DNA of 64,000 bases from Coxiella endosymbiont of Dermacentor marginatus (lineage in GTDB: Bacteria; Pseudomonadota; Gammaproteobacteria; Coxiellales; Coxiellaceae), in assembly GCF_907164955.1 (NCBI RefSeq), contig NZ_OU015521.1:372001-436000 (forward strand), read 5' to 3'. Of the stretch, positions 1 through 64,000 are shown one piece after another; within the stretch, counting starts at the first letter, position 1; each line of letters begins with the position of its first letter. The position numbers were made by a program, and so were the translations under genes. The notes beneath the pieces were generated by a model that saw nothing but the letters and a program-made list of their open reading frames with translations, made no database searches and had not been told where the DNA came from.

Positions 1-269
1 ATGGCTTCACCTTCACGATCAGGGTCTGTAGCTAAAAATAAATTTTCACAATTCTTAAGAGCTTTTATGATAGCTTCCATATGACGGCTGTTGTGTTCTA
101 TTATTTGGTAATGCATTCTAAAATTATCAGCCGGATCCACAGCACCTTCTTTAGGAATCAGATCGAGTACATGGCCATAAGAGGCTATTACTTTAAAATC
201 TTTACCTAAATATTTTGCTATTGTTTTAGCTTTTACAGGTGATTCAACCACCATTAAAGATTTCATCAT
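1..269 (-). CDS. topA: DNA topoisomerase I, N-terminal part (runs off the left edge)
   Basis: Type IA topoisomerase that relaxes negative supercoils; only the first ~89 codons are inside the window. The translation begins MMKSLMVVESPVKAKTIAKY and shows the Toprim signature: the VVESP..K loop carrying the catalytic glutamate, then ASYGHVLDLIPKEG, and ATDPDREGEA with the acidic metal-binding residues just before the edge. Start: two adjacent ATG codons, 269 or 266. The gene begins 2 bases after the smg stop codon on the same strand, so the pair is probably co-transcribed, as in the common dprA-smg-topA order. Nothing abnormal is visible in this fragment. Identification is firm; the condition of the remainder cannot be judged. 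Confidence 0.95.
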   Translation of the reverse strand, partial: MMKSLMVVESPVKAKTIAKYLGKDFKVIASYGHVLDLIPKEGAVDPADNFRMHYQIIEHNSRHMEAIIKALKNCENLFLATDPDREGEA

Positions 270-271
270 AA

Positions 272-748
272 TTAATGAATACTACCCGACTTGTCATCAA
301 GCACAAGAAGCCTCATGCTAGCAAGAGTTTGCTTTTCATTAGGTTGATTAAAAAGAACCATTAAGGTGACCCATTTTAACAGGTTAACATCGATATTTTC
401 TGCATTTAATTCAATGAGTTGATTAATAACGAGCTCTCGTGTATGAGGATTTAAAATTGATTGTTGTTCTAAGGTGATCAAAAAACGACGGCAATCACTA
501 TCTAGTAATTCACATTCGTAGCTACTAAATACTCTAAAGGAATTTTTGTTAGGTAATTGCATAAATTCATGGACACCTTGTGAGAGATTATTTAACCAAC
601 GAAACGCTTGATCAATAACGATACGACGAAACCCAAACTCCTCCAGTCTGAGGAGTAATCGTTTTTCCCCCGCGTCAAGAGTGTAATTTTCTTGCATATA
701 ATGTTTAAACAAATACATCAATACCATTAACATACTTTCATCTTTCAT
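272..748 (-). CDS. smg: Smg family protein (DUF494)
   Basis: Small conserved proteobacterial protein of unknown function, 158 aa here against 157 in E. coli. The MLMVLMYLFKHYM start region, the LEEFGF segment and the helical C-terminal half match the family. An in-frame codon at 793 would give 173 aa, but the ATG at 748 has an AGGTGA Shine-Dalgarno five bases upstream and gives the family length, so 748 is preferred. It lies directly upstream of topA. Its usual upstream partner dprA is gone apart from a possible scrap (1037-1102). Because the function is unknown, its retention says little beyond synteny. Confidence 0.88.
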   Translation of the reverse strand: MKDESMLMVLMYLFKHYMQENYTLDAGEKRLLLRLEEFGFRRIVIDQAFRWLNNLSQGVHEFMQLPNKNSFRVFSSYECELLDSDCRRFLITLEQQSILNPHTRELVINQLIELNAENIDVNLLKWVTLMVLFNQPNEKQTLASMRLLVLDDKSGSIH

Positions 749-1036
749 TATTTCACCTGTACAAACCACCTCTTTTGAGTAAAGCGAGTACATCTAATAT
801 ACCCTGATTGGGCATCTTCACCAACGGATAGACCTATTTTTCAAATCTGAAATAATATACTCTATTAGAATCAATCAATTTCTTACTCTCTTTAAGTAGG
901 ATATTTTAACTAGCAAGGGGATTTAAAACAAATCTGGGGTGGTAAAATTTCTTAATTCTGCTTGGCTATAAATTAGATGATGATCATCAAATTAGAGTGC
1001 AATGGTAATTTCCATCACCGCAACGCTGGACTAAGG

Positions 1037-1102
1037 CTTCTGAATAAGGTGATTTGAGTGAGGAAAATAGATAGTAGCACCAATTCCTAATGCAAGCAAG
1101 GT
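1037..1102 (-). pseudogene. dprA: Possible dprA (smf) relic
   Basis: Read on the minus strand, 22 codons give TLLALGIGATIYFPHSNHLI and two more residues. This resembles the Rossmann-fold segment of DprA, T(I/V)AVLG.G...IYP..N..L. The flanking frame is broken by stops. Strand and position, immediately upstream of smg-topA, are where dprA sits in many gammaproteobacteria. DprA loads RecA on incoming single-stranded DNA during transformation, a function expected to be dispensable in an endosymbiont. The match is short, so this is a suggestion supported mainly by location. Confidence 0.35.
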
Positions 1103-1124
1103 CCATTATATAAAAGCTTGCTTA

Positions 1125-1152
1125 GCTTGATTGTCCTTGCTTGATTGTCCTT
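1125..1152. repeat. 14-bp tandem duplication
   Basis: Two adjacent identical copies of GCTTGATTGTCCTT (1125-1138 and 1139-1152). Probably a replication-slippage product in non-coding DNA. Confidence 0.9.
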
Positions 1153-1518
1153 TATATTCAAGATGATTTTTTGTCACTATATAAAAAATGAGTGAAGTTG
1201 TTCTATCTAAAAAATATTCAATTTTGATACGCTTAAGATATGAGGATTGTCGATAATATAAGAAAGGAGAAGAAAATTAGGTATTTCTTTAATAAGGTAG
1301 AGAAATTGGGTTAATTGAATGTTGAGATATAATAATTTTAATCTTCAATTCTAAATTTTCTCAATGCATGCATACTGCTATCGTGCAGCAAAGCGATAAT
1401 TCTGATAAATTTCTTCGCCAAAAGAAGTAGTTATGAAAAAAGAATGATCTCATTATATAAGTCTTAAAATACCAAAGTAATATAGGTACTAAGATTTCAT
1501 ATGACAGGACCAATCTCC

Positions 1519-2463
1519 ATGCCTTTTAATGTAATTTTTGCTGGGACATCTCTATTTGCCGTGCCGACGCTTCAGGCGTTAATTAAATCTAAGCATCAGG
1601 TAGTGGCGGTTTATACGCAGCCTGATCGACCAGCAGGGCGTGGACAAAAAATGGTAGAAAGCCCCATAAAAGCTCTAGCTAAATCTCAAAAAATAACTGT
1701 TCACCAGCCTTTATCATTTCTGCGATGGGAAGAAAAACAAAAAATAATGGCCTTAAAGGCTGATATCATGATAGTTGTAGCTTATAGTTTGTTGTTACCG
1801 CGAAATATCCTAGCTGCTCATCGATTTGGGTGTATCAATGTCCATGCTTCTCTCTTGCCTCGATGGCGAGGAGCAGCGCCTATTCAGTATGCTATTCTAT
1901 CAGGAGATCAAGAATCAGGTATAACTATTATACAAATGGACGAAGGGTTAGATACCGGCGATATTTTAATTCAGAAATCCTGCCCAATTAAGGAAGGAGA
2001 TACAACCGGTGATCTCTATGAGCGACTTTCAGCTCTGAGTTCTGATTTACTAATTGAGACCTTAGATAAAATTGAATCAGGGACTATTCAGGCAATAAAA
2101 CAGGATGTGAGCTGTGTTACTTATGCCCCTAAAATTCAGAAAAAAGATGCCGAGCTTAACTGGCATAAATCTGCTATTGATTTAGCACGACAAGTGCGTG
2201 CGTTTAATCCAGCTCCAATCGCTTTTACTTATTTTAAGTGCCAACCTCTTCGAATTTGGCAGGCAGAAGTTCTTTCAGAAAAAACTCAACTAAGAATAGG
2301 AAGTGTAATCCGATTAGATAAAAAGGGATTGGATATAGCTACTGAGCATGGTATTTTACGTCTTCATCAGTTACAGTTGCCTGGGAAACGAATTCAGTCA
2401 GCTCGGGATTTTATAAACGCTTATCGAAAAGAATTAAATCCAGGTCAAACTATTTTAGGTTAA
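1519..2463 (+). CDS. fmt: Methionyl-tRNA formyltransferase
   Basis: Transfers a formyl group from 10-formyl-THF to Met-tRNAfMet for initiation; 314 aa from the chosen start (E. coli 315). The N-terminal domain shows NVIFAGTSLFAVPTL and YTQPDRPAGRG. The catalytic region NVHASLLPRWRGAAPIQ lies near residues 107-123 (His ~109), and MDEGLDTGDIL with the catalytic Asp follows near 141-151. The C-terminal tRNA-binding half is complete (RAFNPAP, then a GKR segment). An in-frame ATG at 1501 exists, but AGGA at 1506-1509 is well placed for 1519, which also matches the family N-terminus. The usual upstream def is absent. It depends on the folate pool served by folA, folB and ygfA in this window. Confidence 0.95.
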   Translation: MPFNVIFAGTSLFAVPTLQALIKSKHQVVAVYTQPDRPAGRGQKMVESPIKALAKSQKITVHQPLSFLRWEEKQKIMALKADIMIVVAYSLLLPRNILAAHRFGCINVHASLLPRWRGAAPIQYAILSGDQESGITIIQMDEGLDTGDILIQKSCPIKEGDTTGDLYERLSALSSDLLIETLDKIESGTIQAIKQDVSCVTYAPKIQKKDAELNWHKSAIDLARQVRAFNPAPIAFTYFKCQPLRIWQAEVLSEKTQLRIGSVIRLDKKGLDIATEHGILRLHQLQLPGKRIQSARDFINAYRKELNPGQTILG

Positions 2464-3877
2464 AAATATATAAAATGAAAGATGCAAAAAAGATTGTGTT
2501 ATTTAGATCGCGATAATACTGTTAATTCAGTATATTGAAATTTTAGATAAACAGATTCCTATTCCCAGAAGTCTTTCTGTCGTTTTTTTGTTCTAATAAA
2601 TTAGACTATTCAATATCGTGGCAATTAATTAGACATTATTCGCGGTTATTATATCCTGGAAATTAGAGGTAATTCATCAAAATTTGAGAAGAATTGGTGA
2701 AAATTTAAGTCAAATAAAACGAATTTATTTCTACTTTCTTATTGCTTGAGCTAATTGTATCTGTCAAAAACTACACTCGAATTATTGTATGCCACTATCT
2801 AAGACTTTCCAAAATCTTTTCCAGATATTAAATCAATAAGAGATAGGATTTACAACGTTTGGACTGCTAAAAGGTTGAATGTCGAGCTGTGTTGATGCAA
2901 GTAGGAAACAGTAGAAAAAACTATTCTATTAAAAAAGGTTTGGAGTACAGTCTTTTCAATTTTCAATGGACAAAAGATAGAGAGGCCCTTTTCATAGCTA
3001 TTCTGTAAAAACCAGAATAGGATCTCTGTTTAAAAAAGCTACTAATTTCATGTTCTTTCATTGAGAAGATTTTTTATCTAGTGTCAGTGAGTTCTAGTTT
3101 TTTGTTTTTGACGTTTATGTGTTATCGCGAAAAATATTTTATATCTTGCCAGATAGGGGTTATACGGGCACATGTTTTTTTCTTTTGTGGCTCATCCTTT
3201 TCTCTTATTACATGTAATACAATGTTAATGAGTTTTGAATATCAAGTCACTTTGTTGAAAAGGAGAGGCTGCCTCATCATCGCATTTATAGATGCAGTTA
3301 AAATTAAATTAATATAGTTTAAAGACGTTTTTTCTCGAAATTAGGAGAGATTGTTTGTATGGAATAAGCTTGATTTACTATAGGGCGTAATTAGTTATTT
3401 GTTATATCTTCTTACTACACCATTGCATAAGAGTAATCACCTGGTGCTTAGTTAAATTCGGTATTTATTTTTCAATCTTTTTTATAATTCTAATATTTAT
3501 CTAGATTATTAATTCAGACTACGATCGAAACAATTTTGGTGAAAAAAGCTAAAGAGGTTTAGGTCGATCAGAACATAGATAGGACATATGATTTGCTTTA
3601 CACGCGAAAGGAATGGTATTTTATATATGAAAATAATTTCAATATGATATCAAACACGTTGGACATTCCTCTGTGCAAGCATGAAGCAGATAAAATGATT
3701 GCGATATGGAGTAGTAGTGGTAAAACGTCTCTGAATAACCTAACAGATATTCAACAGGAATGTTAATGTTATAGTTGTGTGTATTCTTTAAGTGATACCA
3801 AACACTGATGGCTTAAAAAGTAAGCAGTAGAAAATTGAGATAGTGTAAAATACTATGAAATAGGTAGACATAATCCG
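2464..3877. other. Intergenic, no supportable gene (fmt-folA)
   Basis: About 1.4 kb, AT-rich, stops in all frames. The longest open stretch (3081-3317, 78 codons) has low-complexity, Phe/Ser-rich composition and no family resemblance. Probably the remains of one or more lost genes; rsmB often follows fmt, but I found no recognisable remnant. Confidence 0.6.
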
Positions 3878-4393
3878 ATGGTTATTACACTTGTCGCTGC
3901 TATGGATAAAAATAATCACGTTATTGGTCAGAATAATCGTTTACCATGGCATTTACCTGCTGATTTAACGCACTTTAAATCAATTACCCTAGGCAAACCT
4001 ATTGTTATGGGACGAAAAACTTTTGAAAGTATTGGTAAGTCATTGCCTCATCGACGTAATATTGTGATTACTCAGCAAAAGAATTTAATAATTGAAGATT
4101 GTGAAATTTTTCATTCACTCGACGAAGTTTTGAATTCTTTAATAGATGAATCTGAAATTATGATTATTGGAGGTGGGCGACTTTTTAAAGAAGCTTTACC
4201 ACAAGCAGGTAAAATGATTTTAACGATTATTGAGCATTCATTTGATGGAGATGTTTATTTTCCTTTTTGGGATGACGAAGAATGGTACGTTGCCTCTAAA
4301 ATAGATTATAAGCCAGATAAAAACAATCCTTATCGCTTTAGTTTTTTAGAATTAAGTCGAATTATTGATTTTAATGAAATCCGAGTAAAATAA
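3878..4393 (+). CDS. folA: Dihydrofolate reductase
   Basis: Reduces dihydrofolate to tetrahydrofolate with NADPH; target of trimethoprim-type inhibitors. 171 aa, slightly longer than the usual ~160 because of a C-terminal tail. Visible motifs: VAAMDKNNHVIGQNN at the N-terminus, LPWHLPADL with the active-site Asp, KPIVMGRKTFESIG (NADPH-binding), and IIGGGRLFKEALP. All catalytic residues appear present. It stands alone, with a large decayed gap upstream and apaH convergent 113 bases downstream. The Shine-Dalgarno is weak. Together with folB and ygfA it indicates an active folate pathway. Confidence 0.95.
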   Translation: MVITLVAAMDKNNHVIGQNNRLPWHLPADLTHFKSITLGKPIVMGRKTFESIGKSLPHRRNIVITQQKNLIIEDCEIFHSLDEVLNSLIDESEIMIIGGGRLFKEALPQAGKMILTIIEHSFDGDVYFPFWDDEEWYVASKIDYKPDKNNPYRFSFLELSRIIDFNEIRVK

Positions 4394-4506
4394 TGGTTAG
4401 TGATTAATGAGTTATCTAAAATTTTATAAATTAATCGATGATTTTGATTTAGATTTCTTGATTAAGACCTTTTTATGCAGTAAGAACTTAGTTTGCGAGC
4501 TGTGTA

Positions 4507-5331
4507 TTACTTCCGAAGGAAAGAACGACAAGGAACAGTGATTCGTTGTTTTGTTTCAAGTTTTAACGCAGTAAGTCGATGACCCCATGCACAACCCGTG
4601 TCTAATGCGTAGCAATGGAGAGCATCACATTGACCGTCGAGTGCAGACCAATGACCAAAAAATATATCGACCCTTTCTCTTTCAGATCGACGCCAATCAA
4701 ACCAGGGTTTGAAGTTTTCTCTATTTGTAATTGCTTTCCCGTTCGCTTTTAAGTCAATCACTCCATCTTCGTCACAAAAACGAATACGTGTGAATGCGTT
4801 TACAATGTATTGAAGGCGCTCTTGTCCTTTAAGATCAACGTTCCATTGAGAAGTCCTATCCCCAAATAAATTTTTGAGAAAATCCTTGAAATACAGCCCT
4901 TGTAAAGCAGCCGATACTTCCTTCGCGTGCTGCAGATTTTCCTCGATAGACCATTGTGGAGGAAATCCAGCATGTACTAAAAGAGCATGATTATTTTCTT
5001 CGTAATGAACTAAAGGGTAATATCGTAACCATTCTAAGAGTTCCATTTTGTCTGGAGCTCGTAGAATATCATTTAAAGTGTGTTTGTAAACACCTTCAGA
5101 AATAAGATCATAACCTAACATTAATAGAAATAAATCATGATTTCCAAGCACTATTAATGGTGAAGAAAGAGATTTGATAAAACGTAATACTTCAAGAGAA
5201 TTAGGACCACGATTAACAAGGTCGCCTACAAATCCTAATCGATCTTGAAAAGGATTAAACTGGACTAGAGATAATAATTTTCTCAACTCATAGTAGCATC
5301 CTTGAACATCACCAATAATGTACGTACTCAT
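4507..5331 (-). CDS. apaH: Symmetrical bis(5'-nucleosyl)-tetraphosphatase
   Basis: Hydrolyses Ap4A to two ADP; calcineurin-like metallophosphatase of 274 aa (E. coli 280). Metal-binding motifs are in order: GDVQGC (~7-12), GDLVNRGPNSLEVL (~36-49), GNHDLFLL (~64-71), and the later VHAGFPP and FGHWSAL with their histidines. It begins 11 bases after the sppA stop on the same strand, so the two are probably one transcript. In many gammaproteobacteria apaH follows rsmA-apaG; here the intervening DNA is decayed and apaG is not visible. Confidence 0.95.
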   Translation of the reverse strand: MSTYIIGDVQGCYYELRKLLSLVQFNPFQDRLGFVGDLVNRGPNSLEVLRFIKSLSSPLIVLGNHDLFLLMLGYDLISEGVYKHTLNDILRAPDKMELLEWLRYYPLVHYEENNHALLVHAGFPPQWSIEENLQHAKEVSAALQGLYFKDFLKNLFGDRTSQWNVDLKGQERLQYIVNAFTRIRFCDEDGVIDLKANGKAITNRENFKPWFDWRRSERERVDIFFGHWSALDGQCDALHCYALDTGCAWGHRLTALKLETKQRITVPCRSFLRK

Positions 5332-5342
5332 TTTTCTTCGCT

Positions 5343-6278
5343 CTAATAGATTTGTTCGCGAATTGGAGAAATTTCGTTAGTTAAATGAAAAAAAAGTTGT
5401 GCAACTGTACTATGAAGTAACGCTTGGAAGAAAGGAATTTTTTCGGTGTAATCACGATAATGCTCTACTCCAAATTCTTGATTAAGCACAGTCCACAAAT
5501 TTGCTGTACCGTCGACAATTCCAAGTTGCGTCGCTTCTTTTCCTGTCCAAAAATCACCTGAAAATAATTTCTCACGATTGCCTCGTAATCGGTTTCCCCG
5601 ATCGGCAATGACGGTATTAATAAAATTTTGATGAACTTGTTCTAACACTCTTTTAATTTTGGCAATATTCTGAGAATCTAAAGGTTCAAAGGGATCTAAG
5701 CGGTTTTTATGAGCACCTGCTGTAAATAGGCGTCTAGTCATTCCTATTTTCCTTAAGGTGTCTACAAACCCAAAACCACTCATCATTACACCAATTGATC
5801 CAGTGAGAGTATCGTTACTAACATAAATTTTATCGGCAGCCGTGGATATAAGATAAGCACCCGAAGCAAGCTCATCTTCTCCCACAACCACAACTTTTTT
5901 ACAGTATTCTTTTTTTAATTTAAGAATTTTGTCATGAATAATGGAAGCTTGAACAGAGCTGCCTCCTGGAGAATTAATTACTAGGACAACTCCTTTAGAG
6001 TTTTTATCAGCGAAGGCTTTCACTAGATTAGGAAAGATTCGATAGGCCGAAAAATTAGTATTCGACATAATCGGCCCATTTAAGCGCATTAAAGAAACAT
6101 AGGAGGCATTGCTTTTTCCTGAGTTTAATTCTGAAGTTGATGGGGTAAAAATTAATATAATTAGAAGTAATAAAATAGATATCCAACCTACAAAACGAAT
6201 GTTTCGCCATCGTCGATCAGAATAACGATCTTTAAGAATAGCTTTAATCAACGTGTTTTCAAGTGACTTATCATTCAT
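5343..6278 (-). CDS. sppA: Signal peptide peptidase SppA (36 kDa type, S49 serine protease)
   Basis: Membrane serine protease that degrades released signal peptides; 311 aa. A short cytoplasmic N-terminus is followed by one transmembrane helix (~29-45, FVGWISILLLLIILIF). The protease domain shows VLVINSPGGSSVQASII, then GEDELASGAYLISTAADKI holding the nucleophilic Ser, SNDTLTGSIGVM, and the general-base Lys in TAGAHKNRLDPF. Length fits the short, single-domain family. apaH follows 11 bases downstream. Upstream is a 1.7 kb gene-free stretch. Confidence 0.9.
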   Translation of the reverse strand: MNDKSLENTLIKAILKDRYSDRRWRNIRFVGWISILLLLIILIFTPSTSELNSGKSNASYVSLMRLNGPIMSNTNFSAYRIFPNLVKAFADKNSKGVVLVINSPGGSSVQASIIHDKILKLKKEYCKKVVVVGEDELASGAYLISTAADKIYVSNDTLTGSIGVMMSGFGFVDTLRKIGMTRRLFTAGAHKNRLDPFEPLDSQNIAKIKRVLEQVHQNFINTVIADRGNRLRGNREKLFSGDFWTGKEATQLGIVDGTANLWTVLNQEFGVEHYRDYTEKIPFFQALLHSTVAQLFFHLTNEISPIREQIY

Positions 6279-7062
6279 GAAATTAGCTCATAAAATCTAT
6301 TTATTTATGTAGGGTACGGGAAAGGAACTTCCAACACAATAAAAAATCTTCATGTATTAAAAAGTCTTTAAAATTGGTAAGTTATTTTTAATGTCGATAT
6401 GTATAAAAGTCGATATGATTGACAATAGGAATAATATATAACCATCTAATATTGAAATCTGTGCTCCAGCATTAGGCCTCCTCCCATAAATACATGATTG
6501 ATGCAGATACCGAAACAGCAGAAGAACATTCAACATCATCGACGAGCGAATCGTGCAACGAATAACAGCTCTTAACGTGTTAGTAAACGCATAAAATCCA
6601 GAGGAAGCTTAATTGGATCTGCATTTACGAGAAAATTATATGCATAAATTACATATATGGAAAGATAAAAAGAGTTATGGCGAAAATTATAAAGATGCAT
6701 ACCTTTAAAATAACTATTGTATTAAGGAAACGAGTTATAATTAACTTAAGAGATAAAATTTGGCTAAATTTCATAACTCAAGATGGATCTATGTAAAAAC
6801 GGCAGCCAATTAGAGTGTGAAGAAAATAGTAAGAATCATCATTATATCATCCCCTTAGTAATTAAAACTGATTTCAATTGATGTTATTTAGCTTAACGAT
6901 GCTTAAGCAGAATAGATATTCATATCAGAAGGAAGAAAAATTATTAAATTTAAAATGATTAACAAGAAGTGTTTTGTTTAAAAATGATGACCAATTAAAA
7001 TAGCTAACACCAATAATGTAGCTAATTTTTTAGTGCATTATTTAATAATCTATTACTAATTA

Positions 7063-7118
7063 TCAATCTTAGAAAACTCCTCGCCATTTAGAAATGGCGA
7101 GGAGTTTTCTAAGATTGA
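7063..7118. repeat. Perfect 27-bp inverted repeat with a 2-base loop
   Basis: Arms 7063-7089 and 7092-7118 are exact reverse complements, with loop AG at 7090-7091. The stem contains ACTCCTCGCCATTT, richer in GC than its surroundings. No U-tract follows on either strand, so it is not a standard intrinsic terminator. Confidence 0.92.
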
Positions 7119-7206
7119 GAGTATGTGATAAATGCTCATACTGACACTTCAGATCGGTAAGGTTACATGTTACAGATTCCATCGAAAATGCACTTTATTA
7201 AGCATC

Positions 7207-7249
7207 ATTACAATCCTAAACATATTAACAATATGTTTAGGATTGTAAT
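7207..7249. repeat. Perfect 20-bp inverted repeat with a 3-base loop
   Basis: Arms 7207-7226 and 7230-7249 (ATTACAATCCTAAACATATT and its complement) flank loop AAC. It lies 88 bases from the 27-bp hairpin at 7063 but is unrelated in sequence. Confidence 0.92.
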
Positions 7250-7957
7250 TACATATACCTTCTCATTCAATTAGCAACCTAATATTAACAATAGTGAGTG
7301 GAACATTTATAAAAAATAGAGTCACTCAGAGCTGTACATTCACTTTAGTTTGAATGCACCAAGTTTTCATTACCCTTCTGAAAAAGCTAGCAAAAACTAT
7401 CCTGAATGATGGTAGAATGCTGAGGAAAAAGCAACAATGATCAATAGGATTAATTTTCATTTTCAAAATGCTTTTAAAATGAAAATGAAATAGGGTGAAA
7501 TAAGGGGAAAACGAGAGCAAGATGATTGAAGTGGCAGTTCCATTAATTTCATATCTTATAACACTGTTCTCTAGCACCTATACATAATGTTACATGAAAA
7601 TGTAATATTTAAGATATATCATCTGCGATTCGGATTTCTATTATAAACTGTCAGAGAAAATTTAAATTCTCTTCTTTAAAAACAGTAAGAAAGTTACATT
7701 AATTTATCGATACTGTGATATGTAAGTAGTCCTACAATAATTAGGATTAGTATTTGATTCTTATCAATTATAATACGTTTGGAATACTAAAGGGTGTATT
7801 TGCCTTCCCATATGGGTTCTGCTTTCTTAAAAAACTTTACTATAGCTTTTTAAGCTTAGGCTTTATTAATGATTCAATATTAATTTCTTGCTATGAGAAT
7901 CAATGATGGATTAATTATATTGCTTAATTTATAGGATTCCTTATCATCCGGTATTAT

Positions 7958-8751
7958 CTAATTGTCCTTTAGCGCATTACTGATTTTTACAAAATCCTCT
8001 ATCAACAATTCTTGAGGACGTGATTGAGAATTAACGTTTATCTTATTCCATTTTTCACTGGGTATTAATTTTGCAAGCGCATTGGCGATTGTTTTTCGCC
8101 GATGAGTGAACGCCTCTTTGACAATGACACTGAATTGATTCAAATCCTTTACAGTTTTAGTTCTATTTTTTTGTGGAATTAAGCGTACAAAAGCCGATTC
8201 TACTCCCGGGAGAGGAGTAAAAGCGTTAGGAGGCACGTTAAATAAAAAGGTATTATCACAAAAAAACTGAGTCATGATGCTTAAACGGCCATAATTTGCG
8301 TTGCCTGCTAGAGCAGTCAACCGTAACACAACCTCTTTTTGGAGCATAAAATGCATATCCTCAATAAGCTCAACCTGAGAAAATAAATGAAAAAGTAAGG
8401 GAGTTGAAATATTGTATGGTAAATTACCTACAATACGCAGTGGCTTATTTGCGATCTTTAAGTCCGAAAAATCAAATTGTAATGCATCTGATTGATAAAT
8501 AATCAATTTTTTTGAAGAAGGGTATTTTTTTTTAAAAAGGCCACAAGATCTCGATCGATTTCTATCAGAATTAATTTAGCATATTCCCATTTGTTGATTA
8601 AAAAATCAGTTAATGCGCCTTGACCAGGCCCAATTTCTATTATCGTATCCGTTTTTTTAGGGCAAATGGCGTTAATGATTTTATCCAAAATAACGGAATC
8701 TTTAAGAAAATATTGGCCAAAACGTTTGCGTGGTAGATGAAATCCATTCAT
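7958..8751 (-). pseudogene. rsmA: 16S rRNA dimethyladenosine transferase, frameshifted in a poly-A tract
   Basis: KsgA/RsmA dimethylates A1518 and A1519 of 16S rRNA. The gene is split into two frames: 8751 down to ~8500 ([41 protein letters not shown]) and the remainder to 7958 ([50 protein letters not shown]). The break is at a run of nine A (template T at 8525-8533). One extra A restores one frame of 264 aa reading [18 protein letters not shown] across the junction, close to the family length (E. coli 273). SAM-binding and catalytic NLPY motifs are intact on either side. It may be a recent pseudogene, a gene rescued by RNA-polymerase slippage, or an assembly error. It overlaps the pdxA stop (ATGA). 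Confidence 0.9.
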
Positions 8752-9674
8752 GCGATATTTTCTGCTAATTTTATTGCTTTAATTAAGCTTTTTTCATCAG
8801 CCAATCCGGTTCCTGCAAGATCAAACGCTGTTCCGTGGTCTACAGAAGTCCGTATATAAGGCAAGCCTAGTGTCATGTTTACCACGTGACCGAATTTTAA
8901 AGCTTTAATTGGTGCTAATCCTTGATCATGATACATTGCTAAAATAGCATCGCAATTCTTAATTACTTTAGGTGTGAATGCAGTGTCTGCTGGGAATGGA
9001 CCCACAAGAGAAAAACCCTCCTGATTAAGAGTTTTAATAACAGGAATAATTGTTGATAGTTCTTCTTTTCCTAAATATCCCTCTTCACCTGCATGAGGAT
9101 TTAATCCGCATAAGGCAATAGTTGGTGTTTTAATTGAAAAATATTTTTTAAGACCTGCATGCAAAAGTCGAACGCATTTTTTTAAAGACGATTTTTTAAT
9201 TAAAGTGTGGACTTGAGATAAAGGAGCATGTGTCGTATACAAAGCTACTTTTAAATCATCTGCTACAAAGAGCATTACGGTTTGTCTCACATTTGCATGT
9301 GCTGCTAGCCATTCAGTATGGCCAGTAAAAGGAATGCCGGCACTATTTATGATTGTTTTGCTTACAGGACCTGTCACTAGAGCTTTAAAATTTCCATCTA
9401 AACAACCATCCGCAGCAATCTGGAGTGTTTCTAAAATATATTCCGCATTAGCAGGGGTTGGTTTCCCAATTACGGAACGTATTTTTAATGGAACATGATA
9501 TATTGTCAAATTATCAGGCACTTCGAGTCCAATCGCTTTTGCTCTTTCCATTAACAAGGTGCGATCAGCAATGACGATAAAAGAAATTGGAAGCTTGTAT
9601 TGTAACAGCTTTATTACAATATCTGGCCCAATGCCTGCAGGCTCTCCCAATGTAATAACGATAGGTGTCATCAA
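8748..9674 (-). CDS. pdxA: 4-hydroxythreonine-4-phosphate dehydrogenase
   Basis: NAD-dependent step of DXP-dependent pyridoxal 5'-phosphate synthesis; 308 aa (E. coli 329). Motifs: [13 protein letters not shown] at the N-terminus, [21 protein letters not shown] with a metal-ligand His, [10 protein letters not shown], and [13 protein letters not shown] with another metal-ligand His. Coupled by a 4-base ATGA overlap to surA upstream and by ATGA to rsmA downstream, the same operon order as E. coli. ATG at 9674 is followed immediately by a second ATG; either could initiate. Confidence 0.95.
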
Positions 9675-10645
9675 GAATTAATGTAAATTCGAATGTAAGA
9701 AGAACGGCGTAATTGCCACAGCCATTGCCGCAATGCCTTTTCAAATTTTTGTTGATACACAGCCTGTTGAATTTGCTGACTATGACTATTAGGCATATCT
9801 TGAATCTCTTTACCGAGTAATTTAATGAGATGGAATCCATTGGAAGCTTGTATCGGACCCACGACCTCATTAAGTTTTATTTTTCTGATGGAGCTTGCAA
9901 AGATCTGAGGAAGATCACTAATCAATCGCCATCCGAGATCACTACTGCCAGGATAAGTAGACATTACATATTTAAAATCTAACCCTTTACGAAGTTGTTT
10001 TAAAATTAAGAAGGCTTTGTATTTTGCATGATCAATTTGAGCTTGAGTAGTGCATTCAGTTACTGGAATTAATATTGTGGCTATATGATAACGAGTAGAA
10101 GCAATTTGAATTCGATGTTGCTTTCGAAAAGCAACAATGTCCGATTTGCTAACAGTGATATTGTTAGCAATTACTTGCTGTTGTAATTTGGAAATAAGCA
10201 ATTGTTTTTGTATTTGGTTACGAAATTCCATGTAAGAGATACCTTCTTGCTGCATGAGCTTTTCTTTGAGAGATGATTGAGACAGTTGATTTTGAGCTGC
10301 TATTCTAGCAATAGTCGTGTTTATTTCTTCATCGCTGGCTTTCAGTTTGTTTCGTTTAGCTAACTGTAATTGCAATTTTTGATAGATCAATTGGTTTATC
10401 ACTTGTTTTCGAAAAACCTTTTTATTGGATATAGAAATATGATTCTGAGTGAATTGTTGTTTTGCAATCGCTAGGGAATGATTAAATGCGCTTTGAGTAA
10501 CAATTTCGTTGTTGACTATTAGAGCGATTTGATCGAGAAGTTTCTCCTTTGTAGTGTTAGGTTTAAGCAGAAGAGATTGAGCCATGCTAGAGATGCTTAT
10601 AGTAAGAAGAAACATCATGATTAAATAGATTATTGTCTTTAACAT
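9671..10645 (-). CDS. surA: Periplasmic chaperone / parvulin-type prolyl isomerase SurA
   Basis: Escorts outer-membrane proteins, including LptD, across the periplasm. 324 aa, about 100 shorter than E. coli SurA (428). A signal peptide occupies ~1-22 (hydrophobic, ending SSMAQS). The N-terminal chaperone domain (DQIALIVNNEIVTQSAF..., ~38-170) is followed by one parvulin domain (~184-285; IATILIPV, then SDLGWR, VGPIQASNGFHLIKLL) and a C-terminal helix. Only one parvulin repeat is visible where E. coli has two, so the protein looks naturally shortened while keeping the chaperone parts. It starts 38 bases after lptD and overlaps pdxA. Confidence 0.9.
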   Translation of the reverse strand: MLKTIIYLIMMFLLTISISSMAQSLLLKPNTTKEKLLDQIALIVNNEIVTQSAFNHSLAIAKQQFTQNHISISNKKVFRKQVINQLIYQKLQLQLAKRNKLKASDEEINTTIARIAAQNQLSQSSLKEKLMQQEGISYMEFRNQIQKQLLISKLQQQVIANNITVSKSDIVAFRKQHRIQIASTRYHIATILIPVTECTTQAQIDHAKYKAFLILKQLRKGLDFKYVMSTYPGSSDLGWRLISDLPQIFASSIRKIKLNEVVGPIQASNGFHLIKLLGKEIQDMPNSHSQQIQQAVYQQKFEKALRQWLWQLRRSSYIRIYINS

Positions 10646-10683
10646 TCTTTGCCTTACACCATTAAGAAAATCGTATATCGTGT

Positions 10684-13155
10684 TTAGTTAAATAAGGATT
10701 GCGTTGCAATAAGAGAGTTTCCAAAATTACCCAATCCTTTTAAATCGAGTTGAATAACATAGGTCGTGTCATAGCTGTTTTTATGGTTACCACCTGCATC
10801 AACAGTTAATCCTGTATAAGTTTGTCGTGTAATAAAATTCAATGTCCAGCAACACGTTTTGTATTGTACACCAAAAGCAGTAATGTCGGTACGATGACGA
10901 GTGATATCGTGGTCCCAACAGCCTGTGATAGACCACTGAGCAGAAAGAGGCCACGATACAGAAAGGTAGGCGAAATTCGTGTTGGTGTTATAGCAATTGC
11001 TTGTTTGGCCAATGATATCAGTAGGGTCCATAATAGATTGACCATTCCTATGTAAAAAAATATATCTCATGATGACTTTTTGTTTTCCATTAGTGTAGCT
11101 TATTTCAGTAGAAGCATTATCGTTTTGTCGAAGGTTAGGATCCCATGCAATACTGCTAGTTATGGACCAGTGAGAGAAAGGATAAAAAATGAGTTCGCCA
11201 ACAATAGGCGAGAAGTGAAAATTAAAGGGTGTACAGCTTGCAGAAAGACAAACGCGTTTTTTTTCAATTAAATAAATAAAACCAAGATTAGTGGTTAATA
11301 AGGGGGATCCAGTGATGCTATTAAAGATACGAGAGATAAGACCAAAACTTGTTTGATTAGCGTTTTGGAGGCGGTCGTCACCTATGTATTGATTCAGCGT
11401 AAATAATTGCTCGAAAGTAAAAGGTAACAAGACAGTATCAAAATTAGGCAATTTATCTTGGTTTTGATAAGGAACATATAGATAAAAGAAACGAGGCTCA
11501 AGTGTTTGAGTGAGATTGCATCCCCAGAGATAAAGATCTCGATCGAAATAAAGGCACAAATCGATATCAAAAATTGGCAATAAGCGGCCAGCAGTTTGTA
11601 CCCGATTTGGTTGAAAATGTTCGATATTATAGGTCGTTGTATCTACCCATATCTGGGGAATGAGATAACCTGACGCAAAGTAAAATGGAAAACTTAAACC
11701 AGATCGTATATGGAAACGCTGTCCAATGGGTTTTTCTGGAGCGAAATCACTTTGATAATTAAAATTGGTTGCTTCTGCATCAAGATTAAAGTCCATATGA
11801 AGTGCAATATCTGGATAATAACCATCAACGTTGACATTGGGTAATCGGGCATATTGATTAAATGCGGGTTCGAAAATTTGCGAAATTAGATGAAGAGTCT
11901 GATAGGCTCGAAACATACTGTTAAACTGCCAATGCAATCCACTGTACTGTAAATCAACTTGATTTAAAAGTTGATTAGAGAGTGAATTTGAATTCATTTG
12001 AACGCCTAAATCCCGGAAAAAATAAGGATCTGTAACGTAATTTAACATGACATTGAAAGACCATTTAGAATTAAAAACAGTATGTTCGTTAATTGAAAAA
12101 AAGCCACGCTGATTTTTCATATTTTTTAATTGATTAAGATAGGGAGTATATAAGGGATTATTAGTATAAACAGGATCAGAAAATTTACTTAAGGTTTCTT
12201 CGCGAAACTGCTGCAAAACAGTATCGTTTGGAAGATAGCTTAGGTATATGTCGTCACTACTCCTAATGCTTAAGAAACGAAAAAGTGCGTTTATATTAAA
12301 ACCACGTTTGATCATAAATTCTGGAGCTAATGTAAGGTCATAATTGGGTGCCATATTCCAATAAAAAGGGAAGGAGAAAAGGCCGTTTGAACTATCATTA
12401 AGGCCAACACGTGGAGTTAAAAATCCAGTCTTTCGATAATTATCGATAGGAAAGTTATAGTAAGGAAAATAAAAAACAGGAAAATCGTAAAACCACAAAA
12501 TTGTATTGTAGGCTTCTCCTCTATGTTTCTGTTTATTTAACACTAGTGTTGTAGCACTAAGCTGCCATATAGGATTAGTAGGATCGCAAGTGCTATAAGT
12601 AGCATGCCGTAAAGTAATGACTTGCGACATATCTCGAATTGCATATTGTGCTGTTCCCCAAGCATCGAAAGGATCATGAAATCGCGGAATGTCAGATTTA
12701 TTATTATAGATCAGATAGGCTACATTTTTAAAAAATGCTGTCTTAGGATAACGTGTTAATTTCCCTCTATCTGCCACAATTAATTTACCAGATTCATGCA
12801 AATGAACACGACCAACAAGAATAATTCTTTTAACTCGATCAGTTTTGTTATCCCAATAAATATAAGCTTTGTCAGCATTGATTACATGGTTGAGTCGAGT
12901 AACAACCAAGGGCTTTTTAAAATAACCGTGACAGAAAAGGCAAATTTCTTCAGTAGGGATCCATCCGAGAATATTGGCGATATGTTTGTGGAAAAGGTAA
13001 TGAGACCAGCCCTTCGGTAAAATTTCGGAAATGAAGTGTCGTTTTGGTAAGGAAGTTTTAATAGCTTTACTCGTTGTTAAAGCAACACACAGTAGCTGAA
13101 AAAAAAGTAGGATTAAGATAAAAAAACTAAAAATAAATAAATTTTTTAACTTCAC
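10684..13155 (-). CDS. lptD: LPS-assembly outer-membrane protein LptD
   Basis: Beta-barrel that with LptE inserts LPS into the outer leaflet; 823 aa, within family range. An uncleaved-looking hydrophobic N-terminus (~5-28) acts as signal peptide. A periplasmic OstA-type domain follows (~80-180: ADKAYIYWDNKTDRVKRIILVG, then a VHLHESGKLIVADRG segment), and the long C-terminal barrel has many aromatic alternating strands (FLTPRVGLNDSSNGLFSFPFYWNMAPNY in pieces). Cysteines occur near residues 74-77 and in the C-terminal barrel region, as expected for LptD disulfides. The start codon is GTG. It leads the lptD-surA-pdxA-rsmA operon and implies that LPS is still made, consistent with waaA and lptM here. 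Confidence 0.93.
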   Translation of the reverse strand: MKLKNLFIFSFFILILLFFQLLCVALTTSKAIKTSLPKRHFISEILPKGWSHYLFHKHIANILGWIPTEEICLFCHGYFKKPLVVTRLNHVINADKAYIYWDNKTDRVKRIILVGRVHLHESGKLIVADRGKLTRYPKTAFFKNVAYLIYNNKSDIPRFHDPFDAWGTAQYAIRDMSQVITLRHATYSTCDPTNPIWQLSATTLVLNKQKHRGEAYNTILWFYDFPVFYFPYYNFPIDNYRKTGFLTPRVGLNDSSNGLFSFPFYWNMAPNYDLTLAPEFMIKRGFNINALFRFLSIRSSDDIYLSYLPNDTVLQQFREETLSKFSDPVYTNNPLYTPYLNQLKNMKNQRGFFSINEHTVFNSKWSFNVMLNYVTDPYFFRDLGVQMNSNSLSNQLLNQVDLQYSGLHWQFNSMFRAYQTLHLISQIFEPAFNQYARLPNVNVDGYYPDIALHMDFNLDAEATNFNYQSDFAPEKPIGQRFHIRSGLSFPFYFASGYLIPQIWVDTTTYNIEHFQPNRVQTAGRLLPIFDIDLCLYFDRDLYLWGCNLTQTLEPRFFYLYVPYQNQDKLPNFDTVLLPFTFEQLFTLNQYIGDDRLQNANQTSFGLISRIFNSITGSPLLTTNLGFIYLIEKKRVCLSASCTPFNFHFSPIVGELIFYPFSHWSITSSIAWDPNLRQNDNASTEISYTNGKQKVIMRYIFLHRNGQSIMDPTDIIGQTSNCYNTNTNFAYLSVSWPLSAQWSITGCWDHDITRHRTDITAFGVQYKTCCWTLNFITRQTYTGLTVDAGGNHKNSYDTTYVIQLDLKGLGNFGNSLIATQSLFN

Positions 13156-14038
13156 TGCAAGAATTTTTTTCTAGTTATAAAGTTGTTGAAGAATAGTAAC
13201 CTCTTAATTACTATTTAACCATGATTAATGAGTAAAGTAATTGTGATTAGGTAAAATATCTCCGTGATCAGTGACTATAGGAATTGCATACATAATTTAA
13301 ATAAGATCATATAGAAATTATTTCAGTGTATTTTCTTCTGCAAAAACGATTTTGTATCTAAACATGCTTGATGCTTTGTTACTTATTCAATTTTTCGTAA
13401 AATGATAAGCTTTTCTTTATGCCCGCACTATCCACTATATATCTAGTCTCTAAATATCGTGAAATAATTTTGTTTTCTGATTGATATTTAGAAGAATATT
13501 TGAAAATGTTTTATCCCTAGATAGGGATAATCATTGCTTGGATAATCGTCTCTTATGTCTTGAGAAAGTTGAATGATCGGTATTGCAGTTTCAACGGTAA
13601 CCTGTTTGAGAAGGGTCGATTGGGATTCAGAACAATTTTTGCGCTAATTGAATTGTATTAGTTTAAACATATGTAAAGTATGCTGTTTTTTGATCGATTG
13701 AATAAATGAAATACCAATTATTTTCAATATATCCAAAGAGTTATAAGTTATTCGGAAAGTATATGCGAGCGCTTTCTAAATTGAAAGAAATAAAATCGTT
13801 GTTTCAAGAACAGTGGTTAGCTCCGAGACGCGAGATAGTCAGAGATTGATGAAAAAAATGATAGCGATTCTCAACTTAGCCAAAAGATCATAGAGTATTG
13901 AGCGACAATGATTAATATTATGAGTATGATTTTTTATGTTTATGAACCAATTATTACCACAAAACGTCAATATTTGGCGTAGCTTTTATTTTATTTTAAG
14001 ATCAAAACTTCCTAGAATCTCAGTGGAGAGTCTACTCT
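13156..14038. other. Intergenic, nothing recognisable (lptD upstream)
   Basis: About 880 AT-rich bases. It must contain the lptD promoter, but no convincing hexamer pair stands out, and no gene remnant could be assigned. Cell-wall sugar kinase and nucleotidyltransferase genes often sit divergently upstream of lptD; no trace was seen. Confidence 0.55.
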
Positions 14039-14707
14039 TTAAGAAAAGCTATTAGTTAACCAGTTGCTAATTGCTTTAATTTCTTCATAACATATTTGAT
14101 GTCCTGTTGCGTAATCGTGCCATTCTATAAGATAACCCAATTGACTTAAAATCTGGAAAGTTTTCCTTCCTAGAGTTAAAGGCAGAATGGGATCCAAATT
14201 ACCATGAGCCATAAAAATGGAAATCTTTTGATTAACTACACTCATTTCTACAGTTAATTGATTTTTACAAGGAAGATAAGTCGATAAAGCGATAATTCCT
14301 GCGAGTGGTTTTAAATATCGAAGGCCAGTATAAAGAGCCACCGCACCACCTTGAGAAAACCCCGCGAGAATAATACGATGACTTGGAACACCATGTGAGA
14401 TTTCTTCTTCAATTAATTGGTTAATAGATCGTTGAGCTTGAGCTATACCTTTTTCATCTTCTTGTGCAAAATCAGCGAGGCTATAAATATCGTACCAAGC
14501 ACGCATCCGCATACCGGCATTTATCGTAATCGATCTCATTGGTGCGTGAGGAAATATGAAGCGAAGATGAAGATCTTTTGGCAAGGCTAACTGGGGTATA
14601 ATATCAGTAAAATCACGACCACTAGCACCCAAACCGTGCAGCCAAATCACACTGCCTGTAGCCACTTTAGTTGATGGTATCGTAGTTCTTTCCAAAGAAT
14701 TGTTCAT
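14039..14707 (-). CDS. Alpha/beta-hydrolase, carboxylesterase / phospholipase family
   Basis: 222-aa serine hydrolase of the bacterial carboxylesterase (acyl-protein-thioesterase-like) family; the natural substrate cannot be told from sequence. Features: oxyanion-region WLHGLGASGRDF (~22-33), FPHAPMRSITIN, nucleophile elbow GFSQGG with Ser ~118, Asp in HGNLDPILP, and His in ATGHQI near the C-terminus, so the triad is complete. Length is typical. It has no signal peptide, so it is probably cytoplasmic. It stands alone on the minus strand, divergent from lptM 30 bases away; the two promoters must overlap. Confidence 0.85.
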   Translation of the reverse strand: MNNSLERTTIPSTKVATGSVIWLHGLGASGRDFTDIIPQLALPKDLHLRFIFPHAPMRSITINAGMRMRAWYDIYSLADFAQEDEKGIAQAQRSINQLIEEEISHGVPSHRIILAGFSQGGAVALYTGLRYLKPLAGIIALSTYLPCKNQLTVEMSVVNQKISIFMAHGNLDPILPLTLGRKTFQILSQLGYLIEWHDYATGHQICYEEIKAISNWLTNSFS

Positions 14708-14737
14708 ATCTATATTACTAATATATATTATTTAGTT

Positions 14738-14983
14738 ATGAAAAACATCTTTCCTATTTATGCTTTTTTAATCCTCTATACTTCTTTAATCCTCGTTGGC
14801 TGCGGAGCCCGAGGACCTTTATATTTAGCACAAAAAACGAATTCGCAACAGTTCAATGATAGAAGATCTGAACTGACTTTAGGATTTATAAATTTTTCTG
14901 TTGCTTCTGCTATTAGGTCTATCTCTGTAACTTGCTCATCCTTAACACTAGACACTTTACAATCGACTAAGCTCTATCTTTAA
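14738..14983 (+). CDS. lptM: LptM-type small lipoprotein (LPS translocon maturation)
   Basis: 81-aa lipoprotein: lysine-bearing start, hydrophobic helix, lipobox LVGC (Cys at ~22) and then GARGPLYL directly after the cysteine, the hallmark of LptM/YifL (usually CG.KGPLYLP). LptM helps LptD form its disulfides. The C-terminal half has no recognisable features and is longer than in typical members. In many gammaproteobacteria the order is lptM-lysA-dapF; here dapF follows 19 bases after the stop and lysA is missing, so the tail may have been reshaped by that deletion. Confidence 0.75.
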   Translation: MKNIFPIYAFLILYTSLILVGCGARGPLYLAQKTNSQQFNDRRSELTLGFINFSVASAIRSISVTCSSLTLDTLQSTKLYL

Positions 14984-15002
14984 ATAGTAGAACGTTAATA
15001 TA

Positions 15003-15836
15003 ATGAAAATTAATTTCACAAAGATGCATGGATTGGGCAACGATTTTGTTGTGATTGATGCTACAAAACAACCATTTCAAATGACAACTCCTCAAATTCA
15101 AAAAATGGCACATCGTCGCTTAGGAATCGGGTTTGATCAATTGTTAGTGATTGAACTTCCTAAAAGCTGTTATACTGTTGATTTCCATTTTCGTATCTTT
15201 AATGCCGACGGAAGTGAGGTAAGTCAATGTGGAAACGGTGCTTGCTGTATTGCGCGTTATATTTACGCTAATCAGCTCACAGAGCGAAATGAATTGCGAG
15301 TTTCTACCTTAAAGGATATTTTAGAGCTTAAAATCCAATCTGACGACACAGTCTCTGTTAAAATGGGGATCCCACGATTCAATCCAGCTGACGTTCCTTT
15401 CATTGCATCTAAAACTGCCAACTTTTATGATCTGGAAATTGATAATCAAAAAATAAAATTAGGTGTAGTCAATATCGGAAATCCACATGCGGTAATTCCA
15501 GTAGATACTATTGATGCGCTGCTAGTATCTAAACTCAGTCCTCGATTAAGTACTCACAAGTGTTTTCCAAAAGGAATAAACGTGGGGTTCATGCAAGTCA
15601 TTAATTCACAAAACATTCGCTTGCGCGTATATGAGAGAGGCGCTGGAGAAACTCTATCGTGTGGCAGCGGTGCTTGTGCAGCAATGGTAGTAGGTCGGCG
15701 TTCAGGCTTGCTTCAGAAACGCGTTGTTGTTGAACAGCCTGGTGGAAGTCTTTTTATTGATTGGGAAGGTTTTTTAGCCCCAGTTATTATGACTGGCTCA
15801 GCAGCTACCATTTTTCGTGGTGAGTGGTCGGATTAA
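15003..15836 (+). CDS. dapF: Diaminopimelate epimerase
   Basis: Converts LL- to meso-diaminopimelate for peptidoglycan (and lysine). 277 aa (E. coli 274). Both catalytic cysteines are present, Cys76 in QCGNGACC and Cys220 in LSCGSGAC, with the characteristic KMHGLGNDFVV start, NADGSE and ERGAGET. No clear Shine-Dalgarno precedes the ATG. Upstream lptM is close; lysA, which normally lies between, is absent. The meso-DAP supply fits the DNPR motif of MurE in this window. Confidence 0.96.
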   Translation: MKINFTKMHGLGNDFVVIDATKQPFQMTTPQIQKMAHRRLGIGFDQLLVIELPKSCYTVDFHFRIFNADGSEVSQCGNGACCIARYIYANQLTERNELRVSTLKDILELKIQSDDTVSVKMGIPRFNPADVPFIASKTANFYDLEIDNQKIKLGVVNIGNPHAVIPVDTIDALLVSKLSPRLSTHKCFPKGINVGFMQVINSQNIRLRVYERGAGETLSCGSGACAAMVVGRRSGLLQKRVVVEQPGGSLFIDWEGFLAPVIMTGSAATIFRGEWSD

Positions 15837-15988
15837 CTCTTCATATAAAAATTCTTAAATAAAAAAATAAAAAATAAAAATTAAGATCTTTTATTCGATA
15901 CCATGTTTTGAATAAAATTTAGCTTGAGTGTTTTGCAGTTTAGTATAAAATGTGTGAACTTTTTACGGGACTCCTGGAGGAAGTGATA

Positions 15989-16438
15989 ATGGTGGTGTTA
16001 AAATCAACTACTATGAAAAATAAGATAACTGCCGTAGGTTTTTCGCCTTATAAAATAAAAAAAGGTGAAGAGTATATGAATGAAAAGCAGAAGAATCATT
16101 TCCGTAAAATTCTGCTTCAATGGAAAAAACAACTTATGGAAGAGGTTGATTCTACAGTCGACCATTTAAAAGAAGAAGCGAACATCTATGCGGATCCATT
16201 GGATCGTGCTAGCCAGGAAGAAGGATTTAATTTAGAATTGCGAACCCGTGACCGCGAACGCAAGCTTATTAGAAAAATTGAACAATCCCTGGATTCAATT
16301 GAAGAAAGTGAGTATGGGTATTGTGAAGATTGCAGTGCAGAAATTGGTATCCGTCGTTTAGAGGCACGTCCTACGGCAAGTAAATGCATTGACTGTAAGA
16401 CTTTTGAAGAGATTCGAGAAAAGCAGTCCGGTGGATAA
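15989..16438 (+). CDS. dksA: RNA-polymerase-binding transcription factor DksA
   Basis: Binds the RNA-polymerase secondary channel and works with ppGpp on rRNA and amino-acid promoters. 149 aa (E. coli 151). The coiled coil carries [10 protein letters not shown], matching the DxxDxA tip that contacts polymerase, followed by the zinc finger C-x2-C-x17-C-x2-C (CEDC...CIDC). An upstream in-frame codon at 15950 would add 13 residues, but TGGAGG at 15975-15980 sits eight bases before ATG 15989 and gives the family length. folB starts inside its last codons, so the two are translationally coupled. Confidence 0.96.
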
Positions 16439-16793
16439 ACTTTTTATTAGTAATCTCAAGATATCTGCCCAGTTAGGTATTTTGCCGCACGAAAAAATGT
16501 CATCGCAGACAATTGCTCTTGATGTTATCTTAGGTATTGATAGCAAATCAGCTTGTATTTTAGATGATCTTAGTTATACCATCGATTATGCAGCAGTACG
16601 AAGCAGTTTGATTAAATTTTTTAGAATTCAACGATTTAATTTAGTCGAAACATTAGCGAATCAATGCGTTGATTTTCTTTTTTCTCAATTCGCTGTACAT
16701 TGGATTCAGTTAAGTGTTACAAAATTGTCTGTGTTTGATGATGCTGATGGCGCTGGAATAATAATTGAGCGTACACGAGAACTTCCCCTGTAG
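16431..16793 (+). CDS. folB: Dihydroneopterin aldolase
   Basis: Cleaves dihydroneopterin to 6-hydroxymethyl-dihydropterin in folate synthesis. From a GTG start at 16431 it is 120 aa (E. coli 122) and overlaps the end of dksA by 8 bases; longer in-frame starts lie deep inside dksA. Family features: [14 protein letters not shown], catalytic Glu in [27 protein letters not shown], a Lys aligned with the E. coli catalytic Lys98 (VTKLS), and GIIIER near the end. The usual neighbour folK is not visible downstream. With folA it argues for folate synthesis rather than scavenging. Confidence 0.9.
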
Positions 16794-17457
16794 ATTAAGC
16801 CATTCCTTTTTAAGCAACACTTGCTTTAAAGTCTAGGAATATGAGAGTGCTCTTTTGTTTCATAGGTTAGCTTTATCAGATTCGAGAAAAGTTAATATTC
16901 AATTGTAAGTTTCTTAAGGTATAAACGATATCCCTCCTATTTTTTTAAAAATAGGAGGGATATTGGTCAGAAAAGACAACAGAAAAGCTTTTCGATAACA
17001 AAACATTAATCTATTTTCAAGCAAACCCTAGCTAGCTGTACTCGAATATCAAGCCAGAAAAAGTATAAAAAAGCTAAGAGATAGCATATCTTCAAATAAC
17101 CTTGACAATTTTCAGGCGTTAGTCATCCAGAATTGAAAGCATTTCTTTCAGTGAGGCATCAATCAGAAGCCATGATAGGCAATATGAGTAGAGCTTACTA
17201 AACCTATGTTAATTGTAAATTCATAAGGCTGTCGTAATTTGTTTTGTGAACGACTAGATATCTTGCGTGATTAAGAAACGGAAAAGCGCTTATCTATTGA
17301 AATGGATGCAAAATTTTGAGATAGTAATCACTTACCTGCACACAATTTAAAATAAAATAACTCCTCAGTTGATAGTAAAATTGTATCAAGTTACTTGTGA
17401 AAGAACATATGAGATTGTTATTGCCTGAAAAAAAATTGTTTGATATTTAATTTTGTG
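16794..17457. other. Intergenic decayed region before prfA
   Basis: About 660 bases with no gene. hemA commonly precedes prfA-prmC and folK often follows folB; neither is recognisable. A perfect 17-bp hairpin lies at 16928-16963. Confidence 0.6.
16928..16963. repeat. Perfect 17-bp inverted repeat with a 2-base loop
   Basis: Arms ATATCCCTCCTATTTTT (16928-16944) and its exact complement (16947-16963), extendable by a G-T and a C-G pair. It lies 135 bases after folB but has no U-tract after the stem, so a terminator role is uncertain. Confidence 0.88.
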
Positions 17458-18558
17458 ATGAAAACTTCTCTCGTTGAAAAACTAAAACATCTAAGTTTTC
17501 GCTACAGTGAGATCGGTGGATTACTAGGTGATATCAGTGTGATGGGCGATCAAAATCGCTATCGAGAATTGGGAAAAGAATACGCGCAATTAGAACCAAT
17601 CGTAAAATGTTTTCAAGTTTATGAAACAAACAATGAGGCTATTAAGTCAGCTCAAGAAATTATTTCAGAAAAAGACTCGGAATTAAAAAAACTGGCTGAA
17701 GAAGAATTAAAGCAGTTAACTATTAAAAAAGATCAATTAGAGGATCAATTAAAAGTTCTTTTAATTCCAAAAGATCTAAATAATGAGAAAAATATTTTTC
17801 TTGAAGTTCGTGCAGGTACGGGTGGTAATGAAGCAGCAATTTTTGCAGGTGATTTATTTCGAATGTATGTGCGTTATGTAGAAAAGAAAGGATGGCATAT
17901 AACTATTATATCCGCTCATGAAAGCGAGCATGGTGGATTTAACGAGATAATTGCTCGAATTGTCGGAAAAGGAGTTTATTCCCAATTACAGTTCGAATCG
18001 GGGGCTCATCGAGTTCAACGAGTACCCATGACAGAATCGCAGGGGCGAATACACACCTCTGCTTGTACAGTAGCGGTGATGCCTGAGGCAGAAGAAATCG
18101 ACGCAGTCAGAATTAATTCGGCCGAATTGCGCGTTGATACTTTTCGAGCTTCTGGTGCTGGTGGACAGCATGTAAATCGAACGGATTCAGCAATTCGAAT
18201 TACACATATTCCTACAGGAATGGTAGTCGAATGTCAGAATGAGCGATCACAACATAAAAATAGAGCTCACGCAATGTCTCTATTGCAGGCAAAATTATTA
18301 TCTTCAGAACGATCAAAACAAGAACAAGAACAAGCCACCAAACGAAAATTGCTTGTTGGCAGTGGTGATCGTTCTGAAAGAATTCGTACTTACAATTTTC
18401 CGCAAGGTCGAGTCACCGATCATCGAATTAATTTAACGCTATATCAACTCGACGAAATTATGAGAGGGAATTTAGACCCTGTTATTAATCCTTTAGTTCG
18501 CGAATTGCAAGCAGAGCAATTGTCTAAATTAAGTAAAAGTGATAAGAAAATAGGGTGA
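17458..18558 (+). CDS. prfA: Peptide chain release factor 1
   Basis: Terminates translation at UAA and UAG. 366 aa from the ATG at 17458 ([12 protein letters not shown]), matching the E. coli start; a TTG six codons upstream is less likely. The N-terminal coiled domain is followed by [23 protein letters not shown] (in pieces), the codon-reading tripeptide PMT before [10 protein letters not shown] (PxT type, as expected for RF1), the catalytic SGAGGQHVN with GGQ, and the [13 protein letters not shown] end region. prmC, which methylates this GGQ glutamine, begins 4 bases downstream. Confidence 0.96.
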
Positions 18559-18562
18559 TTAA

Positions 18563-19393
18563 ATGATTTCAATTAAGGAAATGATGAATAAAATAACTCA
18601 ACAATTAACGGGTTGCTCAGAAACTCCTAAGTTAGATGCTGAAATACTTATGGGTGAAGTGCTAAAAAAAACGCGCGCTAAATTATTTTCTTATCCGGAA
18701 GTAGTATTAACTAAAAAACAACAGAAACAAATAATGAATTATGTGGCACGCCGTCTGATTGGTGAGCCTATTGCCTATATTATAGGTAAAAAAGAATTTT
18801 GGTCCTTAAGTTTGACTGTAACGCCTGATGTATTTATTCCACGCCCTGAAACGGAAATGCTTGTGGAGTATGCGTTAAAATTACTCCCAGAAAATGAGAA
18901 CATTCGGCTTGCTGATTTAGGAACAGGCTCTGGTGCAATTGCTTTAGCTCTTGCTTGGGAACGTCCGTATTGGCAAATTGATGCTACTGATAATTCATTA
19001 AAAGCATTAAAAGTAGCAAAAATTAACACTGAACATTATAAAATAAAAAACATTAATTTTTATCTTGGAGAATGGTGTAAAGCTTTGCCTCAGTACGATT
19101 ACCACGCTATTGTAGGAAACCCTCTTTATATTCCTGATGAAGATAAGCATCTTCAGCAATTAAAATATGAACCACGAGAAGCTTTAATCGGTGGTCCAGA
19201 TGGCTTATCGGCGATTAAAGTGATTATTGAAGAAGCACAAATATACTTAAGACTTGGCGGATGGCTGTTGCTAGAACATGGATTTGATCAGTCCGAAAAA
19301 GTTATTGTTCTTATGAAACATTTTGGTTACCAAGAAATTAAAGATTACAAAGATCTAGCAGGATTGCCAAGAATGATTGTTGGGAAAAAATAA
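18563..19393 (+). CDS. prmC: Release-factor glutamine methyltransferase with an altered NPPY motif
   Basis: N5-methylates the GGQ glutamine of RF1 and RF2; 276 aa (E. coli 277). The N-terminal helical domain is followed by FIPRPETEMLVE, the SAM-binding ADLGTGSGAIALALA (~117-131), and a C-terminal LLLEHGFDQ. The catalytic/substrate motif, normally NPPY, reads N186-P187-L188-Y189 (codon CTT at 19124-19126). The second proline is almost invariant in this superfamily and shapes the loop that binds the glutamine amide, so activity may be lowered. The rest of the protein is intact. It sits directly behind prfA. Confidence 0.93.
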   Translation: MISIKEMMNKITQQLTGCSETPKLDAEILMGEVLKKTRAKLFSYPEVVLTKKQQKQIMNYVARRLIGEPIAYIIGKKEFWSLSLTVTPDVFIPRPETEMLVEYALKLLPENENIRLADLGTGSGAIALALAWERPYWQIDATDNSLKALKVAKINTEHYKIKNINFYLGEWCKALPQYDYHAIVGNPLYIPDEDKHLQQLKYEPREALIGGPDGLSAIKVIIEEAQIYLRLGGWLLLEHGFDQSEKVIVLMKHFGYQEIKDYKDLAGLPRMIVGKK

Positions 19394-20370
19394 TTTTGAA
19401 TTAATAAATTTAAATTTTAAAAATAAGCATCTTGCTAATTCCATTGATATACCGAGCATTTGCATTCTATCAGCGGTGCGACGATTTTTAAAACAATTTC
19501 TTGTTAGACTTTTCACAAGGACTCCTATTCTGAGTTAGTTGATTTTAATTTTTATTAAGGTTCCACCGCTATTAATCCATAGTCAGGTTATATTATTTAT
19601 AGGGAGTGGTAAAAAACTTAAGGAAATGAACTTCTGTTTTCACGATTTTTTCATTGGCAACAGAGTTTACTGTAATTTTTGTTGTGCTTAATGTTTTTAA
19701 TATTGCCATTGCTTGCTAGTCAATTGTTGGAACTTGGTGGTTATTACAAATTTGTTTTCCAATTGTTATATTAGGTTAAGCGCTATGAACACTAACTTAA
19801 TATCAATCACTGTTGGTAGAATTAGACTAGCAGAAAAGAGATTTAAAAAACTGGTTATTGTTTATCTCTCTTTTTATAAAGACTGTTTTTGAAACTTAGA
19901 AAAAATTAGTATTCGGGTAAAATATTCAATGACAAGAATTTAGAAATAGAGACAGGGAAAAGGAAAGTAGGTTGGGGAATTGTAGTCCATGCTTTTATTA
20001 TCTTGTCTTCAATAAGTAAATACAGTTAACTGTATGATTAGAGATCAAATAATTTCTGATAGAAATCGGAATAAATGTCTATTATAAAATAAAGAATAAC
20101 TTCGTTAGCAACTACGGATCTGCTCTAACTAATCACGTTAAGCTCACTAAATTATGACAGTAAAGTTCATCTGTAAAGTAGATTTATAGTTAGAGTGAAA
20201 AAATTGCCTTCTAATCATAAGAAAATACTGTGGAATATATAAAAATTATTTTCAGTGATATCCAAAAAAAGTTGCTTGAGCCTGTTTGAAAAGATGTGTA
20301 AAATCACGTACATCATTAAAGTGATGAAAGCTGCTTGTTTGGATTTGAATTCTTTAATAAAGTTGTAAAT
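19394..20370. other. Intergenic, no supportable gene (prmC-rdgB)
   Basis: About 980 bases with stops throughout all frames. Some hydrophobic stretches around 19660-19790 could be membrane-protein remains but cannot be assigned. Confidence 0.55.
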
Positions 20371-20973
20371 ATGTTGAAGATTGTTTTAGCAAGTCAAAAT
20401 GAAGGAAAATTAATAGAGATACAAAATTTATTAAAAAGTCTTGAAATACAATTGATTCCTCAGAAAAAACTTGATATTTCTTCGGTTGAAGAGATCGGGA
20501 CAACCTTTGTGGAAAATGCCATTATTAAGGCACGTCACGCGGCAAAGTATTCGGGTCTCCCTGCTTTAGCTGATGATTCAGGTTTAACCATTAATGCTTT
20601 AGATGCAGCACCTGGAATTTTATCTTCGCGATATGCAGGCGATAATGCAACCGATTCTGATCGAATACAAAAAATTTTAAAAGAATTGGAGAAGATAAAT
20701 AGTTCTGATCGTAGCGCAAGTTTTCATTGTATTTTAGTTCTAATGAAAAGTGAAATGGATCCAGTCCCTCTCGTCCTCCATGGAGTATGGAAAGGGGAGA
20801 TTACTAACGAACCAAAAGGGGAGAATGGATTTGGTTATGATCCTATTTTTTATATTCCTTCTCATCGCTGCACCGCTGCCGAACTGGATCTTAAAGAAAA
20901 AAATTTAATTAGTCATCGAGGCCAAGCTCTACAAAACTTAACGACCTTTTTAATAAATACTTTTTTAGCATAG
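20371..20973 (+). CDS. rdgB: XTP/dITP (non-canonical purine NTP) pyrophosphatase
   Basis: Removes dITP, XTP and dHAPTP from the nucleotide pool (house-cleaning, Ham1/RdgB family). 200 aa from ATG 20371 (E. coli 197). Motifs: IVLASQNEGKL (phosphate binding), TFVENAIIKARHAAK, ALADDSGL with the general base Asp, GENGFGYDPIFY and SHRGQAL. A TTG start at 20335 would add 12 residues; neither start has a strong Shine-Dalgarno, but 20371 fits the family. It is isolated between two gene-free stretches. Confidence 0.94.
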   Translation: MLKIVLASQNEGKLIEIQNLLKSLEIQLIPQKKLDISSVEEIGTTFVENAIIKARHAAKYSGLPALADDSGLTINALDAAPGILSSRYAGDNATDSDRIQKILKELEKINSSDRSASFHCILVLMKSEMDPVPLVLHGVWKGEITNEPKGENGFGYDPIFYIPSHRCTAAELDLKEKNLISHRGQALQNLTTFLINTFLA

Positions 20974-23464
20974 CCTATCCTGTGTAATAGCACCCATATG
21001 TGATCTACTTGATTTAAAAGCTTATGTCCGTATCCGATTTTGTAATAAAAATTTTGCTAACTAGCTTAGATTATTTAATTGTATAAACCAGTACTGCGGT
21101 TTTTCTATTTTTAGTATCGCTATTCTTAGTAGAGCTATTTTATTTTTTCCCTTGCTTGTATTAGCACCTTGGAATATTTCTTAAAAATAAGGTTGACGTC
21201 ACGATCATCAATGCAAAAGGTTGCATCTTAAATTAAACGGAAATTTTACAAAAGGCTGTATCTCAGTATTCTTCAGATCTACACAGATAAGATTTATGTA
21301 TATTCTGCAATTTCAATGGATGTTTAGCGCTTGAGAAGAGGATACACAACTAATCGTTAAGTTGGGTTCACGCAAAGATTAATAATTAAATAGTTTAAAC
21401 TAAGCTCCCAAGGCTTTTCTCTAAACGATGAATGATATCATTATTTCCCATTTCATAGTTTTCTAAAAACTCTTTTAAATTAATGAGAAAAATGTCCAAT
21501 ACCTGAATAAGAATAGTAAACTTGCGCTATCACTGATCGATGTTTTTTCAATACTCTCTACAATCAAATAACCAAATATCACAGTATGATTTTTCTTTCA
21601 AAGATTCAGATTTTCTTTAGATTAGTTGAGTTAGTTTGGTAATTCGCTCTGCTCTACTTGTGGAAAATACTTGCGTGAGTAACATTTAACAGCAAGATAC
21701 TGTGGATTTTTAGCGTTCATCTTTGTATCTCTTTTTATGCTGCATTTGAATGTATAGCTGTAAAATCTGAAGGTTCATGATCAAAATTGCTCTCAAGCAT
21801 AAGCGAAAATGATTCATGCCTTAATCAAACTAATATCCTCTAATCTAAATCTAAGTTCTCGAAGTTTATAGTTTCTATAAATTTATCCAAAATGTATTTT
21901 TTAATTTAAGAACTCTTTTTTCAGGTAATAAGAGAGTCAATGCCAAGATGTAGATCAAGATATAATATCGTTATTCAGGAATTCTCAAATGATTTGTAAA
22001 GAAAGAGCAAACTGTATTCTATCTAAATATCCTATGAAACGAAGAGGTCCCTTGCAACCTAATGTATATTTCCTTTTTAAGGAAATGTTCTTCTTAGTTT
22101 TAATGTGGTGATCTTTCACGCATGACAATCATGGTTGATTCACCTCTTTCTGAAAGGATTCAAAATTCTTTAAGTAAGTATTTTAGATATCAGAATCAAG
22201 ATCACTGTGACTCTACTAGTTCTGATCTATTTAGCTAGACCTCTTTTTTTTGTGCATATGGTACTGCTAAGATAATGAAATCATAAAGATCTAAAAATTT
22301 GCTAATAGTCACTAATTTAACATTTATTCCACAGCGTGGAATTGTCCAGTGGTGTTTTTTAAAATCAAGCTTGCTGCTGACCATTAATAATTGAAGACAG
22401 GGCTAAGAACTATAAATAGAGGTTCCTAATATAAAGTGAAGATGCAGTCTAAGTTAATCTATTATTTCGAAGAAAATAAAACCAATTGTTCTATTCACTA
22501 AGAGATCACTGATTCCAGTGCCTAATAATATGGTAATAGACATATAAATATTCAACATCTCATCTAAACTAAGATGTATATGAAATAAATATTATTTACA
22601 AGAAGATTAAAGGCTAACAACTTTGTTTGCATACTACTCGTAAGTTAGCAAATAAATGATTTGTTCAACATTGTATTTTAGCACCAACTAATCCTTAGAT
22701 AACATTAAAGATGTAGATTAAATGAATTCGCACTAGTTTTATTTATAACATAGTATTTAATAAGTTAGTTCTCGTCTGTTAGTTCTCGTCTGTGAATTAT
22801 GAATAAAAAATTTTTTGATCTGCAAAATAACACACGACAACTGTTTATTGTAATTCGAGAAATATTTTGTTGCGAAAATTTAATACTATACATTTTGGAT
22901 TCTCATTCCCTTGTCTGTCAAATGATAAATCTACACTTTCTTGATATCAACAAAATGAAATTCTAAAAACGTTATGATTAAGCTTATCTCAAAAAGGTTA
23001 TACTCTTAATGCAATACTTATTTGCCAGTACCGCACTTATTTTGAAATTCATAAGCATCGGATGCCCTCATAATGTCCTTGTTAAAACGCCTTAAGAACA
23101 ATAAGAAAAACTCATCACTTTAAAAATATTTCTTTCAAACTTCCAAGTTCATGCAGTTGATTAGTGGTATAATAATGACTCTGAGTGGATGTCAATGTGC
23201 AATTTCTTTTGCTAATCATAGAAGCAAAAAAGGGGATAATTAAAATATATTGATTGGTACTATTTATATGGTGTATTATTTTCCGCTTTAGATCTTGTTT
23301 ATAGTGGTTTTGGATTATGCAAATCACTGAATTGGTAGCCTGTCTGTCACTAACGAAAAGATCATAATTTGAGCTTGAATTTCGTTATTTTATTTCGGTG
23401 GAAGTCCTTTCATGCTCGTAAGTAAAATATTTTTTTAACTTTATTTGCAACATGTTAACTTGTA
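20974..23464. other. Longest gene-free stretch in the window
   Basis: About 2.5 kb without any recognisable gene; the one listed-length open frame (23115-23327, minus) has no family resemblance and no Shine-Dalgarno. Stops are dense in all six frames. A 14-base tandem duplication is at 22764-22791. Probably two or three fully eroded genes. Confidence 0.6.
22764..22791. repeat. 14-bp tandem duplication
   Basis: GTTAGTTCTCGTCT occurs twice back to back (22764-22777, 22778-22791) in non-coding DNA; probable slippage product. Confidence 0.9.
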
Positions 23465-24328
23465 ATGGTTAATTTGCGCCTACGTTTGCTTCATTATTTT
23501 CGCTTAATGCGTTTTGATAAGCCTATTGGAGTTTTTTTATTACTTTGGCCCACATTGTGGGCTTTATGGATTGCCACTCAGGGACACCCCCCTTTAAAAC
23601 TAGTGATTATTTTTATTTTAGGTGTCATTATTATGCGTGCTGCAGGGTGTGTCATCAATGACTTTGCTGATCGAAACATTGATAAACAGCTCTGTCGTAC
23701 TCAAAACCGGCCATTGACTGCTGGCATTATCAATCTTCCTGAAGCAATAGGTTTATTTATTTTTTTGTGTTTTATTGCGTTAGTTTTGGTATTATTATTA
23801 AATCGTTTGGCGTTTGAATTAGCGATTCTAGGAATGTTGTTTACTATTATCTATCCTTTTTTGAAGCGATTTACTCATTTTCCCCAATTGTGTTTAGGTA
23901 TTTTATTTTCATGGAGTATCCCGATGGTTTTTGCTGCTCAACAAGAAAATATACCTGTGATTGCTTGGTTATTATTCTTTTCAGCTGCGATATGGCCTAT
24001 TACATACGATACGCAATATGCGATGGCAGATCGGGAAGATGACCTTAAAGTAGGTGTAAAATCAACTGCCATTTTATTTGGGCATTATGATCGGATTGTT
24101 ATTGCGCTCTTACAAATGAGTATGTTGATTATGCTTAGTATTTTGGGTGAGTATTTAAGTCTTAATTATTTATTTTATTTAGGATTGATAGTAGCTTTTG
24201 GATTAATGAGCTACCAACATGTTTTAATCCGACAACGAGAGCCAAGACAATGTCTTAAGGCTTTTCATAACAATAATTGGGTAGGGTTTTTCATTTTTCT
24301 GAGTATTTTTTTTTCTTATATGCGATAA
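23465..24328 (+). CDS. ubiA: 4-hydroxybenzoate polyprenyltransferase
   Basis: Integral membrane enzyme that attaches the polyprenyl tail to 4-hydroxybenzoate in ubiquinone synthesis. 287 aa (E. coli 290) with about eight hydrophobic helices. RLMRFDKPIG at the start, the first aspartate motif in VINDFADRNIDKQL (NDxxDxxxD) and the second in YDTQYAMADREDD are intact, followed by KSTAILFG. The start at 23465 matches the family. It works with ubiH and its paralogue at 32.9-35.3 kb. The decayed 2.5 kb upstream hides any promoter. Confidence 0.95.
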   Translation: MVNLRLRLLHYFRLMRFDKPIGVFLLLWPTLWALWIATQGHPPLKLVIIFILGVIIMRAAGCVINDFADRNIDKQLCRTQNRPLTAGIINLPEAIGLFIFLCFIALVLVLLLNRLAFELAILGMLFTIIYPFLKRFTHFPQLCLGILFSWSIPMVFAAQQENIPVIAWLLFFSAAIWPITYDTQYAMADREDDLKVGVKSTAILFGHYDRIVIALLQMSMLIMLSILGEYLSLNYLFYLGLIVAFGLMSYQHVLIRQREPRQCLKAFHNNNWVGFFIFLSIFFSYMR

Positions 24329-24474
24329 TTAATCGAGTCATTATTATTACAGTAATTTTTACTAATTTGACAGGCTTAATGGGATAATAAAGCGGGGAGG
24401 ATAATGACGATCATTATGAGGATGGTATCCATGAGAAGTATGAGACAATCTTAAAAACTATTTAGACAATAATT

Positions 24475-25941
24475 ATGAAAAGAAAACTTCTTGCGTTCGC
24501 TGCGATTCTTCTTTCTTTAATTACGCCATCTCTTTATGCAGATAACCTTATTCAAGTTTATTATCAAGCAGTAAAGAATGATCCTGCTTTTTTGAAAGCT
24601 CGAGCAGATTGGTTATCAGCACAGCAAGATTTACCTATTGCAATGTCAGGAGCAGACGTGCCTGACTCTAGTTTGTTTCCTTATTTGACGATCACTGGGT
24701 CACTTACACAAACTCATCAGGAAATTAAAATGGGTCTTGATAGTACAAGTAGTTATTTTAATCAAAATAGTTATTTAGTAACTTTAACTCAGCCGATATT
24801 TAATTATGCTACTTGGAAATCAATCAGTAGTGCTCATTTTGCGGTAAAAGCGGCAATGGCTAATTATATAGCCGCTGCTCAAAATTTAATGTTTCGGACA
24901 GCTCAAGCTTACTTTTATGTCTTGAATAGTTATGACCAATTGCAATTTACACTTGCACAAAAAGAATTTTTCCTTCATCAGTTAATAACCGTGAAAGAAA
25001 AATTTAAAGTGGGTTTAATTGCTGTTACAGGAGTTTACGATGCACAAGCTAGTTACGACCAAGCAGTAGCTCAAGAAATTCAGGATCGCAACAATTTGGC
25101 TAATCAACTTGAGAATCTACGTGCTATTACAGCAAAAGAGTATAAGTCACTGGCTGGGTTAAAAAAAACAATCCCGCTGATAATTCCACACCCTCATGAT
25201 ATTAATGCGTGGATGCGAATCGCGGAACGACAAAGTTATTCTATTCAATCAGCATCATATGCTATGCTCACACAGCGAGAGACGGTTAAAAAAGCTGCTG
25301 CTAGGTGGTACCCAAAGTTAATTGGTGTTATCGTTCATGGAACCATTAACCAAAATGGATTTCCTCTCAATATTAGAGGTTCTACGACAGATATTACAAC
25401 TGATTTTATAAATACCGCTACAACAACTACAAGTGGTGGACTCAATTTGAATTTCCCTATTTTACAAGGAGGATATGTAATCCATTCCACTCATCAGGAA
25501 GAATATAACTATCTTTCTGCTAGTCAACAACTGAACCTTACGCATCGGCAGGTAGTTCAAAAAACCCGCCAGGCCTATCTCGGAGTAGACGCTGGCATTA
25601 TTAAAATTAAAGCGGACCAACAAGCTATTGTTTCTGCACAAAACAAATTAGAAGCTACTCAATCTGGCTATGTAGTGGGAACAAGCACGATGATAGATGT
25701 ATTGAATGCTGTAACAGATTTATATAAAGCTCAGAAACAATGGGCTAGTGATCGTTGTACTTATATCATCAATATTATCACTTTAAAACAGCAGGCTGGC
25801 ACTTTATGTCCAGAGGACTTATTTCAGATTAATTCTTGGCTGGGAAAGTCCGTAAAATTTGACGTGAATAAGTCTGTCATTGTCAGCAAATATATTACCA
25901 CACTACCAAGGACGTTTCTTCGTGAGGTAGAAAATCTATAG
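24475..25941 (+). CDS. tolC: TolC-family outer-membrane channel protein
   Basis: Outer-membrane exit duct for type I secretion and efflux pumps. 488 aa with a signal peptide (~1-22, ending SLYA-D) and two OEP repeats: the first from DNLIQVYYQAVKNDPAFLKAR, the second from about residue 245 (DINAWMRIAERQSYSI). It contains SYLVTLTQPIFNYATW, the GLNLNFPILQGGYV strand segment, and long coiled helices rich in Gln and Ala. It is followed by a plausible intrinsic terminator and then convergent waaA. Which pump it serves is not visible here. Confidence 0.9.
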   Translation: MKRKLLAFAAILLSLITPSLYADNLIQVYYQAVKNDPAFLKARADWLSAQQDLPIAMSGADVPDSSLFPYLTITGSLTQTHQEIKMGLDSTSSYFNQNSYLVTLTQPIFNYATWKSISSAHFAVKAAMANYIAAAQNLMFRTAQAYFYVLNSYDQLQFTLAQKEFFLHQLITVKEKFKVGLIAVTGVYDAQASYDQAVAQEIQDRNNLANQLENLRAITAKEYKSLAGLKKTIPLIIPHPHDINAWMRIAERQSYSIQSASYAMLTQRETVKKAAARWYPKLIGVIVHGTINQNGFPLNIRGSTTDITTDFINTATTTTSGGLNLNFPILQGGYVIHSTHQEEYNYLSASQQLNLTHRQVVQKTRQAYLGVDAGIIKIKADQQAIVSAQNKLEATQSGYVVGTSTMIDVLNAVTDLYKAQKQWASDRCTYIINIITLKQQAGTLCPEDLFQINSWLGKSVKFDVNKSVIVSKYITTLPRTFLREVENL

Positions 25942-26331
25942 AATGAGATTACCAATTTTTTTTATGCAATACTACGTAAGTCGCTTCAATGATTCTCTAA
26001 GGAGAAAAAATTTCATTTTATAATTTTTGCTTCTTGTTATTAAAGAAGCTAACGTAGAGATCTTTTTAAAAAGCCCCCCCACCAGCTTCTTAAGATTATC
26101 TACCTAAAAGGCAGATAAAAAAGCCATGTACGATGTTCTATTTAACAAAAGCGGGGGTTGTTGGTAGCACCCCCATTTTTAATCCCTCTTAGTTTATAAA
26201 AAGAAAACCTTAGGCAGCCTAATACTTTATCTATTGCACACAGTTAATTATTGAAACTTCGCTACCTGAAATTAAAGCGAATAGTATTTTATGAACGGAC
26301 CCATTCTCCTTGGAGATATAATAACAAAGAG
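25942..26331. other. Intergenic between convergent tolC and waaA
   Basis: 390 bases without a gene; contains C- and G-rich runs and the terminator at 26153-26180. Confidence 0.6.
26153..26180 (+). terminator. Candidate intrinsic terminator after tolC
   Basis: GGGGGT (26153-26158) pairs with ACCCCC (26169-26174) across a 10-base loop and is followed by ATTTTT. It lies ~210 bases after the tolC stop, the only GC-rich stem nearby. Confidence 0.55.
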
Positions 26332-27645
26332 TTAATGAATCGGAACTTCTGTTTGGGCAGGAAAGTTTCCCTTCATGTATCTCTTAGTTAACTGTGTATT
26401 AATCCATTGCATATGTTTATTAAGGGCGCCCGTGTTAGCCATACTTACTTGATAAGCTCGTTCTCCAAGATTTTTTCTTTCTTGCGGGTTATTAAATAAC
26501 CATGTTACATTCATAAAAAGACTGTTACTATCAGAAACGATAATCAGCGCGCGAGCAGTTTTTAATAAATTACTTATTGTCACGAAATTTTTTAAATTAG
26601 GTCCACTAATAATTGGAAGATGGATCGCGGCAGGCTCGATTAAGTTATGCCCTCCGACAGGAACTAAACTGCCTCCTACAAAAGCTACATCACTTGCCGC
26701 ATAGAGTAAGCGTAATTCTCCCATTATATCACCTAATAAAATATTATCTTGTGGGTGAGGGACTTTATGTAAACTGCGTTTAGCAATAGAAAAACCAGTA
26801 GATTTGCAAAGGCGAGCTACCTTATCAAATCGGTCTGGGTGACGAGGAACTAAAATTAAAAGAGCATCCTGAAATTGATGACGCAACTGACGAAATGCTT
26901 CAAGTACGATAATTTCTTCGCCTTCGTGAGTACTAGCAGCGATTAAAGTTGGCTGAAAGCCCCAATTTTTTCGTAAGTTTTTTCCTTCTTCAATTAAAGA
27001 AGCAGGTAAATGTAAATCAAATTTTATATTGCCTGTAACAAGTAAACGATTAGAGGCTAGGTCAAGCTGAAGAAATCGTTTTCCGTCAAGATTACTTTGA
27101 GCTGCAACGCATGTGATCTGTGAAAGCATTTTTCGGGTAATCTGATTAATATACTGATAATTACGCATAGAATGTTCTGATAAGCGAGCGTTTGCTAGGA
27201 GGATAGGAATACTTTTTCGATTTAAGTAATACAGTGTATTAGGCCAAAGTTCAGTTTCCATGATAATAGCTAGTTGTGGATGAATGCGTTTCAAAAATCG
27301 ATTGATTGGACCAGGGAGATCGTATGGAAAATACACGTGATGAATTCGATCGCCAAAATTTTTATGAATTTGTTCAGAACCAGTAGGAGTGGTTGTAGTA
27401 ATCACTAGTATATATTGAGGATATCCCTTCAATAAAGCTTTAATAAGTGGAATAGCGGAAATGACTTCCCCCACAGAAATAGCATGAAGCCAGAGAGATT
27501 TTTTATTAGGATCGAGGGCATCAATGTATCCAAAACGTTCTAAAAGACGATAACGATAACCTTTTACTTTACGAGATCGCCATAACATTCGGAGCAGGAC
27601 AAAAGGTAAAGCTACATAAAACAACAAGGTGTACAGATAACGCAT
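26332..27645 (-). CDS. waaA: 3-deoxy-D-manno-octulosonic acid (Kdo) transferase
   Basis: Adds Kdo to lipid A precursor in the inner membrane; GT30 family. 437 aa (E. coli 425). The N-terminal membrane anchor (~3-20) is followed by the GYRYRLLERFGY element, SLWLHAISVGEVISA (acceptor side with the catalytic Glu), FPYDLPGPINRFL, METELWPN, and in the C-terminal domain ASTHEGEE, VPRHPDR and FVGGSLVPVGGHN.IEPA. All key motifs are present. Divergent from the parE pseudogene. With lptD and lptM it shows that LPS biogenesis is retained. Confidence 0.94.
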   Translation of the reverse strand: MRYLYTLLFYVALPFVLLRMLWRSRKVKGYRYRLLERFGYIDALDPNKKSLWLHAISVGEVISAIPLIKALLKGYPQYILVITTTTPTGSEQIHKNFGDRIHHVYFPYDLPGPINRFLKRIHPQLAIIMETELWPNTLYYLNRKSIPILLANARLSEHSMRNYQYINQITRKMLSQITCVAAQSNLDGKRFLQLDLASNRLLVTGNIKFDLHLPASLIEEGKNLRKNWGFQPTLIAASTHEGEEIIVLEAFRQLRHQFQDALLILVPRHPDRFDKVARLCKSTGFSIAKRSLHKVPHPQDNILLGDIMGELRLLYAASDVAFVGGSLVPVGGHNLIEPAAIHLPIISGPNLKNFVTISNLLKTARALIIVSDSNSLFMNVTWLFNNPQERKNLGERAYQVSMANTGALNKHMQWINTQLTKRYMKGNFPAQTEVPIH

Positions 27646-27792
27646 AAGCTTAGTACAATTTACTTGATCATTTGTTCACTGATTTAAAAACAGCAGATAT
27701 TAAGAAACTAAGCAGAATAACTTGGATCATGTTTTGGTGCAATATAAAATTATTTCAGATAATTATCTAAAATTATAGGTAAAATAAAGATA

Positions 27793-28784
27793 ATGGAAAA
27801 ATTTGAAAAAAAATAAGTAAAAAGAGTATACAGCAGAGGTTATTGAAGTTTTAAGTGGTTTGGAACCAGTAAGACGCCTGGTATGTACACCGATATTTCA
27901 TGCCCTAATCATCTTGCTCATAAGGCTATTGATAATAGTATAGATGAAGTAATTGCCGGATTTGCAAGTCATATAGAATTAATTCTCTACAAAGATAATT
28001 CGCTTGAAACTATTGATGATGGTTGTGGTATGCCATTGATATGCATCCCAAACATAAGGTTTCAGGAATCGAATTAATTCTTACTCATCTTCACTCAGGT
28101 GCCAATTTTCTAATAAAATTTATGAATATTTGGGTGGATTGCATGGGGTGGGCATTTCGATTGTAAATGCGCATCGAAAAAATTAATTGTGCAAGTGAAA
28201 AAGGAAGGGAAAATTTATCAAATGGATTTTGCACATGGCGAGAAAACATCAAAATTAAGAATTGTTAGCTCATGTGGTAGGCAGAAAACAGGGACCAGTA
28301 TTCGATTCTGGCCAGATGTCCATTATTTTGATAGCACTAAATTCAGCGTACCTGCTTTAAGGTAGATTCTGCGCGCAAAGGCAGTTCTGTGTCCTGGATT
28401 AAAAGTTCAGTTTACTGATGAAAAAACTGGACAATATCTAGAATGGTATTATGTGGAAGGATTAAAAACCTATTTATTGGATAATGTCTGTGACTGTGAA
28501 TGTCTGCCGAAGAGACCTTGGATGGGAAGTTTTTCTGAAGCCCAAGAAATGGTAGATTGGGCAGTTATCTGGCTTCCTGAAAGGGAAGAAGGACTGGAAG
28601 AAATGAACCTCGGTCAACTCCGAGAGACTACTATGAATCCAGATACTCGCCGCTTAGTTCAATTAACAGTAAAAGCTAGAGACAAAACAGAGCAGCTTTT
28701 AGATATGCTATTAACTAAAAAGCGAGTGCAGATCGTCGCAGGTGGCTAGAGAAAAAAGGAAATCTTGCTGAGATTGAAGTTTAA
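27793..28784 (+). pseudogene. parE: parE (topoisomerase IV subunit B), degraded with a large internal deletion
   Basis: The GHKL ATPase part is recognisable in shifted frames: TAEVIEVLSGLEPVRR, frameshift, GMYTDISCPNHLAHKAIDNS, IDEVIAGF, IDDGCGMP, another shift, KVSGIELILTHLHSGA, a stop, then GGLHGVGISIVNA. An open stretch at 28453-28749 runs VDWAVIWLPEREE straight into GLEEMNLGQLRETTMNPDTR, joining regions that lie roughly 300 residues apart in E. coli ParE (~255 and ~575). The C-terminal RWLEKKGNLAEIEV ends in yet another frame at 28784. The Toprim EGDSAGG and DADSDG motifs are gone, so the product cannot function. The RPNHL signature distinguishes ParE from GyrB. Confidence 0.9.
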
Positions 28785-29731
28785 GGTAATATTTATGCAA
28801 AACAACAGGTCGCCTGGGGGCTTTGGTGTGGTATTAGCTCAATAGATTGAAAAATTAAAGAAACGGATATCTATCTGTTTAAAGAATAATCGATAGATAA
28901 TGAGGATTTTGATTTTATCAATGTTCTCAAGAGAAATAACGGGACAATAGTTATTATTACGATGGTAATTTTCGTTTTGCTCTTACTGGTGCAAATAGTT
29001 TCAAAAATGAAATATAAGGAAGTAGATTTTCCTGTTTTAAATGATTAGAGAAGAGTAGTGCATTTTATTACAACTTAGGCGCGTGTTTAAACTCTATGAT
29101 ATTTTTATAAATGTATTTACAGGATGACAAGATTGCTAAGCTTTCCTTAGGCGTTTTTTTTAGTTGTTTTAATCTTATTTTTTGTATTGCGGTGGTTTTA
29201 TTTTGTATTTGCTTAGACTAGCGTTAGTAATTATGACTATATTTTAGGAGTGGTGGTTACGATTATCATAGTTTTAGATATTATAAGCATGTTTTTTTTC
29301 ATTTTTGGAAGTTATATGGGTATGCTGGTTTTAGGAATTATTGGCTCTATCTGGACGCTCCTGGTCATTCTTCTATTTTCTGTTATTTTTCCAATATTAT
29401 TTCAATGTCGACAATATTTTCATTTATTGGATTTCTGTTTCAGAAAAGATTTTAGGTACCTGGCTTTTAATTAAGATGTGTAATTATTACGCATGCAATT
29501 TTTGTGTCATTCTAGTTTTAAGGAATTCAAAATGTAGAGGTGATAAAAATTATGTAGGAGGCCATTTTTAATACTCACCCGTCAACGCTTTGGCAGAATA
29601 GAATAATTACATAATAACCAACGAAATAATCTACGATTAAAGAATGCCATTATTTTGCGAAAAGGAAATCAATCTACCTATTTTCCTATTACAAAAAAAG
29701 AGAATGATGGGAAATTTTAAACTATGGTCTC
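28785..29731. other. Decayed region after parE
   Basis: About 950 bases. Contains hydrophobic open stretches (29250-29474 and overlapping 29341-29571) and, upstream of them, further hydrophobic codons interrupted by stops from ~29125. They look like the remains of a small membrane protein but match no family I can name. Confidence 0.5.
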
Positions 29732-30322
29732 TTAAAATTGATAAATTGTTTTTTCTGTTATGACTAAATTTAATGGAATATCCCATTTTCCAAAGGGAAT
29801 TTTATCAATTTTTTGAAATTCATAAGCAATACCTACCAGTAATGGATTTTTTGAGTCCTTACCTTTTAAAGGCGCTAAAGTTCGATCATAGTATCCAGCT
29901 CCATAACCTAATCGATTACCTTTTTCATCAAAGGCAACTAAAGGTAAAAAAATTAAATCAAGATCTGCTAAAGAAGTAGGGTTTTCTCTGGATATATTAG
30001 GTTCTTCAATGTTGAAACGGTTTTGAATTAAAGGATTTTCTAAAAGGTAGGAATAAAAATTTAAACGCTGCTGATGAGAATGTAAGACAGGTAAATAACA
30101 ATTTTTTCCCATTTTCTGAGATTTTATGAGTATATTATCAATGCTCACTTCACCATCGTATGCTCTATAGAACGCGAGATTTTGACTAGCTTTGAAAGAA
30201 TGAAGTGTTATCGTGTTATTGCAAACTGCTTGAGCCACATAAGTTTGTTCTTGAAGAGAAAGAACATTACGGCGATGACGCATAAGAACACGCAGTTCTT
30301 TTTTATGAAGGGGCGAATTCAT
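29732..30322 (-). CDS. ygfA: 5-formyltetrahydrofolate cyclo-ligase
   Basis: ATP-dependent conversion of 5-formyl-THF to 5,10-methenyl-THF. 196 aa (E. coli 182-200). The family pattern is clear: KKELRVLMRHRRN at the N-terminus (ATP site), FYRAYDGEVS, DLIFLPLVAFDEKGNRLGYGAGYYDR (in pieces; glycine-rich substrate loop near 140) and the closing IPFGKWDIPLNLVIT. Usual gammaproteobacterial order is zapA-6S RNA-ygfA; here zapA is a relic and no 6S RNA is recognisable. Start ATG at 30322. Serves the folate pool along with folA and folB. Confidence 0.93.
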   Translation of the reverse strand: MNSPLHKKELRVLMRHRRNVLSLQEQTYVAQAVCNNTITLHSFKASQNLAFYRAYDGEVSIDNILIKSQKMGKNCYLPVLHSHQQRLNFYSYLLENPLIQNRFNIEEPNISRENPTSLADLDLIFLPLVAFDEKGNRLGYGAGYYDRTLAPLKGKDSKNPLLVGIAYEFQKIDKIPFGKWDIPLNLVITEKTIYQF

Positions 30323-30422
30323 TAAAGCCTCTATGAAGTCGTTACGTTAAAATTTGGTTGGAAAATATAAACACTGCCTCAGAGACAATTCTTGTTCATA
30401 TTGGTTCAAACGCGAAATTTTT

Positions 30423-30448
30423 AAAAAAAGTCATAGAAAACACTATGA
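30423..30448 (-). terminator. Weak candidate terminator (minus strand)
   Basis: On the minus strand TCATAG pairs with CTATGA across a 6-base loop and is followed by C then seven T. The stem is short and AT-rich, so termination may be inefficient. Confidence 0.35.
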
Positions 30449-30469
30449 TTATATAGCATTCTTTAATTA

Positions 30470-30606
30470 GCTTTCTAGAAATTTTTTAATTCGCCTTTGA
30501 AAATCTTGAATACATTTAAAGCGCTTGTGCTTACCTGGGACATTTGATTTTATAACGTAGTGGGAATTTTTACAGAAATAATATCCTACTCAACATTGCT
30601 TATCAT
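30470..30606 (-). pseudogene. zapA: zapA relic
   Basis: ATG at 30606 follows an AAGGA Shine-Dalgarno. The reading is MISNVE, stop, DIISVKIPTT, a frameshift, then RYKIKCPR, stop, AQAL, stop, MYSRFSKAN, stop, KISRK. This follows the ZapA pattern (SNVE..DI.ILGK.Y.IKCP...AQAL) with at least four stops and one frameshift. ZapA bundles FtsZ filaments. Location between a coiled-coil ORF and ygfA is exactly the conserved zapA position, which strengthens the short match. Confidence 0.62.
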
Positions 30607-30671
30607 GATGTTTCTTCCTTTAACTGTATAATTATTTTTTTTATTTTCCGAGCTATATGAACTTTTCTGTA

Positions 30672-30803
30672 CTAAATAAAAGGATCGGTGCACAACGCGC
30701 TATTTGTTAATTTTTGATGTAGGTTATTTTCTATTTTTAAACGTTTTAACGAACATAATAAGTGATCAATTTGATATTCAATTTTACTGAGTTTCATTAG
30801 CAT
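30672..30803 (-). CDS. Short coiled-coil protein, possibly truncated TIGR02449/ZapB-like
   Basis: 43 codons, MLMKLSKIEYQIDHLL then CSLKRLKIENNLHQKL, with heptad-like Leu/Ile spacing, ending at TAG. Small proteins of about 65 aa (TIGR02449 family, ZapB-like) usually precede zapA in gammaproteobacteria. This ORF has the right position, strand and character but is about 20 residues short, so it may be a truncated remnant. Upstream in-frame codons have no start with a good Shine-Dalgarno. Since zapA itself is dead, function is doubtful. Confidence 0.45.
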   Translation of the reverse strand: MLMKLSKIEYQIDHLLCSLKRLKIENNLHQKLTNSALCTDPFI

Positions 30804-30939
30804 ATGTTGATTGTATTCCTGAAATAGTTGTTCTCCTGGTATGTTTATTTAAAGATACTATTGTACTAGATTAGGTGTTGATCTTAAAAATTAAGAACAA
30901 TGCTTTCTCCTAAATTATGAGCAATCTTGCGAGACTTTC

Positions 30940-32733
30940 TTAGAGCAGCGTTGTTTCTTGACGCAGCCAGTCATTTAGTTCGTTATTCGGCAATAAATCT
31001 TTTAATGTGATGTAAATTTTCCGATGGTAATCGTTAACTTGCTGAATTTCTTGTTTAGTAAGATCTTGCAGATTAATCAATTTCCGATGATACGGGACTA
31101 ATGTAAGATCCTCAAAACCATAGAATGGACCATGACTTGTCATGCTGTCATTTATTTTAAATTTTTCAGTAACTAAACAGAGATTTTCGATTCGAATTCC
31201 GTATTGATTGGTCATGTAAAGACCTGGTTCATTGCTTATAATCATGCCGGGTTGCAGTTGAATCTTTGTGTGATGAGCTGTAATGGCCTGAGGTCCTTCA
31301 TGTACGCACAAATAACTACCAACACCATGTCCAGTTCCGTGACTATAATCTAGCGCTTCACGCCATAAAAATTGATGAGCAAATGCATTGAGGTGCTCCC
31401 CACAGGTCTCTTTGGGAAAGATAGCATGGCGGATCGCAAGATGTCCTTTAAGGACTAAGGTATAAAAATGCATTTGTTCTTTTGTGGGGTTTCCTAAATG
31501 AATAGTACGGGTAATATCCGTTGTTCCAGAAAGATATTGCCCACCTGAATCGATCAAATAAAGTGTAGAATCATCTATAGTAACATCAGTTTCTGGCGTA
31601 GCTGTATAATGCACAACAGCACTATGAGTACCAAAACCACTGATGCTAGGGAAGCTTAAATCCAAACAGCGTGAGTCTGCTCGACGAAAGGCTTCTAGTT
31701 TTTGAGCAGCTGTTATTTCGCTCACGCCTTCTCGCCAGTGGTTTATTAACCAATGTAAAAAGCGCACCATAGCAATAGCGTCAATGATATGCGCCTCACG
31801 CGCGCCTTTTTGCTCTATGGGATTTTTAAGTGCTTTGGCTAGTGTAATAGGACAAGTTTTATAAACAAAATTTTTAGCGTTTTTCAAATGCCTTCGAATC
31901 CACCAACTGGTTGTCTCGGGATCAATCCAAACAGAGTTCGATAAGTTGTTAAGTGCTTTGTCAAACGCATGATAAGGTTTTATCTGAACATGAATCTTTT
32001 TGAAGTAAGTTCTGTTCTCTTCGGTAAGCTTTTGCAAGTTTGTAAATAGAAAGGCTTCATTATAAGTGACTATAGCGTAGCTTAAAGTAAGTGGGTTATA
32101 ATCAATATCGTTTCCTCGAATGTTAAACAGCCAGGCAATATTATCGAGAATATTGATTATGAGAGTATCTGCTTCTGCCAACTGCAAAGTTTTACGGAGG
32201 GTAGTGAGTTTTTTTTCAGCACTTATCCCAGCATATTGTTCTGGATGTACCTGAATAAGGCTGTTTAGAATTGCTGGGTGATCTTTCCATAGTTGGTCCA
32301 CAAGATTATTATCTAGCGGTAAGAGTTTTCCTCTCTCTGGAAGCAAGGCCTGCTCAATTTTTTCTGCTTGTCGAACACTGATAACTTGAGGATCTGTAGC
32401 AAAGAGAATTGGCTGTTTTTGCTTACGTAACCATTGATCGATAGTGGGTGTTTCACATTGGCCTATTTTCATTAATTTAAAAAGCGTGCTGTCAAGTTGC
32501 TGTTCTGCTTGTAAGAAATACCTAGAATCAGTCCACAGAAAAGCGTTATTCATTCCCACAATGACATCTCCTGCGGATCCTGTAAATCCACTAATCCAAG
32601 CTCGTCTTTGCCAATAGGTTGGGGGATATTCATTTTTGTGCGGATCAGTAGATGGAATATAGTAATAGTCAACATTAATTTCTCTCATTAATTGTCGTAA
32701 TTTAAGTAGTCGATTTTTAATGGAGTTTTTAGT
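30940..32733 (-). CDS. Xaa-Pro aminopeptidase, M24B family (long XPNPEP1-like form)
   Basis: Cytosolic metallopeptidase that removes N-terminal residues before proline. 597 aa from ATG 32733 (MTKNSIKNRLLKLR), the length of the three-domain XPNPEP1 type rather than E. coli PepP (441). N-terminal creatinase-like domain: YYIPSTDPHKNEY and ISGFTGSAGD. The catalytic pita-bread domain has all five ligands: DSGGQYLSGTTDITRT (two Asp), HGTGHGVGSYLCVHEGP (His), SNEPGLY (Glu) and GIRIENL (Glu). A 14-residue longer start at 32775 is possible. Divergent from ubiH. Likely feeds amino acids from peptides. Confidence 0.92.
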   Translation of the reverse strand, partial: TKNSIKNRLLKLRQLMREINVDYYYIPSTDPHKNEYPPTYWQRRAWISGFTGSAGDVIVGMNNAFLWTDSRYFLQAEQQLDSTLFKLMKIGQCETPTIDQWLRKQKQPILFATDPQVISVRQAEKIEQALLPERGKLLPLDNNLVDQLWKDHPAILNSLIQVHPEQYAGISAEKKLTTLRKTLQLAEADTLIINILDNIAWLFNIRGNDIDYNPLTLSYAIVTYNEAFLFTNLQKLTEENRTYFKKIHVQIKPYHAFDKALNNLSNSVWIDPETTSWWIRRHLKNAKNFVYKTCPITLAKALKNPIEQKGAREAHIIDAIAMVRFLHWLINHWREGVSEITAAQKLEAFRRADSRCLDLSFPSISGFGTHSAVVHYTATPETDVTIDDSTLYLIDSGGQYLSGTTDITRTIHLGNPTKEQMHFYTLVLKGHLAIRHAIFPKETCGEHLNAFAHQFLWREALDYSHGTGHGVGSYLCVHEGPQAITAHHTKIQLQPGMIISNEPGLYMTNQYGIRIENLCLVTEKFKINDSMTSHGPFYGFEDLTLVPYHRKLINLQDLTKQEIQQVNDYHRKIYITLKDLLPNNELNDWLRQETTLL

Positions 32734-32852
32734 CATTATGATTTCTCTATACCATAACGTCTTTGTTATACTCAATTTTTACACTTTTGTGGTTGATTGG
32801 TGAAGTTAAAAGTATCTCATATATGTTTTTAGTATGATAGGATACTAGTGCT

Positions 32853-34085
32853 ATGCCAGTTTTACAAAATAAATTAGATCTCATTATCATTGGAGCAGGC
32901 CTTATTGGGACAAGTTTAGCAGTTTCTATTTCTATGCAAAATCATGGATTAAGAATCAAAATATTAGAACATAATTTGCCTAATATAAATTTACCTTTAC
33001 AGAAAGATATGAGGCCTATTGCGCTTTCATATGCTAGTTATCAAATATTACGAGCGTTAGGTATATGGGAGAGCTTGGATCCTGAATCATGCCCTATTTT
33101 TACCGTACACGTTTCTGATCAAGGTGCATTAGGAACTTTATGTTTTCGATCTAGTGAATTAGGAATTTCTGCCTTAGGTTATGTAGTTCCCTTTTATAAA
33201 TTACAGGAAACACTTTATCAAAAAGCAGCTTCTCAAAACAATGTGGAAATTATCCCTATTACTGAAATTCTGGCTATTCATTGTAATAATGATATGTCTT
33301 CGGTTAATTACATGACTGTTGAAGGAGAAAAAGACATACAAGCGAGTTTGCTAGTTGCTGCCGATGGAACCCAATCTACAGCTAGACGATTATTGAACAT
33401 TCCTATTGAAGAAAAAAATGAAAATGAAGTTGCGTTAGTTGCCTCAATGGAATTAACAAAGCCGCATAATCAAGTTGCCTATGAGCGATTTACGCCACAA
33501 GGAACACTGGCTATTCTACCTCTCTTTGCGCAGAATCAATGTCGTTTAGTTTGGTCTTTGTCGAAGCAATTGGCTGATAAAGTTAGCCAATATTCCGATA
33601 CAGAATTTCAAGATAAGATTCAGAAAATTTTTAAAAATCGTTTAGGAGACATTAAATCGCTTAAAAGAAGTAAACAATTCCCTTTGCAGCTGCTTGTTGC
33701 TAAAGAACAAATTCGTCCAAGTTTTGTTCTATTAGGAAACGCAGCTCATACTCTTTACCCAATTGCTGCTCAGGGTTTTAATTTAGGATTACGAGATGCA
33801 GCAGCACTCAGCGAATTGATAGTATCTACTTATCAGTGGCATGATCCTTTAATAAAAATTGACATTTTGCAAGAATATATTAAATGGCGTAAAGAAGATC
33901 AGGATCGAATAATTAGGGTAACTCGAAATATTTCTCAATGGTTTGATTTACGATTACCATTAGTGAATCGAGTTCGGGGTTTAGGATTACTAATAACGGA
34001 ATTATTGCCGCCAATTAAAAATCAATTAGCTAAACGCTTACTTGGTTTATCGGGACGTTTACCTAAATCGATGCGATACACTTAA
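32853..34085 (+). CDS. ubiH: UbiH-type FAD-dependent ubiquinone hydroxylase
   Basis: Flavin monooxygenase of ubiquinone synthesis; 410 aa (E. coli UbiH 392). Rossmann start LIIIGAGLIGTSLA (FAD), PIALSYASYQILRALG, VAADGTQSTAR, and the GD-like motif as LLGNAAHTLYPIAAQGFNLGLRD; the GNAA form (N in place of D) is what E. coli UbiH has, supporting UbiH over UbiI/UbiF. Its stop is immediately followed by the ATG of a paralogue, so they form an operon. The promoter must lie in the 119 bases shared with the divergent M24 peptidase gene. Confidence 0.9.
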   Translation: MPVLQNKLDLIIIGAGLIGTSLAVSISMQNHGLRIKILEHNLPNINLPLQKDMRPIALSYASYQILRALGIWESLDPESCPIFTVHVSDQGALGTLCFRSSELGISALGYVVPFYKLQETLYQKAASQNNVEIIPITEILAIHCNNDMSSVNYMTVEGEKDIQASLLVAADGTQSTARRLLNIPIEEKNENEVALVASMELTKPHNQVAYERFTPQGTLAILPLFAQNQCRLVWSLSKQLADKVSQYSDTEFQDKIQKIFKNRLGDIKSLKRSKQFPLQLLVAKEQIRPSFVLLGNAAHTLYPIAAQGFNLGLRDAAALSELIVSTYQWHDPLIKIDILQEYIKWRKEDQDRIIRVTRNISQWFDLRLPLVNRVRGLGLLITELLPPIKNQLAKRLLGLSGRLPKSMRYT

Positions 34086-35312
34086 ATGAATGTGAATAAA
34101 CTGTCTGAAGTGATGCCAGTTACCATTATCGGTGGTGGTATGGTAGGATTGTTATTGGCAGCACTATTAGCAAATGCAAAAATAAGGGTTGCTATTGTCG
34201 AAGAAAAGAGTCCATTGTTGTGTTGGAATAAAAGCAGTTTAGACCCTCGGGTAAGTGCTATTAATGCGGTTTCCGGACGTTTATTGAAAAAACTCGGTTT
34301 TTGGCAGGATATTCGAAAGTCAGCTTATTCTCCTTTGATTAAATTGAATGTATGGGATAGCATTGGTGGTGGAGAGATAATTTTTGATAGCGTAGAGGTT
34401 TGTGCCTCCGCTTTGGGTGTCATTGTTGAAAATCGAGAAATTACTCGAGTTCTTTGGCAAAAGTTAAAAAAAAATCCTCTGGTCGAATTTATTTGTCCAG
34501 AACGTCCTTGTAATGTCTCACATTCTGAAAAATTTATTAATCTTGAGTTCAGCAGTCGAAAAAAAGTTCAAACTTCACTTCTTGTAGGAGCTGATGGTTC
34601 TCACTCGTGGCTTCGTAATCAAATGAATATTGATATACAAGAAAGTTCTTATGAGCAAAGTGCTGTTGTTTCCGTAGTTAAAACCGAAAATCCCCATGAG
34701 CAAACTGGTTGGGAAACATTTTTACCAGATGCTGTTTTGGCTTTATTACCTTTAGCTAATCCCCATAATTGCGCTATTGTTTGGTCGGTTTCTCCGGAAA
34801 AAGCAACACAATTAATGGCCACCGATGACAAATCATTTAATACTGAAATAAGTCATACCTCTAATTTACGGTTGGGTAAAATTCATCGGATTACCCAGCC
34901 CAAAGTTGTTCCCTTAATAATGCGTTATGCAAAAAAATATTTAGATTCTCGTATGGTGTTAATCGGTGATGCAGCACATACGATTCATCCTTTGGCAGGA
35001 CAAGGAGTTAATTTGGGTTTTATGGATGCCGCTTGCTTAGCGCAATGTATAATTGACGCTCGCTACAAAAAACTTGATGTAGGTAGTTTTCGAGTTTTAC
35101 GTCGCTACGAGCGCTGGCGAAAAGGAGACAATCTTATGATGTTAGCTGCCATGAGATTTTTTAAAGAATGTTTTGGTACTCAGTTGTCTTTAATCGTTCA
35201 GATGCGTACGATGGGATTGACGATGATTAATCGACTTAATTTCGTTAAAAATTGTTTTATAAAGATTGCGATGGGTGAAACATTTGATTTACCTGATTTA
35301 ATTATTCGATAA
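34086..35312 (+). CDS. UbiI/UbiF/VisC-family FAD-dependent hydroxylase
   Basis: Second ubiquinone-type flavin hydroxylase, 408 aa. FAD-binding VTIIGGGMVGLLLAALLA, DPRVSAINAVSGRLL, VGADGSHSWLR and LIGDAAHTIHPLAGQGVNLGFMD are intact. It follows ubiH with zero intergenic bases (TAA then ATG). By operon position it corresponds to visC/ubiI of gammaproteobacteria, but sequence alone does not decide between UbiI (C5) and UbiF (C6) activity. Together with UbiA and UbiH it implies aerobic respiration with ubiquinone. Confidence 0.9.
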   Translation: MNVNKLSEVMPVTIIGGGMVGLLLAALLANAKIRVAIVEEKSPLLCWNKSSLDPRVSAINAVSGRLLKKLGFWQDIRKSAYSPLIKLNVWDSIGGGEIIFDSVEVCASALGVIVENREITRVLWQKLKKNPLVEFICPERPCNVSHSEKFINLEFSSRKKVQTSLLVGADGSHSWLRNQMNIDIQESSYEQSAVVSVVKTENPHEQTGWETFLPDAVLALLPLANPHNCAIVWSVSPEKATQLMATDDKSFNTEISHTSNLRLGKIHRITQPKVVPLIMRYAKKYLDSRMVLIGDAAHTIHPLAGQGVNLGFMDAACLAQCIIDARYKKLDVGSFRVLRRYERWRKGDNLMMLAAMRFFKECFGTQLSLIVQMRTMGLTMINRLNFVKNCFIKIAMGETFDLPDLIIR

Positions 35313-35492
35313 ATTAATTAGAATAAAATTAAATTTTTTTGATTGTTAACCTTGCAAATTAATGTGATTTAGAACTTTTTATTACATTGGATGGAATGAG
35401 AAAATTCCTATCAGAAATTACTTCTTGTTTATTTTTAATTAAGAATTTTAGATTTAATATTTTTTTGGGGCAGAAAGAGGAATGAGCCAGCT

Positions 35493-35524
35493 CTCGTGGT
35501 GAAAACGAATATTTTCACCACGAG
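35493..35524. repeat. Perfect 13-bp hairpin after the ubiH operon
   Basis: CTCGTGGTGAAAA (35493-35505) and its complement (35512-35524) flank a 6-base loop; AGC/GCT can extend the stem past one bulged T. It lies 180 bases after the visC-type gene. The downstream sequence is only weakly T-rich, so terminator function is possible but not clear. Confidence 0.85.
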
Positions 35525-35976
35525 GCTGTTATATTTTATGAGATCTTATCTTCCCTGTTTTATATTATATACGGATTTTTAGCTTTCGGATCTACTTATC
35601 TTACCGGAAGCATAATCTATAATAATCTCGTCCATTGTTTTTATCTTAAAAGAGTCCGAATTCACTAATATTAAAAGATATGGGAAATTAGGTGGAACTG
35701 CTTTCTCTAGAAAGATTCCAAACGATAAAACTAAATTCTAATACGCATCAAACTAATAATTATATTTAGCGAAGAATCGATATTCTGTCATCTGGTATTC
35801 CTGATTTAATTCTAGAGAATATGAGGTTACTTAATATTATTTGTTTATCATTTCGGTTGTGCTTAGTTGGAACAGATGAGGATGAAATTTAAGTATTTAG
35901 TGACATAGTAGAAGTAGTTAATCCTATTTTATTATGGCACGAGAACCAAAATGGAAATTAATAGGCTGAGAAACGG

Positions 35977-36026
35977 TATGTACTCCTATTTAATAATATT
36001 TTATGTACTCCTATTTAATAATATTT
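35977..36026. repeat. 25-bp exact tandem duplication
   Basis: The unit beginning TATGTACTCCTATTTAATAA occupies 35977-36001 and is repeated exactly at 36002-36026. No divergence between copies, so the duplication is recent. Confidence 0.92.
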
Positions 36027-36171
36027 ACAGCTTCTTGGAACTTGGATGCGTTCCTTTCATCTCTACTTCTTGCTTTTTCTGGGAAGGATTAATATCTTCT
36101 TAATAACACCTCATTCAAGATAATTCTCTTCTTTCTCAAGAAAGAAATAATTGTGTTACAATTTTCTTCTC

Positions 36172-37875
36172 ATGAAGATTAGCCAATTTTTTCTGGCCAC
36201 TGTTAAAGAAATTCCTTCGGATGCGAAACTGACGAGTCATCGTTTGATGATTCGTTCTGGTATGTTGCGTAAATTGGCAAGTGGATTATACACATGGTTA
36301 CCGTTAGGATTGCGAGTGCTAAAAAAGGTAGAAAATATTGTACGAGAAGAAATGAATCGGAGTGGTGCGCTAGAACTATTAATGCCCATCGTGCAACCTG
36401 CGAGCTTATGGCAAGAATCGAACCGTTGGGAAGCGTATGGAGCAGAATTATTAAAAATTGTTGATCGGCATAAAAATACATTTTGTTTTGGCCCCACTCA
36501 CGAAGAAGTAATGATGGATATCGCTCGGCAGGAATTAAATAGTTATAAACAATTACCTGTTAGCTTTTATCAGATTCAAACAAAATTTCGCGATGAAATT
36601 CGCCCACGATTTGGCATGATACGTTCGCGTGAATTTTTAATGAAAGATGCGTATTCTTTTGACCTTGATAAAAAAGGTATGCAAGCAACTTATAATAAAA
36701 TGTATAACACTTATACACGTATATTTACGCGTTTAGGATTAAATTTTCGTACAGTATTAGCAGATACAGGGACTATTGGCGGTGACTATTCCCACGAATT
36801 TCAAGTGCTGACCGATGTGGGTGAAAATATTGTAGTCTATAGTGATGAAAGTGATTATGCGGCTAATATTGAAAAAGCGAGCGCTCAAGCGCCTCAAGGT
36901 GAGCCAGCTAATCCTACGAATTATATGACTAAAATAGCTACCCCTGGTATTCGCACAATTAAACAATTAGCTGAATTAATAAATATTTCTCCTAAAAATG
37001 GGATCAAAACACTCATTGTGAAAGGAAAGGATATCCCTTTTGTAGCATTAATTTTAAGAGGTGATCATGAGTTAAATCATATAAAAGCTCAAAATATGTC
37101 TAGGGTTGCTTCTCCTTTAGTTTTTGCCATCGAAAAAGAAATTAGAGAAACTATTGGTGCTGGGCCTGGATCTTTAGGGCCTGTAAATTTGGCGTTTCCT
37201 TATATCGTGGATCGAGACGCTGCACATTTGGCCAATTTTTGTTGCGGAGCCAACGAAGATGATTTCCATTTTGTAAACGTTAATTGGGGTCGTGATATTC
37301 CTTTAAGAGAAGTTGCTGATCTTCGGAATGTGGTTGAAGGTGATCATAGTCCTGATGGCAAAGGTCGCTTACGATTTGCCAAGGGAATAGAGGTAGGACA
37401 AATATTTCAACTTGGCGAAAAATATAGCCGAAAAATGCATGCCACTGTAATCGATGAAATGGGGCAAAGTCGTTATATTCAAATGGGTTGTTATGGAATA
37501 GGTATTTCACGAACAGTAGCGGCAGCCATCGAGCAGAATCATGATGAAGCAGGAATTATTTGGCCTGAAGTGATGGCTCCTTTTTCAGTAGCTTTAATTG
37601 GTCTCAATAGGCATAAGTCTTATCGAGTACAATCATCTTGTGAACGAATCTATCACGAATTGATCGAAGCGGGTTTTGAAATCCTTTGGAATGATCGAAA
37701 AGAATACCCAGGTACTATGTTTGCAGATATGGATTTAATAGGTATTCCTCATCGATTGGTTGTTAGTGAGCGTAGCTTAAATGAAAATGTAGTGGAGTAT
37801 AAGTTTCGTCGAAATCTTGTGACAGAAGACGTGCCTCTTGAACACCTAGTAGCTTTTTTAAAAGAAAAAAGCTAA
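36172..37875 (+). CDS. proS: Prolyl-tRNA synthetase
   Basis: Class II synthetase charging tRNA-Pro; 567 aa from ATG 36172 ([13 protein letters not shown]), close to E. coli (572). Motif 1 region around [17 protein letters not shown], motif 2 [25 protein letters not shown] (in pieces), the editing insertion domain (~225-400) with [10 protein letters not shown] and GPGSLGP, and motif 3 [17 protein letters not shown] are all present, followed by the anticodon domain (DDRKEYPG-like [14 protein letters not shown]). A GTG at 36151 is less likely. Stands alone. Confidence 0.96.
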
Positions 37876-38520
37876 AAGTGAATTTTATGTTGTTGGTTAT
37901 AAATGCAACAGTTCTCGTATTCAGTTCATAGTCTATATAATATGCTGCTTACTCATTGATGCTCCTTCATTCGATCAGTAGTAGGAATCATTCACTTACA
38001 AGCAAGGCGTCCTTCCAAAAATAATGCTATTATACTGATTTAATAGTTTTTTAATTTTTGTGATCCTTCCAGATTATTGTCTACATAGAGTAAAAATTAA
38101 AAAGAGAGAGAATATCCCTTAACCTTAATTTCTCTCAATTTTTCTAGTATCCATTTAATAATAGAAGCTCTAGTGATCGGCTATTAAACAATCATGTCTT
38201 ATGATAATCAACCAAAGCTTAACATACTGCATATCTTTTTAGTAGAATAGTTTTCTTAATTAATACATTTCTAAGTTTCTTAACTAGTCTGATTACTGCG
38301 CAGATTTTGCTGGATTGTTATAGGAGGTTATATATAATTAGGGGTGAATATTTTAATTTCTTGTTTGGCACCTAACTATTGTATTCTTTTTTAGTTGTTT
38401 AGTTTTGTATAATGTAACTAATTATCTTTAATGGTTGCCTATGAAGTGCAAGATAGGTTGTGGTAAATATCAGAAGAATTACAAAAATATTTCTAATATT
38501 TAATATTTCCAGTATTTAAT
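37876..38520. other. Intergenic before tolA; tolQ/tolR not present
   Basis: 645 bases without a gene. In most gammaproteobacteria tolQ and tolR lie immediately upstream of tolA; no trace of their membrane helices could be found in any frame. Confidence 0.6.
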
Positions 38521-39393
38521 GTGATCAAGTTTAGGAGGGCTAATGAGGTGTTGAAAATATCGCCCCCTTACTGTTTGCCGTTCGGTGTTTCTATTTTCTT
38601 TCATATAATTCTATTAATTCTGTTCACTATCAATTTATCTTCTTCGAATACTTATCGGATAAATAATCCATCGTCTTCTGTGACTTTTATTAAAAATATT
38701 AAAGCAGAAACTGTAAGCCAAACAGTTATTGACAATGAAATTAATGCTATGAAGATAGCAAAAAAACAAAAACACGAAGCTAAACAAGCATGCGCTCGAG
38801 GATTGAAAGAAAAAATTCAAGTGTTAAAAAAACAAAAAATCGCTAAACAAAAGCGGCTTACGGATTTGCATATGAAACAACTGCACATAAAACAAAAGAA
38901 GAAACAAGAAGCAGTAGTAAGAAAAAAGGAATTAGATTTAAGAAAGCAGCAGCAGAAAATTACATATCATCGAATAGTATCTAAACAACAAAAATTACAA
39001 CAGCAACTATTACAAAAAGAAATACAGCGAGAGCAAACTCAAGTAGCTAAAATGTGTCAGACAGAGCAAAATCAAAGAATTTTAGATCGATACAAAGCAC
39101 AAATCATACAAGTTATCCAACAACAATGGATTATGCCTGTAAACACTAATAAAAATCTTTTTTGTATTTTACTTATTCGCTTAGCGCCTGGTGGAGCTGT
39201 TTTATCGGTAACAACACTTCAGAGCAGTGGTGATCCTGTGTTAGACCGTTCAGCTCGAGTGGCGGTCTTTAAGGCTTCTCCTTTACCAGTACCACAAGAT
39301 AGTTCTCTCTTTTCTCAATTTCATGAATTGCGCTTGACAGCTCGACCTTTGCAAGTTAAAGCCAATACTTGGCCCTCGTTGCATAAAAGTTAG
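38521..39393 (+). CDS. tolA: TolA-like envelope-spanning protein
   Basis: Inner-membrane-anchored rod linking the TolQR motor to TolB-Pal. 290 aa, shorter than E. coli TolA (421). One N-terminal membrane helix (~20-38, [17 protein letters not shown]), a long Lys/Gln-rich helical segment (~70-195), and a C-terminal TonB/TolA-type domain ([14 protein letters not shown]...[19 protein letters not shown]). The start is GTG at 38521; a later TTG before KISPPY is an alternative. Followed by tolB, pal, cpoB. No tolQR beside it, so motor subunits must lie elsewhere or be missing. Confidence 0.85.
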
Positions 39394-39439
39394 TAATAAC
39401 ATTATAATCTATCAGAAATATCTCAATGCAATAAAAGCC

Positions 39440-40744
39440 ATGCAAAAACAATATCGGATAGTTCTTTATATCCTCGCTTCATTAGTTTTTATTCCAATCT
39501 ATGCTGCACTAGATTTAGAATTAACGAAAGGTATGATTTCTACGATTCCTATTGCTATTACGCCTTTCGTAGGACAATCTGTTTCTATTTCCGGTGACCA
39601 AACAATCCTGCAAGTAATCAAAAACGATTTACAACAAAGTGGGCAATTTCGAGTAATAGAGCCTAATCATTTAGTGAAAACTCCGAAATCTTTGCAACAG
39701 ATAAATTATCATTATTGGCAAAAACAAAAAGTCAACGCAGTAATTATTGGTGCTATTCGACCATCAGGAATTAATCGTCATCAAGTGGCATTCACCTTAG
39801 TGAATGTCTTTGATTCGCACAATGTATTATTAAGCGATTCCTTTAACGTGAAGACCCAGAATTTACGAAGTCTTGCTCACCATATCAGTGATCTCATTTA
39901 TCAAAAAATGACGGGAGTACGAGGAATCTTTTCTACACGCATTGCGTATGTTTTTGTTCAGCATTTTCCAGATAAATCCTCTACATATACCTTAGAAGTA
40001 GCTGATGCGGATGGTTTTAATCCTCAACCTCTTTTAGTTTCTCATATGCCAATCATGTCTCTCACCTGGTCTCCTGATGGGGAAAAAATTGCTTATGTTT
40101 CTTTCGAAGAACAACACGCAATTATTTATGTGCAAAATTTAATTACCGGACAACGCCAAAGCATTAGTAATTCTCCGGGTATTAATGGAGCACCTGCTTT
40201 TTCACCGGACGGAACCCGTTTAGCGTTAGTACTTACAAAAACAGGTAATCCTAACATCTATGTTTTAAATTTAGTGACGAAACAATTAATTGAAATTACC
40301 AATGACTGGGCTATTGATACAGAACCAGCTTGGTCACCTGATGGAAAAACGCTACTCTTTACTTCTAATCGGGACGGTACGCCTCAGATTTATAAATATT
40401 CTTTTAGTAACAATGCGATTACTCGATTAACTTACCAAGGTGATTACAATGCGCGAGCATCTTTTTTGCCCAATGGGAAATCGATTGTCATGATGCATCA
40501 AGAAAATGGTTTATTTGGTATTGCGTATGAAGATTTAACAACGTGGCAATTACGAATTCTAACCCAAAGTGGGGTAGATGAATCTCCAAGTTTGGCGCCG
40601 AATGGTAAAATGATTATCTATGCAACTCAATACGGAAGTCAAGAGATACTCGCGCAAGTTTCTATCGATGGACAAATAAAATCACGATTACCATCAAGAG
40701 ATGGAATTTTCCAAGAACCAGCGTGGTCACCTTTTTTGAATTAA
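39440..40744 (+). CDS. tolB: Tol-Pal system periplasmic protein TolB
   Basis: Six-bladed beta-propeller that binds Pal and TolA. 434 aa (E. coli 430). Signal peptide ~1-22 (IYAALD). N-terminal domain: [11 protein letters not shown], then [10 protein letters not shown]. The propeller has repeated [44 protein letters not shown] and [12 protein letters not shown] blades. Complete length, ending PAWSPF. 46 bases after tolA and 71 before the chosen pal start. Confidence 0.95.
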
Positions 40745-40815
40745 TATTCATCATTACAAAGCAAGGAAACAGCAGTAGTAATGATTAAAGTTAGAAAATG
40801 TTAGAGGGGATAGAT

Positions 40816-41376
40816 ATGAAAAAAAGATTCCAATGGATTATTTTAGGTGCGGTTGTACTTGAATTGACGGCTTGTAACAGCCATCCTACTTCGATAGGTA
40901 CAGGAAGCGCAGTAACTGGCATTAGAGATGGCGTTAAGACCTATACGTTGCCAGAGCAATTTGGCTACTATCATGGTCAAGTGATGCGGAATTCACAAGG
41001 TCTTATTATTAATTCCTTAGTTGCCCCTGCTAATCAAACTTATTACTTCGATTTTGATAGCACAATAGTACGACCTGTCGATCTTCAAGCAATTCGTATC
41101 CAAGCTAATTATTTGGTTACCTATCCAAAAGCAAAAGTCCGATTGGAAGGTAATACGGATAATCGAGGCAGTCGGGAATATAATATCGGATTAGGTTGGC
41201 GTCGTGATCAGGCTGTTGCTCGTATTTTGGAACAAGAAGGTGTCGCTCCATCACAACTTAATATGGTGAGCTATGGGAAAGAACATCCAGTTGTGTTTAG
41301 TGAGGATAGAAGTAGCAACAATAATTATGCGTGGCGACTGAATCGACGAGTTAATTTAATTTATGAGGCTTATTAA
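40816..41376 (+). CDS. pal: Peptidoglycan-associated lipoprotein Pal
   Basis: Outer-membrane lipoprotein binding peptidoglycan through an OmpA-like domain. 186 aa from ATG 40816, which has AGAGGGG upstream; the ATG at 40798 would add six residues before the signal peptide. Signal MKKRFQWIILGAVVLE then lipobox LTAC (Cys ~20). OmpA-C domain: YYFDFDSTIV, LEGNTDNRGSREYN (DAP-binding Asp/Arg) and NRRVNLIY. Part of tolA-tolB-pal-cpoB; cpoB starts 2 bases after the stop. Confidence 0.95.
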   Translation: MKKRFQWIILGAVVLELTACNSHPTSIGTGSAVTGIRDGVKTYTLPEQFGYYHGQVMRNSQGLIINSLVAPANQTYYFDFDSTIVRPVDLQAIRIQANYLVTYPKAKVRLEGNTDNRGSREYNIGLGWRRDQAVARILEQEGVAPSQLNMVSYGKEHPVVFSEDRSSNNNYAWRLNRRVNLIYEAY

Positions 41377-41378
41377 TT

Positions 41379-42272
41379 ATGAAAATAAAAATTTTATATG
41401 TTTTAAAGTGTTTGATAACTATCTTATTAACATGGGATACAGCACTGGGAGCTGCCCCGGTCTTTGATATTACACAACAAGCTAGCAGTCGTCAAGAGAC
41501 TCAAACAGAAATACCTAAATTAATATCCAATGAGTTATTTATCGGAACTAATACTCCTAGTGCTTCTATTTCTTTACCTGTACAGCCGCTGACCAATAGT
41601 CAGCGGCTAACTCATCTGGAACAGCAAATTAATAATCTTACCAACATGAATTTACCTCAGCAGATTACAGATCTTCAACAGCGGCTAGCTCAAATACGAG
41701 GTCAACTACAAGAACAACAGCGTGATTTACAATTAGTGAATAACCAATTACGCAGTTTTTACAATGATCTTAACCAACGAATCACACAACTTAAAAATTT
41801 AAATAGCGATGTCTTAAATGACAATGCTTCTTCACAAAAAACTGATAGGAATTTACTTCCCTATAATGGAAATATTCAATTAAAAGATTCTACAACTTAT
41901 CAAAAAGCACTTAATTTTTTAACTAAGAAGCGATATGACAAAGCTGAAGCTTCTTTTCAGAATTATTTAAATGATTATCCTAATGGAAATTATATCGCAA
42001 ATGCTCATTATTGGCTGGGAGAAATTTACCTAGAACAAAAAAATAGAAAAAAAGCAGTACTGGAATTTCAAATGATTAAAGATAAATTTCCTAATTCCGA
42101 AAAAATGCCTAACGCCCAATTGAAGTTAGCCATTATTCATGCGGAAAATGGTCAATTTATTCAAGCCAAACAGGAATTAGTAAAAATAGAAAAACAGTAT
42201 TCCAGATCAACGGTAGCACAATTAGCGAGTATTTGTCTGCAACAGTTGAAAAGAATAAACTTCCATCGGTAA
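41379..42272 (+). CDS. cpoB: Cell-division coordinator CpoB (YbgF)
   Basis: Periplasmic TPR protein coordinating outer-membrane constriction with peptidoglycan synthesis via Tol and PBP1B. 297 aa (E. coli 263). Signal peptide ~1-25 (ending ALGA-AP), a Gln-rich coiled coil (~70-135), then TPR repeats (~165-290: YQKALNFLTKKRYDKAEASF, AHYWLGEIYLEQKNRKKAVL, AQLKLAIIHAENGQ). It contains a perfect 10-bp hairpin in its DNA at 41584-41608. It closes the tol-pal operon. Confidence 0.9.
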   Translation: MKIKILYVLKCLITILLTWDTALGAAPVFDITQQASSRQETQTEIPKLISNELFIGTNTPSASISLPVQPLTNSQRLTHLEQQINNLTNMNLPQQITDLQQRLAQIRGQLQEQQRDLQLVNNQLRSFYNDLNQRITQLKNLNSDVLNDNASSQKTDRNLLPYNGNIQLKDSTTYQKALNFLTKKRYDKAEASFQNYLNDYPNGNYIANAHYWLGEIYLEQKNRKKAVLEFQMIKDKFPNSEKMPNAQLKLAIIHAENGQFIQAKQELVKIEKQYSRSTVAQLASICLQQLKRINFHR

Positions 42273-42673
42273 ATTCCTCGTTATAAATAAGATTTGGATT
42301 ACTAAAATTTTTATTCTTAAATAAGGGAGGAATAAAGATTGGAATAGGGAGAAGCAGTGATTTCTTTATTCGAATAACGAGTGTAAGATTTCCACTGTGT
42401 TGTTTCTACTGTGATACTACTACATCTCTTACTACCTTCTTCAGAAGCAAAATTATTTTCTTATTAACTTGATAGTTAAGAAAAACCTTTAATTCAGCCT
42501 AATTATTTTATACTATAATAAAATAAAGGTGTTACGTGATTTAAATGAGTGAAACGTTAGGTATTCCCATGAGAAATTCTTACCCTTTTACCAACGTGAT
42601 CGTCGCGATTGTAAATAGGCCAAGGTATTTGTTATTAAAGGGTATTTGCTATATAAATATAATTTATTCACAT
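42273..42673. other. Intergenic between convergent cpoB and methyltransferase
   Basis: About 400 AT-rich bases with no gene. An AT-only hairpin around 42500-42530 could end either gene. An open frame from 42545 overlaps the methyltransferase antisense and is not credible. Confidence 0.55.
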
Positions 42674-43222
42674 TTAATTTTCTTCTATTTTAAAAACATC
42701 GATCCGTGCTGGCGGAAAATTAAGCCAAATATTTTTAGATTTAATTTTTTTGAATCGAATTTTCGATTCAAAAACACTAGAAAAAAATCCGTGAGTATAT
42801 TGAATGTAATAATTTCCCGGATTTAATAATTCTTCAATTTCAGAAATTACTTTGTTTTTTGTTTTTTCTGGAAGAATTAATAAAGGTAAACTTGAAACTA
42901 TTGTATCAATATTTTTCGATAAATCTCCCAATAGTTCAGATAAATTTTTAGCATCACCTTGGAAAATTTTAATTAAGGGAAATTTACTTTTAAGTTCATC
43001 TACGAATATTTCGGAGCTTTCAACAATAATGAGTCGATGATGCGGAATTCCTCGCCGTAATAAAGCTTTAGTAATAGCACCAGTTCCAGCCCCAATCTCA
43101 AGGATATAGCCTTTGGAGAGTAAAACCATCGAAGCTACTCCGCGAGCAAGCCAGGGAGAACTTGGTGTTACTGAACCTATTGCTCTTGGATTTTTTAATA
43201 AAGCTTTATAAAAAGATCGCAT
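42674..43222 (-). CDS. SAM-dependent methyltransferase, phospholipid N-methyltransferase-like
   Basis: 182 aa class I methyltransferase. Begins FYKALLKNPRAIGSVTPSSPWLARGVA, the element typical of the PmtA/KsgA-like group in which PE N-methyltransferases are found, followed by the SAM loop ILEIGAGTGAITKALL (~40-55), VESSEIF, GDAKNL and the catalytic-region IVSSLPLLILP. It could methylate phosphatidylethanolamine; some relatives have other substrates. Its neighbours include a cardiolipin synthase and pssA, which supports a lipid role. The C-terminal Lys-rich tail may contact membrane. It stands alone on the minus strand. Confidence 0.75.
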   Translation of the reverse strand: MRSFYKALLKNPRAIGSVTPSSPWLARGVASMVLLSKGYILEIGAGTGAITKALLRRGIPHHRLIIVESSEIFVDELKSKFPLIKIFQGDAKNLSELLGDLSKNIDTIVSSLPLLILPEKTKNKVISEIEELLNPGNYYIQYTHGFFSSVFESKIRFKKIKSKNIWLNFPPARIDVFKIEEN

Positions 43223-43558
43223 AACTTATTAGTTCTACATTATTTATTAATTTGCACGATAGATAAAATTCATTACTAATACTTAAGATTATCGCATATC
43301 ACCCAGATTTAAGAAATAACAACTACTCTTAAACCCCTCTTTACAATCCTATGCTAATGAGGAGCTCGATTTCGACAAATAGCTTTTTGGGGAAAGTCTA
43401 GCATAGCACATTGTCAATAAGTAACAAGATGATTAAAAAATAAATGACTTTTTTTAGTATATTAGAGAGGTCGCTTATTGCGGAGAGGAAAATTTCGTGG
43501 AAAATTTGAGGGGCGTTTACACGCAGTATCAAAAATTTAGTTAGACAACTATGTATAT
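43223..43558. other. Intergenic, nothing recognised
   Basis: 336 AT-rich bases between two minus-strand genes; no gene or clear signal seen. Confidence 0.55.
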
Positions 43559-44716
43559 TTATATCCAATATTTAATATAAAGCAATAATCTTCCTATCAA
43601 TCGTTGACTGCGAGGGCGTAATGTCTGCCAACTGTCTAACGAGACTTCGTGAGAATTTTTAAGGTCTTCTAGAAATTGTCGTTCCAATATTTTTTTAGCT
43701 TCCTTAGAATTAATATGAATATCCGCCTCTAAGTCGTGAATTAGACTACGATGATTAAGGTTGCTTGAACCAATAATCATCCAATCATCGATAATCAGTG
43801 ATTTTGCATGTAACATTGAAGGTAAATACTCAAAAATTCTCACCCCTGCTTTAAGCAAACTGTAATAAAAAGTAGAGGAAGCCCAAGGCATCATAACCAC
43901 ATCAGATTTCTGAGGTAATAAAACACGTACGTCAATTCCAGAATGAGCAGCTTCTTTCAATTTTTTTAATAGAAAATTGTCAGGAACAAAATAAGCATTG
44001 GTGATCCAAATACGGTGTGTGCAATTAGCCATTTTACGAAGTAAATTTTTATAAAGAATGCGCCGGCGTTGACGAGTGTAATTGAGACGGATAAGGGGAT
44101 CTTTTCGCATTTGGTTAAAAATTTCTCGTAAGCGTTCTTTAATTGTACAATGATACCAAGCTACATCAAATGCCTTAATTAATTCTTTTAAATCAATTCC
44201 GGTAAGGCGTACCGAAGTATCGCGCCATCCGTCTCCTCCCTCTTTTAAAGATAAATGATATTTGCTGATATTAAGACTACCGATATAGGCAATTTCTTTA
44301 TCGATAATGCAGACTTTCCGATGATTTCGAAAATTAATTTTTAGAATTAAATAAATCCATTTTATAAGAGAGGGTAATTTAACGATAGAACGGCTCCAAT
44401 CCCACAATTGCCAAGGAAATGGATGGAAAACTTTAGTTTTTACTCCCGCTTCTTCTAAGAAGCGGGCAAAATTCGCGCTCCAAAATGGGCTTCCGGCACC
44501 ATCAACCATTACCCGGACTTTAACTCCACGCTTTGCGGCTTCTGTTAGCTTAAATGCAATCCATTTTCCAAGAGTATCGTTATGAAATAGATAAGTTTCT
44601 AAATCAATGGAATGTTTTGCTTTTGCAATATCAGATAACAGAGAATCAAAATGCTTCTGGCCATCTATAAAAATAGTTTCTTCGGATTTTTGAGTTATTG
44701 GGTGACCACCTTGCAT
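43559..44716 (-). CDS. Cardiolipin synthase-like protein with two PLD motifs (ClsB type)
   Basis: Phospholipase-D-superfamily enzyme of 385 aa that probably condenses phosphatidyl groups to cardiolipin. HKD motif 1: HRKVCIIDKEIAYIGSLN; HKD motif 2: HAKSLIIDDWMIIGSSN; both complete. RVMVDGAGSPFW precedes the first. An in-frame start at 44782 would overlap the upstream gene by 47 bases; the ATG at 44716 has AGAAGGGG five bases upstream and matches the beginning of ClsB-type proteins. Lacks the two N-terminal membrane helices of ClsA. Coupled to the DUF3579 gene upstream. Confidence 0.85.
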   Translation of the reverse strand: MQGGHPITQKSEETIFIDGQKHFDSLLSDIAKAKHSIDLETYLFHNDTLGKWIAFKLTEAAKRGVKVRVMVDGAGSPFWSANFARFLEEAGVKTKVFHPFPWQLWDWSRSIVKLPSLIKWIYLILKINFRNHRKVCIIDKEIAYIGSLNISKYHLSLKEGGDGWRDTSVRLTGIDLKELIKAFDVAWYHCTIKERLREIFNQMRKDPLIRLNYTRQRRRILYKNLLRKMANCTHRIWITNAYFVPDNFLLKKLKEAAHSGIDVRVLLPQKSDVVMMPWASSTFYYSLLKAGVRIFEYLPSMLHAKSLIIDDWMIIGSSNLNHRSLIHDLEADIHINSKEAKKILERQFLEDLKNSHEVSLDSWQTLRPRSQRLIGRLLLYIKYWI

Positions 44717-44735
44717 GACATCCCCTTCTGGCCAT

Positions 44736-45014
44736 TTAATCGGAATCTTCCTTGCAAATTCGTAAGTTGTTAGCTTTAGCAAATTTTATTATAGATTTGT
44801 AAAGCTCAGGATTAGATTGTTTCAGACGAGGATCGATGACAACACATTTATGGTCATCTTTCAAAGAGGGCTGTAGTAGAGGAGAGTAATGGATACGGTG
44901 TTTATGAAAGGTTGAAAGTGTACCACTCATACGTTCGGCCCAATCGCTTGGTCGAAAAAGTTCACCTGATTTTGTCACTCCTTCGATGATAATTCTTGGC
45001 TTCTTATTTTTCAT
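44736..45014 (-). CDS. DUF3579 family protein
   Basis: 92 aa: PRIIIEGVTKSGELFRPSDW at the start and AERMSGTLS next, then HYSPLLQPSL, KCVVIDPRLKQSNPELY and FAKANNLRI, matching the small DUF3579 proteins found mainly in beta- and some gammaproteobacteria. Function unknown. It lies 19 bases before the cardiolipin-synthase-type gene and is divergent from pssA, so a role in lipid or envelope matters is possible but not shown by sequence. Confidence 0.78.
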   Translation of the reverse strand: MKNKKPRIIIEGVTKSGELFRPSDWAERMSGTLSTFHKHRIHYSPLLQPSLKDDHKCVVIDPRLKQSNPELYKSIIKFAKANNLRICKEDSD

Positions 45015-45107
45015 CGCATAGTCTATATGAGTGGCGTACTATAATGTGTAATATACTTAAACAGTATATATTATAGCATTTTATCAAATTTTCCAGGGGG
45101 GGAGTTC

Positions 45108-45866
45108 TTGACTGAAACTAAACAACTTCGAGTTCGTGGTATTTATCTTTTGCCAAACCTTTTTACTGTAGGCGCTATGTTTTCAGGGTTTTATGCTATA
45201 GTAGCTGCTATGAAAGGCCGTTATGAAGCGGCTGCTATAGCTATTCTTGTTACCTTTATAATGGACGGCTTAGATGGCCGAATTGCTCGGCTATTGCACG
45301 CCCAAAGTGAATTTGGGGCACATCTTGATAGTCTAGCTGATATGATTGGTTTCGGTATCTCTCCTGCTCTAGTGGTTTATAACTGGTCTCTTGCAATTAT
45401 GGGAAAGCCCGGTTGGTTAGCTGCATTCATTTATACGGCCTGTACAGCTTTACGTTTAGCACGATTTAACGTTCAGGTAAAAAAAGTTGATAAAAATTAC
45501 TTTCAGGGGCTACCAACGCCGCCTGTGGCGGCGTTGGTAGCTAGTATTGTATGGGTATGTAGTACTTATGATATAGCAGGTGAAAGTATCGCTTTTCCAA
45601 TGACAATCGTGGTTATTTTATTAGGACTTCTGAAAGTAAGCACGATTCGTTATCGTAGTTTTAAAGATATCAATTTGCGTAATCGTGTTCCTTTCGTAAT
45701 GATATTGGGTGTAGTGTTGATCTTAGCGTTAATTGCCTTTGATCCACCAGATATTCTGCTCATCCTTTCTTTTTTGTATGTGATTTTTGGTCCTATTGAA
45801 ACATTATGGTCCTTACACAAACGTCGTCAAAAAAAAAAAGAAACTAAAAGCTTTGAAACATCTTAG
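45108..45866 (+). CDS. pssA: CDP-diacylglycerol--serine O-phosphatidyltransferase
   Basis: Makes phosphatidylserine, precursor of phosphatidylethanolamine. 252 aa, membrane-type PssA with several hydrophobic helices. The CDP-alcohol phosphatidyltransferase signature DG-x2-AR-x8-G-x3-D-x3-D is complete: MDGLDGRIARLLHAQSEFGAHLDSLAD (in pieces; ~48-74). YFQGLPTPPVAAL follows. It starts with TTG preceded by a strong G-rich Shine-Dalgarno (GGGGGGAG). nadC begins 3 bases after the stop. A perfect 15-bp hairpin lies inside the gene (45509-45541). Confidence 0.93.
   Translation: MTETKQLRVRGIYLLPNLFTVGAMFSGFYAIVAAMKGRYEAAAIAILVTFIMDGLDGRIARLLHAQSEFGAHLDSLADMIGFGISPALVVYNWSLAIMGKPGWLAAFIYTACTALRLARFNVQVKKVDKNYFQGLPTPPVAALVASIVWVCSTYDIAGESIAFPMTIVVILLGLLKVSTIRYRSFKDINLRNRVPFVMILGVVLILALIAFDPPDILLILSFLYVIFGPIETLWSLHKRRQKKKETKSFETS
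45509..45541. repeat. Perfect 15-bp GC-rich hairpin within pssA
   Basis: GCTACCAACGCCGCC (45509-45523), loop TGT, and its exact complement (45527-45541). It encodes the conserved GLPTPPVAALVA segment. The GC content contrasts with the AT-rich surroundings. Confidence 0.93.
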
Positions 45867-45869
45867 CAA

Positions 45870-46697
45870 ATGAATCGAAAGGCTATCGAAAAATCTGTCC
45901 GAGCAAGTCTTGAGGAGGATATTAGAACAGGAGATATCACTGCTCAATTAATTTCACCTCATAAGTTTGTAAGGGCAACTATTATTTCTCGAGAAAAAGC
46001 CATTTTCTGTGGTACTCCTTGGTTTGATATGGTTTATCAACAGATAGATCCTGAAGTAAGAATACATTGGAATGTAAATGAGGGAGATTTTATCTCAGGT
46101 GGCCATTTGCTTGTGGAATTAGCAGGGAAGGCCCGCTCAATTTTAACGGGTGAACGGGCAGCACTTAATTGGTTACAAACATTATCTGGAACAGCCACTC
46201 TTACTTTTTATTATGTAGAAAAATTAAAAAATACTAAGATTCAATTACTTGATACTCGAAAGACAATACCTGGTTTGCGTTATGCGCAAAAATATGCTGT
46301 TCAATGTGGTGGGGGTAAAAATCATCGTATGGGGCTATATGATGCTTATCTCATTAAGGAAAATCATATTATAAGCTGTGGTTCAATTACTAAGGCCATT
46401 CAAAAAGCACGGAATTACTATCCTAAAAAATCGGTGGAAGTAGAGATTAAAAATCTGAAAGAATTACGAGAAGCTCTTGAGGCAAAAGCGGATATTATTA
46501 TGTTAGATAACTTCAACAGTGATGACATAAAAAGAGCTATCATTATTAATAATGGAAAAGCAAAGCTCGAAGTTTCTGGGAATATAAATTTACGAAATAT
46601 TCATAAGATTGCTAAGAAAGGCATTGATTTTATTTCTGTCGGTGCTATAACAAAACATCTCTGTGCAATCGATCTTTCAATGCAAATCTTTCTGTAA
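45870..46697 (+). CDS. nadC: Nicotinate-nucleotide pyrophosphorylase (quinolinate PRTase)
   Basis: Converts quinolinate and PRPP to nicotinate mononucleotide in de novo NAD synthesis. 275 aa (E. coli 297, Coxiella-size range). LEEDIRTGDIT, ERAALNWLQTLSGTAT, the substrate-binding LLDTRKTIPGLRYAQKYAV (in pieces) and GGGKNHRMGLYDAYLIKENHI, EVEIKNL, IMLDNF, and LEVSGNIN are present. Linked to pssA with a 3-base gap. nadB lies at 49.3-50.9 kb; nadA is not in the window. Confidence 0.95.
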   Translation: MNRKAIEKSVRASLEEDIRTGDITAQLISPHKFVRATIISREKAIFCGTPWFDMVYQQIDPEVRIHWNVNEGDFISGGHLLVELAGKARSILTGERAALNWLQTLSGTATLTFYYVEKLKNTKIQLLDTRKTIPGLRYAQKYAVQCGGGKNHRMGLYDAYLIKENHIISCGSITKAIQKARNYYPKKSVEVEIKNLKELREALEAKADIIMLDNFNSDDIKRAIIINNGKAKLEVSGNINLRNIHKIAKKGIDFISVGAITKHLCAIDLSMQIFL

Positions 46698-47871
46698 TTT
46701 AATTTTTAAAAATTTATTTCCTATCTAAATTCAAGGAGAACATTTATATTAAATCAAAATCTCTCATTATATTAAGAAAATGATAATATATTTTTAATAT
46801 TATAATTTTTTACCAATGAATTATTATTTACTAAGCTATAAATAAGATACACTCAAATAAGTAGGGATAGGTAAAAATATTTAGAAGCTCCTTCTCGGGT
46901 GAGGAGGAATTATCAAGTGCCGAATTTATTCAATCTTATGATGTTTTTGATACGCTTTTTGTAGATTTAGACATCTTATTTTCAAAATATATGGAATAGT
47001 AATAAGAAAAAAGAGTAAATTAATTAGAACTACATTTATTGTGCAAGAGTATCATCAGTTATGTACTCTAAAATAGACTCTTTAAAGACCTGGTATTATA
47101 ATTTCAGATTTGTCTTAACATTGTCCCTAACTAAATGAAGAATCTCAATTTTTTATGGGAGTTTAGTTATTTTTTTGACTTGTTATCACTAATATTATTT
47201 TATTTAAGATAGATATAAAAAAGCTAATATTAACCCTTTTTAAAAAAATTTTTGAAAGGGATTATATATTATCGAAGAACCTTCCATCAAAAGATGGAGT
47301 TACTTTTAGATGATGTTGCTATAAATATTCTTATTAGAGTTAATCTTAGCAGATGTATTTACTTAAGAGAGCTATGTAAAATCTCACAAGCATCAACCTT
47401 ACTTTTTCTAAAAAGAGGGTTGATTCTTGACTTTAATATAAACTCAATCAAATATTTTTTACCCCTTAGCAGGGATGGATGGGTATAAGATAAAAATTTG
47501 GAGAGTTTTTTAAGTCATAACAGCACTATTACCAAATAAAACAGCCTATATAATCTATATATAAAGATTTTTATAAGAAATGCACGAGGAGAGGTTTAAA
47601 AATGTTCATAACTAAGGTAAGGAAAATATTAATTAGCTTTGTGGCTATCATAAATAGACAAATTTACAAAAGATTTATTTGTTTGGATGCCAGCTGGCAT
47701 CCAAACATTTTTCAAAGATCAGCTGCCAAAATGCCAAAGTATTTAATATTATAATATTTCTTCGCTCAATGAAAGAGACTTACATTAGGTTGCTGCTTGA
47801 TTTCTCAATCATCATCAAAATGGTTAACTCATTAGTGAAAGTAGTATCCACCGAGAAGTATAGAATTGTAG
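46698..47871. other. Intergenic with hairpins (nadC to tRNA-Glu)
   Basis: About 1.2 kb with no supportable gene. A stem-loop with one bulge at 47234-47260 (CCCTTT.../...AAAGGG) and a perfect 28-bp palindrome at 47680-47707 stand out. The open frames 47252-47488 and 47679-47912 have no family resemblance; the latter runs antisense through the tRNA. Confidence 0.6.
47680..47707. repeat. Perfect 28-bp palindrome, no spacer
   Basis: Two 14-base arms meet directly (TGTTTGGATGCCAG and its complement). As RNA it would form an 11-12 bp stem with a small loop, followed on the plus strand by TTTTT two bases after the stem; a terminator is possible, yet no plus-strand gene ends within 980 bases. Confidence 0.9.
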
Positions 47872-47947
47872 TGGCGTCCCCAAGGGGATTCGAACCCCTG
47901 TTACCGCCGTGAAAGAGCGGTGTCCTAGGCCTCTAGACGATGGGGAC
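47872..47947 (-). tRNA. tRNA-Glu (UUC)
   Basis: 76 nt on the minus strand, beginning GTCCCCATCGTCTAGAGG and ending GGGGACGCCA with the 3' CCA encoded. The acceptor, D, anticodon (CGCTC TTTCACG-type loop with anticodon TTC) and T arms (GGTTCGAATCC) fold normally. Separated by ~207 bases from tRNA-Ala upstream on the same strand and possibly co-transcribed with it. Confidence 0.97.
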
Positions 47948-48154
47948 CTCGCGGCGTTTTGGGAGCCCTCTAGACCACTAAAGGTAAAGCGGGCAAAAGG
48001 TTTATCTTCTTTTCACTAAACATTTTATTCTGCACAGTATTTTAGCTTAAGCGCTTTAACTTATTATACTTATTTCTTCCGATCTTCCGATAGAGCTTCC
48101 AAGACTGATCTCCCAGAAACTTATTCTGAAAAATTTGGAGGCAAAACAGAACAA

Positions 48155-48227
48155 TGGAGCTAAGCGGGATCGAACCGCTGACCTCTTGCATGCCATGCAA
48201 GCACTCTCCCATCTGAGCTATAGCCCC
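48155..48227 (-). tRNA. tRNA-Ala (GGC)
   Basis: 73 nt on the minus strand, beginning GGGGCTATAGCTCAG, with anticodon arm TTGCATGGCATGCAA (anticodon GGC) and T arm GGTTCGATCCC. The sequence ends at the discriminator A; the next genomic bases are TTG, so CCA is not encoded and must be added enzymatically. Confidence 0.97.
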
Positions 48228-48242
48228 ATGAGAAACTTAGGC

Positions 48243-48272
48243 ATTCTACGGAGTCTTCTATAACTCTGTCAA
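48243..48272 (-). promoter_or_regulatory. Sigma-70 promoter of the tRNA-Ala gene
   Basis: On the minus strand TTGACA (48267-48272) and TAGAAT (48243-48248) are separated by 18 bases. The predicted start is about ten bases before the tRNA-Ala 5' end. Confidence 0.75.
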
Positions 48273-48448
48273 TATCTGTTTCAGGAGCGAAATATTTTTA
48301 AACACTTTAATGGAAGTTAATAAAATTGAAGGCTGCTTTGGCCAATTATACAAAAGCTTCAATATAGTATTTAATTGACTCAGGGATTTATATTTCCCTA
48401 TTACAAGTATAGAATCAAGTCCTTACTAATTACTATCAGGGGGCTTCC

Positions 48449-48913
48449 ATGAAATTATTTTGTGTCCGCCATGGTCGTGCTGAACAGCTACCGGATCATA
48501 CAGGTGAACGATCACTGACTCAAGAAGGAATTAATGAAGTTAGTAAGTTGGCTGCTTACTTAAAACATCGAGGAGTATATGTTACGCATCTCATGCATAG
48601 TGGAAAATTGCGAGCACAACAAAGTGCAGAAATTTTGGCTGTATTAGAACATCAGACTGTAGAAGTTTGCGCACTATTAAGGTCCGATCACTCTATAAAG
48701 CTTTTAATCGACCTTATTCAAGAATGGAATGATGATACTATGCTAGTAGGACATATGCCTTTCATGTCTCAGCTAGTAAGTACTCTTATTTTAGGGAAAT
48801 ACAGCTACGATATCCTTCGTTTTTTACCTGGAACAATAGTCTGTTTAGAGCGAATAGAAAACCATCGATGGATACTTAACTGGGTGATACGTCCAGATTT
48901 AGTACCAGATTGA
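48449..48913 (+). CDS. sixA: SixA-like phosphohistidine phosphatase
   Basis: Histidine-phosphatase superfamily protein of 154 aa (E. coli SixA 161). The catalytic RHG lies at ~7-9 (FCVRHGRAEQ), a supporting Arg in SGKLRAQQSAEIL, and the second His in VGHMPFMSQL. SixA removes phosphate from histidine phosphotransfer domains, in E. coli including the nitrogen PTS. Preceded by AGGGGGC five bases before ATG 48449. It stands alone, divergent from the tRNAs. Confidence 0.88.
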   Translation: MKLFCVRHGRAEQLPDHTGERSLTQEGINEVSKLAAYLKHRGVYVTHLMHSGKLRAQQSAEILAVLEHQTVEVCALLRSDHSIKLLIDLIQEWNDDTMLVGHMPFMSQLVSTLILGKYSYDILRFLPGTIVCLERIENHRWILNWVIRPDLVPD

Positions 48914-49305
48914 GGAAATTAATTTTTTGTTCTAGCTATAGTTTTTCTTCGCTGTTTTTTAATTTGCTGTTTTTTAATTTTTTTAGTCGGTTATTCGGAT
49001 TGGTTAGTTATTCGGACGGAGCTCTTTGTTCTCAGCTATATATTTTTAGTTATTAGTAAGGTATCTTGCTTTTATTTTTACTTAATTGTATTTTTTCATT
49101 CGATCTCTACGACGACTATTTAGTAAATTATCTTTGACAAGTCAGGAAAAATATGTGTAATAGAATTAACATGTGGAAGTATCGTAGCGTGGTATTTTAT
49201 TTTCTTTAATTTCAGTACTCGTGATACACCGTGATAGGGAAAATACACAGTATTTACTATTTCATTCTTTGATTAGTTCTTGCACAATCTTCTTTTCTTG
49301 TTTGT
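48914..49305. other. Intergenic between convergent sixA and nadB
   Basis: About 390 bases, no gene. Contains a 15-bp tandem duplication (48951-48980) and, just after, a repeated GTTATTCGGA (~48989 and ~49007). Confidence 0.6.
48951..48980. repeat. 15-bp tandem duplication
   Basis: GCTGTTTTTTAATTT occurs twice in a row (48951-48965, 48966-48980), just downstream of sixA. Confidence 0.9.
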
Positions 49306-50913
49306 TCAGAAAGAGTGGACATGTAATACAGTGTTTTTGGTGCAAGGATCAGTTTGTGGGTAATCTCTATTGTAATGCAACCCACGACTTTCTGTACGCA
49401 AGAGAGCACTTTGAACTATCAAGTTAGCAACGGTTATAATATTTCGTAATTTGATAAATGAGCTGGTGGGTGATGGGGAGAATGTGTTGATTTGTTGTGT
49501 AATTTCCTGTAATTGCTTCTTTGCATAGTTAAGTCCTTTATTGGTGCGAATTATGCCTACATGATCCCACATGATTTTTCTGACACGTTGGATGAGCAAA
49601 TCCAAATATGGACGTTCATCTACTGTTACTACAGAAGCACCAGTAAAAATCAGAGGATCATTTTCTCTAGCTTCTGATGTTATCTCGTCACATGAATAAT
49701 TGGATGAATGAAGAGCCTTGAGAATAGCTTGTGCGCTATTATCCGCAAATACGAGACATTCTAATAAGGAATTGCTGGCCATACGGTTAGCACCGTGTAA
49801 CCCTGTAAAGGAGACTTCACCGATAGCATAAAGGTTGAGGATATCCGTTTGCCCACTTAAATTTGTCATAACTCCTCCACAAGTATAATGAGCGGCTGGC
49901 ACTACTGGTAAAGGTTCTTTTGTCATGTCTAAGTCATATTTAAGGCACATAGAATAAATAGTTGGGAAAGTTTTTTTAATAAAATTGGCAGAGCTGTGGC
50001 TAATATCTAAATAGATACAATCTAATTGGTTCTTCTGTAACTCTGCGTAGATAGCTCGAGCAACAATATCACGAGGAGCCATTTCTGCTCGTTTATCATA
50101 ACTGGGCATGAAACGTTTTCCATTGGGAAGTAATAAATAACCCCCTTCTCCACGGACAACTTCAGAAATTAAATAATAATTGGCTAAAGGATGATAAAGA
50201 CAGGTTGGATGGAATTGATTAAATTCTAGATTTGCTACACGACATCCTGCTCGCCAGGCCATCGCTATTCCGTCACCACTAGCACAATGAGAGTTACTAG
50301 TATGCAGATAGACAAAACTAGCTCCACCAGTAGCAAGTACTGTGTGGCAGGCAATGAAAGTTAAGCATGAACGTTTCTCGGTATCATAAACAAAGGCTCC
50401 CCTACAGATTTTATTTTCAATAAGCAAATCTATTGCCACATGACTTGTGAAACAATCAATGTTAGGATGATTAGCTACTTGTTCAGCCAAAGTTTTTATA
50501 ACCACCGCTCCAGTCTTGTCTAAAGCGTGTAAAATTCGACGCCGGCTATGGCCACCTTCTTGAGTTAAGTGGTATCCTTTTTTAGAATCTATAGTAAATC
50601 GAACCCCTTGTTGGATTAGCCATTCAACCGCTATCTTGGCTTGAGATAAGGTAGCGCGAACAATAGCGGGATCACATAAACCACATCCTGTGTTTAGTGT
50701 ATCTTGAACGTGTAATTCCACACTATCATCAGTAAATCCCATAACTGCGGCGATTCCCCCTTGAGCTTGAGAGGAGGAGGAGCCGGCTGTGAGGCCTTCT
50801 TTACTAAGGATAGCTACTTGAGCTTCATTAGCAAGACTTAGTGCAAGTCTCAGCCCTGCAGCACCGCTGCCAATAATCAGCACATCATATTTTGAGCATA
50901 ATATTGAATTCAT
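49306..50913 (-). CDS. nadB: L-aspartate oxidase
   Basis: FAD enzyme oxidising aspartate to iminoaspartate, first step of de novo NAD synthesis. 535 aa (E. coli 540). FAD-binding VLIIGSGAAGLRLAL, SSSSQAQGGIAAV, EGGHSRRRILHA, NQFHPTCLY, catalytic-region APRDIVARAI, PAAHYTCGGV (active-site His) and the family GLHGANRMASNSLLECLVF are intact. Separated from nadC by 2.6 kb. Start ATG 50913; the C-terminus is complete. Confidence 0.96.
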   Translation of the reverse strand: MNSILCSKYDVLIIGSGAAGLRLALSLANEAQVAILSKEGLTAGSSSSQAQGGIAAVMGFTDDSVELHVQDTLNTGCGLCDPAIVRATLSQAKIAVEWLIQQGVRFTIDSKKGYHLTQEGGHSRRRILHALDKTGAVVIKTLAEQVANHPNIDCFTSHVAIDLLIENKICRGAFVYDTEKRSCLTFIACHTVLATGGASFVYLHTSNSHCASGDGIAMAWRAGCRVANLEFNQFHPTCLYHPLANYYLISEVVRGEGGYLLLPNGKRFMPSYDKRAEMAPRDIVARAIYAELQKNQLDCIYLDISHSSANFIKKTFPTIYSMCLKYDLDMTKEPLPVVPAAHYTCGGVMTNLSGQTDILNLYAIGEVSFTGLHGANRMASNSLLECLVFADNSAQAILKALHSSNYSCDEITSEARENDPLIFTGASVVTVDERPYLDLLIQRVRKIMWDHVGIIRTNKGLNYAKKQLQEITQQINTFSPSPTSSFIKLRNIITVANLIVQSALLRTESRGLHYNRDYPQTDPCTKNTVLHVHSF

Positions 50914-51100
50914 ATTACAGAATCTTAATTAAGAGATAAGGAGCACGAATCGTGCGACACCTGTCAATTTATATTACTAGTTTTAACATTACTAAAAAGC
51001 GTTACGGATTCACTACAGCTTTGTTTTCATTAATAATGGCGTTTATACTGATCAATTTTAGAATGCAGTTTTAAAATATGTTCCTAAAATCTCCTGCTAC

Positions 51101-52543
51101 TTATTCAGAATTATAATTTTCATGATGAGCTGCTACAATCAAAGCTACACAAGCTGTTAATTTTTTCCCTGTAGGAATGTCTAGAAATTCATTGGGTCCA
51201 TGCGCATTTGATTTAGGTCCCAGAAGTCCGGTAATCATAAATTGAGCATTCGGAAACATCTTACCTAACATCCCCATAAAAGGGATGGTACCGCCTTCGC
51301 CAAAATAGGCGGCTGGATTACCAAAGAATTGGTAAGAAGCGGTTTGATTAGCAGCAGCAAGCCAATTGCTCAATGGAGGAGCTAACCAGCCACTAGAAGC
51401 AGCTTCAGGAGAAAAAGATATCTTTGCGTGGTAAGTAGGATCTTTTTCTAAAACATCTTTTAATACGATCGACGCTTTTTTAGCATCAATTGTTGGAGGC
51501 AGGCGCATAGATAATATTATTCTTAGAGAAGGTATGGATACATTTCCAGCATTTGCTACTGGAGGTAAACCATCAAGCCCGGTCACACTGAGCTGGGGGC
51601 GCCAAGTTCCATTTAACAATAATTCGGTAACATTAGAAGTCACTGGTTTAACGCCAGGTAAAAACGGTAGAGCATCTTGAATAGCTCCTATTCTAAACGC
51701 CTGGGCTGCTTCTTCTATCTGCTCTTTGTACCTATTAGGTATAGGAGCTTTTAATGCTTCTAAAATTACAGTTCCTGTAGTACTTTCTTCAATTCGATCT
51801 AAAAGATGACGCAGGATAGAAAAAGGTGAAGGAACAATGCCGCTTCCAGTTCCTGAATGAATGCCATTTTTTAGTACCTCGATTTTTAGTTCCCCCCAAA
51901 CAAGCCCTCGTAGGGAAGTAGTGCACCATAACTGATCATAATTGATACAGCCACTATCCAAGCAAATAACAAGGGTTGGCGCTCCAATACGACTATTTAA
52001 ATGCTCAAGATAAGCAGGTAAGTCAACACTACCACTTTCTTCTGATCCTTCAATGATTACGATGCATCGTGCATGTGAGATTTGATAACGTTGTAAGGTA
52101 GCAATAACAGTGAGTGAGGCAAATACGGCATATCCGTCATCTGCTCCTCCTCGGCCGTATAATTTATTTTCTTTCAACACAGGTTTCCAGGGTCCAAGAT
52201 CTTCATCCCATCCAGCCATTTCAGGTTGCTTGTCCATGTGGCCATAAAACAATATGGTTTTGTCAATAGTTCCTGGAATTTCAATAAATAATAGAGGAGT
52301 TCGTTTAGGCAATTGCACTACTTCTAATTGCATCCCATGAATGGGTTGTTTTTGACACCAATTCACTAGAAGAGTCATAGCCTTTTCCATATAGCCGTTT
52401 TCTTTCCAATTATCATCGTAATATATTGATTTATTAGGAATTTTAATATATTCCATTAATTTTGGGATGATGCTGTTATCCCAGGTGTTGGAAATAGCTT
52501 GATAAATTTCACTGATGTGAGTTGCAAAACGATTATTAGTCAT
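51101..52543 (-). CDS. M20-family metallopeptidase (dipeptidase-like)
   Basis: 480 aa, zinc-dependent M20 peptidase related to carnosinase/CNDP-type dipeptidases. Metal ligands: His in FYGHMDKQPE, Asp in GRGGADDGYAV (bridging), Glu-Glu in EGSEESGS, Asp in VICLDSG, and a late His in NAHGPNEFLD. A lid/dimerisation domain lies at ~215-380 (HSGTGSGIVPSP). No signal peptide, so probably cytosolic; it may recycle imported peptides together with the M24 aminopeptidase. It lies 187 bases upstream of nadB on the same strand. Confidence 0.88.
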   Translation of the reverse strand: MTNNRFATHISEIYQAISNTWDNSIIPKLMEYIKIPNKSIYYDDNWKENGYMEKAMTLLVNWCQKQPIHGMQLEVVQLPKRTPLLFIEIPGTIDKTILFYGHMDKQPEMAGWDEDLGPWKPVLKENKLYGRGGADDGYAVFASLTVIATLQRYQISHARCIVIIEGSEESGSVDLPAYLEHLNSRIGAPTLVICLDSGCINYDQLWCTTSLRGLVWGELKIEVLKNGIHSGTGSGIVPSPFSILRHLLDRIEESTTGTVILEALKAPIPNRYKEQIEEAAQAFRIGAIQDALPFLPGVKPVTSNVTELLLNGTWRPQLSVTGLDGLPPVANAGNVSIPSLRIILSMRLPPTIDAKKASIVLKDVLEKDPTYHAKISFSPEAASSGWLAPPLSNWLAAANQTASYQFFGNPAAYFGEGGTIPFMGMLGKMFPNAQFMITGLLGPKSNAHGPNEFLDIPTGKKLTACVALIVAAHHENYNSE

Positions 52544-54610
52544 CTGAATTCCTAACTAAGAGTGTGATATGATAGAGGAAAAAAGACGATTAGTGCAAGA
52601 TTAAGATAGAGGTTCTTTAGCCCTAATGGAAAATTGGCTACATTATTTGAGCTATAATAAGTCACACAAAACTCGCTCTGCTAAAAAAATAATAGACAAA
52701 AATTGAAAAATTCAGTTAGGATCGATAGTCGAGTAACAATGCAATCTATCACATATCCACAGAAATAATTCAATCAATTTAGAAGCAAATATAGTTTTTT
52801 GGTTGTTGATTGCTATCTATTTTAGGATAGTAGTGGAACAAAGTTTTCAGTGCTAATTATTTAAAACTCCTTGATTAGTGCAAACTAATAAATTTATAAT
52901 TTTTTCCAGCTTATTAATTTGAAAGCTGTATAGCTTGCAAATGTTTGTACAAATACAAATAAATAAACTATCTGAGCTTGTTAAATTTTCTTTACTTCAT
53001 CTAATTAAATTGCATAATTAATAGTATGTGATTCAATACGTTCGTGCTAAAACATATAAAGTATTTAATTCGCTGCGTTAATTTATTGGAACCCCCGAAA
53101 AATGTTTCATTATTAGAAGGTGGAAAAAATCTTATTTCACTTTCAGAAAAAGAATTACGATTGATATTATGCTAGAAAATAGAAGGATTTTTCAATATCT
53201 TAATTTGTTAGGCGATTGGAAGGTAATGAAATATAGTATTCCTGCTGCAACTTATTAGAAAGAGAAGAGCTGAAAAAAGGGGTCTTTCATTAAAATTAAC
53301 TAGGTTAATCTAAAATACGTGTTATCCAGATCAATTGACATTCTACGAACCTAAAGTACTATTTTTTAACGAAATGACTCAGTGCTCAATCTAGAAACGA
53401 CCTAATTTATTCCTAGACCTATCCAAAGAAATTGATCATGAACAAGAAATTATCAATAATTTTAATTAATTGTGCGGAAATGAAGATTATTAAAGCTATT
53501 ACTCAATAAGTAGTTGGTTAGTAGAAGTAAGCTAGAATTGTGGGAAAAAGCATATTTTATCCTTACTTAAGCGATTGAAAACTGAAGTCGCGGAAAATTC
53601 TTCAATTTATTAGTCAAAACTTATGCACACGATTACAGAAAGCATTCATTTTTAAGCACTGTGGTGCGAATCAACTAGCATACTGTCGAATTTCTACTTA
53701 TCGATTAGTTTATCAACTATTCGATTTATTAAGTAAATATCTTTCAAACTGATTTGGAATTTTTATGAGGCAACTCTATTATAGGAAATCCTATATAAGA
53801 ATAATGTCAATTTCCATTTTATAATAATGAAGAAATATTTCTGTATAGAACCTTATTTTAAAGAATAAAAGTTTATTTAAGTTAAGATCTTGGTTATTTC
53901 AGTGTGAATAAATGGCATTATTCTGAATAACATTTTGTAAAATCTTAAGATGATAATTATAATTTTTTATTACTTAATAATGATACAGTCCTTCTCAAAG
54001 AAGAATTTTATTTGTTATAAAAAAATCACTTGATTATCATCTTATTTTTAAATAGTTTTTGTTTATGGTAATTAATACCATATTCTCATTTCATTTATTA
54101 TGTTTTAGTGATAATTATCATCCTATTTACACCACTATTGTAGAAACTTCTTTGGAACAACAACTGCTATCGTTCTATTGAAATCTATATGCCATTTTTT
54201 TACTCGACTAACCAAGGTATTTCCGAAGATCTAAGTAATGTACTAATCTAACTTGTTGATTTTATTTGGGAAGTCAAATTAATCCACTTAAAATTTAAAG
54301 CCTCATTAATAACAATATCTAAAGATATTGTTATTAATCTAAAATAGTTACGTTTTATCGAATTTAGATACGATCTGATTATTGTGTTCATTTTCTGATA
54401 TAAGTCTAGCAGTATCGATACGTATTCTATGGTTTTAACCAGTGATTCTCTGTTCTCTCGCGAGATACACTATTCTATAAAATATCAGCCTTTTCGTTCT
54501 CATGGAAAATATTGTCGCTACCCTTAAAATAGGCAATAAAGATAAGTTTTGCTTATCGAGTTATCTTTGACGTTGAAGTGATATTTCTTCATTCTTAATT
54601 ACGATTTTGA
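52544..54610. other. Decayed region between the M20 peptidase and rnpB
   Basis: About 2 kb with no intact gene. A stretch from GTG 53044 reads 43 residues (including LLEPPKNVSLLEGGKNLISL), then continues in a shifted frame (IFQYLNLLGDWKVMKYSIPA) with stops; this looks like a degraded real gene that I cannot name. A 16-bp hairpin is at 54305-54338. Confidence 0.5.
54305..54338. repeat. Perfect 16-bp AT-rich hairpin with a 2-base loop
   Basis: ATTAATAACAATATCT (54305-54320), loop AA, and the exact complement (54323-54338), ~300 bases before rnpB. Confidence 0.88.
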
Positions 54611-54616
54611 TATAAT
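54588..54616 (+). promoter_or_regulatory. Promoter of rnpB
   Basis: A consensus TATAAT at 54611-54616 lies five to six bases before the RNA start; the -35 at 17-base spacing is TTCATT (54588-54593), a weak match. Confidence 0.6.
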
Positions 54617-54620
54617 GTTC

Positions 54621-54963
54621 GGCAGCCAGCTAAACAGTCGCTCAGCACAACTGGGAGGAAAGTCCGGGCTCCATAGGGCAGAGTGCCAGGTAATCCCTGG
54701 GAGACGTAAGTTTACGGAAAGTACAACAGAAAGTATACCGCTGTCGAGAATTCGACAGTAAGGGTGAAATGGTGCGGTAAAAGCGCACCGTGTTGCTGGT
54801 AACAGCAATAGCGATGGTAAACCCCACTCGGAGCAAGACCAAATAAAAATCCTTAATCGTGTGCCCGCACATGTGGATTTGGGTAGGTTGCTTGAGGTGC
54901 ATGGTGACATGTATCCTAGATAGATGACTGTTCACGACAGAACCCGGCTTATCGGCTGGCTTT
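54621..54963 (+). ncRNA. rnpB: RNase P RNA (class A)
   Basis: Catalytic RNA that matures tRNA 5' ends, about 343 nt. Conserved blocks in order: GAGGAAAGTCCGGGCTCCA (P4/CR-I), AGGGCAGAGTGCCAGGTAA, AAGGGTGAAATGGTGCGGTA, GCGCACC, GGTAAACCCC, AGACCAAATA, GGGTAGGTTGCTTGAG, and the 3' ACAGAACCCGGCTTATCGG. The 5' AGCCAGC pairs with 3' GCTGGCT to make P1, and a run of seven T follows. Being next to mraZ/rsmH is a common gammaproteobacterial arrangement. Confidence 0.98.
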
Positions 54964-56418
54964 TTTTATTTTTACTAAGGAAAAGTAATATTCTGTCTGT
55001 GATTATTTATAAAGTTAGGGTTATTAGGGATAGCAAATGTATTTATCAATCTTTCTATATATAAGCCAAGCTTTAAGTCAAAAGCATGATTTTATTTTTG
55101 ATGAATTAAGACAGGTATTTTTAAATTATCTGAAAAATGTATGTGGATCCCTAAGTTAAGACAGGTTCTGAGCTCTTATCCGAGTTTTGGGTTGCAATAG
55201 CTCTTCCTCGGCAACCTTTCTCTTGCCTAGACTTGATGTCTAAAATAAATAATCATTCGAAAGCATGTGCCGATACAAGAGATGCTATGAATGTTAGATT
55301 AGTTACATACTGATTAGGGGGTTTAGTTGGGTTGACTATTCGCTTCGCTACTGGCTAGCGCACAGATTGAATTACTTCAACATTATTGACAGCATTTTTT
55401 TAGAGTTTCATTAGAAACTTTAAGGATTGAATAATTATATAAGTTATTTTTAACTATATTTATTTTCTGATTCCATGTCCTCATAATTATTATTACTTCG
55501 TTAAAAGTTCTCAAATTATTAAAGAGAAAAAGAAGCATTTGCACTGTATAACTATTATTTAGATTATTTTAAAATAACAGCCAATACTTCCGTTATAGCG
55601 TGAAGAAATTAGGCTTTTAATTGTTGATTTTAGATAATTTCCCTTTATTCTCAATAGTAATGCTAGGGAATACACAATTGGCGATAAAAATAGCTGACTA
55701 ATCAAGTGTTAATATGTTTAGTTTTTAAAAAATCAGGAACTGTTTTTAAAATTATGAAAACTTTTTCTAAATTAAAACTAAATTAAAATCAAAATCTGGA
55801 TAATGTAATAATACAGCATCCTAATTTAAGTTTAAAAACGCTGTATGGTTATGAAGTTAATTGTTCTAACTATTTCTTTTTTCAGATTATTTAATAATTC
55901 CCTACTGAAATACTTAATGAGATTCTTCCGAAGGTTATTATATAGATATAGCAGCATTGACCTTTTAAGTAAGACTACACATCCTGCGTTAAAATTTGAT
56001 TTAGTAGAGGAAGACGTTTTTTGTCTGAAAAATAGGAATGTTAACTACAAAGCTATAAAAAATATATTAAAAGTAATTATGAAAAGCTGATCATAATAAG
56101 CAAGTTAATATTGAATGAGTTGACTAAACAGCTAAAAAATCGTTAGGCTTATTTAAAGATCAAAAATTAAAATATAATTTGCCATCCAAGAAAAAGTATG
56201 TGTTGCAGTTAAAAAATAGGATGATTTACGGTCCTCAATCATTTTACCAGTGTTTTGCTTTAAATACCCCTAACTTTTTTCTCTCTCTCAAAAGTAGGTT
56301 AAGAAAAGGAGGTAAAGGGGGTGTTTCCTTATTTTTCTAAAATGATTTATGAACTTAAAACGTATTTTAGAAAAATTAGAAAAAATAGTATAATTTTATT
56401 AACTATATGAATATTCTA
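54964..56418. other. Intergenic between rnpB and the mraZ relic
   Basis: About 1.45 kb, AT-rich. An open frame at 55845-56090 (81 codons, Leu/Phe-rich then Lys-rich) has no family match and no strong Shine-Dalgarno. The promoter of the division/cell-wall cluster may lie towards the right end but is not obvious. Confidence 0.55.
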
Positions 56419-56644
56419 ATGTTCTAAATCTTATAATGTTATTGCCGTTGATTAGAAAGAGTAATGTATTCAACCAACTTAACTATCTGATTTGCTTGAA
56501 AACGAAGCAGATAGAATGTTAGTGATCACTATTGATAAAATGGAATATTGTCTTTTACCTTATCCCTTATCATTAAGACCTCAGTTGGGAAAATTGAAAC
56601 AATGGAGAATCTATCAAGATACCATCCGGAAATATGTAAGATAG
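56419..56644 (+). pseudogene. mraZ: mraZ relic at the head of the cell-division cluster
   Basis: MraZ is the DNA-binding repressor of its own division/cell-wall operon. Translation from 56444 reads AVD, stop, KE, stop, CIQPT, stop, LSDLLENEADRMLVITIDKM then EYCLLPYPLSL before a stop at 56642. This follows the first MraZ repeat (LD.KGR..VPTRYR..LLEN......TID...CLLLYPL). At least three in-frame stops and a probable frameshift near the ATG at 56419 kill it, and the second repeat is unrecognisable. It sits 146 bases before rsmH, exactly where mraZ belongs. Confidence 0.8.
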
Positions 56645-56789
56645 GATAAATTATGATACTTTTAAAATAATGAGAAAATTTAGATTATAAAGTGAAGCGT
56701 AATGGGTAGTATAAGAATTAATTAGCAGAAGGAATTTTTATTGAAGAAAAGAAAATTGCCGCCAAAATTAAGAACAATTTCTTTTAAAA

Positions 56790-57713
56790 ATGAAGCACCA
56801 GCCGGTTTTATTTAACGAAGTAATGAAAGGATTAACCGTTCGCCAAAATGGAATTTATGTCGATGCAACATTTGGAAGAGGAGGGCACAGTCTCGGTTTA
56901 TTAAACCGATTGGGTCCTAGAGGCCGTTTATTGGCAATAGATAAAGATCCTGAAGCCATTGTAATCGGTTCTGAAGGTTACTTTCGTGAAGATCATCGAT
57001 TCTCTATCGTTCACGAAACTTTTTCGAATTTAGAGAAAGTGGTACAAGATCGCGCATGGTATGGAAAAATAGATGGAATCGTGCTTGATTTAGGTGTTTC
57101 ATCACCACAATTAGATAAGCCAGAGCGAGGTTTTAGTTTTATGAAGGATGGGCCATTGGATATGCGAATGAATCCAGCACAGGGTATAGACGCAGCAACT
57201 TGGCTTAATCAAGCTAGAAAAGACGATATCCGATATGTACTCTGGAATTATGGTGAAGAACGTTATGCCAAAAGTATTGCAGAAGCAATTGTAGAAGCGC
57301 GAGAAAAAAAACCTATTATCCGTACGTTACAATTAAGAAAAATTATAGAAAAGGCATCATCCTATCGTGAAATTAAAAAACAGCCAGCAACACGTACGTT
57401 CCAAGCGATTCGAATTTTTATTAATCGTGAATTGGATGAATTACGTGAATGCCTCCCTCAATGTTTGGAAATATTGACGATAACGGGGCGATTATGTGTG
57501 ATTAGTTTTCATTCGTTAGAAGATCGCATTGTTAAACGCTTTATTCAAAAAGAATCACATGACTTCTTGCCACGCGAGTTACCTATTTTAGCAAATGAGA
57601 TAAAACACCGTTTGAAAAAAATAGGGACTTTGACTAAGCCTACCGAGATGGAAATTAGAGAAAACCCGCGAGCACGAAGTGCTCGCCTACGAATTGTGGA
57701 GAAATTAGCATGA
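56790..57713 (+). CDS. rsmH: 16S rRNA (cytosine-1402 N4)-methyltransferase
   Basis: Methylates C1402 in the ribosomal P site; first intact gene of the division/cell-wall cluster. 307 aa (E. coli 313). H-x-PVLFNEVM at the start, FGRGGHSLGLL (SAM loop), AIDKDPEAI, DGIVLDLGVSSPQLD, RGFSFMKDGPLDMRM and the C-terminal VISFHSLEDRIVKRF all match. Its stop overlaps the ftsL start by 4 bases. The upstream mraZ is dead, so its transcription may no longer be autoregulated. Confidence 0.96.
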   Translation: MKHQPVLFNEVMKGLTVRQNGIYVDATFGRGGHSLGLLNRLGPRGRLLAIDKDPEAIVIGSEGYFREDHRFSIVHETFSNLEKVVQDRAWYGKIDGIVLDLGVSSPQLDKPERGFSFMKDGPLDMRMNPAQGIDAATWLNQARKDDIRYVLWNYGEERYAKSIAEAIVEAREKKPIIRTLQLRKIIEKASSYREIKKQPATRTFQAIRIFINRELDELRECLPQCLEILTITGRLCVISFHSLEDRIVKRFIQKESHDFLPRELPILANEIKHRLKKIGTLTKPTEMEIRENPRARSARLRIVEKLA

Positions 57714-58069
57714 ATACTGCTGAAATTAGTACGAAAACTGCCGCAACTCGTATCATTTTTACTAAAAATCTGAGGAAACAAAATCATGCGTTTCAAGTAA
57801 CAAAGCAAAGAATTTTAGTCGTTTCCCTGGTAATGGCTTTATTATGTTCAGCCTTTGGCGTTATTTACATTAAAGATCTTAATCGACGATTATTTATTCA
57901 GTATCAAATTTTACAACGTGAAAAATCCGAAAAACTTATTCAATTGGGAAAATTGTTATTAGAACAAAACACTTGGTCCACACAATCGCGGGTCCAACGA
58001 ATAGCACAACAACAGCTGGGAATGCAAATTCCTACCGGAAAGAAAGTTGTATTAGTCAATGAAATATGA
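57710..58069 (+). CDS. ftsL: Cell-division protein FtsL
   Basis: 119-aa bitopic divisome protein forming the FtsQLB complex (E. coli 121). A basic cytoplasmic N-terminus is followed by one transmembrane helix (~38-58, VVSLVMALLCSAFGVIYI) and a periplasmic coiled coil (QYQILQREKSEKLIQLGKLL). Identification rests on length, topology and its position between rsmH and ftsI, with which it overlaps by 4 bases on each side. Confidence 0.92.
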   Translation: MNTAEISTKTAATRIIFTKNLRKQNHAFQVTKQRILVVSLVMALLCSAFGVIYIKDLNRRLFIQYQILQREKSEKLIQLGKLLLEQNTWSTQSRVQRIAQQQLGMQIPTGKKVVLVNEI

Positions 58070-59748
58070 TACGAATGTTACCCTTAGGTAGTGTGCGTGC
58101 ACGAGCGTGGCGATTTTACGTGTTATGGTTTTTACTGTGTATCACAGTAGTCGGATTGTTATGGCGCCTAATTGATTTAAATATCTTGGATCGATCTTTT
58201 TTACTAAAACAAAGTAAGGCAAGAATCCTTCGTGTTATCAATATTCCGGCTTACCGTGGTATGATTACTGATCGATTAGGAGTACCTTTAGCTATAAGTA
58301 CTCCGGTTGATTCCGTCTGGGTTAATCCACGGTTATTTCAAGCAACACCTTCTCAGTTTGTCGCGCTCTCATATTTCTTGCATCTGCCTATTGCTTTTAT
58401 TAAAAAACGAATTCAAAAAGGAGCAAATCACCAATTTGTTTATTTAAAACGAGGTAATCCTCCCTATATTGCAGAGGAAATTCGCCAATTACATATTCCA
58501 AATATTTTTTTTCAACGTGAATATCGGCGTTATTATCCTGAAGGAGAGATAACAGCTCATGTGGTTGGGCTCACCAATATCGATGATCAAGGACAAGAGG
58601 GTTTAGAATTAGCTTATAACCGATGGTTGTCAGGAAAGTCTGGAAAAATGGAAGTGATTAAAGACCGCTTGGGCCATATAGTGGCGAATATTGATTTAGT
58701 GAAAAAACCTATTCAAGGGCATGATTTAACTTTAAGCCTCGATCACCGTATTCAATATTTAGCCTATCAAGCTTTAAAAGAAACAGTTTCGACCTATCAT
58801 GCAAAAGCTGGCTCTGCAGTAGTATTGGATGTAAAAAGCGGAGAAATTTTAGCGATGGTTAATCAACCTAGCTACAATCCAAACAACCGACCAGTAAGAT
58901 ACGATGGTCGTTATCGCAATCGGGCAATGACTGATATATTTGAACCAGGATCTGTAATTAAAGCGTTTACTATCGTTTTGGCATTAGAAAGTGGAAAATA
59001 TACACCAAGCACTAAAATTGATACTAATCCGGGATGGATGAAAATCGGCAGTTATCGAATTAGTGATGATGGTTTAAATTTCGGTGTTATTTCACTAACA
59101 CAGTTATTGCAGCATTCAAGTAATATCGCTGCAGCAAAAATTTTGTTGTCACTCAAACCAAAACATTACTATTCTCTATTATATGCATTAGGATTTGGGC
59201 AACGCACCAATAGCAGTTTCCCGGGAGAATCTTCCGGAACATTAGTTTCTCACAATACATGGGTACCTTCTAGAGTTGCGACTTTAGGCTACGGTTATGG
59301 TATGGCAGTTACCACTATCCAATTAGCTCAAGCCTATGCCATTTTGGGATCAGGAGGAATGAAAAGACCAATAACTTTTTTAAAATCAGAGCGTTCACCA
59401 AATAGTATACGGATTTTACCAGAAAAAGTAGCAAAAACAATTGTAAGAATGTTAGAAACAGTGGTCCAAAAAGGTGGTACGGGAATCCAGGCAGCTGTGT
59501 ATAGATATTGTGTAGCTGGTAAAACCGGCACTGCTTACATTTCCGGGCCAAAAGGCTACGATAAACAGCATTATATGTCTTCTTTTGTTGGAATGGCGCC
59601 GGCTAAAAATCCCAAATTGGTAGTAGCTGTCGTTATCCGTGATCCCCAAAATGAACATTTTGGGGGACTAGTAGCAGCCCCCTTATTTTCCAAAATTATG
59701 AGTGGGGCTTTACGAGTATTAGATATTTCGCCAACCCCATCAAATTGA
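58066..59748 (+). CDS. ftsI: Septal peptidoglycan transpeptidase FtsI (PBP3)
   Basis: Class B penicillin-binding protein cross-linking septal wall. 560 aa (E. coli 588). One N-terminal membrane helix (~18-37), the non-penicillin-binding domain (~50-210; RGMITDRLGVPLA), and the transpeptidase with all three motifs: S296-V-I-K299 (FEPGSVIKAF), S351-S-N353 and K486-T-G488. ATGA overlap with ftsL. A perfect 10-bp hairpin lies near the 3' end (59644-59665). Followed by a 72-base gap before murE. Confidence 0.96.
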   Translation: MIRMLPLGSVRARAWRFYVLWFLLCITVVGLLWRLIDLNILDRSFLLKQSKARILRVINIPAYRGMITDRLGVPLAISTPVDSVWVNPRLFQATPSQFVALSYFLHLPIAFIKKRIQKGANHQFVYLKRGNPPYIAEEIRQLHIPNIFFQREYRRYYPEGEITAHVVGLTNIDDQGQEGLELAYNRWLSGKSGKMEVIKDRLGHIVANIDLVKKPIQGHDLTLSLDHRIQYLAYQALKETVSTYHAKAGSAVVLDVKSGEILAMVNQPSYNPNNRPVRYDGRYRNRAMTDIFEPGSVIKAFTIVLALESGKYTPSTKIDTNPGWMKIGSYRISDDGLNFGVISLTQLLQHSSNIAAAKILLSLKPKHYYSLLYALGFGQRTNSSFPGESSGTLVSHNTWVPSRVATLGYGYGMAVTTIQLAQAYAILGSGGMKRPITFLKSERSPNSIRILPEKVAKTIVRMLETVVQKGGTGIQAAVYRYCVAGKTGTAYISGPKGYDKQHYMSSFVGMAPAKNPKLVVAVVIRDPQNEHFGGLVAAPLFSKIMSGALRVLDISPTPSN

Positions 59749-59820
59749 CTTTTACTTCCTTCTTAATATTTTGCGATTATAGCTTCGTCTAGGAGTATCT
59801 ATTTATATTATAATTCTTGG

Positions 59821-61296
59821 ATGAATGGTGTCTTTCTCAATCGATTGTTAAAAGGGTTTAGCAATGAGTTGCCATTCGATATATTAATTCGAGGGCTTCA
59901 AACTGATAGTCGAAAGGTTCAGGAGGGTGATCTTTTTATTGCCCATCCTGGAATACATAAAGACGGGCGTCATTATATAAAAGAAGCGATCGATAAGCGA
60001 GCAGCAGCTGTTTTTTTCGATGCACATAATTATGAGCTTTTAATAAAAAGCTCAATCCCTCTAATTCCTATTGTAGGACTACAAAATAGAGTAGGTCAGA
60101 TTGCAGCCCGTTTTTATAGCCATCCAACAAAGGACCTAAAAATTATTGGCGTTACAGGAACTAATGGAAAAACTTCATGTACGCATTTTATTGCTCAATT
60201 ATTACAATCCCAATGCATTTCATGCGCTGTACTGGGTACTCTTGGTTATGGTTTTTTAAGGAATTTAACAAAAATAAGTCACACTACCCCAGCTCCTCTC
60301 CAATTACAACAAATTTTTGCACAGATGCGAAAAGAAGGAGCAACATCTGTTGCAATGGAAGTTTCTTCGCATGCACTAGATCAGCGACGAGTGAGCGGAG
60401 TGCATTTTGATATCGCTCTTTTCACTCAGTTATCCTATGATCATCTGGATTATCATAAAAGTATGGAAAATTATGCTCGAGCAAAAGAATTATTATTTCA
60501 GCAAATTGGTTTGAGTTATGGAGTGATTAATTGCGATGATGAGTTTGGCAGATATCTTATTGCGAAGTATCATAAAAAACTAATGCTAATTGGTTATTCT
60601 ATGGGAAAGATAAAGGACGATCGGGTTCCATTAATAATGGTCACAACTATAAAAACATTAACACAGGGATTTTCAATAACTGTTCAAACACCGTGGGGGA
60701 ATGGTACATTTATTACCTCACTCTTTGGGCGATTTAATATTATTAATCTCTTAGCTACTCTTGGAGTACTTGGATTATTTGGTATTCCTTTAGAAAAAGC
60801 ATTTTCGGAATTATCAAAATTAAAAAATGTGCCAGGGCGAATGCAGTTAGTAAAATGTACTGGAGGTCCACAGGTAGTAGTAGATTATGCACACACTCCT
60901 GATGCATTAGAAAATGCGTTGATATCATTGCGAGAACGTTGCCGCGGCCGATTAATTTGTATTTTTGGCTGTGGTGGTGATCGTGATCGAGACAAACGGC
61001 CAAAAATGGGAGCTATTGCAGAATACTATGCGGATCAAGTTATTGTAACCACTGATAATCCGCGCAGCGAATCACCTTTGGCAATTATTCAAGATATTCA
61101 GTCAGGATTTAAAAATCCGAAACCGGTGATAGTTGAAACTAATCGCGCTATCGCGATTCATAATGTGATGCAAAAAACCACAGTCAATGATATTGTTTTA
61201 ATTGCAGGTAAGGGACATGAAACTACCCAAATTATTGGAAACAGGGTTTTGCCTTTTAATGATGTGCAGCAGGTTAAGAAGGCGTTAAACTTATGA
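59821..61296 (+). CDS. murE: UDP-MurNAc-tripeptide synthetase (meso-DAP adding)
   Basis: Adds meso-diaminopimelate to UDP-MurNAc-L-Ala-D-Glu. 491 aa (E. coli 495). RGLQTDSRKVQEGDLF, ATP-binding GVTGTNGKTS (113-118), AMEVSSHALDQRR, YDHLDYH, NVPGRM, VVDYAHTPDAL, FGCGGDRDRDKRP, and TTDNPRSESP with D412-N-P-R415 that selects meso-DAP over lysine. Ends in AGKGHETTQ. Overlaps murF by 4 bases. Agrees with dapF in the window. Confidence 0.96.
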   Translation: MNGVFLNRLLKGFSNELPFDILIRGLQTDSRKVQEGDLFIAHPGIHKDGRHYIKEAIDKRAAAVFFDAHNYELLIKSSIPLIPIVGLQNRVGQIAARFYSHPTKDLKIIGVTGTNGKTSCTHFIAQLLQSQCISCAVLGTLGYGFLRNLTKISHTTPAPLQLQQIFAQMRKEGATSVAMEVSSHALDQRRVSGVHFDIALFTQLSYDHLDYHKSMENYARAKELLFQQIGLSYGVINCDDEFGRYLIAKYHKKLMLIGYSMGKIKDDRVPLIMVTTIKTLTQGFSITVQTPWGNGTFITSLFGRFNIINLLATLGVLGLFGIPLEKAFSELSKLKNVPGRMQLVKCTGGPQVVVDYAHTPDALENALISLRERCRGRLICIFGCGGDRDRDKRPKMGAIAEYYADQVIVTTDNPRSESPLAIIQDIQSGFKNPKPVIVETNRAIAIHNVMQKTTVNDIVLIAGKGHETTQIIGNRVLPFNDVQQVKKALNL

Positions 61297-62636
61297 AGCT
61301 TTCACAAATCGCTCGTATTCTCAACGCAAAATTCAAAGGAAAAGATAAGGATTTTAAATCTTTTAGTATCGATACTCGTACTATCCAACCCAGGAGCATT
61401 TTCATTGCTTTGCAAGGCCCACGTTTTGATGCCCATGATTTCGTAGAAGTAGCAGTAGAAAAAGGAGCTGTAGGAGCAATTGTTAGTCGCCCAATAAAAA
61501 CCTCCTTGCCAAAAATTTACGTCAATAATACTCATGCCGTTCTTATTCAACTAGGAAATCATCAACGTAATCAAATGAAAGAAGTAATGGTCGTGACAGT
61601 GACGGGTAGTTGTGGCAAAACAACCACCCGGGCATTACTTACCAGTGTTTTTCGCCAAAAAGGCAATGTGTTAGCTAGCGAAAGGAGTTTTAATAATAAT
61701 ATTGGATTACCGTTAACTCTCTTAAGATTGAATGCCAAGCATGATTATGCTGTGGTAGAGCTTGGAGCGAGCCATCCTGGAGAAATTTTCGAGCTAACAC
61801 AAATAGCAAAGCCTAACATTGCTATCATTACTAATGCAGGCCCTGCGCACTTAGAGGGATTTGGAAGTATTGGAGGCGTAGCAAAATCGAAGGGGGAAAT
61901 TTATCAAGGATTATCGTCTAATGGAATTGCTATTGTTAACAATGACGATTATTTTTCAGATTTCTGGAAAGAAATAATAGGTGTTCGGCGAACGATTACT
62001 TTTGCATGTAATAATCCAGCCGATGTCACTGCAAAAAATATTTTAGTAAATTCTGAAGGACAGCCACACTTCCGATTGATTTTACCAAACGGAGAGATTG
62101 ATGTGCAACTGTCGCTCCTAGGCAAACATAATGTAATGAATGCCTTAGCAACAGCAGCTGCTGCCTACTCTCAGCATTTGCCAATTGCAGCGATAAAATC
62201 CGGTTTAGAAAACGCTTGCGCAGTTGATGGACGATTAGTATCTCGGAAAGGATATAAAGGCGCTACTATTATCGATGATAGTTATAATGCAAATCCATTG
62301 TCAGTATCTGCTGCTATCGACGTTTTAGTTAATTGTTTCGGCAGTCGATTGATTTTGGTGTTAGGAGATATGCTGGAATTAACTGATAGTGTGGATCAGT
62401 TACATCGTAAGGTGGGTGAGCAGGCATTGCAATCTGGTATTCATGAATTATTTTGTTGCGGATCTTTGGCTTATTATACCGCTGAGGCCTTTGGAAGTAA
62501 TGCATATCATTTTAGTAATAAAGAAAAATTACTGACAGCATTAAAAAATAATTTAGATGAAAATACTGTCGTATTGATAAAAGGTTCTTTTTCCATGAAT
62601 ATGGGAAAAATTGTGAATGGACTAATCGAGAAATAA
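61293..62636 (+). CDS. murF: UDP-MurNAc-tripeptide--D-Ala-D-Ala ligase
   Basis: Adds D-Ala-D-Ala to complete the pentapeptide precursor. 447 aa (E. coli 452). SIDTRTIQPRSIFIALQG, ATP loop VTGSCGKTTTR (~103-113), ERSFNNNIGLPLTLL, VELGASHPGEI, NAGPAHLEGFGS, IDDSYNANP, LGDMLEL and VLIKGS are present. ATG overlaps the murE stop; mraY starts 3 bases after its end. Nothing abnormal. Confidence 0.96.
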   Translation: MKLSQIARILNAKFKGKDKDFKSFSIDTRTIQPRSIFIALQGPRFDAHDFVEVAVEKGAVGAIVSRPIKTSLPKIYVNNTHAVLIQLGNHQRNQMKEVMVVTVTGSCGKTTTRALLTSVFRQKGNVLASERSFNNNIGLPLTLLRLNAKHDYAVVELGASHPGEIFELTQIAKPNIAIITNAGPAHLEGFGSIGGVAKSKGEIYQGLSSNGIAIVNNDDYFSDFWKEIIGVRRTITFACNNPADVTAKNILVNSEGQPHFRLILPNGEIDVQLSLLGKHNVMNALATAAAAYSQHLPIAAIKSGLENACAVDGRLVSRKGYKGATIIDDSYNANPLSVSAAIDVLVNCFGSRLILVLGDMLELTDSVDQLHRKVGEQALQSGIHELFCCGSLAYYTAEAFGSNAYHFSNKEKLLTALKNNLDENTVVLIKGSFSMNMGKIVNGLIEK

Positions 62637-62639
62637 GCA

Positions 62640-63731
62640 ATGTTGCTCTGGCTCACTAATTTTTTAAGTCACCATTTTCGTAGTTTTTGCGTTTTTAATT
62701 ATTTTAATTTAACATTTCGTTCAATTGTAAGTGCTTTGACTGCATTAGTTATTATTTTCACTTTTTGTCCCTTTTTAATAACAAAACTTAAAAGATTACA
62801 AATTGGTCAAATAGTAAGAGATGACGGACCTCAGTCCCATTTTAATAAATCTGGAACTCCTACTATGGGAGGTATTCTTATCATTTTTTCTATTACGATT
62901 AGCACCTTATTATGGGGAGATCTTACCAATCGATTTATATGGATTATCTTGTTAGTTGTAGTACCTTTTGGGCTTATAGGTTGGATTGACGATTGTCGTA
63001 AGGTAATGAAAAAAAATAGCAAGGGATTATCTGCACGTTTGAAATACTTGTTTCAATCTCTAATTGGTCTTATAGCAGCAATTTATCTCTATCTGACAGC
63101 TACAAATCTGGCCGAAACCCAATTAGTCATCCCATTTTTAAGAAAGATAGCACCCAATTTGGGTCTTCTTTATATTTTTCTTGCTTATTTTGTCATAGTA
63201 GGTAGCAGTAATGCAGTAAATTTAACCGATGGGTTAGATGGTTTAGCTCTTATGCTTATTATAGTGATTAGTAGTGCCTTAGGAATTTTCGCTTACTTTA
63301 GTGGAAATCGTCTTTTTGCAGAATATTTAACGATCCCATATATTCCAGGAGTTAGTGAAATTGTTATTTTTTGCAGTGCTTTAGTAGGTGGTGGATTAGG
63401 TTTTTTGTGGTACAACGCTTATCCTGCTCAAGTTTTTATGGGGGATGTAGGTTCATTAGGATTAGGTGCTGCTTTAGGGATAATTGCAGTGATAGTGCGC
63501 CAAGAGATAGTTTATTTTTTTATGGCAGGAACTTTTGTTCTTGAAACCCTCTCTGTTATTATTCAAGTCGGTTATTTTAGGCTATCTGGTGGTAAGCGGG
63601 TTTTTCTTATGACGCCACTACATCATCATTTTGAATTAAAAGGTTGTCCTGAGCCCAAAGTTGTTGTTCGTTTTTGGATTGTTACCTGTATTCTAGTGCT
63701 TTTTGGCTTATCTACTTTAAAATTAAAGTAA
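62640..63731 (+). CDS. mraY: Phospho-MurNAc-pentapeptide transferase (lipid I synthase)
   Basis: Polytopic membrane enzyme attaching phospho-MurNAc-pentapeptide to undecaprenyl phosphate. 363 aa (E. coli 360), about ten helices. Catalytic and binding motifs: [48 protein letters not shown] and the [19 protein letters not shown] region (in pieces). Start at 62640 is 3 bases after the murF stop. Complete. Confidence 0.96.
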
Positions 63732-63732
63732 T

Positions 63733-64000
63733 ATGCAAGACAAACAATTAATCGTTATTGTAGGATTAGGTAAAACAGGATTATCTTGCTCCAAATTTTT
63801 GGTAGAGACAAATCGATCTTTCGCAGTCACCGATAATCGAAAAAAACCTCCGAAATTAAAAGAATTCGTCAAGGCTTATGCTAATGTAGAATTAGCGTTA
63901 GGTGACTTTTCTGAAAATTTATTAAATGAAGCACAAGAAATTATATTAAGTCCTGGAGTACCTCTTTATGAACCTGCTATTGCCAGGCAGGCGGCGATGG
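63733..64000 (+). CDS. murD: UDP-MurNAc-L-Ala--D-glutamate ligase, N-terminal part (runs off the right edge)
   Basis: First 89 codons visible. [20 protein letters not shown] matches the N-terminal Rossmann (UDP-binding) domain of Mur[11 protein letters not shown] and [14 protein letters not shown] follow the family pattern (LSPG). It starts 1 base after the mraY stop, in the standard order mraY-murD. Adds D-Glu to UDP-MurNAc-L-Ala. The ATP-binding and C-terminal domains lie outside the window. Confidence 0.94.

Follow-up and report, generated by a model that had tools for sequence, protein, structure and literature searches.

Frameshifts in poly(A) tracts are rescued by transcriptional slippage in the insect symbionts Buchnera and Blochmannia (Tamas et al. 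2008, as presented in PMC5009743 and PMC3017870). Corrected transcripts of such genes amount to 12-50% (PMC5009743), and Blochmannia vafer has eight frameshifted poly(A) genes (PMC3017870). Nine A or T residues permit high-efficiency slippage by bacterial RNA polymerase, and in dnaX of Thermus thermophilus slippage takes place at a nine-base A/T run (PMC5009743). The dnaX gene of Escherichia coli instead uses a -1 ribosomal frameshift at A_AAA_AAG, and A_AAA_AAA is a weaker -1 site in this species (PMC5009743). Two reports count against rescue: a transcriptome-wide survey of Buchnera found no frame-restoring transcription errors (PMC5574713), and the RNA polymerase of E. coli is less prone to slippage on A tracts than on T tracts (PMC6260861).

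Here we describe an rsmA (ksgA) gene interrupted at a run of nine A (A9) in a Coxiella-like tick endosymbiont. The genome (G000) is a single contig of 901,206 bases (0.90 Mb) with a completeness of 99.96%, and the window is the 64-kb stretch of it that was analyzed (G000:C1:372001-436000). The closest named relative, as judged by pdxA, is the Coxiella-like endosymbiont CLERM (77%). Of the readings considered below, the most likely, which we hold at roughly even probability, is that a real single-base deletion has produced a leaky, self-rescuing frameshift and that rsmA probably retains some expression, at a lower level.

Structure of the interrupted gene

The minus strand carries surA, pdxA, and rsmA in that order, with rsmA running from 8751 to 7958 (Table 1). 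Frame 0 is open from the ATG at 8751 for 82 aa and closes at a TGA (8505-8503), 8 codons past the A9; the -1 frame has no stop between the A9 and the natural one, TAG (7960-7958). In the sense direction the tract reads GCC TTT TTA AAA AAA AAT ACC, and the addition of one base to it gives a continuous reading frame. The interruption proposed in the original prediction is thus confirmed by the frames, as well as by matches of both halves to the family. The N-terminal part matches NCBIfam TIGR00755 at profile positions 3-71 (2.1e-19) and the solved RsmA 3tqs, which we take to be the Coxiella burnetii protein, at chain residues 4-76 (3e-24). The C-terminal part matches the same profile at positions 79-256 (6e-52) and the same chain at residues 78-254 (8e-76). 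The motifs that had been listed as kept are in place, with GPGQGALT and FGQYFL 5' of the A9 and NLPYN 3' of it in the other frame. The features of the RsmA/KsgA family (the SAM-binding loop GxGxG, NLPY, and a full-length profile match) are therefore all present, divided between complementary, adjoining halves in two frames. The 16S helix 45 target of the enzyme, GGGGAACC, is unchanged in the window genome, which says nothing about RsmA activity.

Table 1. Features of the rsmA region and of the split bioB gene (positions are those of the window unless another locus is named)
Feature	Position	Strand	Remarks
rsmA/ksgA 5' part, frame 0	8503..8751	-	82 aa, FGQYFL and SAM-binding loop; TIGR00755, 3tqs
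A9 tract (T9 on the + strand), frame-change site	8525..8533	-	contains U_UUA_AAA and A_AAA_AAA
rsmA/ksgA 3' part, -1 frame	7958..8506	-	ORF listed from TTG 8506; NLPYNIS and C-terminal domain; TIGR00755, 3tqs
pdxA, upstream neighbor	8748..9674	-	intact; overlaps rsmA start
surA	9671..10645	-	intact; named from sequence, compared with relatives
bioB piece	L139:11572-12237 (G000 about 761.6-762.2 kb)	+	split biotin synthase
bioB piece	L140:3123-3542 (G000 about 798.1-798.5 kb)	-	split biotin synthase

The stop codon TGA and a TTG in the -1 frame overlap (ATTGA, 8503-8506), an arrangement by which coupled re-initiation could yield a separate C-terminal part that would form an active two-piece RsmA with the 82-aa N-terminal part. 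We regard this as highly improbable, since the Rossmann core would be cut, TTG seldom serves as a start, and such an arrangement is absent from the reliable congeners; we also know of no split RsmA.

Selection, copy number, and conservation

The dN/dS of rsmA in G000, taken against five relatives (G001, G003, G004, G005, and G006), is 0.15-0.30 before the A9 and 0.14-0.19 after it, with most values below 0.2. The neighboring genes give 0.12-0.24 (pdxA) and 0.19-0.28 (surA) against the same relatives. Both halves of rsmA are under purifying selection, indicating selection that lasted until recently or continues now, and a normal dN/dS is equally expected with a recent lesion. Of the rsmA sites that are invariant elsewhere, G000 alone differs at 1/35 and 4/92, fewer than the corresponding counts for G003, G005, or G006. 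Among 101 core genes, rsmA ranks at the 81st percentile for protein rate along the G000 lineage, with no clear acceleration. No second lesion was found in rsmA besides the A9 break, and with these selection statistics the earlier statement that the rest of the gene shows no decay holds.

The interrupted gene is the sole ksgA in the window genome. The other weak matches, to ORFs of 183 and 253 aa, cover the profile only in part and were rejected as a second copy. Among the other genomes of the genus, ksgA is intact in eight of nine, including two reduced genomes of 0.62 and 0.66 Mb, and it was matched in 55/55 relatives searched, the match being weak in two draft genomes. The A9 frameshift is shared by 0/8 reliable congeners and is known from one genome of the species.

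These results bear on the second-ranked reading, which we consider somewhat unlikely: a real and recent null mutation, by which rsmA is newly dead, the loss of 16S dimethylation is tolerated, and decay is to follow. E. coli ksgA mutants tolerate this loss, and a lesion that is recent enough would leave no signal in the selection statistics. The genome is also actively reducing. Its sampled coding density is 65%, versus 81-82% in G005 and G006, and together with long ORF-free gaps this suggests that it is in mid-reduction; decayed genes such as a PBP2-like one are present. The lack of further damage in rsmA and its conservation in the congeners, the smallest included, argue in the other direction, and a tract of nine A should let through a certain amount of corrected product irrespective of selection for it.

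Other observations in the genome concern the same process of reduction. Long stretches lack ORFs of at least 100 aa, among them positions 6279-7957 of the window. The PBP2-like gene (L141:14362-15809) has several frame changes relative to G006 and is apparently a true decayed pseudogene.

Quality of the assembly

Frame integrity in G000 was assessed on a sample of about 464 kb compared with the ORFs of G005 and G006, in which 199-206 core genes were covered in one frame. Only two clean breaks at a single homopolymer were found, the rsmA A9 and a T9 in a cvpA-like gene. Inside intact genes, 53/53 long A/T runs are in frame (13 runs of 9-11 and 40 of 8), and the clean breaks are confined to the longest tracts, a pattern expected for replication slippage and equally for residual homopolymer error. 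With about 200 genes intact and 53 runs kept, the assembly has a low error rate, which makes random read error less likely. The three options named in the original prediction (fresh death of the gene, expression by slippage, and a wrong read) were the right set, and it is the last of these that has lost ground.

A sequence or assembly error, with one base of the tract missing from the record and the organism's own gene in frame, ranks third, and we judge it unlikely. Long homopolymers attract errors, and both of the genes with a clean single lesion have it at a run of 9. Finishing was also imperfect, as seen at a contig-like join that carries two tandem duplications of 55 bp, and the apparent second case of a ksgA frameshift, in the congener G007, is itself taken to be such an error. 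However, none of the 40 runs of 8 is broken, all 13 of length 9-11 keep the frame, and completeness is high. The rate of homopolymer error would furthermore be low if this sequence is that of CLEDm from Dermacentor marginatus, a 0.9-Mb genome obtained with a protocol resembling an Illumina/SPAdes/Bandage one (PMC12152204).

The ksgA of G007 has a -1 frameshift at an A6, about 8 codons downstream of the site in G000. Apparent frameshifts occur in 34/106 sampled G007 genes, likely including rpoB and rpoC, versus 0 among 73 loci in its sister G002, and convergence between the two ksgA genes was dropped on these grounds. As apparent frameshifts affect about one-third of the G007 genes sampled, its ksgA break is taken as sequence error and lends recurrence no support. 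This assembly is an unsafe basis for inferring gene loss, and assemblies like it are not independent support for frameshifts.

Two further loci were recorded in the course of this comparison. The cvpA-like gene (L138:2693-3194; G000 about 707.7-708.2 kb) has a T9 near L138 3018-3030 versus a T8 in G006; with a single frameshift in an otherwise intact gene, it may be another case of slippage at a tract or of error. The gene for biotin synthase, bioB, is split; its N- and C-terminal pieces lie on opposite strands with about 36 kb between them, and the two 55-bp tandem duplications flank the C-terminal piece. These duplications resemble contig ends left untrimmed at k=55 and suggest assembly from short reads, a few of the joins being imperfect; no duplications of this type were found within the 64-kb window. 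The bioB split is probably an assembly misjoin and otherwise a true inversion that breaks the synthesis of biotin, a B vitamin reportedly supplied by tick symbionts.

Origin of the tract

At the site of the lesion, relatives have sequences such as TTA CAA AAA AAA TAT (G005) and TTA CAA AAT AAA TAC (G001), and the window genome reads TTA AAA AAA AA/T AC. The first codon of the tract encodes Q in the relatives, except for E in G002, and the missing base may therefore be a C rather than an A. Thus, of the claim that one extra A restores the protein, the restoration of the frame by one base stands, while the identity of the lost base does not necessarily follow. Two histories may be drawn from the alignment. 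In one, a C-to-A change (Q to K) may have given an A10 from which one A was lost, by way of a mutation-prone tract; in the other, which the original prediction overlooked, deletion of the C from TTA CAA AAA AAA may alone have turned A-C-A8 into A9 in a single step. The data fit both histories, and neither is preferred.

Possible routes to a full-length product

Under the most likely reading, that of a leaky frameshift, the loss of one base from the A-rich linker that follows the acidic EID motif would have thrown the sole ksgA out of frame and left the A9. RNA polymerase would slip on the nine A's and add one A, so that part of the transcripts would be corrected. Alternatively or in addition, ribosomes may shift by -1 at U_UUA_AAA_AAA. 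This second route was missed in the original prediction, which had considered slippage by the polymerase; it uses the same tract and is predicted to give the same full-length RsmA, with ...LKKKYPSS... across the junction. An 82-residue truncated product would be made alongside. Since the A9 would correct itself in a fraction of the products, rsmA probably retains a reduced level of expression.

For the polymerase route, the locus has a lone frameshift in a run of 9 within an otherwise intact gene, and it shows purifying selection and a normal rate, which would be the same if the lesion is recent. For the ribosomal route, U_UUA_AAA and A_AAA_AAA both lie in the phase of frame 0 and have the form X_XXY_YYZ of a -1 shift site. 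The predicted folding of the 95 nt that follow the tract is no stronger than that of shuffled sequences (z = 0.58), giving no sign of a downstream stimulatory structure, and the presence of both tRNA-Lys(UUU) and tRNA-Lys(CUU) in the genome counts against this route. A more elaborate proposal, which we consider doubtful, joins the second history to both routes: deletion of the C would have made its own slippery tract (A1 plus A8 giving A9), polymerase and ribosome would both restore the frame, and such lesions would be retained as partial knock-downs.

Comparison with known systems

Should the A9 prove real and leaky, tolerance of poly(A) frameshifts would extend from insect symbionts to the Coxiella-like symbionts of ticks and would reach a ribosome-maturation enzyme. 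For annotators, this would recommend caution before such genes are declared dead. A literature search, which was not exhaustive, found no reports of poly(A)-frameshift rescue in Coxiella-like symbionts and no literature linking ksgA to Coxiella-like endosymbionts.

The A9 of rsmA is a further case of a phenomenon that has already been described, and nothing indicates programming or regulation. It resembles the cases in Buchnera and Blochmannia in being a single-base frameshift in a long A run, within a conserved and otherwise intact gene of normal rate in an AT-rich symbiont. It differs from them in the Coxiella-like tick lineage, in the gene affected, and in the possible loss of a C, and it is known here from the DNA of one strain. 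With dnaX of T. thermophilus it shares the run length of nine and the switch of frame by one added A; there, however, slippage is programmed and two products are needed. The heptamer of rsmA is of the same class as that of E. coli dnaX and is in the right phase, although it is A_AAA_AAA, has no stimulatory hairpin that we could find, and occurs in a genome where tRNA-Lys(CUU) is also present.
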